NCBI GenBank assembly: GCA_028708815.1
Contig: JAQVYB010000007.1
Coordinates: 1-54,753, forward strand
DNA: 54,753 bases
From: Kiritimatiellia bacterium
Lineage (GTDB): Bacteria > Verrucomicrobiota > Kiritimatiellia > RZYC01
Direction of reading: 5' to 3'
Made by a program: the position numbers and the translations under genes
The notes under the pieces: model-generated
What the model was told of the DNA's origin: nothing
The model's input: only the letters and a program-made list of their open reading frames with translations
The model's database searches: none
Shown: piece after piece, positions 1-54,753 of the stretch
Layout of the letters: every line of letters begins with the position of its first letter
Position numbering within the stretch: position 1 is the first letter of the stretch

Positions 1-1
1 C

Positions 2-151
2 TTGGCGCGCAGGTTGCTTGTGCGGCACATCGAGCGCGGACACACGTTGCAGGATATTGAGGCCATAGTTGATGCACCCAACGCACCGCATCAGGCGAGC
101 GTGGGTAGCGCGTCGCCTGAATGCTCTGGCTCGGTTGGGAGTACGAAATGA
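2..151 (+). CDS. C-terminal fragment of an unidentified CDS truncated by the window edge
   Basis: Open frame from base 2 (LARRLLVRHIERGHTLQDIEAIVDAPNAPHQ...GSTK*) ending TGA at 149-151, ATGA-overlapping the next start at 148. Confidence 0.45.
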   Translation: MARRLLVRHIERGHTLQDIEAIVDAPNAPHQASVGSASPECSGSVGSTK

Positions 152-468
152 AGACCACTTTTGAAATTTCTGATCAAGTGAAGATGGCTGTCACTGATTT
201 TAACGAAAATATTGATCTCAGCATTCACCTCCGGCAACCGAATGGCAATTTGGTCACTACCGGCGCAGTCGTGTTGACAAATGACCAGGCTATCGTATTG
301 GCGGTCCACCTAATAAATCGATCACAAAAGGCCCTGCAGATTCTGAAACCGAAGTATTTGTCTGAGGACAACAATGAGCAGAGGAAGGCAATGATTACAA
401 GTATCCAAAAGAACACAGTTAAAAAAACACTCATGGAGTCACTTTTGAGCCCGAATACCGGAGGTTGA
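148..468 (+). CDS. Hypothetical protein, possibly phage-derived
   Basis: ORF 121..468; start at ATG 148 (MKTTFEISDQ...) preferred because of the ATGA overlap with the upstream frame. Confidence 0.5.
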   Translation: MKTTFEISDQVKMAVTDFNENIDLSIHLRQPNGNLVTTGAVVLTNDQAIVLAVHLINRSQKALQILKPKYLSEDNNEQRKAMITSIQKNTVKKTLMESLLSPNTGG

Positions 469-470
469 TT

Positions 471-1064
471 ATGAGCTTCTCAGCCGCACAACACTACAAG
501 CGTTACCGTCCACTTGTCGCCCGCGCATGGCTCGCTGAATGTGAGCGCTCCGGCATTTCGCCAAACGACAAGGCCGCCCACGAAGACTGGTACCGCGCCG
601 AGCTTCTTTCCTCCGAAATCCACGTCAATTCAACAACGGAATGCAACAAGACTTCCGACTTTGACAAGTTGATGCTTCACTTCGCCGTTCTTGTCAACGA
701 TGACGCCCTTATTGAGCGATTCACACGCGGTGGAGAACGACGCCTGGATCACGTCCTTAAAGAGGCGCTTGCCGACCTGTCCTGGCTGCATAAACAGGAG
801 TTCACCTGGGATTACGTCCGTGCCATCCACGCCCAATCCAAACGCACCAATCTTGCAGCAGTACCGGAGCGCCTAGAAGATTGCCCCCCTTACGTCTTGT
901 ATAAGCTCAATCAATTTCTGGAAGAATATATCCAGCGCATCTGCAGGGGCTACGGCATCCGCCGCCGCGAAGTCCCTGAACTCCGCCGCTCCGGGCGGTC
1001 TCTGGAAGCCAACATAACCGCGTTCGAGCTTCCCGGTCAGGTGCAACAGCTTTTACCCTTTTAA
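471..1064 (+). CDS. Hypothetical protein, possibly phage-associated
   Basis: ORF 465..1064; ATG at 471 preceded by GGAGG at 460-464; closely follows the upstream small ORF. Confidence 0.55.
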   Translation: MSFSAAQHYKRYRPLVARAWLAECERSGISPNDKAAHEDWYRAELLSSEIHVNSTTECNKTSDFDKLMLHFAVLVNDDALIERFTRGGERRLDHVLKEALADLSWLHKQEFTWDYVRAIHAQSKRTNLAAVPERLEDCPPYVLYKLNQFLEEYIQRICRGYGIRRREVPELRRSGRSLEANITAFELPGQVQQLLPF

Positions 1065-1199
1065 TCTTCCTCCGGCATATTGGCCGTGGGTAGGTCATGC
1101 GGTTCCACCCGCACAACCGACGATGCACTCATCGCCACATATAAATGCTACCCGCCGACTCGAATCAACATAATCGGCAGGAGCTATAAGAAGGATAAG

Positions 1200-1677
1200 A
1201 TGAAAAGTGCATTACCATACCTGGGCGGCAAAAGTCGCCTGGCTGATTCAATCGTTAAATTATTGCCCCGTGACAACTGGCACGGCGGCAAGCGGGCCTT
1301 CCAGGCTTAACCTGCTGACACTGGAGGACTCGCTTCTGGAGATCCATTGGCGGCTTAAATCGGTGGTTATTGAGCATCTCCCGGCCCTCGACTGCATCCG
1401 GCGCTATGACCGCCCTGAAACCCTCTTTTACTGCGATCCTCCGTACTATGCGACGGCGGGGTATGCGGTGCCTTTCAAGGGCGAGGATTACACCAACCTG
1501 CGCGACACGCTGGCCGGAATCAAAGGCCTGTTCATGCTCTCGCTGAACGACCATCCCGACGTGAGGGATATCTTCTCCGGATTCCGCTTCAAAAGCCTGA
1601 CCCTCCGCTACTCAGCTTCCAGGTCGGAAACCAGCCGGTCCGTGGTCCGAAAAGAGGTGCTGATAAGCAACTTTTAA
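1200..1677 (+). pseudogene. DNA adenine methylase (D12 class) remnant, internally deleted and frameshifted
   Basis: N-terminal MKSALPYLGGKSRLADSIVKLLP in the frame of ATG 1200; C-terminal half RYDRPETLFYCDPPYY...MLSLNDHPDVRDIF in the frame of ORF 1207..1677; the usual middle (EPFAGG region) is missing. Confidence 0.8.
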
Positions 1678-1879
1678 ACGCCCTTGCAAGGCTGTTGCAG
1701 GCGGGTTTCCAGATTCTCATTTTATTGAGATATTTGCGGAATCCCGCCTTTTTGTTCTCAAGTAACAGCCCGCCGCCGACGCTGCAAATATCCACGATTC
1801 CCGCCTATTCCCGCAACTTCCGGCTTGTTCCCACGTTCTCATCTTGTATTGTCTCTCTCAGAAAAATCGTTAAAAAAGT

Positions 1880-1925
1880 TTCCAATGATTGGAACTTTTT
1901 CAGAAGAAGTTTCCAATCATTGGAA
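1880..1925. repeat. Pair of 15-bp palindromes TTCCAATGATTGGAA / TTCCAATCATTGGAA, centres 31 bp apart
   Basis: Read directly: 1880..1894 (centre 1887) and 1911..1925 (centre 1918). Confidence 0.95.
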
Positions 1926-2165
1926 AAAAGACAGAAGCCCTTGAAAACACCGCCGCATTGGAATGACGCACGGCCATCCATGCCATCATACGCCAGCGGT
2001 TTCTTCTTAAGCATACATGATCCCCCGATGTTGAAACGATCTACAACAGTCTGGATATGTATTCCCTGGCTGCCAAAAAATCAATTCCAATTTGAATTTA
2101 CGTGACTTTCACACCTTTTCGTCACGATTATTTTGCTCTTTTCAGTTGATTATCGGCTCGATTAT

Positions 2166-5100
2166 TTATCGCACCGGGTAAGCTTCTTCGAACCCCCAGG
2201 GTTGGGTACGCATGGTTTGGGTGGCGCTCTGCCAGATGTACCACATGCCTTCGTTCGGCCAGTAGACTGTGACGTCGAATTTTTCATCGCCATCGTAATC
2301 TGCCGGCACCGGAACAGCCCGGCTCCACCCCCAGCTCTGGGTACATTGCTGTCCGTCCGAACTTTGCAGAATATTCCACCAACCGGGTTCCTCCCAGTAG
2401 ACGGCGATGTCCGTTTTGCCGTCCCCATCAAAGTCACCCTGACAGGCTTGGGCATCAGGCCAGCCCCATGGCTGGATGCGACCGGCATCTGTGGATGATT
2501 GCAGGATATACCATTCGCCGCCTTCCGGCCAGTAGACCGCGCAATCAGTCAACCCATCCCCATCGTAATCACCCGGAGCAGGAACGGCGTCCGGCCATCC
2601 CCAAGCCTCTGTTCGTCCGATACCGGTTGATGATTGCAGGATATGCCATGCACCCGCGGCCGAATCATAAACCGCGACATCGGAGAGCCCGTCACCATCA
2701 TAGTCACCCGGAACGGCCCATGCATTCTCCCACCCCCATGCCTGTTCACGCCCGGTCATGGTTTCACTCTGAAGAATGTACCACATGCCATAGGTTGCAT
2801 TATAAACGGCCACATCATATTTACCGTCCCCATCATAATCTCCGGCAACCGGCGTACTGTTCGCCCAGCCCCAGACCTGCTGATAGAGCGTATTGTCCGA
2901 ACTCTTCAAGATGTTCCACTGCCCGGCTTCCGGCCAAAACACCGTCGCATCGGCTTTGCCATCCCCATCGAAGTCCAGATAGATGGCGGCCTTGGCTACC
3001 ACCACATCCTGAGTGGCCCAGGCTTCATTCCAGTTGGTGTCTCCACCTTGATAGGCTTGAATAACAACCCGTCCTTTCTCCGTAAAGGTCAGATTGGTTC
3101 CGCCGTTGATCGCGCCTGGACCGGAAGCTACGCTGAACATCATGCCCAATCCGCTGGATGCGGTGGCACTCAATCCCACGGTATTCGTCACGCGCTGTTT
3201 TCCAATGGTTGGAAAATCAATGGTCTGATAGGCCCGCGCACAATAAACCTGCGCCGTCACCGCTCTTGCGCCGTACATATCGTCCAGTGCCTTGGTGGCC
3301 ACCACGGTCACCACCCCGGAGCCGGAGTTGATGATCAGGCCATCCACACCAACGATCGCACCCGGACCGCTCCCCACGGCATAACTCACCGCGCCGGTAC
3401 CCGAACCACCCGAAGTGCCCAGCAGATTCGTCGTCCGATACACCTGTGGACTGGGCGGCGTGAAGACCAGCGCGCCCTGCGCTGATTTGTTCACTGTGAT
3501 CGAATTGGTCGCCATCGGGGCGGCATTCCAGTTGGTGTCACCCGGCTGCAAGGCGGCAATCCATACTGTCCCGTCGGACTGATAGCTCAGATTGGTTTGA
3601 TCGCTCAGCGTCGCATTTCCGCTCACCACGGAAAAGCTCACCGGCAGACCGCTGGCAGACGTGGCCGAAAGCCCTGTGGTGTTCGTGCTGTCCTGCGGAT
3701 CGATCTCCGGGAAGTCGATGGTCTGGTTGGCCCTGGCGACCACCAGCGTGCCGGTGGCACCGCCTTGGTACATCACGTTACTGACCGTACCAATCACCGT
3801 GTAACTACCCGCATTCGTCGGAGCGGTCGCGCTGCTGTTGTAGGTGATGTCCACGGTCAGGCCGGTCGGAGATGTGACATATCCGACCGATCTGGCTGAT
3901 CCGTTGTAGGTCTGGGTAAGATTAGTCAGCATCACGGACGCCACAGCCTTGGTTACGGCAAAGGTCTGTGTCATGCTCGCGGCCCCGTACCAGTTGCTGT
4001 CGCCCGCCTGATGCGCCGCGATGGTCACACTCCCCGCTCCACTGAAGACCAGGTTCGTGCAGCCCGTAATCGAGGCGCTTCCGCTTACCACTTCGCACGT
4101 CACCGCCAAACCGGATGAGGCGCTCACCGGCAGGCCCACCTGGTTCGTGGTCTCCTGGGTGCCGGGATTATCAAAGGTGATCGTCTGCACCCCCTGTTCG
4201 ACCTCTAAGGTCACCAAAATCATCTGTGGTGAGTTGGTGGCGACCTGCGAGCTTACGCTGTTGGTTGCATACCAGGTTCCTGCGTTGATGCCGGCCGTAT
4301 GGACGACGGTGGTCCAGGTAGTCATCGCCCCTGTCACAATGGTGCCGCCGGCGCTGTCACTCAGCCATCCGGAGGCCCCGGCGCCATACGACAGACTGTT
4401 GGTATAATCAAATGCGAATATCCCGGTGTTTTTAACGGTCCAGTTTTGAGGCGGTGGATTGGTCCCGGCGTATACGGCATGGAACGTCATGGCCGTTGGA
4501 CTCAGCTCAATGGAACCCGCCGCCGACATCACATTAAGCCAACCGCAATTCGTACTGATACCCACGGAGTTCTCCGCACGCAGGCGATAGGCATAAACCA
4601 CGCCGGGCTCAAGACCCGTAACCAGCATCGTGGTGACATCCCCCAGCAGCAGATTGCTGTAGGCGCCCAGATACCCCGCACTGTTCGTGACATCGAAATA
4701 ATAATTCGTGGCCCCGGTGGACTCTTGCCAGTTTGCATATAACCGGTCGTACATCTGATTGGTGGCCCCGGTGGGTTCCGGTGCGGCTGGTTTGGTCAGG
4801 AAGTAATCGACCGCCGTCACATTTGTTCCGGCACTGTTCACGGCGAATCCACGGTAATAGTTGGTCACGCCGGTCCATAGATTCGAGGCCGTGACGGTGA
4901 AACGACCCGTTCCCCAGGTTCCCGTCTCCGAGTCACGCCTTGCCGTAGCCATATCAAATGTGTTGCTGGTGCCCAGGAACACCCCGCGCTCGGTAATAGA
5001 CGCACCGTTTGTGGCCGTTACCGTGGCTCCGAACAACGCCGTCACACTTTCCACATTCGTGACCGAAGAATCGCTGATCGCCGGGATCACGGCATTCACA

Positions 5101-8100
5101 AGGATTTCATTCGTGACGGTCGACGCCGCATCATAGTTGGCATTTCCAAGCTGATCGGCGGTGACCTTCACGAGTCCTGAACCTGAAAAACTCAGATTGG
5201 TCAGAGAGGTAATAATACCCGGTCCATCCGACACATGATACGTCACCGAATTCCCCGATGCACCTCCGGCGGCCGTAAGGCCGATCGTATTGGTCACATC
5301 CTGCGCGCCGGGAGATGTAAACGTAATCACCTGAACCGCTCGGGCCACAGTCAATGTGACATTATTCACGCCCTGATACATTACCTCGTCAATGGTTCCT
5401 GTGATGGCATAGGTTCCCGCATTGGTCGGAGCCCAGCTATTTCCATCGTAGGTAACGTTCACGGTCTTCCCGGCGGGAAGGGTTGCCGCAGTCACCGTTC
5501 GCGCGGTGCCGTCATACGCCTGATTCAGATTGCTGAAAATCACGGAAGCAACCGCCTTGGTCACCGGGAATGAATTGGTGATTGATTCGGCGGCATAGTA
5601 ATTGAGACTCCCCGACTGATCGGCAGCCACAAACACCGTCCCGTCACCGGTGAAGGTCAGATTCGTATATCCCGTGATTACCGCACTTCCCGAAACCACG
5701 CGGCAGGTCACCGTCAACCCGGAACTCGCCGACACACTTAACCCTACGACATTGGTCGTTTCCTGCGCCCCGGGGGGCGTGAATGTAATCGTCTGAGCCG
5801 CTTGAGCCACCGTTAATGTCGCATTATTCACGCCCTGATACATTACCTCATTAATCGTCCCTGTGATGGCATAGGTTCCCGCATTGGTCGGGGCCCAGCT
5901 ATTTCCATCATAGGTAATATTCACGGTCTTCCCGGCGGGCACAGTTGTCGCGGTTACCGTTCGCGCGGTGCCGGTATAGGTTTGGCTTAAATGGTTGAAT
6001 GACACGGAGGCCACCGCCTTGGTCACGCTGAAAGTGTTGGTCACGGTGGAGGCGGAATTCCAGTTGGCATCGCCTGCCTGGTCCGCCGTAAGCACCACCG
6101 GGCCCTCGCCCGTAAAGGTCAGGTTGGTATAGCCCGAAAGCACCGCATTGCCCGAAACCACAACACAGGTCACCATCATCCCGGACTCGGCCGAATAGGT
6201 TAACACAACCTGATTCGTCGTTTCCTGGGGACCCGGATTCGGGAAGGTAATGGATTGATCACGACGCTCCCCGGTACCTTGCAGATGCAGCACATACGGG
6301 GTATTGGTTCCGTTATTGCCGAGAGTCAGCGTGGCCGCATAAAACGCGACGTTCGTTGGATCAAATACCACGCTGAAATTGCTGGCCGTGCCAACCGCGA
6401 CAGCGGTCGGCATATTCAACACCTGAAAAACGGCCGCACCGCTACCGCCCGTTGCAACCCCGCTGATAACCAGTTCTTCCGTTCCGGCATTGGTGATACG
6501 GAACACATTGGTGACACACTGAGCCCAGCTCATGCTGCCGAAATCAGAACCCTTTTCAGAATCGGCCGCATCCCCATTGGCCATGATCTCTCCATTGGTG
6601 CCAAGCAGCACTAACGAGGAGGCTGTATAGGTGAACGCATTACTGGCCACGGTCATCCCGTAGCTTGTTGAATACACCACTATATCACCCGTCATGCCAT
6701 CGGGGACCGCCTGCACTTGAACAGCAATTTCCGTCGGAGAATGATCGACCAGCAGCGAGGCCTGAATGCCGCAGATCGTGACATTGGTCACGTCGCGTGC
6801 CCCCAGATCGTTTCCATAGATCAGGATCTGTGTTCCCCCGGTATACGAACCACTATTGGGCGAGACCATGCCATCGCCGACATAGGTAGCCTCCAGCACA
6901 TTGGTTCGCACTTCAAGGAGGTCTGTTCCCTGCACCGCATATACCGAATCGTTGATGGAGGCGGCTCCCCCATCATAACTGGCGTAGGTTAATGCTTCCG
7001 AAGCATGCCAGTTTGTTCCGTTATACGACCAGACCGTCTGCTGCGCCACCCCATTTGAACCACCAAGGGCATAAAGAGAATGACCCGAAACAATCCCACG
7101 GACTCCCTGACGAGCCTCTGGCAGTCCTTCCGCGGCATCCCAATGCGTCCCGTCAAAGGCATACACATTCGTAAGACCGCTTCCGCCAAAGGCCATCATG
7201 CGTCCATTAAGCACCGCCACGGCAAGATCCTTCATGCCAACCGGCATCGCCTCAACCTCCACCCATACACTCCCGTTATATCGGTACGCATTACTGCATG
7301 CATCACCGGGTTGACTTCCACCGCCCACGAAGTAGAGATCATTGCTGTAGACCGTCGCAGCACCTGCCAAACGCGCGGAGGGCAAGCCCCGCACCTCGCT
7401 CCAAGACGTCCCGTCAAAACGGTACACATTGGTGCTCCACTGTCCTCCGCTGTTGCGCCCTCCCAGCGAATAGATAGCGTTGCCGTAGGTGCACAGCGCC
7501 TGCTGACTGCGGCTCACCGGCAGACCGGCAACTTCCGTCCAGTGTGCACCATCGAACTGATATACATTGGTGCTGGTTGTGGCGCCATTCACATTTCCGG
7601 GACTTCCACCCACCCAGTAAGCATATGAATTGAGAGAGGCAAACCCGCCTGCGCAGCGCGGCGCCGGCAACCCCGGCACCTCATTCCATCCGGATATAAT
7701 CGGATTTCCGATATAGCCTGCCGGATTCACGGCATAGGCACCCTCCAGCACGGTGGTCCCGACCAGTGGAGAATAAATAACAATATCCCTGGTTCCCGCA
7801 CCGGTCTGTTGCGGCATCTGAATGCGCACCCAGCTTTCTCCCTGATCTTCGATGGTTGCCTCCACGCCGCCCACGGTCACGCTGTTAATATCATTGCTGC
7901 CCAGCGTCCCATTGGAAATCGTCACCTTGTTGCCACCCGCCAAGGGGCCCGTATTGGTGCTCATCGCATAACATGACCCGTAGAGGTTCATTGTAAACGG
8001 AAGATTGGGATCATCTCCGGTAAACAGCAGATAGGCGGAATGATTCCCAGCCATCTCCGGATGATAGGTCACCGTAAAATCAGCCACCCCTTCACCCGGC

Positions 8101-11100
8101 ACCGTCTCAGGCACGCCGCTCACAACAAACGCCGAGGCCCCGGTTCCGTTGGTTGTGCATCCTGAAATCACCAACGCATCATTCCCCGTATTCGTTATGC
8201 TGAAGGTATGGGTAAAATCCATGCTTATCCGGGTGGGTTTAAACGTGGTTCCGTTCGATATTTCAGCGGGAGCTGTCGAGCCTATCAACGCCCCGTTCGT
8301 GCCAATGATATTCATGCCCGCCGCAATGTACGTATACGCATTCGAACGGACCGTCATCCCGTATTCCACGGAATGAATCACCACATTTCCAACCCCGCCG
8401 GAAGCAATTGAACCGGCGGTCACCCAAACCCGCGTGGCGGTTTGAGTCTTGATCGTCGCGGCAACATCAAACAGCGTCACATTCGTAATGTCGTTTCCGT
8501 TCCCCAGATTCAAACCGCTGATGACCACCTCGTAACCGCCCGTCCACGATCCCTGTGGAGGATCGACCGGGATACCCAGCGGTTCGCTACCCCGGATGCG
8601 CATGCAATTCAGCACATTGCAGGGGAACTCATTCGTGCTCCAAAGCGACAGGGTCATGGCTTTATCTGTCGGTGTCACATTGGACCATGTGATATAACGA
8701 TCTCCCCATCCATAGGCATTCGTCACATCCAGTCCATTGCCGCCACCGCCCGCATTTTGCCACGCGCCCGCATTGCACCCCCAATTCGTTCCCGAAGCAT
8801 CTCCGCCGACCCACGGGCCGGCATGCAGAGTCTCATTAAAGGTCATCGATCCGCCATACGAATTGACCACATCCACCTGATAATTGGTTCCGGGCAGATT
8901 GGTCACCGTTACCCAATTGGTGGAAGATAACGAAGTCGACAGGATGAGCCACTGTGCGGCATTGGTGGCAATCCATCCGCTACCTTCTGCCGCGTCATTC
9001 CAGCCACCACGACCATCATTGTTAAAACCGAACGGCTTAATCCAAACCCCGTTTTTGAACGGCACACCCACATTCGTGGAAGCCAGTTCCATCCAGTCAT
9101 TGGTTCGGTTCACATGCGTATATACCGCTTCCCCGTCAGGACAGTGATTGGTGGGATAGGCCACATCACGGTAGACATCAAACGGCCAATTGTTCCCATA
9201 AAAGGAAATGCGATAATCCATGAGGATTGTCGGAACACTGATTTCCCCTGCGGGATTATAGGTATAAGCATTAGCGAGAGGAATCTCACCATGATCGGAC
9301 GTTTGCACCAGCATATCTACCAGACCTGCACCCGTCGCAGGAGGCACGGTAATGATAAACCAATTCACCTCATGTGCTCCGAGCGTGGCCTGCACCCCGT
9401 CCACCAGTACATTCGTAATGGCCCCGAAATCGCCATTGGTCACGGCCAGTGAATTACCCCCGGCATACGGACCCGCATTGGTGGAAACCTGAAAACAGGA
9501 CCCGGCCAGATTCAGTGTGAAGGTGGTATTGGTATCATCACACGTAAACACCACAAAGGCCGTATGATCCCCTGCATCAACCGGCGAATATTCCACCGTA
9601 ATTTCAGCCACCCCATCCACCGCCAGTGTCTCCGGCACCCCGGACACCGTAAACATCGCCGCATCCGCTCCATTCGTCTCACAACCAAGGATCGTCAACA
9701 GGGCGTTCCCGCTGTTCGTTAGGCTAAAAGTGTTCGTGAAAGAATAACCCGAAAGCACCGGATTGAATTTAGTCCCGTTCGTCACGGAAACATCCCCGCC
9801 ACTTTCAATCGCCGCACCATTCGTCCCCAGCAGGATGAATTCAGGACCCAATGCCGAGAAGTCGTTAGTCACCGGCGACGCTGCGTTGAAATCATCGTTT
9901 CCTGTCTGAACGGCCTGCACACTCACGGCGCCGTAACCGTCCATGGTCAATTCATCCCCCGTGACATTTGCAGGACCTGACAGCACCGTGTAACTCACGG
10001 CCAACTCGCTGTCAGAAGTCGCCAACAAAGTCACCGTGTTGGTCCAGAACACATCACTGACAACCGGAAACGTGATGGTCTGATTTGCCTTGGCGCACAC
10101 CACATCGGACGTCGATGCCGTGGACAGAAACAGATCGTCGCCGGATTTTGTGGCCGCCACAACCACGGTGCCGGTGCCCGTTGTAATCGTTAGCATGGTA
10201 TCATCAACGATCGCGCCGCCGCCCGACAATACGGCATAACTAACGAGCCCGGTGCCCGATCCCCCGGAAGAGGTCAGCGCATTCGTGGTCGCATAGGTTT
10301 GCGGCGTGGCGGGCGTAAAGATCAGGGATGCCTGCGGAGTTTTTGCCACCGAGAAGCTCTGTGTAACGGCTGCGGCCGCCGCATAGTTTCCATTACCGGC
10401 CTGCAACGCACGAAGAACCACTTCACCGGAATTGGTATAGGTCAGCGTAATGGGACTGTTCGTGCCCGACAAAACGACCGGACCCGACATTTTCTCGAAG
10501 CTCACCGTCAAGCCACTCGTTGCCGTCGCACTGAGGGGTGTTTCATTGGTCGTCAACTGCGCCCCCGGAGTGTCAAAATCAATCGTCTGTGAAGCCTGTG
10601 CGATAGTCAGTTCGGTGGTGTTGGTTCCGGCCCAGTTCGCCGTATCCACCACCCCGGTCACCGCATAGGAACCGGCGTTGGTCGGCGCCGTGGCGCTTCC
10701 GTCATAGGTCATGGTGATCGGCTGTGCATTCGCACTGTTGCTGGTCACATAGATGGCCGTGCCATCATAGGTTTGATTCGTGTCACTGAAGGTAATGGTA
10801 TCGAGAGCACGCGCAATCATCATCGTATCGGTACTCCCGCCCTGATACATCGCCTCATCGATCAGACTAATCACTTCATACGTTCCCGCATTCGTCGGAC
10901 CGGCCGTCAGATCGTCATACGTAAGATTCACCGTGAGTTCCGGCGGAACGGTCGAAGCCGCCGCCGTCTGCGCACTACCGCTGTAGGTCTTCATCAAATC
11001 CGACAGCGTCACCGCGGCCACGGCTTTGGTCACGTCCAACGTGTTGGTCACGGTCGGCGCGGCATTCCAGTTGCTGTCACCGGCCTGGTCCGCCTTCACC

Positions 11101-14048
11101 AGCACCGGCCCGGAATTGGTAAAGGTTAGATTCGTTCCCCCGCCGATTACACCCGGACCACTCAGCACGGAAAAGGTCACCGCCAAACCCGAATCTGCGG
11201 TGGCAGTCAGACCCACCTTATTCGTCGTTTCCTGTGCGCTGGTGACCGTGAAGTCGATGGTTTGATCCCTTGAAGTGCCCTCGCCACTCAGATTAATCAC
11301 ATACGGGGTATTCGTGCTGTTATTGATAAGGGTCAACACCGCTGCATAACTCGCCGCATTGGTCGGGGCAAACACCACCGTGAAATTACTGACCGTACCT
11401 GCGGCAACTTCAGCGGGTATATTTAACGCTTGAAATACGGCGGGATCGGCACCGCCGGTCGTCACGCCGCTGATGATCAAATCTTCCGCGCCTGCATTGG
11501 TGATGCTTAGCGTATTCGTCACACTCAGCGCCCAACTCATACTGCCGAAATCCGTGCCTTTTGCATCGCTGGCCGCTTCGTCATTGGCAATAACCGCGCC
11601 ATTGGTTCCCAGGATAACCAGTTCCGGCGCATTGTACGTGAACGCATTGCTCTTGAGGGTCGTGCCGTAGCTGGTCGAATAGACCACCACATCACCAAGG
11701 CCTGCCGAACCGGCCTGTCCGGCCCACGCCACAATCTGCGTGGCGGACTGGCTTGCAATATTCGTCACATTCACGCCACACAGCGACACGTTCGTGATAT
11801 CGTTTCCGTAGCCCAGATTCACACCCACGATCGTAATCTGGAATCCGCCGGCGGCGGTTCCGTTAAGCGGACTCACTCCCCCTGTATAGGAAGGATACGT
11901 CAGCACGTTGGTTACGCCGCTTCCGCCGACGTTATCATACCCGCCGACACAATAAACCTGATCATTGAACATGGCTCCCGCCGGGGCATACAGCGTCTGG
12001 GGCAGCCCTTCAATAGCAATCCAATCCGTCCCGTTAAACGTCCAGCAATTCGTGAGATGTCCACCAGCGCCATTGCCACCGATTGAATAAATCAACCCGT
12101 CGTGCACGGTCGATCCCATCGCGCTGCACACCGACGGATAGCCCGTTACTTCCGTCCAGGCAGTCCCATCAAAGGCCCATACATTCGTGTAGGAGCTTGG
12201 ATTATCATAACCGCCCATGGCATAGAGCGTGCCGTTCAATGTTTGAGCCGTCAGAGCCGTGCGGGCACCGGGCAAACCTGACTCCTCGGTCCAGGTACTG
12301 CCGTCAAACGACCACACGTTGGTGATTTCCTCTCCGCCTCCGCCACCGGCGATGCTGTACATCTTCCCATCATATACCGCGCAACCCATTTCATAGACTG
12401 CTACCGGAAGACCCACCGTCTCCGTCCACGCGGAACCATCAAAAGACCACACATTGGTGTGCTGAACCGACGAAGCATCAATCCCGCCAACCACATACAG
12501 CAACCCATCATACACCACACAGCCCATCGCCCGCCGCGCTCCGGGAATGCCGGCCACGGCCGTCCAGATCGCTCCATCAAAACGATAGACATTGGTCGAA
12601 GCCGAACCATCCACGGTTCCCCCCACGGCATAGAGCATTCCATCGTAGGTCACCGCGCCGCCCGAATCCAACACCACCGGCAAGCCGACGGTATCCATCC
12701 ATCCCGCCGCATTGCCAATGAACCCCTTGCTGTTGTAGGTGTAGGCATTCACAAAAGTCGTGTCACCCTGAGAAGTAGACTGCACGACAATGTCCTTCGC
12801 TCCCGCGCTGCCCGCACTCGGAAGCGTAATCGTTACCCAAGTTGCTCCCTGATCAACCCTCGTCGCCAGCATACCACCCACCGTCACATTCGTGATATCC
12901 GTACCATTGCCCAGTGCCACCGCATTGGTAATTGTTAATGTGTTCCCGCCCGCATACGGCCCATTATCTGGACTCAAGATAAACTGTACTTCATATGCAC
13001 CCATATCCACATCGCTGAACGCAATACGCGGATTCCCCGCCAGATCCACAGGGGTAGCGTTCGTCGGCGCATAGGTGTTGTCCCCCGTATTGATGCAGGG
13101 TGAACCGGATTGCAGCGTAAAATCATAGCCCGCCGCATCCGTAAACAATGGATCATTGGTAATCGATCCGGGTTTACTCAGATCATTCCGGCAGCAAAGG
13201 TTATAAACCGTTGTGTTAGGAATATCGGCGCCCTTCACATCCGCCGATGAATTGCTCCAGACAATACAGTTATAGATAGAACCAACTTGGGGGGCGAAGC
13301 CATTCTGGTAAATACCCGCATTCACATTATCGACCACCGTGCAGTTTGCTATGGTTCCCCCCATATGCAGCATCACTCCGCCACCGGCACCAGGGGCCGA
13401 ATTCTCCTCGACAAGGCTGTTATACAGCTGACCACCCAACGCACACATCACTCCGCCGCCGGCAAACGAAGCTTCACAGTTCCTGACAACACACTGATCC
13501 ACCACACAGTTCGTACCCATCCAAACGCCGCCACCGCTCTTATCATGAAAATCATCCCCGCTGGAAGCCGTGTATCCATTGGTCAACGTAAACCCGACCA
13601 ACTGCGCCCCATTGGTCATATAGACACAACGAATCGCATCCGGGCCCGTTCCGCCGCCCGACGCCTCAGCCCCTTCAATAATCGTCACGTCCGGCCCATT
13701 CAACGAACGCACGGTAATCGCATTGGTAATGCAGAAGCGATTGGTCAGAGTCCCGCCCGGCGCCATTAGGCCACCCACATCATACACCCCGTTCGATACC
13801 CAAACCGTATCGCCATCCGCCAGCGATTGATAAGAGTTTTCAATCAACCCTTCCCATGACCCGGCTGCTTGACCCCATGAAGAACCATCCTCATCGTATC
13901 CTTCAGCAATATAGAACTCAGCGGCATACCCCGAAACACCCCATGCCACGACACAGCAAAGCAACCCCAACGAAAAGGCCGTTTTCCAATCATTGGAAAA
14001 ATGAGAATGACCCCGTTTCGCCCCGTTTCGACGCGCCCCTTTATTCAT
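2166..14048 (-). CDS. Giant secreted modular protein: N-terminal beta-helix-like region, IPT/TIG-like, Kelch, MBG-like, choice-of-anchor-D/ASH-like modules, C-terminal FG-GAP/VCBS-like DYDGDG repeats
   Basis: ORF 2166..14072 (3968 aa); signal peptide-like TAFSLGLLCCVVAWGVSGYA; repeated SGPYAGGN, LLGTNGA, QTITF..PGAQETTNxVGL, YDGDGxxDVAVY motifs. Start at 14048 (MNKGARR) preferred. Confidence 0.93.
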   Translation of the reverse strand: MNKGARRNGAKRGHSHFSNDWKTAFSLGLLCCVVAWGVSGYAAEFYIAEGYDEDGSSWGQAAGSWEGLIENSYQSLADGDTVWVSNGVYDVGGLMAPGGTLTNRFCITNAITVRSLNGPDVTIIEGAEASGGGTGPDAIRCVYMTNGAQLVGFTLTNGYTASSGDDFHDKSGGGVWMGTNCVVDQCVVRNCEASFAGGGVMCALGGQLYNSLVEENSAPGAGGGVMLHMGGTIANCTVVDNVNAGIYQNGFAPQVGSIYNCIVWSNSSADVKGADIPNTTVYNLCCRNDLSKPGSITNDPLFTDAAGYDFTLQSGSPCINTGDNTYAPTNATPVDLAGNPRIAFSDVDMGAYEVQFILSPDNGPYAGGNTLTITNAVALGNGTDITNVTVGGMLATRVDQGATWVTITLPSAGSAGAKDIVVQSTSQGDTTFVNAYTYNSKGFIGNAAGWMDTVGLPVVLDSGGAVTYDGMLYAVGGTVDGSASTNVYRFDGAIWTAVAGIPGARRAMGCVVYDGLLYVVGGIDASSVQHTNVWSFDGSAWTETVGLPVAVYEMGCAVYDGKMYSIAGGGGGEEITNVWSFDGSTWTEESGLPGARTALTAQTLNGTLYAMGGYDNPSSYTNVWAFDGTAWTEVTGYPSVCSAMGSTVHDGLIYSIGGNGAGGHLTNCWTFNGTDWIAIEGLPQTLYAPAGAMFNDQVYCVGGYDNVGGSGVTNVLTYPSYTGGVSPLNGTAAGGFQITIVGVNLGYGNDITNVSLCGVNVTNIASQSATQIVAWAGQAGSAGLGDVVVYSTSYGTTLKSNAFTYNAPELVILGTNGAVIANDEAASDAKGTDFGSMSWALSVTNTLSITNAGAEDLIISGVTTGGADPAVFQALNIPAEVAAGTVSNFTVVFAPTNAASYAAVLTLINNSTNTPYVINLSGEGTSRDQTIDFTVTSAQETTNKVGLTATADSGLAVTFSVLSGPGVIGGGTNLTFTNSGPVLVKADQAGDSNWNAAPTVTNTLDVTKAVAAVTLSDLMKTYSGSAQTAAASTVPPELTVNLTYDDLTAGPTNAGTYEVISLIDEAMYQGGSTDTMMIARALDTITFSDTNQTYDGTAIYVTSNSANAQPITMTYDGSATAPTNAGSYAVTGVVDTANWAGTNTTELTIAQASQTIDFDTPGAQLTTNETPLSATATSGLTVSFEKMSGPVVLSGTNSPITLTYTNSGEVVLRALQAGNGNYAAAAAVTQSFSVAKTPQASLIFTPATPQTYATTNALTSSGGSGTGLVSYAVLSGGGAIVDDTMLTITTGTGTVVVAATKSGDDLFLSTASTSDVVCAKANQTITFPVVSDVFWTNTVTLLATSDSELAVSYTVLSGPANVTGDELTMDGYGAVSVQAVQTGNDDFNAASPVTNDFSALGPEFILLGTNGAAIESGGDVSVTNGTKFNPVLSGYSFTNTFSLTNSGNALLTILGCETNGADAAMFTVSGVPETLAVDGVAEITVEYSPVDAGDHTAFVVFTCDDTNTTFTLNLAGSCFQVSTNAGPYAGGNSLAVTNGDFGAITNVLVDGVQATLGAHEVNWFIITVPPATGAGLVDMLVQTSDHGEIPLANAYTYNPAGEISVPTILMDYRISFYGNNWPFDVYRDVAYPTNHCPDGEAVYTHVNRTNDWMELASTNVGVPFKNGVWIKPFGFNNDGRGGWNDAAEGSGWIATNAAQWLILSTSLSSTNWVTVTNLPGTNYQVDVVNSYGGSMTFNETLHAGPWVGGDASGTNWGCNAGAWQNAGGGGNGLDVTNAYGWGDRYITWSNVTPTDKAMTLSLWSTNEFPCNVLNCMRIRGSEPLGIPVDPPQGSWTGGYEVVISGLNLGNGNDITNVTLFDVAATIKTQTATRVWVTAGSIASGGVGNVVIHSVEYGMTVRSNAYTYIAAGMNIIGTNGALIGSTAPAEISNGTTFKPTRISMDFTHTFSITNTGNDALVISGCTTNGTGASAFVVSGVPETVPGEGVADFTVTYHPEMAGNHSAYLLFTGDDPNLPFTMNLYGSCYAMSTNTGPLAGGNKVTISNGTLGSNDINSVTVGGVEATIEDQGESWVRIQMPQQTGAGTRDIVIYSPLVGTTVLEGAYAVNPAGYIGNPIISGWNEVPGLPAPRCAGGFASLNSYAYWVGGSPGNVNGATTSTNVYQFDGAHWTEVAGLPVSRSQQALCTYGNAIYSLGGRNSGGQWSTNVYRFDGTSWSEVRGLPSARLAGAATVYSNDLYFVGGGSQPGDACSNAYRYNGSVWVEVEAMPVGMKDLAVAVLNGRMMAFGGSGLTNVYAFDGTHWDAAEGLPEARQGVRGIVSGHSLYALGGSNGVAQQTVWSYNGTNWHASEALTYASYDGGAASINDSVYAVQGTDLLEVRTNVLEATYVGDGMVSPNSGSYTGGTQILIYGNDLGARDVTNVTICGIQASLLVDHSPTEIAVQVQAVPDGMTGDIVVYSTSYGMTVASNAFTYTASSLVLLGTNGEIMANGDAADSEKGSDFGSMSWAQCVTNVFRITNAGTEELVISGVATGGSGAAVFQVLNMPTAVAVGTASNFSVVFDPTNVAFYAATLTLGNNGTNTPYVLHLQGTGERRDQSITFPNPGPQETTNQVVLTYSAESGMMVTCVVVSGNAVLSGYTNLTFTGEGPVVLTADQAGDANWNSASTVTNTFSVTKAVASVSFNHLSQTYTGTARTVTATTVPAGKTVNITYDGNSWAPTNAGTYAITGTINEVMYQGVNNATLTVAQAAQTITFTPPGAQETTNVVGLSVSASSGLTVTCRVVSGSAVITGYTNLTFTGDGTVFVAADQSGSLNYYAAESITNSFPVTKAVASVIFSNLNQAYDGTARTVTAATLPAGKTVNVTYDGNSWAPTNAGTYAITGTIDEVMYQGVNNVTLTVARAVQVITFTSPGAQDVTNTIGLTAAGGASGNSVTYHVSDGPGIITSLTNLSFSGSGLVKVTADQLGNANYDAASTVTNEILVNAVIPAISDSSVTNVESVTALFGATVTATNGASITERGVFLGTSNTFDMATARRDSETGTWGTGRFTVTASNLWTGVTNYYRGFAVNSAGTNVTAVDYFLTKPAAPEPTGATNQMYDRLYANWQESTGATNYYFDVTNSAGYLGAYSNLLLGDVTTMLVTGLEPGVVYAYRLRAENSVGISTNCGWLNVMSAAGSIELSPTAMTFHAVYAGTNPPPQNWTVKNTGIFAFDYTNSLSYGAGASGWLSDSAGGTIVTGAMTTWTTVVHTAGINAGTWYATNSVSSQVATNSPQMILVTLEVEQGVQTITFDNPGTQETTNQVGLPVSASSGLAVTCEVVSGSASITGCTNLVFSGAGSVTIAAHQAGDSNWYGAASMTQTFAVTKAVASVMLTNLTQTYNGSARSVGYVTSPTGLTVDITYNSSATAPTNAGSYTVIGTVSNVMYQGGATGTLVVARANQTIDFPEIDPQDSTNTTGLSATSASGLPVSFSVVSGNATLSDQTNLSYQSDGTVWIAALQPGDTNWNAAPMATNSITVNKSAQGALVFTPPSPQVYRTTNLLGTSGGSGTGAVSYAVGSGPGAIVGVDGLIINSGSGVVTVVATKALDDMYGARAVTAQVYCARAYQTIDFPTIGKQRVTNTVGLSATASSGLGMMFSVASGPGAINGGTNLTFTEKGRVVIQAYQGGDTNWNEAWATQDVVVAKAAIYLDFDGDGKADATVFWPEAGQWNILKSSDNTLYQQVWGWANSTPVAGDYDGDGKYDVAVYNATYGMWYILQSETMTGREQAWGWENAWAVPGDYDGDGLSDVAVYDSAAGAWHILQSSTGIGRTEAWGWPDAVPAPGDYDGDGLTDCAVYWPEGGEWYILQSSTDAGRIQPWGWPDAQACQGDFDGDGKTDIAVYWEEPGWWNILQSSDGQQCTQSWGWSRAVPVPADYDGDEKFDVTVYWPNEGMWYIWQSATQTMRTQPWGFEEAYPVR
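2169..2992 (-). repeat. Six-copy FG-GAP/VCBS-like repeat (about 46 aa) encoding the C-terminus of giant protein 1
   Basis: Translated units such as GDYDGDGLSDVAVYDSAAGAWHILQSSTGIGRTEAWGWPDAVPAP repeat six times. Confidence 0.85.
13982..14000. repeat. Palindrome TTTTCCAATCATTGGAAAA inside the N-terminal coding region of giant protein 1
   Basis: Perfect apart from the central base; encodes FSNDWK just before the hydrophobic stretch. Confidence 0.95.
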
Positions 14049-14278
14049 AGTCCGCCCCATTTCTCTGCACACATTTCACTCACACGTTAATCAACAAAGG
14101 ATCACCGCAAGAAGGGTAACTTTTCTGCATTTCATGATCAGCCCCCACCTTGTCGACAATCCTTCAAAAGCAAACACACTGCCGAAGGCTGTTACGGTCC
14201 AGCCCCATTTTCAAGCAGAACAGACACAGAACACCTTCCTGCGTTCGAACACCATTCAACGTTATTCAGCCAATACGG

Positions 14279-17200
14279 TTAATTCACCGGTTCTGCTGCT
14301 TCAAAACCCCACGCCTGCGTGCGCGTGGTACTCGAACCACTCTGCCAGATGTACCAGAGGCCAAGCTCGGGTGAGTAGACGGTGCGATCAAAAATTCCAT
14401 CGCCATCGTAATCCGCAGGCACGGGCCAGACCGCACTCCAACCCCAAAGATGCGTGCTTCCGGCCTGCGTGCCCGAGAGCCAGGCATACCACATAGCTTC
14501 CTCCGGCCAGAAGACGGCCACATCGGTCAGACCGTCCCCGTCGTAATCGCCCGGGATCGGTTCGGCACCACTCCAACCCCACGCCTGCGTACGTCCCGTT
14601 TGCGTCGCGCTCTGCCAGATGTACCAAAGGCCGGTCGCGGCATCATAGACGGCCAAGTCGCAAATCCCATCGCCGTCGTAATCACCCGAAACCGGCGTGG
14701 CGCCGCTCCAACCCCACGCCTGCGTACGCCCCGTTTGCGTCGCGCTCTGCCAAATGTACCAGAGGCCGGTCGCGGCATCATAGACGGCCACATCGCAAAG
14801 CCCATCACCGTCGTAATCCGCAGCCACCGCTTCCGCACCCGCCCAACCCCACACCTGAACACGAGACGCCTGCGTCGCGCTCTGCCAAATATACCAGCTG
14901 CCGCCCACCGGATCATACACGGCCACATCGCAAAGCCCGTCGCCATCATAATCGCCCGGCGCAGGCACACAACTCAGCCAGCCCCACGATTGAATACGCT
15001 GCGATGCATCAGAAGACTGAAGCACATACCAGTTTCCCGTCTCCGGCCAGTAGACCGCCACATCCGCTTTGGCGTCCCCGTCGAAATCGAGATAAACCGC
15101 ATTTTTCACCACCCGTACCGTCTGCGTAGTGCAGGCTTCATTCCAGTTCGTATCCCCGGCCTGCCCCGCCGTGACATATACCGTACCCGTCGCCAGCAAG
15201 GTCAGATTCGTCCCCGACACACTGCCCGGGCCACTGGCCACGTCAAACTGAATCGCCAACCCGCTGTTTGCCGTTGCGGAAAGTCCCACCACATTATCAA
15301 CCATCTGAACACCGATTTCCGGGAAGGTGATCGTCTGATTCGCACGCACACAATAGACCACGGCTGTCGCTGCCGTGCCATTATACATCGCATCGGCAGC
15401 TTTGGTCGCCACCACCGTGACCACCCCCGTGCCGGCATTCACCACCAGTCCGTTTCCGCCGGTGATCGCGCCCGGGCCGCTGCTTACGCCGTACGAGACA
15501 ACGCCGGCCCCCGAGCCACCGCTGGTCGTCAAGACATTCGTGGTCAAATACCCCTGTGAACCCGTTGGGCTGAAAACCAGCGCGCTCTGTCCCGCTTTGC
15601 TGACGGACACCGAATTGGTCACCGTGGGCGCGGCGGCATAGTTTCCATCCCCGGCCTGGTTCGCCGACACCAGCACTGTCCCTGCACCCGTAAAGGTTAG
15701 ATTCGTCCCAACCACTGAACCGGGCCCGGACACGCTGAAACTAACCGTTCCGCCCGAGGTTGCAGAAGCCTGCAGACCCACGGACGCGGTCGTGACCTGC
15801 GCAGGAATCTCCGTAAACGATATCGTCTGTCCGGCCTGAGCCACATTCAACGTACTCGTTTTGCCACCCTGGTACATCGTATCATCCACCAAGCCGACCA
15901 CCTGATAACTCCCGGCATTCGTCGGAGCTGCGGCGCTGGTATCATAGGTGATGTTCACGGCTAAACCGGCGGGAGCCGTCACATAACCCACGGACCGGGC
16001 CGTCCCGTTGTAGGTCTGAGCAAGATTCGTCAGGGTTACCGAAGCCACGGCTTTGGAGACCGTGAACATACGAGTCACCGGAACCGCCGCATTGTAGTTG
16101 TCATTGCTGTTTCGACTGGCCGTCACCGAGACATTGCCTGCACCGCTAAAGGTGAGATTGGTATCCCCGGCGATGTCTGCATCACCGGAAACCACCGCGA
16201 AGCTCACCGGCAAGCCGGAATCGGACGTTGCGGCGAGGCCGACATGATTGGTCGTCCATTGATCTCCTGGATTAACAAAGGTAATGGTTTGGTCTGCCTT
16301 TGCCACATTCAGCGTCACCACATAGTTCTGTGGACTGTTCGTGGCATCCGCCGCATAAACATCCACGGTGCAGGTATGCGTTCCGGCACCCACGCCGGAC
16401 AGGTTAATATAATTGGTTACCACCTGTGCAGAATCAACCGCGACCACCGTGGTGGTCGGTTGTACATTCAACCACCCGCTTGCTCCCCCGCTGTACGTAT
16501 ACGCATTGGTATAGGTAAATACGCTTATCCCCACATTGGTGAGCGTTAATGTTTGGGCGACCGGATTGCTGCTGTTATACGTTCCGGAGAACGAAAGCGC
16601 ATTCGTGTTCATGCCGATACCGCCGCCGGTACCCGCGCCCGTCAGGTTCACGACAAACGGGGAACCGGGCCCGTCGTTCGCAAAACGCACCGTCGCATTT
16701 TTCACCCCGCCGCTGTCGGCTTCGAATGCGATTGTGAACGTCTCCACTGCGCCGGCCGCCACCGTAGCCGGTACGCCTTCAACCTCGAACAAGCCGGCGG
16801 ATGCACCCGAGGTGGTCACGCCGGAAATCGTCATGAGGCTTGTGCCGCTATTGGTGATGCTGAAGGTATTCGTCACCGCGCCGCTGCCGGCCGTCATCGC
16901 GCCAAAATCTGTTCCCAACGCCGCATCCGGACTCGCCCCGTTGGTTATGGCCAGACTATTCGTTCCGAACAGTCCCATCATCGGACCGAGCACATTAAAC
17001 GAATTGGTCTTCGTAGCCGCCGCGTTGTAATTGTCATTACCCGCTTGAGAGGCCGTGATAATCACCGGACCAACCCCGTCGAATGTCACGTTGGTGCCGT
17101 CCAGATTGGCCGGGCCGCTCTGCACGGCCAGCGATACAGAAAGACCACTGTCCGCCGAGGCCAAAAGACCCACCGTATTCGACCAGTAGGTGTTTCCGAC

Positions 17201-20200
17201 AGGAGCAAAGATGACGGTCTGATTGGCCTTCAGGATGTCCGCCGACAAACTCGGTTGAGACAGCGCATAATTCGCGGCATCAGCACCACCCAGGGTCATA
17301 TGCGTGGCAACGACAATCCCGGTAGCCGCATCAGCACTGGCAAAGGTGCCGGTTGTTGCATTGTGAAGGCTCACCTCGTCACTACCGATCACGCCGGAAA
17401 GTCCCGCACCCGAAATAATGGCCCCCCTCGTGCCATTATAGATCTTGTTCTGCGCCACCGCGCCTGTCACCACCAGCCCCATGGACGTAATATCCGCCGC
17501 CAGCGAAGGCTGACCGCTCAAGGTGTAATTCGCCCCATCCGCGCCACCAAGACTCATGTAGGATTCCACCGTAAGATTTGTCCCAACCTCTACCTGAGAA
17601 AAGGTGCCGGTCGACGCATTGTCCAGCGTTACCGTATCGCCATCGATAATACCCGAGAGCGAGGCCCCCGATATTGTTGCCGACACCGTACTGTCATAGA
17701 CCTTATCCGCCGCAGTGGCACCGATAACCTCTAATCCTTTCGCCGTAATATCCGCCGACAAAGAAGGCTGACCGCTCAAGGTGTAATTCGCCACATCAGC
17801 ACCGCTGATACTCATAGCGGTCGTTACCCCGATAGAATTACCAATCGTCGCCTGCGCGAATGTGCCGGTCGATGCGTTATCCAACGATACCGCATCGCCA
17901 CTCACCACGCCCGACAAACCCGCTCCCAGTACTGTTGCGGCCATCGACCCATCATAACTCTTGTTCTGTGCCACCGCACCCGTCACCACCAAACTGACCG
18001 GTGTCACCGTGAGCGAATGCGTAACATCCGGGGCCTCAGCCCAGGAAGAAGCGCCCGGCTGCGACGCCACAATGTCACAAACCCCTGTGCCCACAAAATA
18101 GAGAATTGAACCCGCATTGGTACACACCGATTCCTCACTGCTTTGATAATGCACCGTCAATCCGGAACTGGCCGTGGCCCCCGGATTCAAGATCCCGCCA
18201 TACACCTGTGAAGCAGGCGCGGCAAACGTGATGGTCTGCAACTTTTTCTGCAGTTCATAGGCACCCATATCCACCACACTATCGTAAATACGCGTATTTC
18301 CCGCGAGATCCGTGCTCACCGTATTGGTCGGCGCATAGGCATTGTTTCCCTGATTCACGCACGGCGAAAGATCCTGCAACCGATAATTTCCAATCGAAGG
18401 ACCGATGAAGAGCGGATTCACATTGGTCAAACACGCCTCCCCGCCCGTCCAGCCATTCGTGCTCTCCTGAGACGCACAGGTATACCGCACCACACAACCC
18501 GTACCGGACATATAAATATCCTGTTCGCCATAGCCTGTGATATTCGTCCACACAATACAATTATTCAGGGTGCCGCCCTCACTCATCAACACACCACCGC
18601 CCCAATAAGAAACAGAATTTCCTGAAATAGTCGTATTGTTCACTTCTCCACCCTTGTAACAATACACGCCGCCGCCACCAGCCTGCGACTCATTATCCAC
18701 CACCAAACAGTTGTTCAGCGTGCCGCCGCTATTCATATAAACACCGCCGCCTAGACCGGACGACGAGTGCAATGCCGCATTATTGCGAATCAAACAGTTA
18801 TTCATTACGCCGGAATCGTAAAGGCCCGCACCACCACCATAACTGGCAACGGACGTGTTACCCACAATCATGCAGTCCTCGACAGTACCTCCGATATACA
18901 GATAAAGCCCCCCCGCCTGATTACGCGCGGTATTCCCCGAAATGACACAGTTCGAAACCGTACAATTGGCTCCAAGCCAAAGACCTGCACCGTTCACATC
19001 ATAATGCGAATTGCCAGAGAAAACCGTATACCCATTCGTCACCGTGAACCCCGAAATCAGTACCGATCCACTGCTGATCTTCGCATAAACCCCGCGAATC
19101 GAATCCGTATCATTCGATCCATTCGACCCCGGCGCACCTACAATTTTTGTCACCGACGGACCATTCACCGAACGAAGCGTGAGCGCCTTAGAAATGGTCA
19201 CTCGATTGGTGGCCGAAAAACCCGGCGTAACCGAACTACCCGCGTCATACGTACCATTCGTTACCACCACCGTGCCCCCCGTCGCCACCAGGTCAACCGA
19301 CGCTTGCAACGTACGCAGCGCCAGGGCCCAGCTCGCCCCACTATACGAATCGCTTCCGTGGTTGGCGTCCACATAAACAGTTAACGGTTGATTATAAGAA
19401 TATACACCATCGAAAACAGTGTCCCCCAACGAAGCAGACTGCACCGTAATATCCTGTGCCCCCATCCCTGATGCCGCCGGCATCCTCATCGCCAGCCAAT
19501 TGGTGCCCTGCACGATAATATTCGTAGTCGAAGAACCGCCGACGATTACATTGGTAACATCCTCGGCGCCAAAATTCGCCGTACAGTTCGTTAACACCAC
19601 AAGATTGCCGCCCGCATACACCCCACTCGAAGGATTTACCGTCACCGTAGCCGTTTCATACGCCCCCATATCCACCGTCGTATTCATGATGCGCGGATGT
19701 CCCGCCAGATCATCCGGCACAAAATTCGTCGGCGCATACGTGTTGTTCCCCGTGTTGTAACAAGGCGATGTCGTACGCAACACATACGTCCCGCCGGCAT
19801 AGTCCACGAACAGAGGATCTTCATTGGTTACACACCCCACCGTGCCCGTCCATTGCGAGGGCGACGCCGCCGAAGCGCTGGAATATCGGATCAGCGACGA
19901 AGCCGACGACGCATGCAAATCATTCCCCGCAGTACTCGCCGAATTGCTCCAGCAAATACTGTTATTCAGTTCAGCGACGTTCTGCATCGCCACGCCGCCT
20001 CCATATTGCGCCTGATTGCCCACTGCGGTCAGATTGGCACCCACCGCGTTATTCCTCAGATAGAATCCGCCACCATACGAAGAAGCCGTATTCCCAATCG
20101 CCAGCGAATTATGCACAAAGCCCTCGCCGTTGATTTCCAGCCCCGCCCCGCTATCCGCCATGTTCTCGCGGAATAGACAATGATTAATCTCAGCCCAAAA

Positions 20201-20857
20201 AAAGGAATTCCCCGCCGCATACATCCCCCCGCCGCCATCCTCCTCCGCTTCATTCCCGCTTATCTCGCAATACGAGACAGAGCCCGTTGAAGCCGAACCC
20301 GATTCATGGTAATAAATACCGCCGCCGGCCCCATACGCCCAGTTACCACTCACAATACAGTTCGACACCACGCAGTTGTCCGACATCCAGACACCGCCAC
20401 CGCACGCATCCAGAAGCGGGGCCACCATCTCCCATGCGTTCGACATGGTCACCCCGTTGGTCACCGTAAAACCAATCAACTGCGCACCATTCGTCAGAAA
20501 CACCCCGCCGCACGCACCCCAGCCGGCATTGGGTTCTCCTGAAATAATGGTGACCTCGGGACCGTTCAGCGATTGAATCGTAATCGGACGGGTCGCTACC
20601 ACTCGCGCACCATAACCACCACCCGAAGGGGCCCCGCCCGGAATCGGACGCGGCGCACCTACATTGTAAATCCCGTTCGTCACCAAAACCGTATCGCCCG
20701 ACGCAGCCTTGAACTCCACCGGGTAATAGATGTATTTAAATGCCGTCGCCCAGTTCGTGCCCGCATTCAGATTGTTCCCATTAACCCCATCCACATACCA
20801 CGTAGCCGCCGATGCCCCGCAAGCCAAACCCATTAACAGGATTCCCATGACCAGCAT
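14279..20857 (-). CDS. Giant secreted modular protein 2: beta-helix-like repeats, MBG-like/HYDIN-like modules and C-terminal FG-GAP/VCBS-like repeats; paralog of giant protein 1
   Basis: ORF 14279..20989 (2236 aa). Start at 20857 (MLVMGILLMGLACGASAATWYVDG) gives a compact signal peptide; 20887 and 20989 are alternatives. Confidence 0.92.
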   Translation of the reverse strand: MLVMGILLMGLACGASAATWYVDGVNGNNLNAGTNWATAFKYIYYPVEFKAASGDTVLVTNGIYNVGAPRPIPGGAPSGGGYGARVVATRPITIQSLNGPEVTIISGEPNAGWGACGGVFLTNGAQLIGFTVTNGVTMSNAWEMVAPLLDACGGGVWMSDNCVVSNCIVSGNWAYGAGGGIYYHESGSASTGSVSYCEISGNEAEEDGGGGMYAAGNSFFWAEINHCLFRENMADSGAGLEINGEGFVHNSLAIGNTASSYGGGFYLRNNAVGANLTAVGNQAQYGGGVAMQNVAELNNSICWSNSASTAGNDLHASSASSLIRYSSASAASPSQWTGTVGCVTNEDPLFVDYAGGTYVLRTTSPCYNTGNNTYAPTNFVPDDLAGHPRIMNTTVDMGAYETATVTVNPSSGVYAGGNLVVLTNCTANFGAEDVTNVIVGGSSTTNIIVQGTNWLAMRMPAASGMGAQDITVQSASLGDTVFDGVYSYNQPLTVYVDANHGSDSYSGASWALALRTLQASVDLVATGGTVVVTNGTYDAGSSVTPGFSATNRVTISKALTLRSVNGPSVTKIVGAPGSNGSNDTDSIRGVYAKISSGSVLISGFTVTNGYTVFSGNSHYDVNGAGLWLGANCTVSNCVISGNTARNQAGGLYLYIGGTVEDCMIVGNTSVASYGGGAGLYDSGVMNNCLIRNNAALHSSSGLGGGVYMNSGGTLNNCLVVDNESQAGGGGVYCYKGGEVNNTTISGNSVSYWGGGVLMSEGGTLNNCIVWTNITGYGEQDIYMSGTGCVVRYTCASQESTNGWTGGEACLTNVNPLFIGPSIGNYRLQDLSPCVNQGNNAYAPTNTVSTDLAGNTRIYDSVVDMGAYELQKKLQTITFAAPASQVYGGILNPGATASSGLTVHYQSSEESVCTNAGSILYFVGTGVCDIVASQPGASSWAEAPDVTHSLTVTPVSLVVTGAVAQNKSYDGSMAATVLGAGLSGVVSGDAVSLDNASTGTFAQATIGNSIGVTTAMSISGADVANYTLSGQPSLSADITAKGLEVIGATAADKVYDSTVSATISGASLSGIIDGDTVTLDNASTGTFSQVEVGTNLTVESYMSLGGADGANYTLSGQPSLAADITSMGLVVTGAVAQNKIYNGTRGAIISGAGLSGVIGSDEVSLHNATTGTFASADAATGIVVATHMTLGGADAANYALSQPSLSADILKANQTVIFAPVGNTYWSNTVGLLASADSGLSVSLAVQSGPANLDGTNVTFDGVGPVIITASQAGNDNYNAAATKTNSFNVLGPMMGLFGTNSLAITNGASPDAALGTDFGAMTAGSGAVTNTFSITNSGTSLMTISGVTTSGASAGLFEVEGVPATVAAGAVETFTIAFEADSGGVKNATVRFANDGPGSPFVVNLTGAGTGGGIGMNTNALSFSGTYNSSNPVAQTLTLTNVGISVFTYTNAYTYSGGASGWLNVQPTTTVVAVDSAQVVTNYINLSGVGAGTHTCTVDVYAADATNSPQNYVVTLNVAKADQTITFVNPGDQWTTNHVGLAATSDSGLPVSFAVVSGDADIAGDTNLTFSGAGNVSVTASRNSNDNYNAAVPVTRMFTVSKAVASVTLTNLAQTYNGTARSVGYVTAPAGLAVNITYDTSAAAPTNAGSYQVVGLVDDTMYQGGKTSTLNVAQAGQTISFTEIPAQVTTASVGLQASATSGGTVSFSVSGPGSVVGTNLTFTGAGTVLVSANQAGDGNYAAAPTVTNSVSVSKAGQSALVFSPTGSQGYLTTNVLTTSGGSGAGVVSYGVSSGPGAITGGNGLVVNAGTGVVTVVATKAADAMYNGTAATAVVYCVRANQTITFPEIGVQMVDNVVGLSATANSGLAIQFDVASGPGSVSGTNLTLLATGTVYVTAGQAGDTNWNEACTTQTVRVVKNAVYLDFDGDAKADVAVYWPETGNWYVLQSSDASQRIQSWGWLSCVPAPGDYDGDGLCDVAVYDPVGGSWYIWQSATQASRVQVWGWAGAEAVAADYDGDGLCDVAVYDAATGLWYIWQSATQTGRTQAWGWSGATPVSGDYDGDGICDLAVYDAATGLWYIWQSATQTGRTQAWGWSGAEPIPGDYDGDGLTDVAVFWPEEAMWYAWLSGTQAGSTHLWGWSAVWPVPADYDGDGIFDRTVYSPELGLWYIWQSGSSTTRTQAWGFEAAEPVN
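14282..15100 (-). repeat. Six-copy FG-GAP/VCBS-like repeat, about 138 bp per unit, with central copies nearly identical at DNA level
   Basis: ctccaaccccacgcctgcgtacg.cccgtttgcgtcgcgctctgcca.atgtacca.aggccggtcgcggcatcatagacggcca occurs twice, nearly identical, at about 14570 and 14708. Confidence 0.88.
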
Positions 20858-20860
20858 CCT

Positions 20861-20941
20861 TTTTCCAATGACTGGAAAAACTTTCATTCTATTTTCCAAT
20901 GATTGGAAAATGGACCAGCCGTTTTTCCAATCATTGGAAAA
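20861..20941. repeat. Triplet of 19-bp palindromes (TTTTCCAATGATTGGAAAA family) with exact 31-bp periodicity
   Basis: 20861..20879, 20892..20910 and 20923..20941; centres 20870, 20901 and 20932. The first has one mismatched position (ATGACTGG). Confidence 0.96.
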
Positions 20942-21437
20942 TAATGTTGAACCCCCAATATTCCTACCGACTCGCTGCTTTGCTTTCATGGGCCCCCGTA
21001 TCTTATAGGATTATCATATACTCATGTTTGCTCGTTCGCTCGTTGTGCTTCAGAGCCTTCTCAGCTTAAAAAGCGATGGGCCCATTGTCCATAGTTATAT
21101 GCACCTTCTGACGCGCGAAGAAAAACAGGCAGGAGACGCCTTCATTAGAGTCCGGCATAACAGCACGCAACACGGCTTTGTTCCAACCGAACAACGACAC
21201 ATAGATACGGTCGAGTCACGGCCTGCCACAACAAATCGCAGAGACTCCCACAGGGCGCGAACCGCCAGGCTATGTCCGTGGCATCATCCCGGCAACGCTT
21301 CATGTGGACGCTCGCCCTGCATTATTGCAGGACGGAGCGGTCAGCGGACGGGGTGTGGTTCCCCGGCTGTGGGTGCATCGGCGGCACAACTCAAAAAGAC
21401 CGAAGCCGCCAAGCGGCAGGTCATCCCCGCTGACCGG

Positions 21438-23333
21438 TCATTCTGATTTGATCCCGCCATAACAGTATTTCACATGCGAGGCGGTCAGCGGCTTGGTACA
21501 CAACGAAACAATCACCGCCACCAGCAGAGAAATGGGCAGCGAAACAATCAACGGGTCTACCACCGCCCACGTCGGACTCGCCCACGACGGAATCAGCGTA
21601 GCCTTCCCCGTCAGCGCCATGCAAAAGCCCAGCCCGCCCGCCGTTTTGGCGTTGATGAAAACCGACCAGAACGTACTGCCCAGAAAACCGACCAGAATCG
21701 AACTGATCGCCCCGACCCGCGTCATGCGTTTCCAGAAAAGCCCTCCCAGCAGCATGGGTAAAAAGGAAGAAGCGCACAAACCGAAGAAAAGCGCCGTGGC
21801 CAGAGCAATAATATTGCCCCGCACCAACTTGCCCATGGTGATCGCCGCAATAAGACCCACCAGAATCCCCAGCCGGGTGATCAACACCGAATGGCGCGAA
21901 TGCCGATGCGTGATCTGCTCGAAAATATCCCGGCCCACCGCCGTACCCATGGTGTGAAACTGGCTGGAAAGCGTACTCATCGCCGCAGAAAGAAGCGACA
22001 TCAGAAAGATGATGCCAAACCACTTGGGCATCGCGCTGCCAACAAAAATCGGAACAATGGTATCCGTATTTCCCTTCATCGTCGTGCCCACCGTGATGGA
22101 TCGGGCAATGGAAATCAAATGAGGCTCGATCTGGTCCAACCCGCCGTTTTCACCCCGCCGAATGACCATCCCCGGCGTTTTCAACACATACCGCAACGCA
22201 TTTTCCTCCGTCTCACCCGGAAGACGGTAACTGACAAACGCCTTCGCACGGGCCTTTGTCTCTGCCGACGCTTCCAACGCCACCGGAGTTAACCGTCCGG
22301 CGCCATCCGCCCCCGGATCCAGCAGCGCCTGCTCATTCACAAGCTGACAGGGGATCACCTCATTCCGGTGAAAATACGCATTCGAGAGCGACCCCACCAC
22401 AAACGCCACGCCCGTCATCGCCAGAATGAAAACCCCGCCGACCACCACCGCCCGATTCAAGGATTTGCGCGACTTCACCGTCATAAAACGCACCACCAAT
22501 TGCGGCTGCGCCAACACACCAATGCCCACCCCCAGTACAATCGTGGAAACCATGATCCACCACAGATTATATTGCGCGGCAGCCGCAGGCGCATCCCCCG
22601 GCGAGGCCCAGCCGAACTTCGGCATCGAGGTCCAGCCCTGATGCCCGATCGCCGTCAGCCCCTTCGGAACCAGATCGCTCATATCCGTCAGCGCCTGATG
22701 AGCCGCTGTAAAGCCCCCAAGCGTATAATACGTACAGGCCACCAGAATCAGCATCCCAACCAGCATGATCGCACCCTGAAGCGCATCCGTGAACATCACC
22801 CCCTTGAGTCCTCCGGCAATCACATACGCCGCCACAATCAATGCAAAAATATACAGCCCCGCATCATACGGAATGTGAAAAATCGACACGATGAATTCCG
22901 CCCCGCCCACAATCACCGCCATCGCATAGAGCGGCATGAAAAGAAAAATGACCAACGCACAGAAAATCTGAATGAATTTGCTGTCGAACCGCTTGGCCAT
23001 CAGCTCGGGAAACGTGTGCGCATCCAGATGATGCCCCATCCGCCGAATCGGCTCACCCAGAAAAACAAACGCAATGAACACCCCTACAAAAATGTTGAAA
23101 AACGTGAGCCAGAGCAGGCCCAAACCAAAATTGGCCGCCACCCCTCCGAAACCCACGATGGCCGAGGTGCTGATAAACGTCGCACCGTACGAAAGCGCCA
23201 TCACCACGGGATGCACACTCCGCCCGGCCACCAGATAGTCCGACGCCGTTTTCGTCCGACGATACCCCTGATACCCCAGATAACCCACCAGCATCAGATA
23301 AATAATCACGACAATAATCGTAAGCAAATCCAT
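21438..23333 (-). CDS. Sodium:solute symporter (SSS) family transporter
   Basis: 631 aa, many TM segments; TKTASDYLVAGRSVHPVVMALSYGATFISTSAIVGFGG is SSS-family like. Confidence 0.92.
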   Translation of the reverse strand: MDLLTIIVVIIYLMLVGYLGYQGYRRTKTASDYLVAGRSVHPVVMALSYGATFISTSAIVGFGGVAANFGLGLLWLTFFNIFVGVFIAFVFLGEPIRRMGHHLDAHTFPELMAKRFDSKFIQIFCALVIFLFMPLYAMAVIVGGAEFIVSIFHIPYDAGLYIFALIVAAYVIAGGLKGVMFTDALQGAIMLVGMLILVACTYYTLGGFTAAHQALTDMSDLVPKGLTAIGHQGWTSMPKFGWASPGDAPAAAAQYNLWWIMVSTIVLGVGIGVLAQPQLVVRFMTVKSRKSLNRAVVVGGVFILAMTGVAFVVGSLSNAYFHRNEVIPCQLVNEQALLDPGADGAGRLTPVALEASAETKARAKAFVSYRLPGETEENALRYVLKTPGMVIRRGENGGLDQIEPHLISIARSITVGTTMKGNTDTIVPIFVGSAMPKWFGIIFLMSLLSAAMSTLSSQFHTMGTAVGRDIFEQITHRHSRHSVLITRLGILVGLIAAITMGKLVRGNIIALATALFFGLCASSFLPMLLGGLFWKRMTRVGAISSILVGFLGSTFWSVFINAKTAGGLGFCMALTGKATLIPSWASPTWAVVDPLIVSLPISLLVAVIVSLCTKPLTASHVKYCYGGIKSE

Positions 23334-23367
23334 AAATTCGTCTCCTTCGGAAAGGTGTCAAAAAACC

Positions 23368-23541
23368 TTACAGCGCGTCTTCAATTTCCTCTTTTTCCTC
23401 TTTCGCCCAGTCCACATCCTCTTTCTTCACGAGAACGTCGCCCCGGTTCCAATTGATAAACCCATACACCACGCACAATACACTCGCCGCGATGCACAGC
23501 GCATAACACGCCACAATCCCCGGATCCTCGATGCCCCACAT
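23368..23541 (-). CDS. Symporter small accessory protein-like, 57 aa
   Basis: Translated by hand from ATG 23541: MWGIEDPGIVACYALCIAASVLCVVYGFINWNRGDVLVKKEDVDWAKEEKEEIEDAL*; one TM; immediately upstream of the SSS gene. Absent from the supplied ORF track. Confidence 0.8.
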   Translation of the reverse strand: MWGIEDPGIVACYALCIAASVLCVVYGFINWNRGDVLVKKEDVDWAKEEKEEIEDAL

Positions 23542-23881
23542 AGCGCTCCTCCTCGTTTAATCGGCTCAAACCCGCCGAACACTGTTTCTATTAATCGAAA
23601 CAGTAAGGGAAAGCGTTTCTATCCGTCAAGACACTTTTCCGCACCGAGCACCCCTCCCATCAAAAACAAAACACGCACCGAATGCAGACGGAGCGGCAGA
23701 TCTATACAAAAGATACCAAACAGAAAGCATGTCCTTTCCCTTCGGCGGAGACTCGGCGTGAGCTTTTTGTTATCCACCGACGTGTCGCGCCGTAGTTTTA
23801 ACGAAGGCGGGTTACGCAGATTTTCTTGCCCGGGAGCGCCGAGCGCCTGATCGGCACGATGGATCGCAAGCACGCGCCTTA

Positions 23882-23901
23882 GGCGGCAGAGGCCTGCCGC
23901 C
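23882..23901. repeat. Intergenic hairpin GGCGGCAG-AGGC-CTGCCGCC
   Basis: 8-bp perfect stem with 4-nt loop. Confidence 0.7.
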
Positions 23902-24330
23902 CTCCAGGAATAGCCGGTTAAGTGCGCCTTGTTTGTCTCAATCGGTGGGATTTTGTCGGAGAACTTCTTCGTTGCTATATTCATTCGTTGGGACAATTCC
24001 TTTATATGCAGGTGCCCGCGAGCCGCGGGCCCTCCCACTTGCTCTCTGCCTGGCATGAAGACCAAGCCGCTCCCTAATGAGTGAAAATTAGTGTGGATTA
24101 GTGGTTTTCCCCTTTGAGGCCGATTTTTTCCCTTTTGAGGCCGATTCTGGCTGTTTTCCGGCGTTTTTCCCCTCACCCGACCCAATCTCGATCCTTTTTT
24201 TATTTTTTTTGTAACATTTTACGTTCAATCAACGTCTAACTATACGGAAACCGGCTGTGACACTCCCCGGACACGCCATGGAATGAACCGGGAAACGAAA
24301 AAAACGGCCTGGAGTGATGGAAAAAAATGA

Positions 24331-24921
24331 ATGGACGATGATCGCCAGGCGATTCGCCGTGTTTTGGATGGTGACGTGGATGCCTTTGAACTGCTCATTC
24401 GGCGGCATGGTGGGCGTGTATTCAGCTATCTCGCCCACCGTCTCCCACCCGATGAAGTGGATTTCGTGGCTCAGGAGGCCTTTATCAAAGCCTTTCGCGC
24501 CTTGGAAAGCTTTCGCGAACAACAGCCTTTTGATCACTGGCTCCTCAGAATCGCCTGCCGATGCTCCTGCGATTATTGGCGGGAAAGGAAAACGGAAATG
24601 GAAAACATACTGATTGAAACCGATGAGAATAACTACTTCTCCTTCGACCAGGCCCTCGTTGACCCCTCCCGCGACTCCTACCGCCAAATCACTGATATGC
24701 GGGAACTGAAAGAACAGATTCACGGCGCACTCAATGAACTCGACGAGGACGAGCGCTCCCTCGTGGAGGACATCTATTTCGACAACCTCAGCCACCGCGA
24801 AGCCGCCGAACGCCGCGGCTGTTCCGCCGCAGGCGTTCGTACCCGCATTCACCGCATTCGCCGAGACCTTCAACGCCTCATGAATTTCAAAAAAACACCC
24901 TCTGAAAAAAATCAACCGTGA
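24331..24921 (+). CDS. RNA polymerase sigma factor, ECF (sigma-70) family
   Basis: Region 2 (DAFELLIRRHGGRVFSYLAHRL...EAFIKAFRALESFR) and region 4 (LDEDERSLVEDIYFDNLSHREAAERRGCSAAGVRTRIHRIRRDL). Confidence 0.9.
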   Translation: MDDDRQAIRRVLDGDVDAFELLIRRHGGRVFSYLAHRLPPDEVDFVAQEAFIKAFRALESFREQQPFDHWLLRIACRCSCDYWRERKTEMENILIETDENNYFSFDQALVDPSRDSYRQITDMRELKEQIHGALNELDEDERSLVEDIYFDNLSHREAAERRGCSAAGVRTRIHRIRRDLQRLMNFKKTPSEKNQP

Positions 24922-24936
24922 AGGAGCCATAAACAC

Positions 24937-25221
24937 ATGAAACCAATCAGCCTATGGAAAGGGCCCGGCGAAGCCGGTAGTGTGCCGACGGAAGAATGGA
25001 TCCACGCCGTCATGAACCGCGTGCGCGCTGAAGCAGAAACCCTCCCCCGCTATTCCGTCCCCCGGGCAAACCCTTTCGGCACGCCGGCCGGCATCGCCGC
25101 CGCTGCCGCCCTGATCTTTTCGCTTCTTGGCTGGTTCGCCCTGCCCTCCGATGACGAACTGACCTGGAAAACGCAAACCGACGGATTCGTCACAGAATAC
25201 CTCCTGCTAACCCGAAAGTAA
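24937..25221 (+). CDS. Small single-TM protein, possible anti-sigma factor
   Basis: 94 aa directly after the ECF sigma gene; one hydrophobic segment (AGIAAAAALIFSLLGWFAL). Confidence 0.55.
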   Translation: MKPISLWKGPGEAGSVPTEEWIHAVMNRVRAEAETLPRYSVPRANPFGTPAGIAAAAALIFSLLGWFALPSDDELTWKTQTDGFVTEYLLLTRK

Positions 25222-25227
25222 TCCGTT

Positions 25228-25785
25228 ATGAAACACGTCAAAACCATCCTCCCGCTGCTGGTCGTCTTCATTTCCGGCCTGATCATCGGCCTCTTCGCCG
25301 GACAACACATGATGCACCTGCGCATACGCCGCATCATGAAGAACGGCCCGCAGCACTTCGAGGAAACCTTCATACGACGCCTCTCACACGAACTTGACCT
25401 GCGCCCCGATCAAGTCTCCGCCATGGAACCCATCCTGAAAAAAACTCTTTCCACAATGGAAACCATCCGGGAAAAATCCATTGCCGAATTTGAGAACAAC
25501 CTCAACACCACGCTCCACAGCCTCCATCCCCTGCTCGACCCCGAACAACAAACCAAACTCAATACAATGGACGCACGGGATTTTCGGCCCGATTCCCCTC
25601 CCATGCCGCCCCCCCCGAAAAGACCTCCTCCGCCTCCACCTCCGGAAAAAGACACCACACAGGATCAACCCGATGCAGGCGCAGCAAACGGAACAAACAA
25701 CCCAGCCCATGAATTACTCCGAATCCGCCTGCACCGGCGAACCGAACGAAACCGCCCTGCGCCGCCGTTTCTCCGGCGTGTTTAA
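25228..25785 (+). CDS. Membrane-anchored periplasmic sensor-like protein (heavy-metal sensor/CnrR/Spy-like) with proline-rich tail
   Basis: N-terminal TM, helical LSHELDLRPDQVSAMEPILKKTLSTMETIREKSIAEF, then PPMPPPPKRPPPPPPPEKD; C-terminus overlaps the IS3 OrfA remnant. Confidence 0.65.
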   Translation: MKHVKTILPLLVVFISGLIIGLFAGQHMMHLRIRRIMKNGPQHFEETFIRRLSHELDLRPDQVSAMEPILKKTLSTMETIREKSIAEFENNLNTTLHSLHPLLDPEQQTKLNTMDARDFRPDSPPMPPPPKRPPPPPPPEKDTTQDQPDAGAANGTNNPAHELLRIRLHRRTERNRPAPPFLRRV

Positions 25786-25996
25786 GGCGTCGGTCGTCCT
25801 CGAAGCCCTCGAAGGCGGGTGCTCCGTGCAGGAACTGGCCGAACGCCACCGCCTGCATCCAAACCAGATTCGTAACTGGAAGAGCCAGTTCCGCAAACGC
25901 CTCCCCGAACTTTTTCAAGACCGCCGCCTAAGCGGCATCCAACACCCAACCCTTTCCGCAGCGGAAAATGATCGCATCCTCCCGGATGGAGGCTGA
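25673..25996 (+). mobile_element. IS3-family transposase OrfA (HTH) remnant, no OrfB
   Basis: RRRFSGVFKASVVLEALEGGCSVQELAERHRLHPNQIRNWKSQFRKRLPELF matches an OrfA N-terminus; usual coiled-coil tail and OrfB absent downstream. Confidence 0.8.
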
Positions 25997-26073
25997 AACA
26001 ATCAGAATAGGCTCGTACAGCATCTATACACCTTCGTCCGGGAGGATCGAGTGAACCAACGAGTACAAAACAA

Positions 26074-26112
26074 AAAATGCCGGATACGAGGCATCCCTGT
26101 ATCCGGCATTTT
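26074..26112. terminator. Bidirectional intrinsic terminator-like hairpin
   Basis: AAAATGCCGGATAC-gaggcatccct-GTATCCGGCATTTT, 14-bp perfect stem with A/T tracts, between convergent genes. Confidence 0.85.
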
Positions 26113-26135
26113 AATCTGCGCGGAAGCTCCGCCGC

Positions 26136-26582
26136 TCAACCGTAAGTATCCACCAATAACCCGGTGTCCTGCTGCGAGGTGGATGAGCGCATCCCCGACG
26201 CCTTCTCCATGAATTCGGCAATCAGCTTTTTGATGCTGGTTTCCGCATCTTCCTCATCACTCGCTTCCGCAATTGCATCCAACAATTCCTGAATATCGCT
26301 TTCTGTCTCGTTTTCAAACAACCGCCCACCCATTCCGGGCTTGGGTGGTGGCGGCCCCTTGGGTCCCAGCGCGTCCATCTCCGACTGATCCATCAGACCA
26401 TCTTCATTCGAATCGCCGTCAGTCAGGATCTGTTCCGTTGAGATGCCAACCACGTCGGCCATCTGCTGCAACTCGCCTGCATCCAGCACGCCATCACCAT
26501 TGCTGTCCATTTTGGTGAACATCGCCTGCCGCATGGCAATGATTTCCGCCGGATCCATTTCCTGCATTCCTGTGATTTCCAT
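26136..26582 (-). CDS. EF-hand domain protein
   Basis: DSNGDGVLDAGEL and DSNEDGLMDQSEM calcium-loop motifs. Confidence 0.8.
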   Translation of the reverse strand: MEITGMQEMDPAEIIAMRQAMFTKMDSNGDGVLDAGELQQMADVVGISTEQILTDGDSNEDGLMDQSEMDALGPKGPPPPKPGMGGRLFENETESDIQELLDAIAEASDEEDAETSIKKLIAEFMEKASGMRSSTSQQDTGLLVDTYG

Positions 26583-26591
26583 AACGCGCTC

Positions 26592-27257
26592 CTATGCTTC
26601 CGCCTCGGACGACTCCTCCTCGGACCCGCCGGTATTCCGGAGGTCGGCTTCCACGCGCTCATAAGCGGCTTCCACGGAAAGACCGGCATCCAAATATTGC
26701 TTGAGAAGTGACGAGAGGCTTTCGCCCGAGTCATCGGCCAACTGCTGCAGTTCGCTGGGTGCGGAATTGGCGGCTTCCACACTTTCATCCACGACGCCTG
26801 CTTCCGCAGAGTCCAGTGCCGTCAGAGTGCCGGCCACCATCTGCGCACCGGAAACGCCGTGACCACCACCGCCACCAGCCCGCTCCTGCGCCCGTTGATA
26901 CGTTCCACTCACCGCCGAACTGTATTCCGGAAACGTCGCCTCATCCTCTCCTCCAACATCCTCCTGCAGCATGCGCTTCAGAAAGTCCGGGATATTCTCC
27001 ATTAGAGCGGTTGTGTCGCTTCCCGTGTCCGACGCCTCCTTGTAGGCATCCAGGAAGTCCACAACCTCCCGCTGTTCCGTCTCGTCCAGCTTGTTGTACT
27101 CGGCCAAAAACGTAGCCCGGTCACTCTGACTCATATGATCCGGCGCCATGCCCGGAGCCGCCTGCGGAGCACTTACCCCCTGAGCCGTACTGTTCAACAC
27201 CCCGGTTCCCAGTGATGTCATGAGGGATGTGCCTACTGTCTGTCCTATTTCCAGCAT
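26592..27257 (-). CDS. Hypothetical acidic protein
   Basis: 221 aa ORF, same strand and adjacent to the EF-hand gene; no recognised domain. Confidence 0.65.
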   Translation of the reverse strand: MLEIGQTVGTSLMTSLGTGVLNSTAQGVSAPQAAPGMAPDHMSQSDRATFLAEYNKLDETEQREVVDFLDAYKEASDTGSDTTALMENIPDFLKRMLQEDVGGEDEATFPEYSSAVSGTYQRAQERAGGGGGHGVSGAQMVAGTLTALDSAEAGVVDESVEAANSAPSELQQLADDSGESLSSLLKQYLDAGLSVEAAYERVEADLRNTGGSEEESSEAEA

Positions 27258-27571
27258 ACTATATTTCCTCCTTGCCGGTCCCGGGCTCGTACGACGGAAC
27301 TCGACAGGAGGAACATCAGCAATTCCGATGCCGTAAACCGCGGTTTTTCATAGGAAACACAAGCTTTTTGCGTCGTTTTGGTTATGAACAAACAAAGGAA
27401 GAACCCTTGATAAGCATCGGACCCAGGACACCCCGTAACTTATCGTTTGTTTGTATTTATATTCCGACGGTGCCGGAAGTAGATCTGTTCACGGGCAAAG
27501 AGTGCACCCGACAGACGAAAAACCCCTGCTGATCTGCGGCATTTTCTGCATCATTCAACCCCGGCGCCGCT

Positions 27572-28402
27572 TCAGGTAAAATCAAACTGTGCGCCGGCGC
27601 CGCAAAGGCGAAACCCATTCCGGAATCGCTCGCGCAGCACACATTGAGCCGCCAAACCCGTACAGTGCCCCGGCGCCATACTCCGCACATCAAACGACAT
27701 CAACACATCTGCCGCCTGAACCACCAACTCCGCATCGGCATGCGCCAGATGCATCCCGCCGATTACGCAGGCGATGGATGTTTCTCCCGTAACAGCCCGA
27801 ACATGCCGCAGCGTGTTTTCCACCCCGCTGTGCGCGCAACCCAGCAGCACCACGAGCCCCTCGCCCGTTTCCATCCAAAGCGCCTGGTCGTCCGGCACCG
27901 CATCCGGCTCCATACCACCCGCATCCACAAAAAGCCCCGCATCGCCGGGCGCCCCCTGCTTCACCCGCGGAATGCTCCCGCTGATCCAAACGCCCGGAAT
28001 CACCTCCATCGGCGTTTCCGTGCGTACCACATTCGACGCGCGCGCTTTTACCGCCGCACGCACATCCGGCGGCATACCAATATCACGCACCACGCCCGCG
28101 CGCCGGCTGTAGTGCGCACCCTCCGCCGCCGGGTGCATAAAAAGGCCGGCCTGCGGCGCCTTCCCAAGCGCATTGGCCAGCCCACCGGTGTGGTCATAAT
28201 GCCCGTGACTCAGCACAATCGCTTCGATTCGCTCCCACGCCACGCCCAGCCTCTCGGCATTGTGCGACAACGCAAGCCCCTGACCGGCATCAAAAAGCAG
28301 GGCATGCCCCTCCCGCTCGATCAGCATCGAAAGCCCATGCTCACCCAAAAAACCGGGCATCAAAGCGGTATTCTCAACCAGGATACTCACGCGCGTGGTC
28401 AT
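27572..28402 (-). CDS. MBL-fold metallo-hydrolase
   Basis: LSHGHYDHTGGLANAL metal-binding motif; start at MTTRVSILVEN (28402) or 28444. Confidence 0.85.
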   Translation of the reverse strand: MTTRVSILVENTALMPGFLGEHGLSMLIEREGHALLFDAGQGLALSHNAERLGVAWERIEAIVLSHGHYDHTGGLANALGKAPQAGLFMHPAAEGAHYSRRAGVVRDIGMPPDVRAAVKARASNVVRTETPMEVIPGVWISGSIPRVKQGAPGDAGLFVDAGGMEPDAVPDDQALWMETGEGLVVLLGCAHSGVENTLRHVRAVTGETSIACVIGGMHLAHADAELVVQAADVLMSFDVRSMAPGHCTGLAAQCVLRERFRNGFRLCGAGAQFDFT

Positions 28403-28427
28403 GGCGACTTTCTGCTGCGTCAACAAC

Positions 28428-28766
28428 TCAGTGATCACACACATTCTCGCCGCTTTGCAGCGACCCGTTCAACCACGAAAGCACCAGCGCTTCCGGCTCG
28501 CCCACCGGCGCTCCCACCACCACGCTAATCCCGTTCTGTTCAAATAACGCCTGTGCGCGCTGCCCCATGCCGCCCGCCAGGATCACATTCGCTCCCTGCT
28601 CATGCAGCCAGCGCGGCAAGACTCCCGGCTCGTGCGCAGGCGGCGTCAACATCGTAACGCCCTGCACGGACTTGCTTGTTTCATCCGCCTCGACCATTGC
28701 AAATTGCTCGCAATGACCAAAATGCATGCATAATTTTCCTTCCGCCAACGGAATGGCTACTTTCAT
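28428..28766 (-). CDS. NifX/NifB-type dinitrogenase iron-molybdenum cofactor domain protein
   Basis: MKVAIPLAEGKLCMHFGHCEQFAMVEAD...GANVILAGGMGQRAQALFEQNGISVVVG. Confidence 0.9.
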   Translation of the reverse strand: MKVAIPLAEGKLCMHFGHCEQFAMVEADETSKSVQGVTMLTPPAHEPGVLPRWLHEQGANVILAGGMGQRAQALFEQNGISVVVGAPVGEPEALVLSWLNGSLQSGENVCDH

Positions 28767-28832
28767 CCTTCTTCTCCTTCTTTTATCGTTCTCTTATCAT
28801 TCAAGCCGGAAACAGTCACCCCAACGGGTACG

Positions 28833-29711
28833 TCATTTCCCGCCATCGCGCACGGCAACCACCACCTCGGCAAACGCCTTCGTCGCCGGGGAATCCGGAT
28901 AACCCTCCACAAACGACTGCCCCTCATCGCCCGCCAGCACCACCCGCGGATCCATCGGAATGCGCCCCAGAAAAGATACGTTCATCTCCGACGCCAGCTT
29001 TTCTCCCCCGCCCCGCCGGAACACATCCGTCTCCTTGCCGCAGTGCGGACACACAAAACCGCTCATATTCTCCACAATACCCAACACCGGCACGCCCACC
29101 TGCCGACAGAAGTTCACCGAGCGCCGCACATCCGAAATCGCCACCTCCTGCGGCGTCGTCACAATCAGCGCCCCATCCAGCCCTTCAATCAACTGGCACA
29201 CCGACAGCGGTTCGTCGCCCGTGCCCGGCGGCGCGTCCACAATCAGATAATCCAACTCACCCCATTCCACATCCGTCAAAAACTGTTTGATCACATTCAT
29301 CTTCATCGGACCCCGCCAGATCACCGCCTGATCACGCCCCTCCAGCAGCAACCCCAGCGACATCACCTTCAAACTGCCCACCTCCAGCGGAAGAATCCCA
29401 TCCTCCCCGTTCACCGGGCGCTTCCCATACAGATTCAGCATCGTCGGAATGCTCGGGCCGTGAATATCCACATCCAACAATCCCACGCGATAGCCCTGTT
29501 GCGCCAGGGTCGCCGCCACATTCACCGATACCGTACTCTTGCCCACGCCTCCCTTGCCCGACATCACCAGATATTTTTTCTTAATCGCGCACATCCGCCG
29601 CGCCAGCGCCTGCCGCTCCTGCACCGCCTCCGCGGTCTCGCCTGGTTTCGCCTGCTTTGAAGCGCATGACTTCTCTTCACATGTCTCACACGTTTTTGCT
29701 TCATCACTCAT
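28833..29711 (-). CDS. Mrp/NBP35 family Fe-S carrier ATPase
   Basis: [65 protein letters not shown]. Confidence 0.93.
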
Positions 29712-30585
29712 GGTTTATTTTCTCCCTGATTCGTTTCCAAAGTTCTTTTATTTCTTCCGCTGCGGCACCCTTCCCGTATTCCACCACGGAGAGCCCCTGC
29801 CGCTGCGCTTCGGTGAACGCGCCGTCATACGGAAGCCGTCCCGCCAAAAAAGCCCCGCGCTCCCGGGCCTCCTTCTCCAAACGAACGGCCAGGTCCGCAT
29901 TTAAATCATATTTATTCACCACCAGTGCCACCGGAATGTGAAAATGTTGCGCCAAGTCCAGCACGCGCGACAAATCATGCGCGCCCGAGAGCGTGGGTTC
30001 CGTGACGATCACGGCCAGGTCCGTCCCCGTCAACGACGCAATCACCGGGCAGCCAATCCCCGGCGGCCCGTCCACGAGCACCCAATCCGCCTGCCGCTCC
30101 TTCGCCAGCTCCACCGCCTGCTCCCGAACCAGAGCCACCAGACGTCCCGAATTTTCGCCGCCCGGAGTCAGACGGGCATGCGCCATCGGCCCACATCGCG
30201 TATCCGAAATAAACCACTCGCCACCCTCGCGCTCCGGAAAATCAATCGCCCCCACCGGACAGGCCGAAACGCAGACCCCGCAGCCCTCACAGCTCATATC
30301 CCGAACAAAACACGTCGCCCCATCCTCGGCCCTCCCGATGGCATCAAAACGACAGACCTCTTCGCACACGCCGCAGCCCGTACAGTCCGACACACGAATC
30401 CCCGCCTCGTGCCCACTGCGAAACACCTCGCGCCGCTTAATCTCCGGCTGCAAAATCAAATGCAGATCCGCCGCATCCACGTCGCAATCCGCCAGGACGC
30501 TCTTCCGGGCCAGGGCCGCAAACGAGGCCGTCACACTGGTTTTCCCTGTGCCTCCCTTGCCGCTTATAATGACAATCTGCTTCAT
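29704..30585 (-). CDS. MinD-superfamily P-loop ATPase with two 4Fe-4S motifs
   Basis: [21 protein letters not shown] and [12 protein letters not shown]. Confidence 0.92.
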
Positions 30586-30643
30586 AACATTCTCAACTTT
30601 CTTCCAATCGAATGCCGGCGAAACCGCAGGCGTTCCCGCTCAA

Positions 30644-31516
30644 TCAGCGGCCAACCGCTTCACAGGCCGCAGACAGCGTCTCTTTCAACTGCTCCAGCGC
30701 CCGACGAAACGAAGGGACCGTATCGAGCGGCAGCTCGCCCCGTGAATAACTCTCCGCCACCGCCCGGTCATCCGGAATTTCCGCCAGCAACGCAAGGCCC
30801 TCCTCCCGACAATACCGCCGCACCGAATCATCCCCGCAGGCCCGATTCACCACCACGCCAAAGGGACGCCCCAGAGACCGCATCAATTCCACCGCCAACT
30901 TCAAATCGTTCAACCCAAAAGGCGTAGGCTCCGTGACCAGCAGCACATAATCGGCATCCTTCACCGTAGTCACCACCGCGCACGCTGTGCCCGGAGGCGC
31001 ATCAAGCAGCGCCAGGCCCGTGGGCTGTATTTTTTTCTTCACGGCCCGGATCAGCGGCGGGGCCATCGCCTCGCCGATATTCAAAAGCCCCTGCACAAAC
31101 GAAAGCCGTCCTGCTTTGCCGCATTCCACCACTCCCACCGCGCGAAACGCCTCGGTAATCGCGCCCGTCGGGCACGCCCGCAGACAGCCCCCGCATCCAT
31201 GACACAGCTCCGGAAAAACCACCGCCTTCTTCGGCACAACAATCGCGTGAAATTCGCACGCATCGCCGCACTTGCGGCACCCATCGCAAAGAGCCGGGTC
31301 CACCACCGGAATCAGAATCCCCGCCTCTTCCGTTTCTTCAATGGCCGGCTTCAAAAAAATATGGCCATTCGGCTCTTCCACATCGCAATCGAGATATTGA
31401 ACCGGCTCCTCCTGTTGCGCCTGGAGTACCGCCAAACTCACCGCCACCGTCGTTTTGCCGGTTCCACCCTTGCCACTCGCCACCGCAATACGAAACGCTC
31501 CATCGACTCTGCTCAT
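30644..31516 (-). CDS. MinD-superfamily P-loop ATPase with two 4Fe-4S motifs (paralog)
   Basis: [22 protein letters not shown] and CHGCGGCLRACP; start 31516 ATGA-overlaps the upstream stop. Confidence 0.92.
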   Translation of the reverse strand: MSRVDGAFRIAVASGKGGTGKTTVAVSLAVLQAQQEEPVQYLDCDVEEPNGHIFLKPAIEETEEAGILIPVVDPALCDGCRKCGDACEFHAIVVPKKAVVFPELCHGCGGCLRACPTGAITEAFRAVGVVECGKAGRLSFVQGLLNIGEAMAPPLIRAVKKKIQPTGLALLDAPPGTACAVVTTVKDADYVLLVTEPTPFGLNDLKLAVELMRSLGRPFGVVVNRACGDDSVRRYCREEGLALLAEIPDDRAVAESYSRGELPLDTVPSFRRALEQLKETLSAACEAVGR

Positions 31517-32370
31517 ACATCCTCTTCCCGGCGAATCACCAGGCAGCCCACCGGCGCCTTCGCCATTTCCGCCACCAGCGAACACTTCACAATAAATAAA
31601 AAGTAAATCGGCTTATTCACCCCCGACAGCGTTTCAAAATTGCCCTGCCCTTTCGATATCACCAGGTCCGCTTGATCCCAAAGCTGCATAAACTCATCCG
31701 AACAATCCTCCAGCACGGTGCCCGGCGCATCCGAGCCATTGTCCGTTACGCGCACCAGATCCGGCAATCCCGCCAAAACCGCATCCTCCATCGTCGCATC
31801 ATTGATCACCGGAACCCCGCGTACCACCAACGTGATCTTCTCCATCGGCAGCGCTTCGATCAGCAGACGATCCAGCACAATTTCCCCCGCATTATCCGCC
31901 AAATACAAAATCCGCTCCGCGCGCGATGCCGCCTCGAAAAACCCCTGCACATCCCCCCGCAGCGGTTGCGACCAGATACTGTTCAAATGCTCCGGCAACT
32001 CTTCCGCCGCAATCTGCGTCTTGGCTCCCGCGTCCAGCAAATTGCCGCCAATGGCCACGCGCACCGCCGCCGCCCGAACATCCGGCTGAAGCTTCAGCGC
32101 CTCGCGCATCACGGGCAGCATGTCCAACGCCGCACGGTTCATTTGATCCTTTACCGAAAAATAAGGATCCCGACTCCCCACCACGCCGCGAAGCATACGG
32201 TGCAGCCGCTGTGCAATCGCCGGCGGCGTACCCGCCCAATCCATCTCCGACAAATCCCGCAGCACCCGGCGCATCAAACTTTCCCGTTGCGCATCATCGC
32301 TCGTCACCAGCGAAATCGCCTCCAAAGACTGACGCACAAAACAAGGTATACAAGTCAATTCTGTTTTCAT
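31513..32370 (-). CDS. ARMT1/DUF89-like domain protein
   Basis: MKTELTCIPCFVRQSLEAISLVT...ILYLADNAGEIVLDRLLIEAL...VLKGQGNFETLSG-like (VISKGQGNFETLSGV) motifs. Confidence 0.85.
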   Translation of the reverse strand: MKTELTCIPCFVRQSLEAISLVTSDDAQRESLMRRVLRDLSEMDWAGTPPAIAQRLHRMLRGVVGSRDPYFSVKDQMNRAALDMLPVMREALKLQPDVRAAAVRVAIGGNLLDAGAKTQIAAEELPEHLNSIWSQPLRGDVQGFFEAASRAERILYLADNAGEIVLDRLLIEALPMEKITLVVRGVPVINDATMEDAVLAGLPDLVRVTDNGSDAPGTVLEDCSDEFMQLWDQADLVISKGQGNFETLSGVNKPIYFLFIVKCSLVAEMAKAPVGCLVIRREEDV

Positions 32371-32376
32371 CGATCT

Positions 32377-32664
32377 CCTGCGCCCCGCCGGGGCGCTTCT
32401 TTTTTTTCTCTTCCCGTGCATCCCGGGGCTTCACCCCGGGCTGCATTCCCTGCCCCCTCCGGGGGCGCTCCCGTCTTCATCCCCGGGCTGCATTCCCTGC
32501 CCCCTCCGGGCGCTCCCGTCTTCATCCCCGGGCTGCATTCCCTGCCCCCTCCGGGGGCGCTCCCGTCTTCATCCCCGGAGGGGATGAGGAGTTAAGCCCG
32601 GGGTGAAACCCCGGGAATCGTGTCCCTGAAAAAAAACAACCCGCGCCCCGGAGGGGCGCTGGAA
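32377..32664. repeat. Left direct repeat flanking the RAYT gene (REP/BIME-like, three 47-bp units)
   Basis: ctgcattccctgccccctccgggggcgctcccgtcttcatccccggg repeated three times, then hairpins CCCGGGGtgaaaCCCCGGG and GCGCCCCggaGGGGCGC. Confidence 0.92.
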
Positions 32665-32666
32665 TC

Positions 32667-33113
32667 TCATTCCCCCAAATATTTCTCATCATATTTCAAC
32701 TCATGCGCATCCAAAAACGACTTGAACTCCTCCATAAACGATTTCGTACTGTGATGCTCGACCTGATTCCGAATATATTCCCTGACCTTTGGAACCATGG
32801 ACTGACTTACGCTGAAAGAGGCATATTTATTTTGCCACGAAAAATATCCCGTGATTTTTTTATTCTCATTGATCCATCGCGTACTCGCGCTCTTCATTTC
32901 CCACACCAAATCCGCTACGGATATACTCTGATGAATCATGACCAGAATGTGTACATGATCGAAAGCGCCCCCGATTTCAATCGATTGGCTGTTTTTCTCC
33001 CGAATGATTCCACCCAGGTAGGCATACAAATCATTCCGAATGATGGATGTGATCAAAGGCTCTCGGTTTTTTGTTGAAAAGATCATGTGATGAATATTTT
33101 TAATATAGCTCAT
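32667..33113 (-). mobile_element. IS200-like / REP-associated tyrosine transposase (RAYT)
   Basis: MSYIKNIHHMIFSTKNREPLI...GGAFDHVHILVMIHQSISVADLVWEMKSASTRWINE; HVH motif of Y1 transposases; terminal region REYIRNQVEHH. Confidence 0.9.
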
Positions 33114-33125
33114 AAATCGGTTGTT

Positions 33126-33366
33126 CCTGCACCCCTCCGGCGCGCTTCATTTTTTCTCTTCCCATGCATCCCGGGGCTTTCACCCCGGGCTATATTCCCT
33201 GCCCCCTCCGGGGGCGCTCCCGTCTTCATCCCCGGGCTGCATTCCCTGCCCCCTCCGGGGGCTCCCGTCTTCATCCCCGGAGGGGATGAGGAGTTAAGCC
33301 CGGGGTGAAACCCCGGGAATCGTGTCCCTGAAAAAAAACAACCCGCGCCCCGGAGGGGCGCTGGAA
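33126..33366. repeat. Right direct repeat flanking the RAYT gene (two 47-bp units)
   Basis: Near-identical to the left copy over its terminal part (gaggggatgaggagttaagcccggggtgaaaccccgggaatcgtgtccctgaaaaaaaacaacccgcgccccggaggggcgctgg). Confidence 0.92.
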
Positions 33367-33369
33367 CCC

Positions 33370-34560
33370 TCATCCCTTCATTTTTTTCAACGCCTGATCT
33401 ACATCGGCCTGCAATTCCTCGATGGGCTCAATGCCAACCGACAGGCGTACCGTATTCGGGTTCACGCCAAATCCCGTTCGACGTTCCGGCGGCATATAGA
33501 GCATGGTGGTCAGGAAAGGAATGCAGATGAGTGATTCCGTGGACCCGAGGCTCACCGCATGATAAATCACCTGCAACGAGGAAATAAACCGCTTGGCATC
33601 CTCCTGTGTTGCCCCCACATCAAACGCCATCATGCCTCCAAATCCTTTGTGCATCTGGCGCACCGCAATCGCGTAATCCTCCGTTCCTTTCAATCCCGGA
33701 TAACGCACATTCGTGATCCCGGCGCAATCCGCCAGGTGCTCCGCCAGAACCTCCGCATTCGATGCCATGCGTGCCGCACGCAGCTCAAATGTTTTCAGCC
33801 CGCGTTCCAGCAGAAAGGCAGAGTACGCATCCAACGTGGTCCCGATGGCCTGCCGGGTAAACCAGAGCTTATCGTAATGCTCCGCCGATCCCACAATCGC
33901 ACCGGCCATGAGATCGTTATGCCCCCCCAACGCCTTGGTCGCACTATGCACCACCAAATCCGCACCCAGCGCAAGCGGATTCTGATGGTACGGCGTAGCG
34001 AATGTATTATCCACCACCACCATTGCACCCACTTCCCGGGCCATCTCCTTAATGGCCGCCACATCAATCACCTTGCACAACGGATTGCTCGGCGTTTCCA
34101 GAAAAATCAGTTGCGTGTTCGGTTTCAAGGCGCGACCCACGTCCTGCCAATTCGCCGCATCCAGCCACGTGATCTCCACCCCCAACCGCTCCAAAATAAG
34201 CGAAACCTTGTAGTTCGCTCCGTAAATATCGTGAAACATCACGACATGACCTCCCGCACGCAGATAGGTCAGATACACCATCGAACACGCCGCCATCCCG
34301 GACGTACACACCACGCAATCCTCCGCGCCTTCCATTTCCGCAATCGCACGCTCCACCGCACGAACCGTCGGATTATCATCCCGATGATACGTGTATCCAT
34401 CCACTTCCCCATCCGTGATTTTGCGCAATACCTCAAAATCAAGATACTCATAATTCACGGCATTCACGATCGGAGTGACCATCGGACGATTCCCGTAAGG
34501 CGTCAACGGATCGGACAGCTTCGGGCGGCTCCCGGCAGACTTTCTGTTTTTATGCGGCAT
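33370..34560 (-). CDS. Trans-sulfuration-family PLP-dependent enzyme (cystathionine gamma-synthase / gamma-lyase-like)
   Basis: YHRDDNPTVRAVERAIAEMEGAEDCVVCTSGMAA; ADLVVHSATKALGGHNDLMAGAIVG; SLGSTESLI. Confidence 0.9.
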   Translation of the reverse strand: MPHKNRKSAGSRPKLSDPLTPYGNRPMVTPIVNAVNYEYLDFEVLRKITDGEVDGYTYHRDDNPTVRAVERAIAEMEGAEDCVVCTSGMAACSMVYLTYLRAGGHVVMFHDIYGANYKVSLILERLGVEITWLDAANWQDVGRALKPNTQLIFLETPSNPLCKVIDVAAIKEMAREVGAMVVVDNTFATPYHQNPLALGADLVVHSATKALGGHNDLMAGAIVGSAEHYDKLWFTRQAIGTTLDAYSAFLLERGLKTFELRAARMASNAEVLAEHLADCAGITNVRYPGLKGTEDYAIAVRQMHKGFGGMMAFDVGATQEDAKRFISSLQVIYHAVSLGSTESLICIPFLTTMLYMPPERRTGFGVNPNTVRLSVGIEPIEELQADVDQALKKMKG

Positions 34561-34621
34561 CGCTTTCCCTTTCCAAAATGCACAGGCCCAACCATTCAGG
34601 CCTTAAAAAAGGCCTCTTATA

Positions 34622-35569
34622 CTACGCCCGAACCAAAAAATAAACGTCCGCGTTACGATATTCTGTACGAATTTTCCCCGTACGCATCAATTCCCCGGTA
34701 TATTTGGCGATCTCATTCACATGCATCCCGAACACTTCGGCCATCTGACGAGCCGTACATGGACGCCTGCGGAGCAGATCCAGAATCGTATCCTGATTCA
34801 CCTTAAACGTACCTCCCGCATGAGCCGGGAAGGAGGCAATCACCGTCGCCTTCGGATGAAACAGCCGCGCGCATTGCTCCAGATGCTCCCGCGCAACAGG
34901 ACGAACCCCCGATTCCGCCGGTGGTCGAACCGCCGTATTCAACTGAATTTCATCCGGATAAATCGGCTCAATCAGCCGAGCGATTTTTTCCACATCAGCC
35001 AAGGCGGAATTCACCCCGTCGATCAGGAACACTTCCATCCATATGCGTCCCGCATACTCCTGCCGGAACGCCCGCATGCCCTCTATGCATTGCTCCAGAT
35101 TCAGCGATTCATGCGGACGGTTCACGCGCTGAAACGAATCATCGTCCCACGCACTCAGCGAAATCTTCACCACATCGGCCCGGGCAGCGGACGCACGCAC
35201 TTCGGGCCGGTACAGCAACGTCCCGTTCGTCAGCAAAACAGACGGCGTGGAAAACTGTTCTTTTATAAAGGATAAAATGTCTCCGAAAGACCCATGCAGC
35301 GTCGGCTCTCCCGAACCCGAAAGCGTGATGTAATCCGCCTCCCCGCCCGACGCCTGCCACGCCAGGAGTTCCTGCTTCACCTCCTCAATCGGAACATATT
35401 CCTTTTGTTCCAACGTCTTGCAGGTGGTACGACCCAACTGACAAAAAACGCAGTCTATCGTGCAGGTCTTCAGCACGCTCAGATCCACACCCAGCGAACG
35501 ACCAAACCGACGCGAGGGAACCGGCCCAAAAATATGACGATACTTATTCATCCGAATCAAACACGACAA
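34622..35569 (-). CDS. Radical SAM protein
   Basis: IFGPVPSRRFGRSLGVDLSVLKTCTIDCVFCQLGRT with CxxxCxxC-type cluster; YITLSGSGEPTLH. Confidence 0.88.
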   Translation of the reverse strand: MSCLIRMNKYRHIFGPVPSRRFGRSLGVDLSVLKTCTIDCVFCQLGRTTCKTLEQKEYVPIEEVKQELLAWQASGGEADYITLSGSGEPTLHGSFGDILSFIKEQFSTPSVLLTNGTLLYRPEVRASAARADVVKISLSAWDDDSFQRVNRPHESLNLEQCIEGMRAFRQEYAGRIWMEVFLIDGVNSALADVEKIARLIEPIYPDEIQLNTAVRPPAESGVRPVAREHLEQCARLFHPKATVIASFPAHAGGTFKVNQDTILDLLRRRPCTARQMAEVFGMHVNEIAKYTGELMRTGKIRTEYRNADVYFLVRA

Positions 35570-35609
35570 CGGGAGGCGATAAATCGCCTCCCGTCACCTT
35601 CCACTCTGC

Positions 35610-35993
35610 TCACTTGGCGTCCTTCTGCGTTTCCAGCTCCTGAATACGCGCCTGGATACCCTCCATTTCAGCGCCGAAATATTCAGCCTGCTGCTTCAGC
35701 ATGGCCAGTTCGTCCTGAGCCACCGGCGCCGCGTTTGGCGCCCAGCCGCCACGCACCCAACCAGGCATGCCCGTGGCATTGAACTGATTGCGCCGCCCGA
35801 AGCCGCCGCCACCACGACCATATCCCATCCCGGCACCGCGGCCATAACCCATTCCCGCACCACGACCGCCGCCGCCACCACCGAAGCCGCTGCCCTGCGC
35901 GTAACCCGGGGTGTTGTATCCGGCGCAAAATCCCGCGCCGCGTCCTGTCATAGGCCCCATTCCTCCGGGACCTGTTCCGTTTCCTCTTGGCAT
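35610..35993 (-). CDS. DUF5320-like glycine-rich protein
   Basis: MPRGNGTGPGGMGPMTGRGAGFCAGYNTPGY N-terminus and C-terminal coiled-coil EDELAMLKQQAEYFGAEMEGIQARIQELE-like. Confidence 0.85.
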   Translation of the reverse strand: MPRGNGTGPGGMGPMTGRGAGFCAGYNTPGYAQGSGFGGGGGGRGAGMGYGRGAGMGYGRGGGGFGRRNQFNATGMPGWVRGGWAPNAAPVAQDELAMLKQQAEYFGAEMEGIQARIQELETQKDAK

Positions 35994-36074
35994 GATATGC
36001 CTCCTTTCATCCTTTACTTAATATTTAAGGGCTGACCCCAATGGTTCGACCCCAATGGTTTGGGATCACCCGCC

Positions 36075-36440
36075 TTAGACCCAGTGACCTTCCTTGGTCG
36101 CGCCATCGGCGCGCGGAAGCTGCGCTGCTTTCATTAACTCCACCGCCTGGCTCACCGTACTCTCCGCCGGCACGAGAAAAACAGGAATTTCTGACCCGCT
36201 CAACACGCGAAAAGCCTTCGGCCCCACGTTGCCGGTGATCACCGCTTCCGCACCCAGACGAATGACCGTCTCCGCCGACTGAATGCCGGCGCCCTGTGCC
36301 GCATTCAGATTCTGTTTGTTGTCGTGCGCCGTGCACTCACCGGTTTCCGTATCCACCAGCAGAAAATACTTTGCCCGTCCGAAATGCAAATCGGCTTCGC
36401 TCTCGATCGTTTCCCCCTTGGCCGTGATAATCACTTTCAT
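36075..36440 (-). CDS. NifX/NifB-type dinitrogenase iron-molybdenum cofactor domain protein (second copy)
   Basis: LHFGRAKYFLLVDTETGECTAHDNKQNLNAAQGAGIQSAETVIRLGAEAVITGNVGPKAFRVL. Confidence 0.9.
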   Translation of the reverse strand: MKVIITAKGETIESEADLHFGRAKYFLLVDTETGECTAHDNKQNLNAAQGAGIQSAETVIRLGAEAVITGNVGPKAFRVLSGSEIPVFLVPAESTVSQAVELMKAAQLPRADGATKEGHWV

Positions 36441-36461
36441 CGCGTCTCCTTTTTTAGCTTA

Positions 36462-36836
36462 TCAACACCCTCTGCCAAATCCTCGTCCGCGCCCGCGTCC
36501 GCCACCTCCACCTCCGCGACGTCCACCTCCAAATCCGGGGCCCGAGACCGGCATCACCGGACCACCCCCAATCCGAAGCGCCTTCCCATTCACCAGCGCA
36601 TCGGCAATCTTCTTCCGCGCGCTTCCCACAATGCGACTGAACGTGGGACGGGAAACGCCCATCTTTCCCGCCGCCTGCTCCTGATACAGCCCTTCCAAAT
36701 CCGCCAACCGAACCGCCTCGTATTCATCCAGCGTCAGCGCAATTTCCTGCAACAAACGCACCGGAGTGCCCGCAGGCTTGAAATAGGTTACGTCCGGCGG
36801 CCTCTCCACCCGGCGTATGCAATGTCGTCCCGGCAT
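36462..36836 (-). CDS. DUF134 / UPF0251 family putative DNA-binding protein
   Basis: MPGRHCIRRVERPPDVTYFKPAG...LTLDEYEAVRLADLEGLYQEQAAGKMGVSRPTFSRIVGSARKKIADALVNGKALRIGGG. Confidence 0.92.
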   Translation of the reverse strand: MPGRHCIRRVERPPDVTYFKPAGTPVRLLQEIALTLDEYEAVRLADLEGLYQEQAAGKMGVSRPTFSRIVGSARKKIADALVNGKALRIGGGPVMPVSGPGFGGGRRGGGGGGRGRGRGFGRGC

Positions 36837-36946
36837 AATAAAGACTCCCTGTTCGTGCTGAACAATATGAACATATGTTCATATCAAAAATATGTCAACG
36901 GCTTTTTCGCAGTTCTTTCCGGGGATTCGCGGGCGCACGGGTGAAA

Positions 36947-37648
36947 TCAGGGGGCCGTATGGCGCAGCAGGCAGGCCATCAGTTCGCCGGGCTCGTTCAG
37001 CAGGTGGTGCGCACCGTGGGCCAGCAGCTCTTCCGCCGTACGGAACCCCCAGCATACGCCGACAGCCCTCATCCCGGCAGCCCGGGCCGTCTGCATATCG
37101 GTTTTGGTATCCCCCACAAAAAAGACACGACTCGGCGCACACTCCATCAGCGCCGCCAGGTCAAGAGCGGCGGCGGCATCCGGCTTCATGGCGTATTCCC
37201 GGCGGGCGCCGCACACGGCCACAAACGGTACGCCGGGCAGAAAATGGGCGGTGATTTCCTTCACCACCTCATCGCGCTTGTTGGAAAGAATGGCCTGCGG
37301 AATGCCCATTCGATGAACCGTCGCCAGCATGTCCGGAATGCCTGAATACGGACAGGTTCGGCGGGACCAGTTGAGGGCATAGCCGGCGCGATATGCCTCA
37401 ATGATGGCCGCCACATTTTCCGGCGTGCGCGCGTCCTCGGGCAGCGCACCGTGGCCGAACACCTCCGGGCCTTCGCCCACCAACTTCTTGCACTCCTCCT
37501 CGGAACGCACCGGAAAACCGCGCGCTTCCAGCGCGGCATTCATCGCGTCGGCCATGTCGCCAATGGTATCGAGCAGCGTTCCATCGAGATCATAAATCAA
37601 GGCGGCGCGGATACGGCGCCCCTCGGGTATGGTGGATGAATGCATCAT
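36947..37648 (-). CDS. HAD-family hydrolase (phosphoglycolate phosphatase-like)
   Basis: ALIYDLDGTLLDTIGDMADAMN; ILSNKRDEVVK; FFVGDTKTDMQTARAAGM. Start at 37648 preferred. Confidence 0.9.
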   Translation of the reverse strand: MMHSSTIPEGRRIRAALIYDLDGTLLDTIGDMADAMNAALEARGFPVRSEEECKKLVGEGPEVFGHGALPEDARTPENVAAIIEAYRAGYALNWSRRTCPYSGIPDMLATVHRMGIPQAILSNKRDEVVKEITAHFLPGVPFVAVCGARREYAMKPDAAAALDLAALMECAPSRVFFVGDTKTDMQTARAAGMRAVGVCWGFRTAEELLAHGAHHLLNEPGELMACLLRHTAP

Positions 37649-37655
37649 AAGCGTC

Positions 37656-38183
37656 TTAACCTCCCTGCGAAGCCGACACGGCCGCAATACGATCCATCCA
37701 CGCCTGCCGATGGGCGGACGACTCCACATGCCGCAATATGCCGGGCAAATATCCCCGTGCGTTAAAGAGCCGGTGCGTAACCGGAAAATTAAAATCATTC
37801 ACCCAGGCCAACTGCATCAGCAGAAAATCGGCGAGTGTCCGCAAACGCCCGAACGACACACAGCCATCCCGTTCAAACTCCTCTTCAACCCCTGCGGAAA
37901 GACGACGGCTCAGCGTGATCTGCGGCAGCATGGCGGGCAGTTCCTGAAAGCCATCATGCTCCAGCTTCCCCAGCACAATGCGGTAGATGTCCAACTCGGC
38001 CAAATACCGGTCCGCAGCAGACCACTCCAGCGCCTCACTCAGGGCACGGGCCTCTGCCGCCACGCACTCACTGTGCTCTTTTTTCAACTGCAGCGGCGCG
38101 GAAAGTTCGCCCGACGATTCCCCAAAACGGGCCACATACCGGTTAAAACCGTTTTTTACCGTTTGCCATTCATCGCATGTCAT
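37656..38183 (-). CDS. Hypothetical protein
   Basis: 175 aa ORF directly upstream of the HAD gene. Confidence 0.65.
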   Translation of the reverse strand: MTCDEWQTVKNGFNRYVARFGESSGELSAPLQLKKEHSECVAAEARALSEALEWSAADRYLAELDIYRIVLGKLEHDGFQELPAMLPQITLSRRLSAGVEEEFERDGCVSFGRLRTLADFLLMQLAWVNDFNFPVTHRLFNARGYLPGILRHVESSAHRQAWMDRIAAVSASQGG

Positions 38184-38372
38184 AATCGCTCTGCCTGCTT
38201 TCTGCGTACGGACAAATCAACACAGCTGCCGCAAAATTACACGGCTGTGTGCATGAGTAGTTTCCTTCCCCGAATGGACGGAAAATAAACATAGGCCCGC
38301 TCCGGTGACGCGTCAACGGTATTTTCCACAACGGACGCCGCGGCGGGGAGCGCGCGCCGAAAAAGGCGCGGG

Positions 38373-39044
38373 TCACCGCATCCAGAGCGGGGTTTCCTGA
38401 AGAGGCTTGCGGTCGCCGGCATCAATACGCTTGTAGTTTCGGCGTCCGAGCCCGCGCTGAAAGAAATCCCAGCGGATCCCCACGAAGGCGCCCCACTGAT
38501 TGATTTCGGAGTTGGAGATATAATCCGTATAGCGGGCGTCCAGGGTCACGGCAAGAGACGAATTCTCCAACGGGTAAATGTCCACCCCCACACCCGCATG
38601 TACCCCCAGCGCACTCAGGCTGTATTCATCGGTATGCTCATTGTGGTGTTCTTCTACCGACACGTAGCGCTTGTAGGTATCAATCAATGCCCAATCCGCA
38701 CCCACCTGCCACCACGGAACAAACAAACTGGGATAAAAATATTTTTTTCTTCCGGAGAAGGAAAGCTTGTTGGCCTTTTCCTCGAAGTAGGTCGCTATGC
38801 TGTTTTTTTTCACGTCCCACTTGGAGAGGGCCATTTCGAATTCAAGATCCTGACGAATGGCCATGACAGCGCCCACGCCGTATTCGTATTCGTGTTCCAG
38901 TCCTTCTTCCTTGATGGTTCCGCCGTTTTGCGTGGGGCCGGCAAAGAGTTTCAGCGAGAGAGCATGCCAGGACAATTCCGCCCGGGCCAGGCCACCGCCC
39001 AGCCCCAACAGAAAAACAGCCTGTAAAATCCACACTCGTTTCAT
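38373..39044 (-). CDS. Predicted outer-membrane/periplasmic protein
   Basis: Signal peptide-like N-terminus (VWILQAVFLLGLGGGLARA) and alternating aromatic beta-strand-like pattern. Confidence 0.65.
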   Translation of the reverse strand: MKRVWILQAVFLLGLGGGLARAELSWHALSLKLFAGPTQNGGTIKEEGLEHEYEYGVGAVMAIRQDLEFEMALSKWDVKKNSIATYFEEKANKLSFSGRKKYFYPSLFVPWWQVGADWALIDTYKRYVSVEEHHNEHTDEYSLSALGVHAGVGVDIYPLENSSLAVTLDARYTDYISNSEINQWGAFVGIRWDFFQRGLGRRNYKRIDAGDRKPLQETPLWMR

Positions 39045-39079
39045 GCCGAATCAACCCTTATGCAACGGTTTTGGATGGA

Positions 39080-39646
39080 TCAAACGGAATTCAACCGCTC
39101 TTCCAGGCCGACCAGCTTGGTCACCCGAATGCCGAAGTTTTCATTTACCACCACGACATCGCCCTGCCCAATCAGCTTGCCGTTCACAATGATATCGGCA
39201 GGATGCCCCGCCACGCGGTTCAGCTCCACCACCGATCCGACATCAAGCCGAAGAATTTCCTGCACCTTCACCCGGGTATGCCCCACTTCCACATGCACAT
39301 CCACCGGAATATCCAGGATCATATCCAGATTGATATCCTTCGCCGGCTCGCTGCCGCTCTGCCCCGGCAGATTATCGAAACTCGGCAGGCGTACCGGCTT
39401 GACCTGCGTGGCCGCTCTCGCACGGGTAGGGGGCGGAGGAGGAGGCGCCTTGGGCACGGACGCCGCCGCGCCCTGCTGCTCTTTGGCCACTTCCGCCGCA
39501 AACATGGCCTCCAATTCCTCTTCACTGGGCTCTTCCTCGGCCACGGCCTGCTGCTTTTCCTTTTCCTTCTCCACTTCTGCCGCGAACATGGCCTCCAATT
39601 CCTCTTCGGAGAGCTCTTCGTTTTTGATTGAATCTTCGTTCGCCAT
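39080..39646 (-). CDS. fliN: Flagellar motor switch protein FliN
   Basis: C-terminal SpoA domain: LDIPVDVHVEVGHTRVKVQEILRLDVGSVVELNRVAGHPADIIVNGKLIGQGDVVVVNENFGIRVTKLV. Confidence 0.94.
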   Translation of the reverse strand: MANEDSIKNEELSEEELEAMFAAEVEKEKEKQQAVAEEEPSEEELEAMFAAEVAKEQQGAAASVPKAPPPPPPTRARAATQVKPVRLPSFDNLPGQSGSEPAKDINLDMILDIPVDVHVEVGHTRVKVQEILRLDVGSVVELNRVAGHPADIIVNGKLIGQGDVVVVNENFGIRVTKLVGLEERLNSV

Positions 39647-39678
39647 AACACCACCTCGTCTCTCGCGGTTTTCCGCAG

Positions 39679-40698
39679 TTAATCCTTCCCAACCACCACG
39701 CTGCCCTCTTCCCTATCCTCTGAGTAACGATCCAGCAATTGGACGGCCATCTTGCCGCGTCGCGTTCCAAGCGCCCCCTGAAACGAGCGGCGCCCCTCCA
39801 CGTATACGTCCGCCATGGAATCAATGCGTTTATCCAGTTTCAGCACATCGCCTGGTTTCAGGCGGCTGAGGTCATTGGCATTGATGGTGCAACCGCCCAA
39901 TCCAACATCCAGCTTGATCGGCACGTTACGGATCGAGCGCAGCACTTCGTTCTGGGTGCCCAGTTTGCGCCCGCGCCGGTCTCGCCCGCCGGTCATCTTG
40001 GCCGTCACCCGGTCCAGAATCGGCTGAATCATCTCAAAGGGGTAGCAGATGTTCATGGTGCCTGTTTTGCTGCCCATCCGCAGGTCGAACGTGGCACTCA
40101 ACACGGATGATTCCAGTGCCGTCACACGCACAAATTCAGGATCAAACTCAATTTTCTGGCACTTGAAACTGATGTCGGCGGTATCGGACCAGGCGCGGGA
40201 AAGCTCCAGCAGTACATAGTTTACAATCGGTCCAACGATGGCCTCTTCGATCACGGAGAGTTCGCGCGATTCGGGATTGCCTCCGCCGGCCCCGCCCAGC
40301 AGAATGTCGATCATCGAAATAATGATCGGCAGGTTAATCTCGAGCAGGAGTTCGCCCATAAACGGTTCGGTGGTGAGCACCACCATGAAGGTCGGGCTCA
40401 TGATGGACATGATAAACTCGGTGTAGGTCAAATAATCGATGGCCACCGGCATCACTTCGAGCGGCACCTTAAGATTCGTCAGCAGGCTGCCCTGAATGCC
40501 TTTGGCCAGTGATTCATGAATCACCTGAAACCCGCGGTTCTGATCGCTGGAAATAACCTGCGGCTTACGGAAGTTGTAGGTAATGACCTTGACCTGCTCG
40601 GACTCATCCTTGATCGAGGAGGATTCGTCAACAATCTCACCGCTTTTTACTGCGGCCAGCAGGGCATCCACTTCTTCCTGTGACAGAGTATTGTCCAT
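39679..40698 (-). CDS. fliM: Flagellar motor switch protein FliM
   Basis: MDNTLSQEEVDALLAAVKSG CheY-binding-like N-terminus; SpoA C-terminal domain. Confidence 0.95.
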   Translation of the reverse strand: MDNTLSQEEVDALLAAVKSGEIVDESSSIKDESEQVKVITYNFRKPQVISSDQNRGFQVIHESLAKGIQGSLLTNLKVPLEVMPVAIDYLTYTEFIMSIMSPTFMVVLTTEPFMGELLLEINLPIIISMIDILLGGAGGGNPESRELSVIEEAIVGPIVNYVLLELSRAWSDTADISFKCQKIEFDPEFVRVTALESSVLSATFDLRMGSKTGTMNICYPFEMIQPILDRVTAKMTGGRDRRGRKLGTQNEVLRSIRNVPIKLDVGLGGCTINANDLSRLKPGDVLKLDKRIDSMADVYVEGRRSFQGALGTRRGKMAVQLLDRYSEDREEGSVVVGKD

Positions 40699-40723
40699 AA
40701 ACCATCCAATCCTGCATCGTCCA

Positions 40724-41272
40724 TTACTGAATCAGAAAATCATCGAAATGCACCGATACAATCGAACCCGACAAGCGGCTTCTCAGTGAGCGGTTCAACG
40801 TATCCCGTATTTCCTGTTTCAAAAGTTCCGGTCCTTTCGGTCCTTCCAGTTCATCAAACGTCATGTTCCGGGCCACCGAGGCAATGCGATCCTTCAGCAG
40901 AGGGCCGAAATCCAGCAGAGCGTCCTTCATCTTCGGCTCGCTCACCTCCAGATACGGCGTGAACTTCAAAACCCTGGTGCTTCGTGTGCCCTGAATATTG
41001 ACATAAATATCTCCTACTTTGTACAGAATCGGCACCCCTTTGGGTTCCATGACCGGCTGAGGCGCCACCTCCGCCACTACGTTAGCAGCTTTGTTGCCAC
41101 TGCCCGCCGTATTCTTCAGGATGAAAAACGCAGCAATAGCGCCCACCACCACAATCAGCACTCCGATGACCAGAATGAACAACAAACCGGTTTTCGACTT
41201 GCCCGGCGCAGCTGCCGCCGCCAGTTCCTCGCTATCCACACCTTCTTCTTCTTCATCAAATTCTTCAGCCAT
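40724..41272 (-). CDS. fliL: FliL-like flagellar basal body-associated protein
   Basis: Single TM plus VNIQGTRSTRVLKFTPYLEVSEPK; upstream of fliM. Confidence 0.88.
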   Translation of the reverse strand: MAEEFDEEEEGVDSEELAAAAAPGKSKTGLLFILVIGVLIVVVGAIAAFFILKNTAGSGNKAANVVAEVAPQPVMEPKGVPILYKVGDIYVNIQGTRSTRVLKFTPYLEVSEPKMKDALLDFGPLLKDRIASVARNMTFDELEGPKGPELLKQEIRDTLNRSLRSRLSGSIVSVHFDDFLIQ

Positions 41273-41313
41273 ATCACGCCACCTTTCTTTTTGCTATTCA
41301 CCACGCGCCGGCA

Positions 41314-42033
41314 TCAGCCCGCGTTTTTTCTTTTGCGAACAGAAAACAACATCACCTGAGAAACCTTCGTGTCCGGCAGATAACTCATGAACCGCGTACT
41401 GCCGTAGCCCAGGGAATCCAGCCGCGTCGAAGGAATACGGCATTCCTCCATCATATAGCGCGTCACCGCAGTGGCCCGCTCCAGAGCCGGAACGATATCC
41501 TCGCCGTCACCGACGGGTGGAACCGACATGCTCATGATTTCCACCGTCAGGTCCGGGCGGTTGTAAAACAACGTCCCGATCTTGTTCAAAAACTTACGAG
41601 CCTCCACCGAAAGACCCGCATCCCCCTCCACAAATTCTATCGGCGTTTGCAGAATCACGTTGGCCCCGAGCGAATCCACCCGCACATCCAGAATCGCCAC
41701 GCTCGACAACCCCTCGCGCCAAAGCATGTTTTTGAAGAAACCGATCAGCGCCGCACGCTCCTCCTGTTCGTCCTGCGAATCACGCCGACGCGATTCGAGA
41801 CGCGCACCGGATTCATCCATCCGGTGTCCGCGCATGAATTGCAGCAACCCGAACCCGCCTTCCACGCCGAAGGCATTGCGAATTTCTCCGACGCCTTTCT
41901 TGAAATCCTCCGTACGCTGGTGTCCCATGGAAAGCACACTGACGAAAAAAGCCAACATGATGCACCAAAGGGAGGAATACATCACCATGTACGCCGGCGC
42001 CTGTTCCTCTTTAGATGGTTCACGCTTTTTCAT
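41314..42033 (-). CDS. MotB/OmpA-like protein lacking the TM aspartate
   Basis: TM APAYMVMYSSLWCIMLAFFVSVLSMG has Ser where MotB has Asp; OmpA-like LERATAVTRYMMEECRIPSTRLDSLGYGSTR. Confidence 0.85.
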   Translation of the reverse strand: MKKREPSKEEQAPAYMVMYSSLWCIMLAFFVSVLSMGHQRTEDFKKGVGEIRNAFGVEGGFGLLQFMRGHRMDESGARLESRRRDSQDEQEERAALIGFFKNMLWREGLSSVAILDVRVDSLGANVILQTPIEFVEGDAGLSVEARKFLNKIGTLFYNRPDLTVEIMSMSVPPVGDGEDIVPALERATAVTRYMMEECRIPSTRLDSLGYGSTRFMSYLPDTKVSQVMLFSVRKRKNAG

Positions 42034-42037
42034 ACGC

Positions 42038-42835
42038 CTATTCCAAAATGCCTTTCAGCAGGGCGCCCTCCGCACCCATCATTTTTGGTACATCCCGGTA
42101 GCCGATAAAGGTAATTTCCATCCGCTCCGGCGGAAGACCCTGGGCGTCCCCGCTTTTTTCTCCGGGCTTCTCCACTCGCGCACCGAGGCAAAACCTACTC
42201 ATCGGAAACTTGTCGGGCGCCATCGCGGCCACCCGTTGCTGCACCGCCGCCGCACGCAGAGCGGCCAGCCCCCACACCGTTTTCACCTTCGAATCCAAAA
42301 CTTCCATGTCGGACGGCAACACGCTGGTGATGCGCAATTCGTTATCCAGCGGAACACCCATATCCGCAATCACTCCCAACATGCGGGCACGGTCCGGAAT
42401 GAACTCCGTGGTGCCGGGCACAAAAAACGTATCCGTCTTGATCACCAGCGAGAGCCCCTCTTCAAGCATCCGCATAAAAAATTCATCTTCGCTGTTTTCA
42501 CTGATGGCGGAGGGCGAGTTCTTCTTTTGCAGCATGTGGTTGTAGGGGGATATTTTAGACATGTCATCGACGTCGATGTTTTTCTCGTAGCCGCCCGCCT
42601 TGCTGATTCCATCGCGCCCCTTGCGCCCGGTCTGTTCCCGATTGGTGATCGAGGGCAAGGCATTCAGCCCGCCTTTCATCGCACCCAAAAGGTTGGCCAA
42701 TTGGGCTTCTTCAAACGTAGAAAAAGCCAGCAGCATCACAAAGAAGGTCACCAACAGCGACATGGCATCGCCAAAGGAAACCATCCAGAGGGGACACCCC
42801 GCCTCTTCTGGCTGTTCTGGAGTTTTGTGTGCCAT
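42038..42835 (-). CDS. motB: MotB-like stator protein with TM aspartate and divergent C-terminal domain
   Basis: CPLWMVSFGDAMSLLVTFFVMLLAFST; poorly conserved periplasmic domain. Confidence 0.85.
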   Translation of the reverse strand: MAHKTPEQPEEAGCPLWMVSFGDAMSLLVTFFVMLLAFSTFEEAQLANLLGAMKGGLNALPSITNREQTGRKGRDGISKAGGYEKNIDVDDMSKISPYNHMLQKKNSPSAISENSEDEFFMRMLEEGLSLVIKTDTFFVPGTTEFIPDRARMLGVIADMGVPLDNELRITSVLPSDMEVLDSKVKTVWGLAALRAAAVQQRVAAMAPDKFPMSRFCLGARVEKPGEKSGDAQGLPPERMEITFIGYRDVPKMMGAEGALLKGILE

Positions 42836-42862
42836 GGATCATGTTCTTTCTGCGGTTCGGGA

Positions 42863-43639
42863 TTACGCCCCGTCCCCCGTTTTTTCCCGGAGCTTCGGAG
42901 GAATGAAACTGCGCAGCTTTTCTTCGACAATACGAGGGCTGTTTCCCTCCTGAATAGAAATAACCCCCTCCACCACCATGCTTTTCAGGGCGATTTCCTC
43001 GTTTGAACGCTGTTCCAGTTTGCCGGCTAACGGAAGGGCAAGCAGGTTGGCGACCATGGCGCCATAGAGGGTGGTAATCAAGGCCACGGCCATGCCGCTG
43101 CCAATGGCCGAGGGGTCCGTCATGTTGCGCAGCATCTGTACCAGGCCGATCAGCGTTCCAATCATACCAAACGCCGGGGCATAAGAACCCAGCGACTTGA
43201 ATACGCCCTGGCCCACCTGATGCCGCTGCACCATCGAGTCCACATCCCCTTCCAGTACGCTGCGAATCACCTCAATGGTATTTCCATCCACCGCCATCTG
43301 GAAGCCCTTACGCATGAAGGGGTCCTCCATGTGATCGATGTCGTCCTCCAGGGCCAGCAGCCCATCACGCCGGGCGCGCACCGCCAGATCCGACATCTTT
43401 TTAAACAAATCAATATAGTCCTGCTCTTTACTGGAAAAAGCCTTGCGCACCACGGCAATCGTCCCAAGCACTTTGGGAAGCGGATAGTGAATCAGCGTGG
43501 CGGAAAGAGCTCCGCCGATCGTGATCAAAACGGCGGGGACATTGATAAATCCGGCGCCGCCACCCATTACAATGGATGCCACGATCAGTGCCCAACCCAA
43601 TATAATGCCAATCAGCGTTCCAATATCCACGGCCACCAT
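42863..43639 (-). CDS. motA: Flagellar motor stator protein MotA
   Basis: MotA/TolQ/ExbB-type sequence, FKSLGSYAPAFGMIGTLIGLVQMLRNM...MAVALITTLYGAMVANLLALPLAGKL. Confidence 0.93.
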   Translation of the reverse strand: MVAVDIGTLIGIILGWALIVASIVMGGGAGFINVPAVLITIGGALSATLIHYPLPKVLGTIAVVRKAFSSKEQDYIDLFKKMSDLAVRARRDGLLALEDDIDHMEDPFMRKGFQMAVDGNTIEVIRSVLEGDVDSMVQRHQVGQGVFKSLGSYAPAFGMIGTLIGLVQMLRNMTDPSAIGSGMAVALITTLYGAMVANLLALPLAGKLEQRSNEEIALKSMVVEGVISIQEGNSPRIVEEKLRSFIPPKLREKTGDGA

Positions 43640-43656
43640 CCTTCATTTATGCTGTT

Positions 43657-43878
43657 CTAACCAGACGACTCCGTCCGTTCGGCCCGTAACTCGGACCTGC
43701 TCATGCATTGCTGCTTATAGTGCAGCACGCGCTCCGCCAGCGTTTCAGCGTTCTCTTTCACATACAATCGTTTCCCGGTGGTCATCAGGATCTGAGTATC
43801 CGGATTTTCCTCGATCACCTCGATTAATTCCGCGTTCACATACACGGAATGTCCATGCAAGTCAGTCACCTGTATCAT
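43657..43878 (-). CDS. flbD: FlbD-family protein
   Basis: MIQVTDLHGHSVYVNAELIEVIEENPDTQILMTTGKRLYVKENAETLAERV. Confidence 0.9.
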   Translation of the reverse strand: MIQVTDLHGHSVYVNAELIEVIEENPDTQILMTTGKRLYVKENAETLAERVLHYKQQCMSRSELRAERTESSG

Positions 43879-44014
43879 GAACCTTGCTCCTGTTGATCAC
43901 CGGCGGTGCTACTATTATCCATTAAACGATGGCCGGTATTGTACCGGGGAAGGCCCGGTTGTTGAAGAAATGATTTAAGATTTCTCACGCCCGATCACCT
44001 TTTTTTAAAGGTTT

Positions 44015-44818
44015 TTACCGTTTCAGCGCCATGATTTCCTGCAGCATTTCATCGCCGGTGGTAATGGATCTGGAATTGGCCTGAAAACCGCGCTGCGTAA
44101 TGATCATATCGGTGAATTCGCGGGCCAGGTCCACGTTCGAGTTTTCCAAATAGCCCTGGTACAATTCGCCATGCCCGGCCGCGCCGGGAAAACCGAACTG
44201 CGCAACGCCGGAGGCCTCCGGAACCTCATCATACAGATTGTTGCCCATGCTCAGCAGGCCCCCGGGATTGTCAAAAAACGCCGTTTGAATCTGTCCCATG
44301 GCTATTTTCTGACCGAGCGCATCGGTTCGGGTGATGGATCCATCAATGGCAATGGAAAAATCCACGGTATCATCTGCGGGGAACGTAATGGGAGCGCCGG
44401 CTCCATCGGTCAGGTAATTCCCGTTGGAGTTGGCCAGATACAGGTCCGCCGGCGGGTTGTTGCCATCCGTGACCAACTGAAAATCACCCGCGCGGGTGTA
44501 ATGCAGATTGCCACCGGCATCCACCACCTCAAAAAAGCCATCGCCGCCGATGGCCAGATTACCCGAGCGCTGGGTTTCGATCAGCACGCCGTCCTTGAAG
44601 TTGCGCGAGATGCTCCCCACCATCACGCCCATACCCACCTGTTTGCCGATGGTACGGCTGGCAGGCGACTGGATCACATTGACCAGTTGTTCCTTGAATG
44701 TGACATCACTTTCCTTATAACCCACCGTATTCACGTTGGCTATGTCGTTACCGATCACATCCATACGTTGCTGGTGCGCCATCAGGCCCGATACGCCGTC
44801 ATACATGCTTCCGATCAT
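44015..44818 (-). CDS. Flagellar hook-basal body protein (FlgE/FlgF/FlgG family)
   Basis: MYDGVSGLMAHQQRMDVIGNDIANVNTVGYKESDVTFKEQLV...SNVDLAREFTDMIITQRGFQANSRSITTGDEMLQEIMALKR. Confidence 0.93.
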   Translation of the reverse strand: MIGSMYDGVSGLMAHQQRMDVIGNDIANVNTVGYKESDVTFKEQLVNVIQSPASRTIGKQVGMGVMVGSISRNFKDGVLIETQRSGNLAIGGDGFFEVVDAGGNLHYTRAGDFQLVTDGNNPPADLYLANSNGNYLTDGAGAPITFPADDTVDFSIAIDGSITRTDALGQKIAMGQIQTAFFDNPGGLLSMGNNLYDEVPEASGVAQFGFPGAAGHGELYQGYLENSNVDLAREFTDMIITQRGFQANSRSITTGDEMLQEIMALKR

Positions 44819-44860
44819 TCCACACCTCCATCTTGGTTATCGAATCCGTTGCGCAACATG

Positions 44861-45283
44861 CTACTCCAAAATATTCGTGATATCCGTCAGGGGATAATTC
44901 GTCCCGTCCAGATTCACCATGATTTCGCCATCCTCCATCACCACATGCGTCACGCGCCCCGAAGTATTATCACCCGCAAACGCCGTCTTGCCGATCATCA
45001 GCGAGGCAATGGCCGAGGTCGTATTTTCCTGGAAGGACTCAAATTTCGTGTTGAGATTCTGCATCTGTTCGAGGGCGCTGAACTGCGCGAGTTGGGCCAG
45101 CATTTCCTTGTTGTCCACCGGGTCAAGCGGATCCTGATTCTGCATCTGGGTAATGAGCAGTTCCAGGAACTGATCTTTGCCCATGGTCTCGGTAGACGAT
45201 TGGCCCCCCACCGTCGCGCCATACAATTCGGGATCAACCATCGATCCCTCCGTAATTCCAATTCCACTCACTGCCGTTGTCAT
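44861..45283 (-). CDS. flgD: Flagellar hook capping protein FlgD
   Basis: MGKDQFLELLITQMQNQDPLDPVDNKEMLAQLAQFSALEQMQNL. Confidence 0.93.
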   Translation of the reverse strand: MTTAVSGIGITEGSMVDPELYGATVGGQSSTETMGKDQFLELLITQMQNQDPLDPVDNKEMLAQLAQFSALEQMQNLNTKFESFQENTTSAIASLMIGKTAFAGDNTSGRVTHVVMEDGEIMVNLDGTNYPLTDITNILE

Positions 45284-45297
45284 TTCATTCACCTCGT

Positions 45298-46713
45298 TTA
45301 TGCGATCAGCCAAACTCCATTGGGATCCATCCGCTGCGCGGTCCTCGCAGGCGCGGCCTCTTTGGCTTCTCCGCGCATTCCCCGTGCGCCGCCCGGCATG
45401 TTCCGCTGTTCTTCTTCCCGTTCATTCATCATTCGTTCTCTTCGCTGTTCGGCGGATTCTCCGTTTTCGGTGCTCACATCGAACTCCGCCAGCTTGTATC
45501 CATTCTGATTCAGCGCCTGCCGGATTCCGCTCTCCTGCTGTTGAAGCAAGTTACATACCGAAGCATTCTCGGCGTGCACATGCACCCGTACGCCATCGGA
45601 TTCTTCATGGCAGCGCACCACCAGTTTGCCCAACGATTCCGGCGAAATGGTAATCGTCATATCCTGATCCGAACGGCGGATCATCGAAAGAATATGCTGG
45701 TCAAAACGATCAGCCAGTTGCTGAATCTGCTCAATGCGGACCAGCGTTTCAGACCCGGAAGCCGCAGTGGGCGTCTCCGCCTGCTGCATCAACTCCGCCA
45801 AAAAATCACTGCTCAACGGATCCCCTTCCGCAACCCTTGCGGATGAGGCCTGCGCGGCCATTTCTGCCGCGGGGGCATTTCCTTCCTGCCCGGGCTGCTC
45901 CATCATACCATCCTGCCCCTCTTCCAAAGATTCTTCCCCACCCGCATTCTGATCCGCGAGAGCGACCGGACGTTCCCCGGGATCCTCTGCCGCGGCCTCA
46001 TCTCCGTCTTCCACGTCCACAACGTCCTCTTCTTCCGCAACCGGCTGAGGAACCGCGTCACTGTCGCCTTCCGCCTCTTCCACAGACCCTTCTTCCTCTT
46101 CCGCACTCACCGGTTCCTCAACAACCTCGGCCTCCGGCTCCTCGGCCACCTCCTCCGGCACGTCTTCCGATTCTTCCACCGTCTCAACCGCCTCTTCCGT
46201 TTCAGAATTGTTCTCCCCGTCTTCCGCGGCGGCCTCGGACTCCTTCGACTGATCGGTCTTCTCCGTCCCGGCATCTTCCGTCACATCCGTGACGGTCTTT
46301 TCAACAGATTCTTCTGCCGAACGGGCGTGGGTTTCGCCCTCCGCCGAGGTATCCGACGTTTCGTTCGCCGAACGCTGCTGCACCGCACCCGAATAATCCG
46401 TTGCCGCAAAAACCGGCTGAGCCGATTCATAGGCATAGACCGAAACCAGCGACTGCTCAAGACGATCGGATTTCTTCGTCGATGAGACGGTCAAATCTTC
46501 CCCGTTTTCCTTTTTTGAATCATCTGCATACCACGTAGATTGCTGTGCGGTATCGTCCGAACAGTATTCATTCGGCTCGCGCTCCTGTGCATCGTTCAGC
46601 ACGCCGCCCAACAGCACTTCAAAAGCCGTTGTCTTCTCTGCGGCGGGATCGGCCTCGCGCAGGGCGGTGGTTGATTCGCCGACACGCTCCAGGCCGGATA
46701 CATTCGTACTCAT
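45298..46713 (-). CDS. fliK: Flagellar hook-length control protein FliK with a long acidic linker
   Basis: C-terminal ITISPESLGKLVVRCHEESDGVRVHVHAENASVCNLLQQQESGIRQALNQNGYKLAEFDV; position between flgD and motE-like gene. Confidence 0.88.
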   Translation of the reverse strand: MSTNVSGLERVGESTTALREADPAAEKTTAFEVLLGGVLNDAQEREPNEYCSDDTAQQSTWYADDSKKENGEDLTVSSTKKSDRLEQSLVSVYAYESAQPVFAATDYSGAVQQRSANETSDTSAEGETHARSAEESVEKTVTDVTEDAGTEKTDQSKESEAAAEDGENNSETEEAVETVEESEDVPEEVAEEPEAEVVEEPVSAEEEEGSVEEAEGDSDAVPQPVAEEEDVVDVEDGDEAAAEDPGERPVALADQNAGGEESLEEGQDGMMEQPGQEGNAPAAEMAAQASSARVAEGDPLSSDFLAELMQQAETPTAASGSETLVRIEQIQQLADRFDQHILSMIRRSDQDMTITISPESLGKLVVRCHEESDGVRVHVHAENASVCNLLQQQESGIRQALNQNGYKLAEFDVSTENGESAEQRRERMMNEREEEQRNMPGGARGMRGEAKEAAPARTAQRMDPNGVWLIA

Positions 46714-47348
46714 AACGGCTCCTCCTCTCCGCTGGAAGATTCTTCCTTCATACGTTCGATGGCTTCAGCCCAGCGTGCCGCCGTGACGGCGCCGCGCGGC
46801 CCCTTTTCCGTGGCGGCATCCATAATCTTGGCCGCCGGGCGACTATCCAGCATGCTGAGAATCACAGCCACCCGGTCCGCATCCATTTCACTGAGCACAT
46901 CCACCGCGCTCGCCGGATCCATCTTGGAGCACATTTCCGCAATGCGCTGCAAGTTGACCCGGCTTTGTTTTCCCGCGGAAGCAATATCGTTCTCGAGCCG
47001 CACCTGCTGAGCCGCCAGATCATTCTGCAAGGCCGTGAATTTTTCCGTAATTTCCACCATGGCCTTTTCCTGCAGGAACAGCTTCTGTTCGCGGGCGCTG
47101 AGCTGATGGCGCTTGGCATCCAGCTCCAGTTCACGAACCTGCAGGGCACTGATCAAATCATTGATGAACTGGCTTCGGCTTTCCGGCGTCAGCGCCGGCG
47201 GGGGTGGCGCGGGGGTGGCCGGCTGCTCTGTCGGCACGGGCGGCTCATGAAACGGAATCTGGCCGGTAATCATAATGAAGGCCAGAACCACCACCAACAA
47301 CACGCATATCAAGCTGATCACCAGCAAAGCCGCTTTTGTTATCATCAC
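46710..47348 (-). CDS. MotE-like / MgtE-N domain membrane protein
   Basis: N-terminal TM, coiled coil, then MCSKMDPASAVDVLSEMDADRVAVILSMLDSRPAAKIMDA. Confidence 0.85.
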   Translation of the reverse strand: MMITKAALLVISLICVLLVVVLAFIMITGQIPFHEPPVPTEQPATPAPPPPALTPESRSQFINDLISALQVRELELDAKRHQLSAREQKLFLQEKAMVEITEKFTALQNDLAAQQVRLENDIASAGKQSRVNLQRIAEMCSKMDPASAVDVLSEMDADRVAVILSMLDSRPAAKIMDAATEKGPRGAVTAARWAEAIERMKEESSSGEEEPL

Positions 47349-47806
47349 AAAATTCCCTCCGTCTGCCGCCGATAATACCCCTGCACGGCCGTTTCATCCA
47401 GTTGGCCCTGCTCCTCGCGCTTTACCGCATCCAGCCAGGACGCCTTTTCCCGATCATTCAGATTTTCCAGGCTCTTGCACGCACGCACGGCGGCGTGCAA
47501 CTCCACGCGAATGGCGTCGGCCTGCTGCTGAATCCGGCTGATAAGCTTGGCATGCACCAGCAGATGCTGCTGCAATTCCTCCACATAGCGGACATGCAGC
47601 ATATACTCATGGCTCGTACCGCCACCCCCGCCGCTGCACCGCTCCATCGCCTGAATCTGTTCGCCGATCAAACGGACCGTTTCACTCCGGGCCGCGCGCG
47701 CCCTTTCCAGCTCGCAAAGCACCAGCGCCAACCGCTGTTCCACAGCATATCGCGCCGCTTCACGCGCGTTCAAGACGCGCTGCAGGGAAAATCCATACTT
47801 TTTCAT
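47345..47806 (-). CDS. fliJ: FliJ-like flagellar export chaperone
   Basis: Coiled-coil protein KKYGFSLQRVLNAREAARYAVEQRLALVLCELERARA directly after fliI. Confidence 0.85.
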   Translation of the reverse strand: MKKYGFSLQRVLNAREAARYAVEQRLALVLCELERARAARSETVRLIGEQIQAMERCSGGGGGTSHEYMLHVRYVEELQQHLLVHAKLISRIQQQADAIRVELHAAVRACKSLENLNDREKASWLDAVKREEQGQLDETAVQGYYRRQTEGIL

Positions 47807-49128
47807 ATCAGCACACGCTCCAGATGCTTCACCGTTTCATCAAACGGAATGCTTTTTTCGGATGCCTGCGTAAGAAACTCCTGCATCGCATCAATGCGCC
47901 CCATTGCATCATCGATTTTCGGGTTCGAGCCCTTCGCATAGGCCCCGATATTGATCAAATCCTCTGCCTTTTCATAGGTGGCCAGGAGCGACCGAAAGCG
48001 ACCGGCGGATTCCTTGTGAGCGGGGGCAGCCACATCACTCATCAACCGGCTCAGGCTGGCCTGAATATCAATGGCCGGATACCGGTTCATCGACGCAATT
48101 TTGCGCGAAAGCACAATGTGACCGTCCAAAATGGAGCGCACCGTATCGCCGATGGGGTCGTTCATGTCGTCCCCTTCCACCAATACCGTGAAAAATCCTG
48201 TGATGCTTCCCTTTTCCGATGCACCCGAGCGCTCCAGCAGCCGCGCCAGAAATCCGAACACACTGGGCGGATACCCCTTCGTGGTGGGCGGCTCGCCAAT
48301 CGCCAGACCCACCTCCCGCTTGGCCATCGCACAGCGCGTCACCGAATCCATCAAAAACAGCACATCTTCCCCCTGATCCCGAAAATACTCCGCAATGGCC
48401 ATTGCCGTAAACGCACCTTTCATACGTTCCATGGGCGACTGATCGGACGTCACCACCACCACCACCGAACGCGACAACCCCTCCGGACCCAAATTCTTTT
48501 CAATGAAATCCCGTACCTCGCGCCCGCGTTCACCAATCAGCGCAATCACATTCACCGTGGACTGCGCATTTCGCGCCAGCGAGCCAAGCAGGACGCTTTT
48601 ACCCACACCGCTACCCGCCATAATGCCGATACGCTGGCCGCGGGCCACCGTAAGCAATCCGTCAATCGCCCGAATACCCGTCGAAAACACCTGTGTGAGC
48701 GGATTGCGTGAAAGGGCGGGAGGGGCATCGCGGTCAATCTCCACCGGTACGGTGTCCCAGGCGGCCGGCTTGTCGTCGATGGGATTCCCGAGCCCATCCA
48801 GCACGCGCCCGAGCAGCGGGTAGCCCGCCTGCACGCTCATGCGCCCACCCGGCAAAACACGCGCGCCGGGCCGAATGCCCGCCAGGGCCTCATACGGCAT
48901 CACCAGCACGTAGCGATCACGAAAGCCCACCACTTCGCAGGGAACCTGACGCCTGCCCTCCGCCGTCTCACATTCCACCAGCAGCAGATCACCCATCGAA
49001 ACGGGCGGACCAATGGTTTTCACGGTGAGACCGGTCACCTCAAAGACGCGCCCTTCCGGACGTACAAAATCCTGGTCTCCGAGGCCCGAAAAGGCTTTTT
49101 CCAGTTCAAGTTGTGCTGTCGATTCCAT
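47803..49128 (-). CDS. fliI: Flagellar export ATPase FliI
   Basis: Walker A GIMAGSGVGKSVLLG; GERGREVRDFIE; DSVTRCAMAKREVGLAIGEPPTTKGYPPSVF. Confidence 0.96.
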   Translation of the reverse strand: MESTAQLELEKAFSGLGDQDFVRPEGRVFEVTGLTVKTIGPPVSMGDLLLVECETAEGRRQVPCEVVGFRDRYVLVMPYEALAGIRPGARVLPGGRMSVQAGYPLLGRVLDGLGNPIDDKPAAWDTVPVEIDRDAPPALSRNPLTQVFSTGIRAIDGLLTVARGQRIGIMAGSGVGKSVLLGSLARNAQSTVNVIALIGERGREVRDFIEKNLGPEGLSRSVVVVVTSDQSPMERMKGAFTAMAIAEYFRDQGEDVLFLMDSVTRCAMAKREVGLAIGEPPTTKGYPPSVFGFLARLLERSGASEKGSITGFFTVLVEGDDMNDPIGDTVRSILDGHIVLSRKIASMNRYPAIDIQASLSRLMSDVAAPAHKESAGRFRSLLATYEKAEDLINIGAYAKGSNPKIDDAMGRIDAMQEFLTQASEKSIPFDETVKHLERVLI

Positions 49129-49864
49129 GAATTTTCCCAACCCGCCGGCGCAATTGCTCCTCGAGCAGAGCCAGACGCTGCTTCAGACTAGCATCAAAAA
49201 TGCCATTGCGGCTTTCGATGACCAGATCGCCGGGTTGGATGGACGTATCGGAGCACCATTCAAACTGCCCCGCAAAGGGAATGCCGGGGGTTTCCCGAGC
49301 ATTCAAAACAACCAAATCATCCGGATGAATGCGTATTTTCGCGCCCTGCAGGTCTGAAACCGTTCCGAGCGTCTCCTGGAGCAGGCGCAGCAGCATCTCC
49401 CGATCAGGCAATGCGTGGCGCAACATCATTTCCGCAATCTGCACCGAACGGCACACCACCTGATCGGCAATTTCTGCTTTCATGTCCAAAATGAACTTTT
49501 CCATCCGCTGCTGGATTTTCTGGAGCAGCGCGTCGCGCTGCTTCATCTCTTCCTGCATGGACCTTTCGTGCGCCTCCTTGAGCGCCGTCACATCCGTTTC
49601 AAGCTGCTTTTTATAACGGGCGGCCTCTTCGGCACGCACCCGCTTTTCGGTTTCTTCCCGAATACGCGGCTCTACCTCGGCCAGAATTTTTTTCCGCAGC
49701 GTATCCGGGTCCGGAGGCGGGGGGGCCTTTTTCGGGACGACCGGCCCCGCCGGCGGAGGAGCCTTGGCCGTCTGGATAATCGTCGGTGTAATCCGCCGCG
49801 AGGTGGAAACCGTGAACCCCTGAACGCCGGGAGAAAGCACCAGTGTACTAGACGTAGTCATCAT
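49106..49864 (-). CDS. fliH: FliH-like flagellar assembly protein
   Basis: Coiled-coil region and FliH-type C-terminus upstream of fliI. Confidence 0.85.
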   Translation of the reverse strand: MMTTSSTLVLSPGVQGFTVSTSRRITPTIIQTAKAPPPAGPVVPKKAPPPPDPDTLRKKILAEVEPRIREETEKRVRAEEAARYKKQLETDVTALKEAHERSMQEEMKQRDALLQKIQQRMEKFILDMKAEIADQVVCRSVQIAEMMLRHALPDREMLLRLLQETLGTVSDLQGAKIRIHPDDLVVLNARETPGIPFAGQFEWCSDTSIQPGDLVIESRNGIFDASLKQRLALLEEQLRRRVGKIHGIDSTT

Positions 49865-50864
49865 CCACCGTAATGGTTATTTCGCCATCGGCGGCCAATT
49901 GCCGAACCGTATTGACGATTTCGCGCTGCTTGGCATCCACCTCGGAAACGCGAATCTTTTGGGAGAACTGCATATCGTCGCGCAACCCTTCGGCGGCTCG
50001 TTTGGACATGTTGTGGAAAAACTTGTCCTGCAATTCCTTCTTGGTATTGCGCAGGGCAATGGCCAGTGCGCTCATATCCACCTCCTGCATCAGGCGCCGC
50101 ATGGCCTGATCGCTCAGACCAATGATGTCCTCGAAGGTGAACAGACGGTCGCGCACATCCATGGCGATAAATTCGGATTTTTCCTCGATGGCCGAGAGCA
50201 TATCCTCTTCCATGGAGTGGGGCATGTGCTGAATAATGGAGGCCACCAGGTCGATGTTGTCGATATCCACCAGTTTCTTGGAGCGGGCGATGGATGTGAT
50301 TTTCTCATTCAGATGCGCCTCGACCCGCGTCACAATCTCTTCGGAAGGGTCACTGGCCGTACACATGAACACAATCACATGGCGGCGAATCTCCTCCGGC
50401 AACTGGCTGATCACGTCTGCCGCCAGATTGCTCGGTGCATATCGAAGAATCAAAGCAATCACATTCGGCGTCTCGCGGTTCAGAATGGCCGCCAGCTGGT
50501 CCGGGCTCATCTGCGAGAGGTTCCCAAACGCCGCGCGTTTTTCATCCGGCGGCGGATTCATCAGTTCATGGGCCTTCTGCTCGCCCAGCGCCTTGATCAG
50601 CAGTTTCGTGGCTGTCGAGGAATCCCCCTGCATCGCCTCGCCCATCTCGCGCAGGCTTGCATAACACTCCTCAATCACATGCTCGCGCGCCTGACCCGAA
50701 ATCACGCCAAGCGATCGCATCGCCTCCGTAACCCGAATCATCACGTGCGGTTCAAGCTGCTTCAGAATCGAAGCCGAAACATCTTCATCCAGGCTCGCCA
50801 ACAACACGGCGACCTTTTGAATCGGGGTCAGTTCTCGACTGGTCAACTGCCGGGGATTTTCCAT
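49848..50864 (-). CDS. fliG: Flagellar motor switch protein FliG
   Basis: LTPIQKVAVLLASLDEDVSASILKQLEPH; MFTFEDIIGLSDQAMRRLMQEVD-type motif (LFTFEDIIGLSDQAMRRLMQEVD). Confidence 0.96.
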   Translation of the reverse strand: MENPRQLTSRELTPIQKVAVLLASLDEDVSASILKQLEPHVMIRVTEAMRSLGVISGQAREHVIEECYASLREMGEAMQGDSSTATKLLIKALGEQKAHELMNPPPDEKRAAFGNLSQMSPDQLAAILNRETPNVIALILRYAPSNLAADVISQLPEEIRRHVIVFMCTASDPSEEIVTRVEAHLNEKITSIARSKKLVDIDNIDLVASIIQHMPHSMEEDMLSAIEEKSEFIAMDVRDRLFTFEDIIGLSDQAMRRLMQEVDMSALAIALRNTKKELQDKFFHNMSKRAAEGLRDDMQFSQKIRVSEVDAKQREIVNTVRQLAADGEITITVDDDYV

Positions 50865-50881
50865 AAATGCCTCTTCTCAGG

Positions 50882-52465
50882 TTATCCTTCCACCACGCTG
50901 GTAATCCACGCCGCCACCGCACGCGGATTCTGCTGCGTCACCGATGCAATATGTTGCAACTGTTCTTCGAGGGGGCTCAACGTCATGGCCTCCTCCCGCA
51001 GAACTGAAACGTTCTTCTCATTCGACTCGCCGCTTTCTCCCGTGAGCTGCTGCACTTCCACGCCCGTATCCTCCTGCCGGATACTCAGATTCGACATCAC
51101 ATTGCGCATCACCAGAAACGCCACCAACAGCACGATCGCCGCAATACCCCACTGCCCCACCTTGTTAATTCCAAACGGGAACTGTGTCCACCAATTTTCA
51201 TACCCCGTCGGAACCGTCGCAAAGGGTATTTCCACCACCTCGATCATATCCGGGCGCTCCCCATCTACGCTCAATCCCACGGCATTGCTCACCAAATTCT
51301 TCAGCTTATCCATCTCCACCGGCGAGCGCGGCTCCGCGCCCATCGCCACGCACACGGAAACCGACAGCTTTTGCAGCCGCCCGCCCCGTTCCACAATATG
51401 CTGCACCTCGGTGGGCACCAGATAATCGCTCTTGATGTTTTCTTTCTTCGTCCGCGCCATCCCCTGGTCCGTATTCCCCGCCTCGGGATTATCAATCGGG
51501 ATGTTCGCGCGAACCCCCGTCACCCCCCCCTGCGAACCGGACGGCGTCTGCGAGCTTTCCGATTCAATGGTCTCGGCCCGAGCCACGCGCCCCTGCTTGT
51601 CATACCTCTCACTGCGCCGCTCCACCTTATCGAAATTCATATCGGCATTCACCTTAACAATCGAATTATCCACGCCCAGCGCCATATCCAGAATTTCCTG
51701 TGCCTTGCGGGTCAGTTGCGCCTCGATTTTTTCCTTGGCCGCCAACTGATCATTCGCCTGCTCGAAGGGTGCATCCGGGTCACCACTGTTCGGAGCGGTC
51801 AGCAATTGCCCGTTCTGGTCGGTAATCGTCACCGCCGATGGCGCCAGATTCTTCACCGAGCTGCTCACCAACTGAACAATCGCGTTCACCTGACCCGGCG
51901 AAAGCGCATAGCCCCCGCTCGTCTCAAGCATGATGGACGCGCTCGACTTCTTCTCCTCCTCCGTGGCCAGCAACCCCTCCTTCGGAATCACCAGCATCAC
52001 CCGCGCCGATTCAACCCCACGCATCGAACCGATCGTGCGCTGCAATTCCCCTTGCAACGCCCGCTGATAGTTGATCCGCTGTGCGAAATCCGTCAGCCCG
52101 AATTTCGGTTCCTCGAAGATCTCAAAACCTGCCGAGGCTGAATCACCGCGCGGAAGCCCTGCCGCCGCCAGCAGCAGCCGCGCACTGTATAAATCTTTCT
52201 GCTTCACATAAATCGCCCGACCCGAATCCTTCAGATCCAGCGCAATCTTCTCTTCATCAAGCTTGTCCTTGATCGCCGCCGAGTCCTCCAGTGCCAACCC
52301 CGTAAAAAGCAACCGGTAATCCGGCTTCCCGCTCCACACCAGCAACCCGACAACGATGGCCAGCGCCACGCCAAGCCCGGCCAGAATATTGACCTTCTGA
52401 ACACGCCCGAAGTGTTTCCAGATTTCTTTCAGATGTTGAACCAGCAATTTCAGTGCGTTAGGCAT
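50882..52465 (-). CDS. fliF: Flagellar M-ring protein FliF
   Basis: DYRLLFTGLALEDSAAIKDKLDEEKI...INYQRALQGELQRTIGSMRGVESARVMLVIPK. Confidence 0.96.
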   Translation of the reverse strand: MPNALKLLVQHLKEIWKHFGRVQKVNILAGLGVALAIVVGLLVWSGKPDYRLLFTGLALEDSAAIKDKLDEEKIALDLKDSGRAIYVKQKDLYSARLLLAAAGLPRGDSASAGFEIFEEPKFGLTDFAQRINYQRALQGELQRTIGSMRGVESARVMLVIPKEGLLATEEEKKSSASIMLETSGGYALSPGQVNAIVQLVSSSVKNLAPSAVTITDQNGQLLTAPNSGDPDAPFEQANDQLAAKEKIEAQLTRKAQEILDMALGVDNSIVKVNADMNFDKVERRSERYDKQGRVARAETIESESSQTPSGSQGGVTGVRANIPIDNPEAGNTDQGMARTKKENIKSDYLVPTEVQHIVERGGRLQKLSVSVCVAMGAEPRSPVEMDKLKNLVSNAVGLSVDGERPDMIEVVEIPFATVPTGYENWWTQFPFGINKVGQWGIAAIVLLVAFLVMRNVMSNLSIRQEDTGVEVQQLTGESGESNEKNVSVLREEAMTLSPLEEQLQHIASVTQQNPRAVAAWITSVVEG

Positions 52466-52514
52466 AGCGTCCTCTTCTATCGTTCGTTCCGTGACTCACC
52501 GGACAGGCCCCTTA

Positions 52515-52832
52515 TCAAGCCTGCATCTTCGAAATCTCCTTGAACCCTTCCACCATCTTGTTGCGTATCTGCATCATCAAATCAAAAGCCACTCCCGCCT
52601 CGTCCATCTTGATCGCAATATTATGCACATCGTTGCGGCGCCCCGCCACCAAATCATTGATCGCCTGGTCCGCATCCTTCTGAAGCCGATCCACCTCCGA
52701 AACCATGTTCCCCATCATATCTTTGAACGACAGCGGCTCCGAATCGCCCTGCTTCACCACCGGCTTTAATTCCGGGGCCAAATCGTACTGCTGCGCCTCA
52801 AATTTTACCGCGTTGTAACTGACCGGTTCCAT
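52515..52832 (-). CDS. fliE: Flagellar hook-basal body protein FliE
   Basis: C-terminal VHNIAIKMDEAGVAFDLMMQIRNKMVEGFKEISKMQA. Confidence 0.92.
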   Translation of the reverse strand: MEPVSYNAVKFEAQQYDLAPELKPVVKQGDSEPLSFKDMMGNMVSEVDRLQKDADQAINDLVAGRRNDVHNIAIKMDEAGVAFDLMMQIRNKMVEGFKEISKMQA

Positions 52833-52851
52833 GATTCCTCTCCTTCTTCAC

Positions 52852-53286
52852 CTAATTCTTCAGCAGGTCCAATGCCTCATTCGCCATGCTCTTCGACATC
52901 TTCACCGCCGCCAAATTCGCCTGAAACGAACGCGACGCGCTCATCATATCCACCATCTCCTCCACCGTATTCACATTCGGCATCTTCACAAACCCCTCTT
53001 CATCCGCATACGGATGACCCGGACGATACACCACCTTGAACGGCATATCGCTCTCCACAATCTCCTGCACCTTCACTCCACCCAATGCCGACGCCGGGTC
53101 CGAAGAACCCAGCGCATCATTCAGACGCTCCGCAAAAACCACCTCGCGCCTGCGGTACGGCTCCCCATCCGGCCCATACGCCTGCGCATTGGCCATATTA
53201 TTGGCCAGCACCTTCATCCGAAGGCTTTCCGCATCCAACCCCGTTGAACTGATTCCAATACCCGGCGCTATAGATATATCCGACAT
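52852..53286 (-). CDS. flgC: Flagellar basal-body rod protein FlgC
   Basis: LRMKVLANNMANAQAYGPDGEPYRRREVVF; NVNTVEEMVDMMSASRSFQANLAAVKMSKSMANEALDLLKN. Confidence 0.94.
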   Translation of the reverse strand: MSDISIAPGIGISSTGLDAESLRMKVLANNMANAQAYGPDGEPYRRREVVFAERLNDALGSSDPASALGGVKVQEIVESDMPFKVVYRPGHPYADEEGFVKMPNVNTVEEMVDMMSASRSFQANLAAVKMSKSMANEALDLLKN

Positions 53287-53304
53287 CCCGTCACCTCACT
53301 TCCA

Positions 53305-53667
53305 CTAATTCCCTGAAATCGCCTTGCGCAGCCCATTGAACTTGCGGTCAATCACCCGGGCCGAAAAATTATACAGCAACTGATTCTCCATCAACCCACC
53401 CAATTCCCTCTGAATCGACACATTGTTCCCGTCCGGGCTGATCGGAGAAAGGTGATCTTTTTGTATAACCGGCGTAACGCCTTGAAGTTGCGCCTGATCC
53501 CCCGAATCAATCGCCTGCGTCAATTGCGACTGAAAATCCAGATCGCTGCGGATGAAATTCGGGGTATTGGCGTTGGCCAGGTTATCCGCCAGCACCTGAT
53601 GCCGGAGCGTCGTGACATCCATCACTTTGCTCATCAACTCGATTGTTTCCGACTCGTGGTTAAACAT
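53305..53667 (-). CDS. flgB: Flagellar basal-body rod protein FlgB
   Basis: LRHQVLADNLANANTPNFIRSDLDFQSQL. Confidence 0.93.
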   Translation of the reverse strand: MFNHESETIELMSKVMDVTTLRHQVLADNLANANTPNFIRSDLDFQSQLTQAIDSGDQAQLQGVTPVIQKDHLSPISPDGNNVSIQRELGGLMENQLLYNFSARVIDRKFNGLRKAISGN

Positions 53668-53831
53668 TTTGCCACCTCATGCCGCATCAGGTAGCAAGAC
53701 CCATGCCGTAACACTAACCCATCGGCTGAAACCAATCCTGAAGAGAGGGCGTAATCCGGCCCTGGAGAAAGGGTGTCCCGCCGTCCGTATCCCGGCCCCC
53801 AGGCAAAATCACCGGCCGATTCAGCCAAAAC

Positions 53832-54596
53832 TCAGGGCGTTTCGGCCTTCCCCGATGGCTTGAACCGGGCGGATGAGACGGACTCCGCTGCTTTTTGACT
53901 ATTGTAGGCAATATTGAGCCCGACCAACCGGGCCAGCAGCACCGTCAGATAGAGCTGCCCCACCACCGCTTCCATCGCCGCCAGAGCGTCGGCCGCCTGA
54001 GTCATGGGAACCACATCGCCATAACCCACCGTGGTCAGCGTGATGAAACTGAAATAAAGAAAACTCATCCCCCGTGCGACCCCCTGCTGCAAAAAACCAA
54101 GAGTTCCCGCATGGGAACCATGCGAAAACGACCCCGGTGCCAGCGTATCCAGCAAGGCAAAAATCAGCGAAAACATCACCCCGATAAATAAATACGCGCT
54201 GCACGCCCCCAGAATCTTGTCCGTATTCACCCGCTCCGTCTTCATCACATGCGCAATAATCGCCACACACACAATCATGTGAAACAGAATATCCAGCGAA
54301 AGACCCACCTCCAGAACACCCCTGAAGGTCACCAGGTGCTCGCCAATCCGAAAGCCAACAATCAAAACCAAGAGCGTAATCACCACGATCCGCAACGGCC
54401 GTGCATCCGAAATAAGCACACGCAGGCAGGACAAAAGAACCGAAAGATAGATCACCTCAAGCACCACCTGCCCAACCACGTTGCCACTGTTCAGAAAAGG
54501 ATAGGTCAGAAACAGTACCAACTGCGTCGCCAACAGATAAGCAAACCGCCCGCTAAGCAGTTCCGCCACATACAACCTGATATATTTTATCGGCAT
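53832..54596 (-). CDS. Two-TM-pore-type ion channel protein
   Basis: FSFITLTTVGYGDVVPMTQAADALAAMEAVVGQLYLTVLLARLVG: potassium-type selectivity filter TVGYGD. Confidence 0.92.
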   Translation of the reverse strand: MPIKYIRLYVAELLSGRFAYLLATQLVLFLTYPFLNSGNVVGQVVLEVIYLSVLLSCLRVLISDARPLRIVVITLLVLIVGFRIGEHLVTFRGVLEVGLSLDILFHMIVCVAIIAHVMKTERVNTDKILGACSAYLFIGVMFSLIFALLDTLAPGSFSHGSHAGTLGFLQQGVARGMSFLYFSFITLTTVGYGDVVPMTQAADALAAMEAVVGQLYLTVLLARLVGLNIAYNSQKAAESVSSARFKPSGKAETP

Positions 54597-54753
54597 GGCA
54601 CACCCTTATGAAAATTCATTGAACTCCCGTACTTTCTGCCCTGTGATACCGACTATTGCTCTTCCTGTCGACCGAATTCTCTACACCCGACCGACCCCGC
54701 CGCGCCCACCAAACAACCCCGCTGGGTCACCGAAAAAGCCCTTTATGTGCGCT

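Follow-up and report, generated by a model that had tools for sequence, protein, structure and literature searches.

Helically phased palindrome arrays in Kiritimatiellae as putative binding sites of a dimeric DNA-binding protein

The window, a stretch of 54,753 nucleotides analysed at its full length, is one entire contig of a source genome of 4.02 Mb in 272 contigs. It carries a triplet of palindromes at 20861-20879 (TTTTCCAATGACTGGAAAA, centre 20870), 20892-20910 (TTTTCCAATGATTGGAAAA, centre 20901) and 20923-20941 (TTTTCCAATCATTGGAAAA, centre 20932), and a second array with a left palindrome at 1878-1896 (GTTTCCAATGATTGGAACT, centre 1887) and a right one at 1909-1927 (GTTTCCAATCATTGGAAAA, centre 1918). 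The original prediction had described both arrays with these centres, in steps of 31 bp, and their coordinates were re-found exactly. Two additional sites had been overlooked, namely a lone exact palindrome at 13982-14000 and a lone palindrome with one mismatch at 3198-3216 (TTTTCCAATGGTTGGAAAA), which lies within giant-protein coding region. With up to three mismatches allowed, the window contains seven sites compared to 0.04 expected from dinucleotide shuffles; a search against Rfam revealed no family match within the window.

The triplet is located at the 5' end of a minus-strand gene (14279-20989) encoding a giant secreted repeat protein with YDG, MBG and FG-GAP domains. A second giant secreted protein with MBG, HYDIN-like Ig, Kelch and FG-GAP domains is encoded on the same strand at 2166-14049, where the start codon is presumed, and carries the palindrome at 13982 near its 5' end. 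The two proteins (2166-20989, minus strand) would comprise about 3,960 and 2,190-2,236 aa, and their MBG, YDG, Kelch, HYDIN-like Ig and FG-GAP domains are arranged in tandem. Translation of the 14279-20989 protein may begin at ATG 20857, which would leave the triplet just upstream, or at ATG 20989, in which case the triplet is in frame and reads FSNDWK / FQSLE / FPVIGK. Given an ATG start at 14049, the site at 13982-14000 is part of the probable N-terminal coding region and reads FSNDWK in the n-region of a plausible signal peptide. Between 13982 and 20989 (minus strand), the palindromes stay open in frame with an upstream ATG, and start codons close to arrays are probably often mis-annotated, giving rise to spurious N-terminal extensions. 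The pair at 1878-1927 lies in the gap between two convergent predicted ORFs, one of which ends at 1677 (plus strand) and the other at 2166 (minus strand). The window also harbours a gene with a Y1-transposase domain (32763-33092, minus strand; PF01797), the best such match of its own genome. At least 82 Y1/RAYT-type transposase matches were counted in G002, a genome of the window's family, compared to 0-21 in the other genomes searched.

The genome-wide motif search suggested in the original prediction, performed with TTCCAATSATTGGAA, revealed 193 exact sites in the window's own genome and 366 with at most one mismatch, and none for the reversed-pattern control. The sites form arrays of one to six members, mostly spaced by exactly 31 bp. 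The histogram of centre distances, also suggested there, covered 524 kb (the window and stretches around listed site clusters) and peaked at 31 bp (86 pairs), followed by 62 (50), 93 (24) and 124 bp (8); rarer distances of 41, 52, 72, 83 and 104 bp were multiples of ~10.4 bp. Two further details of the prediction applied to the window more than to the genome. A central TCA in the rightmost copy and TGA in the left copies is seen in both window arrays, but genome-wide, neighbouring centres mostly share the same orientation (41 versus 21 expected) and are less often reverse complements (6 versus 18 expected). Similarly, spacers are unlike each other in the triplet, but adjacent spacers across the own genome are 66% identical compared to 42% for random ones, indicating that the 31-bp unit was duplicated in tandem in some arrays, which accounts for part of the spacing in this genome.

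In the two closest genomes, 253 and 278 exact sites were found. Searching the class for TTCCA-N5-TGGAA pairs with centres 29-35 bp apart identified such pairs in 98 of 347 genomes, most of them draft MAGs, with a maximum of 1,362 pairs in G094 and with 748 in G008; these exact-pattern counts underestimate degenerate sites. The reversed-pattern control was zero in every listed genome for TTCCA patterns. In a phylum sample of about 257 genomes outside the class, one had any pairs (three), and named records with related sites, among the matches listed, were mostly Kiritimatiellae, Lentisphaerae, Spartobacteria or uncultured. When genomes that seemed negative were scanned de novo, a TTCCG-N5-CGGAA pair emerged in family f18. 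With the relaxed pattern TTCC-N7-GGAA, each of the six f18 genomes tested had 41-188 pairs, and representatives of f36, f37, f10, f2, f25 and others had none or one to two. Judged from these sequence comparisons, the general motif is TTCCA-N5-TGGAA with a lineage-specific centre, and TTCCG-N5-CGGAA in one family. The centre is ATSAT in the window's own family, AGSCT in f7 and of YRNYR type in part of f26, and it shifts in concert within each genome; lineage-specific variants of centre and arm are expected when a trans-acting factor changes its specificity. Copy number varies up to about 100-fold inside one genus.

The phasing of the sites was analysed in 16 data sets, which together gave 588 distances between adjacent sites in the range 15-110 bp. 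All of them were found at 20-22, 29-33, 41-42, 52, 62-65, 75-76, 81-83 or 94-97 bp, corresponding to whole helical turns, and 20-22 and 29-33 bp dominated. The favoured step depends on the genome: it is 31 or 32 bp in some, and others combine 20 with 31 or 22 with 30 bp. Adjacent spacers in G094, with its 1,362 pairs, were 45% alike compared to 41% for random spacers, and the spacing was nonetheless fixed, indicating that it is not simply inherited through duplication. Spacer edges are A/T-rich and the middle is G+C-richer, except in the small G002 sample, and a 10.3-bp A/T periodicity within the unit was no stronger than other harmonics. A single-strand or cruciform hairpin was considered and rejected, as spacer halves were less complementary than expected (z -6.5 in the own genome, -4.9 in G094).

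Because two low-copy matches fell upstream of pheS, this gene was picked for testing. An array was present upstream of pheS in 17 of 26 evaluable genomes versus about 1.4 expected, and in 15 of 24 versus about 1.3 after removal of the two genomes that had prompted the test, with the expectation assuming about 900 genes per Mb and each pair counted as one array. The array position at pheS is retained across families, and the upstream neighbour gene as well as the number, centre and spacing of sites vary between genomes. Many of these arrays end 1-35 nt before the start codon, in some genomes with a recognisable promoter on their upstream side. Several genomes share a GTGACA...TATAAA-like promoter ahead of pheS (loci L215, L216, L219 and L230); relative to this promoter, the array is downstream in some genomes, and it is upstream in the window's genome. 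The possibility that a pheST-ihfA operon hints at the binder was discarded, as no ihfA followed pheT in any locus read.

Comparison of four orthologous array pairs showed that the arms were identical at 130 of 130 positions, compared to 559 of 789 (71%) in the flanks (Fisher p = 3e-18), with 56 of 65 centre and 112 of 126 spacer positions identical in the same pairs. Three pairs of G024/G076 and G078/G079 keep their architecture, with spacings of 32, of 31-31 and of 22-30-22-31-31. In G024/G076, the centre of two sites is exactly swapped for its reverse complement (ATGTT/AACAT), which would be expected of a dimer indifferent to site orientation. Two of three centres are inverted between the orthologous pheS arrays L304 (10423-10499) and L222 (2529-2605) of two species of one genus, and the arms are unchanged where the 5-bp centres are inverted, which suggests palindrome-mediated centre inversion in these arrays.

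To place the arrays relative to genes, we used gene calls from a simple codon-usage script, individual cases of which may be wrong. In 111 kb of G094 chosen regardless of sites, 31 of 32 arrays were intergenic, and with gaps of at least 60 bp counted, arrays occupied 6 of 8 convergent, 7 of 11 divergent and 10 of 25 tandem gaps. The corresponding numbers for 320 kb of G008 were 9 of 22, 10 of 32 and 18 of 67. Convergent arrays in G094 are located between two stop codons, about 30 bp from each, and divergent ones about 95 bp from each start. One convergent array pair (L051) has Pfam-supported genes on both sides, encoding CinA and an aspartyl protease. Genes beside arrays are functionally mixed, and the sampled genomes overlapped too little to reveal common flanking genes. 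As convergent, divergent and tandem gaps are occupied alike, the arrays are not simply promoter operators or terminators. The association with gene 5' ends raised in the original prediction therefore holds in part only, since convergent gaps are occupied as often as others.

Invariant half-sites, a concerted centre, strict phasing and independence of orientation fit a dimer that binds cooperatively on one face of the DNA. We therefore consider it likely that the palindromes are binding arrays of a dimeric, sequence-specific Kiritimatiellae protein, a global regulator of nucleoid-organising character. Each 15-bp site (TTCC-N7-GGAA, with arms usually TTCCA/TGGAA) would take one dimer, and sites spaced by two or three turns, and less often by four to nine, would place neighbouring dimers on a shared DNA face, where adjacent dimers could touch and the DNA is probably bent or wrapped. 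Tens to more than 1,000 arrays per genome (about one per 3.5 kb in the densest genome), occurring in every type of gap, would point to a global, nucleoid-organising regulator and not to a dedicated operator-binder. At genes such as pheS, the array kept beside the start codon would probably tune transcription. The idea of a cooperative protein on one helix face, already voiced in the original prediction, is thus well supported by the 588 turn-quantised distances, the invariant arms and the concerted centres; the copy-number variation of up to ~100-fold in a genus is a counterpoint, being odd for an essential architectural system. A bolder version, to which we give limited credence, is that a DNA-wrapping protein on the phased arrays between transcription units forms a chromatin-like boundary system specific to the class, which would insulate genes or isolate them topologically whatever their orientation.

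That the arrays serve solely as promoter operators of the classical kind, bound by a global transcription factor, is unlikely. This explanation agrees with the pheS arrays ending 1-35 nt before the start and with the window triplet at a gene 5' end, but the depletion in convergent gaps that would characterise promoter operators is absent in the G094 and G008 samples: convergent gaps are filled no less often than divergent ones (6/8 versus 7/11 and 9/22 versus 10/32, respectively), and the convergent arrays in G094 sit between two stop codons. Spread by RAYT transposases as REP/BIME/REPIN-like extragenic palindromes that are tolerated between genes seems more improbable still. Y1/RAYT proteins are as common in array-free genomes (14 in G039, 10 in G043) as in array-rich ones (4 in G094, 2 in G008), an array is nearby at only 2 of 30 RAYT loci, position and architecture are kept in orthologs while flanks diverge, and the spacing is helically quantised with non-complementary spacer halves. 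Inverted pairs forming an extended hairpin, a REPIN trait, were not found in the arrays. In favour of this origin are the high copy number, the location between genes, the variable copy number within genera and the tandem duplication in the own genome. A small element spreading in fixed geometry, the other option of the original prediction, is not supported as the main explanation in view of the missing RAYT link, the pheS position and the kept ortholog architecture, although 31-bp tandem duplication does contribute in the own genome.

RNA-level elements, either terminators or hairpins in 3' or 5' UTRs, would account for the strong predicted RNA folding (z -8.4 for the triplet, -7.0 for the pair) and for convergent placement close to stop codons. 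We regard them as highly improbable, because such folding follows trivially from any two palindrome copies and a lone site is weak (-4.9 kcal/mol). Moreover, spacer halves lack co-variation, neighbouring centres have no clear preference for reverse complements (not beyond about 2 sd), divergent gaps often hold arrays, about 100 bp from both starts, and an RNA function would give no reason for helical phasing. If the arrays are bound by a protein, an AbrB-type (swapped-hairpin) global regulator is scarcely credible as the binder: its in-vitro consensus is reportedly TGGNA-N5-TGGNA and would resemble the arm TGGAA, but the AbrB/MazE domain family PF04014 is missing from 14 of 48 array-positive genomes.

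For the dimeric protein proposed here, the leading candidate, which we name tentatively, is the class's Lrp/AsnC-type protein. The own genome encodes one full-length Lrp-type protein with HTH_AsnC and AsnC ligand-binding domains, located at about 5.1-5.6 kb of C185, whose closest solved structure is FL11. The family is present in 48 of 48 array-positive and 23 of 32 array-negative genomes, and all nine Lrp-less genomes are array-free (p = 1e-4, uncorrected for phylogeny). The Lrp-type proteins of the 23 array-free genomes have a similar helix with no clear difference, and co-variation of the Lrp recognition helix with the site gave no clear signal. Among about 34 Lrp loci of array-positive genomes, an array was found near the Lrp gene in only 2, indicating no general autoregulation, and low-copy genomes, compared with the aim of finding the cognate regulator gene, had no gene in common. 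Because Lrp with a like helix occurs in array-free genomes and few arrays lie at its gene, we describe the arrays as Lrp-like in their working and do not file them as Lrp sites.

In many uncultured Kiritimatiellae, the arrays look like landing sites spread over the whole genome for a candidate DNA-binding protein, a system that seems to be undescribed, and the open-access literature searched contained no relevant report on the motif or on Kiritimatiellae repeats. If true, few known bacterial systems of sequence-specific binding would match its density, and it can be recognised from sequence alone. Its built-in phasing, together with the naturally occurring variation of the sites, their spacing and their copy number among many genomes, would open three questions to direct testing: in what way nucleoid proteins exploit phased sites that are bound cooperatively, how the specificity of a global regulator changes jointly with that of hundreds of its sites, and whether bacteria mark transcription-unit boundaries.

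Among known systems, phased Fis sites (E. coli rrnB P1) and paired NtrC enhancer sites also place dimers about three turns apart on one face, but these are promoter-specific, do not occur genome-wide in convergent gaps and differ in sequence. REP/BIME/REPIN elements are likewise short high-copy palindromes between genes, whereas the Kiritimatiellae arrays have no RAYT link and no hairpin co-variation and are phased and orthologously conserved. Lrp-family sites lie on one face of the helix, two or three turns apart (PMC2995911), and Ss-LrpB of Sulfolobus binds a 15-bp palindromic site (TTGCAAAATTTGCAA) with three dimers on juxtaposed sites and wrapped DNA, its binding regions in vivo being mostly intergenic and many of them far from promoters (PMC4046817). 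In contrast to the 37 ChIP peaks, degenerate sites and autoregulation of Ss-LrpB, dozens to more than 1,300 near-perfect pairs per genome are found here, with no consistent array at the Lrp gene. With clustered palindromic sites of about 15 bp, here TTCC-N7-GGAA, and two- or three-turn centre spacing, here dominated by 20-22 and 29-33 bp, Lrp/AsnC (feast/famine) operator arrays are the closest precedent.
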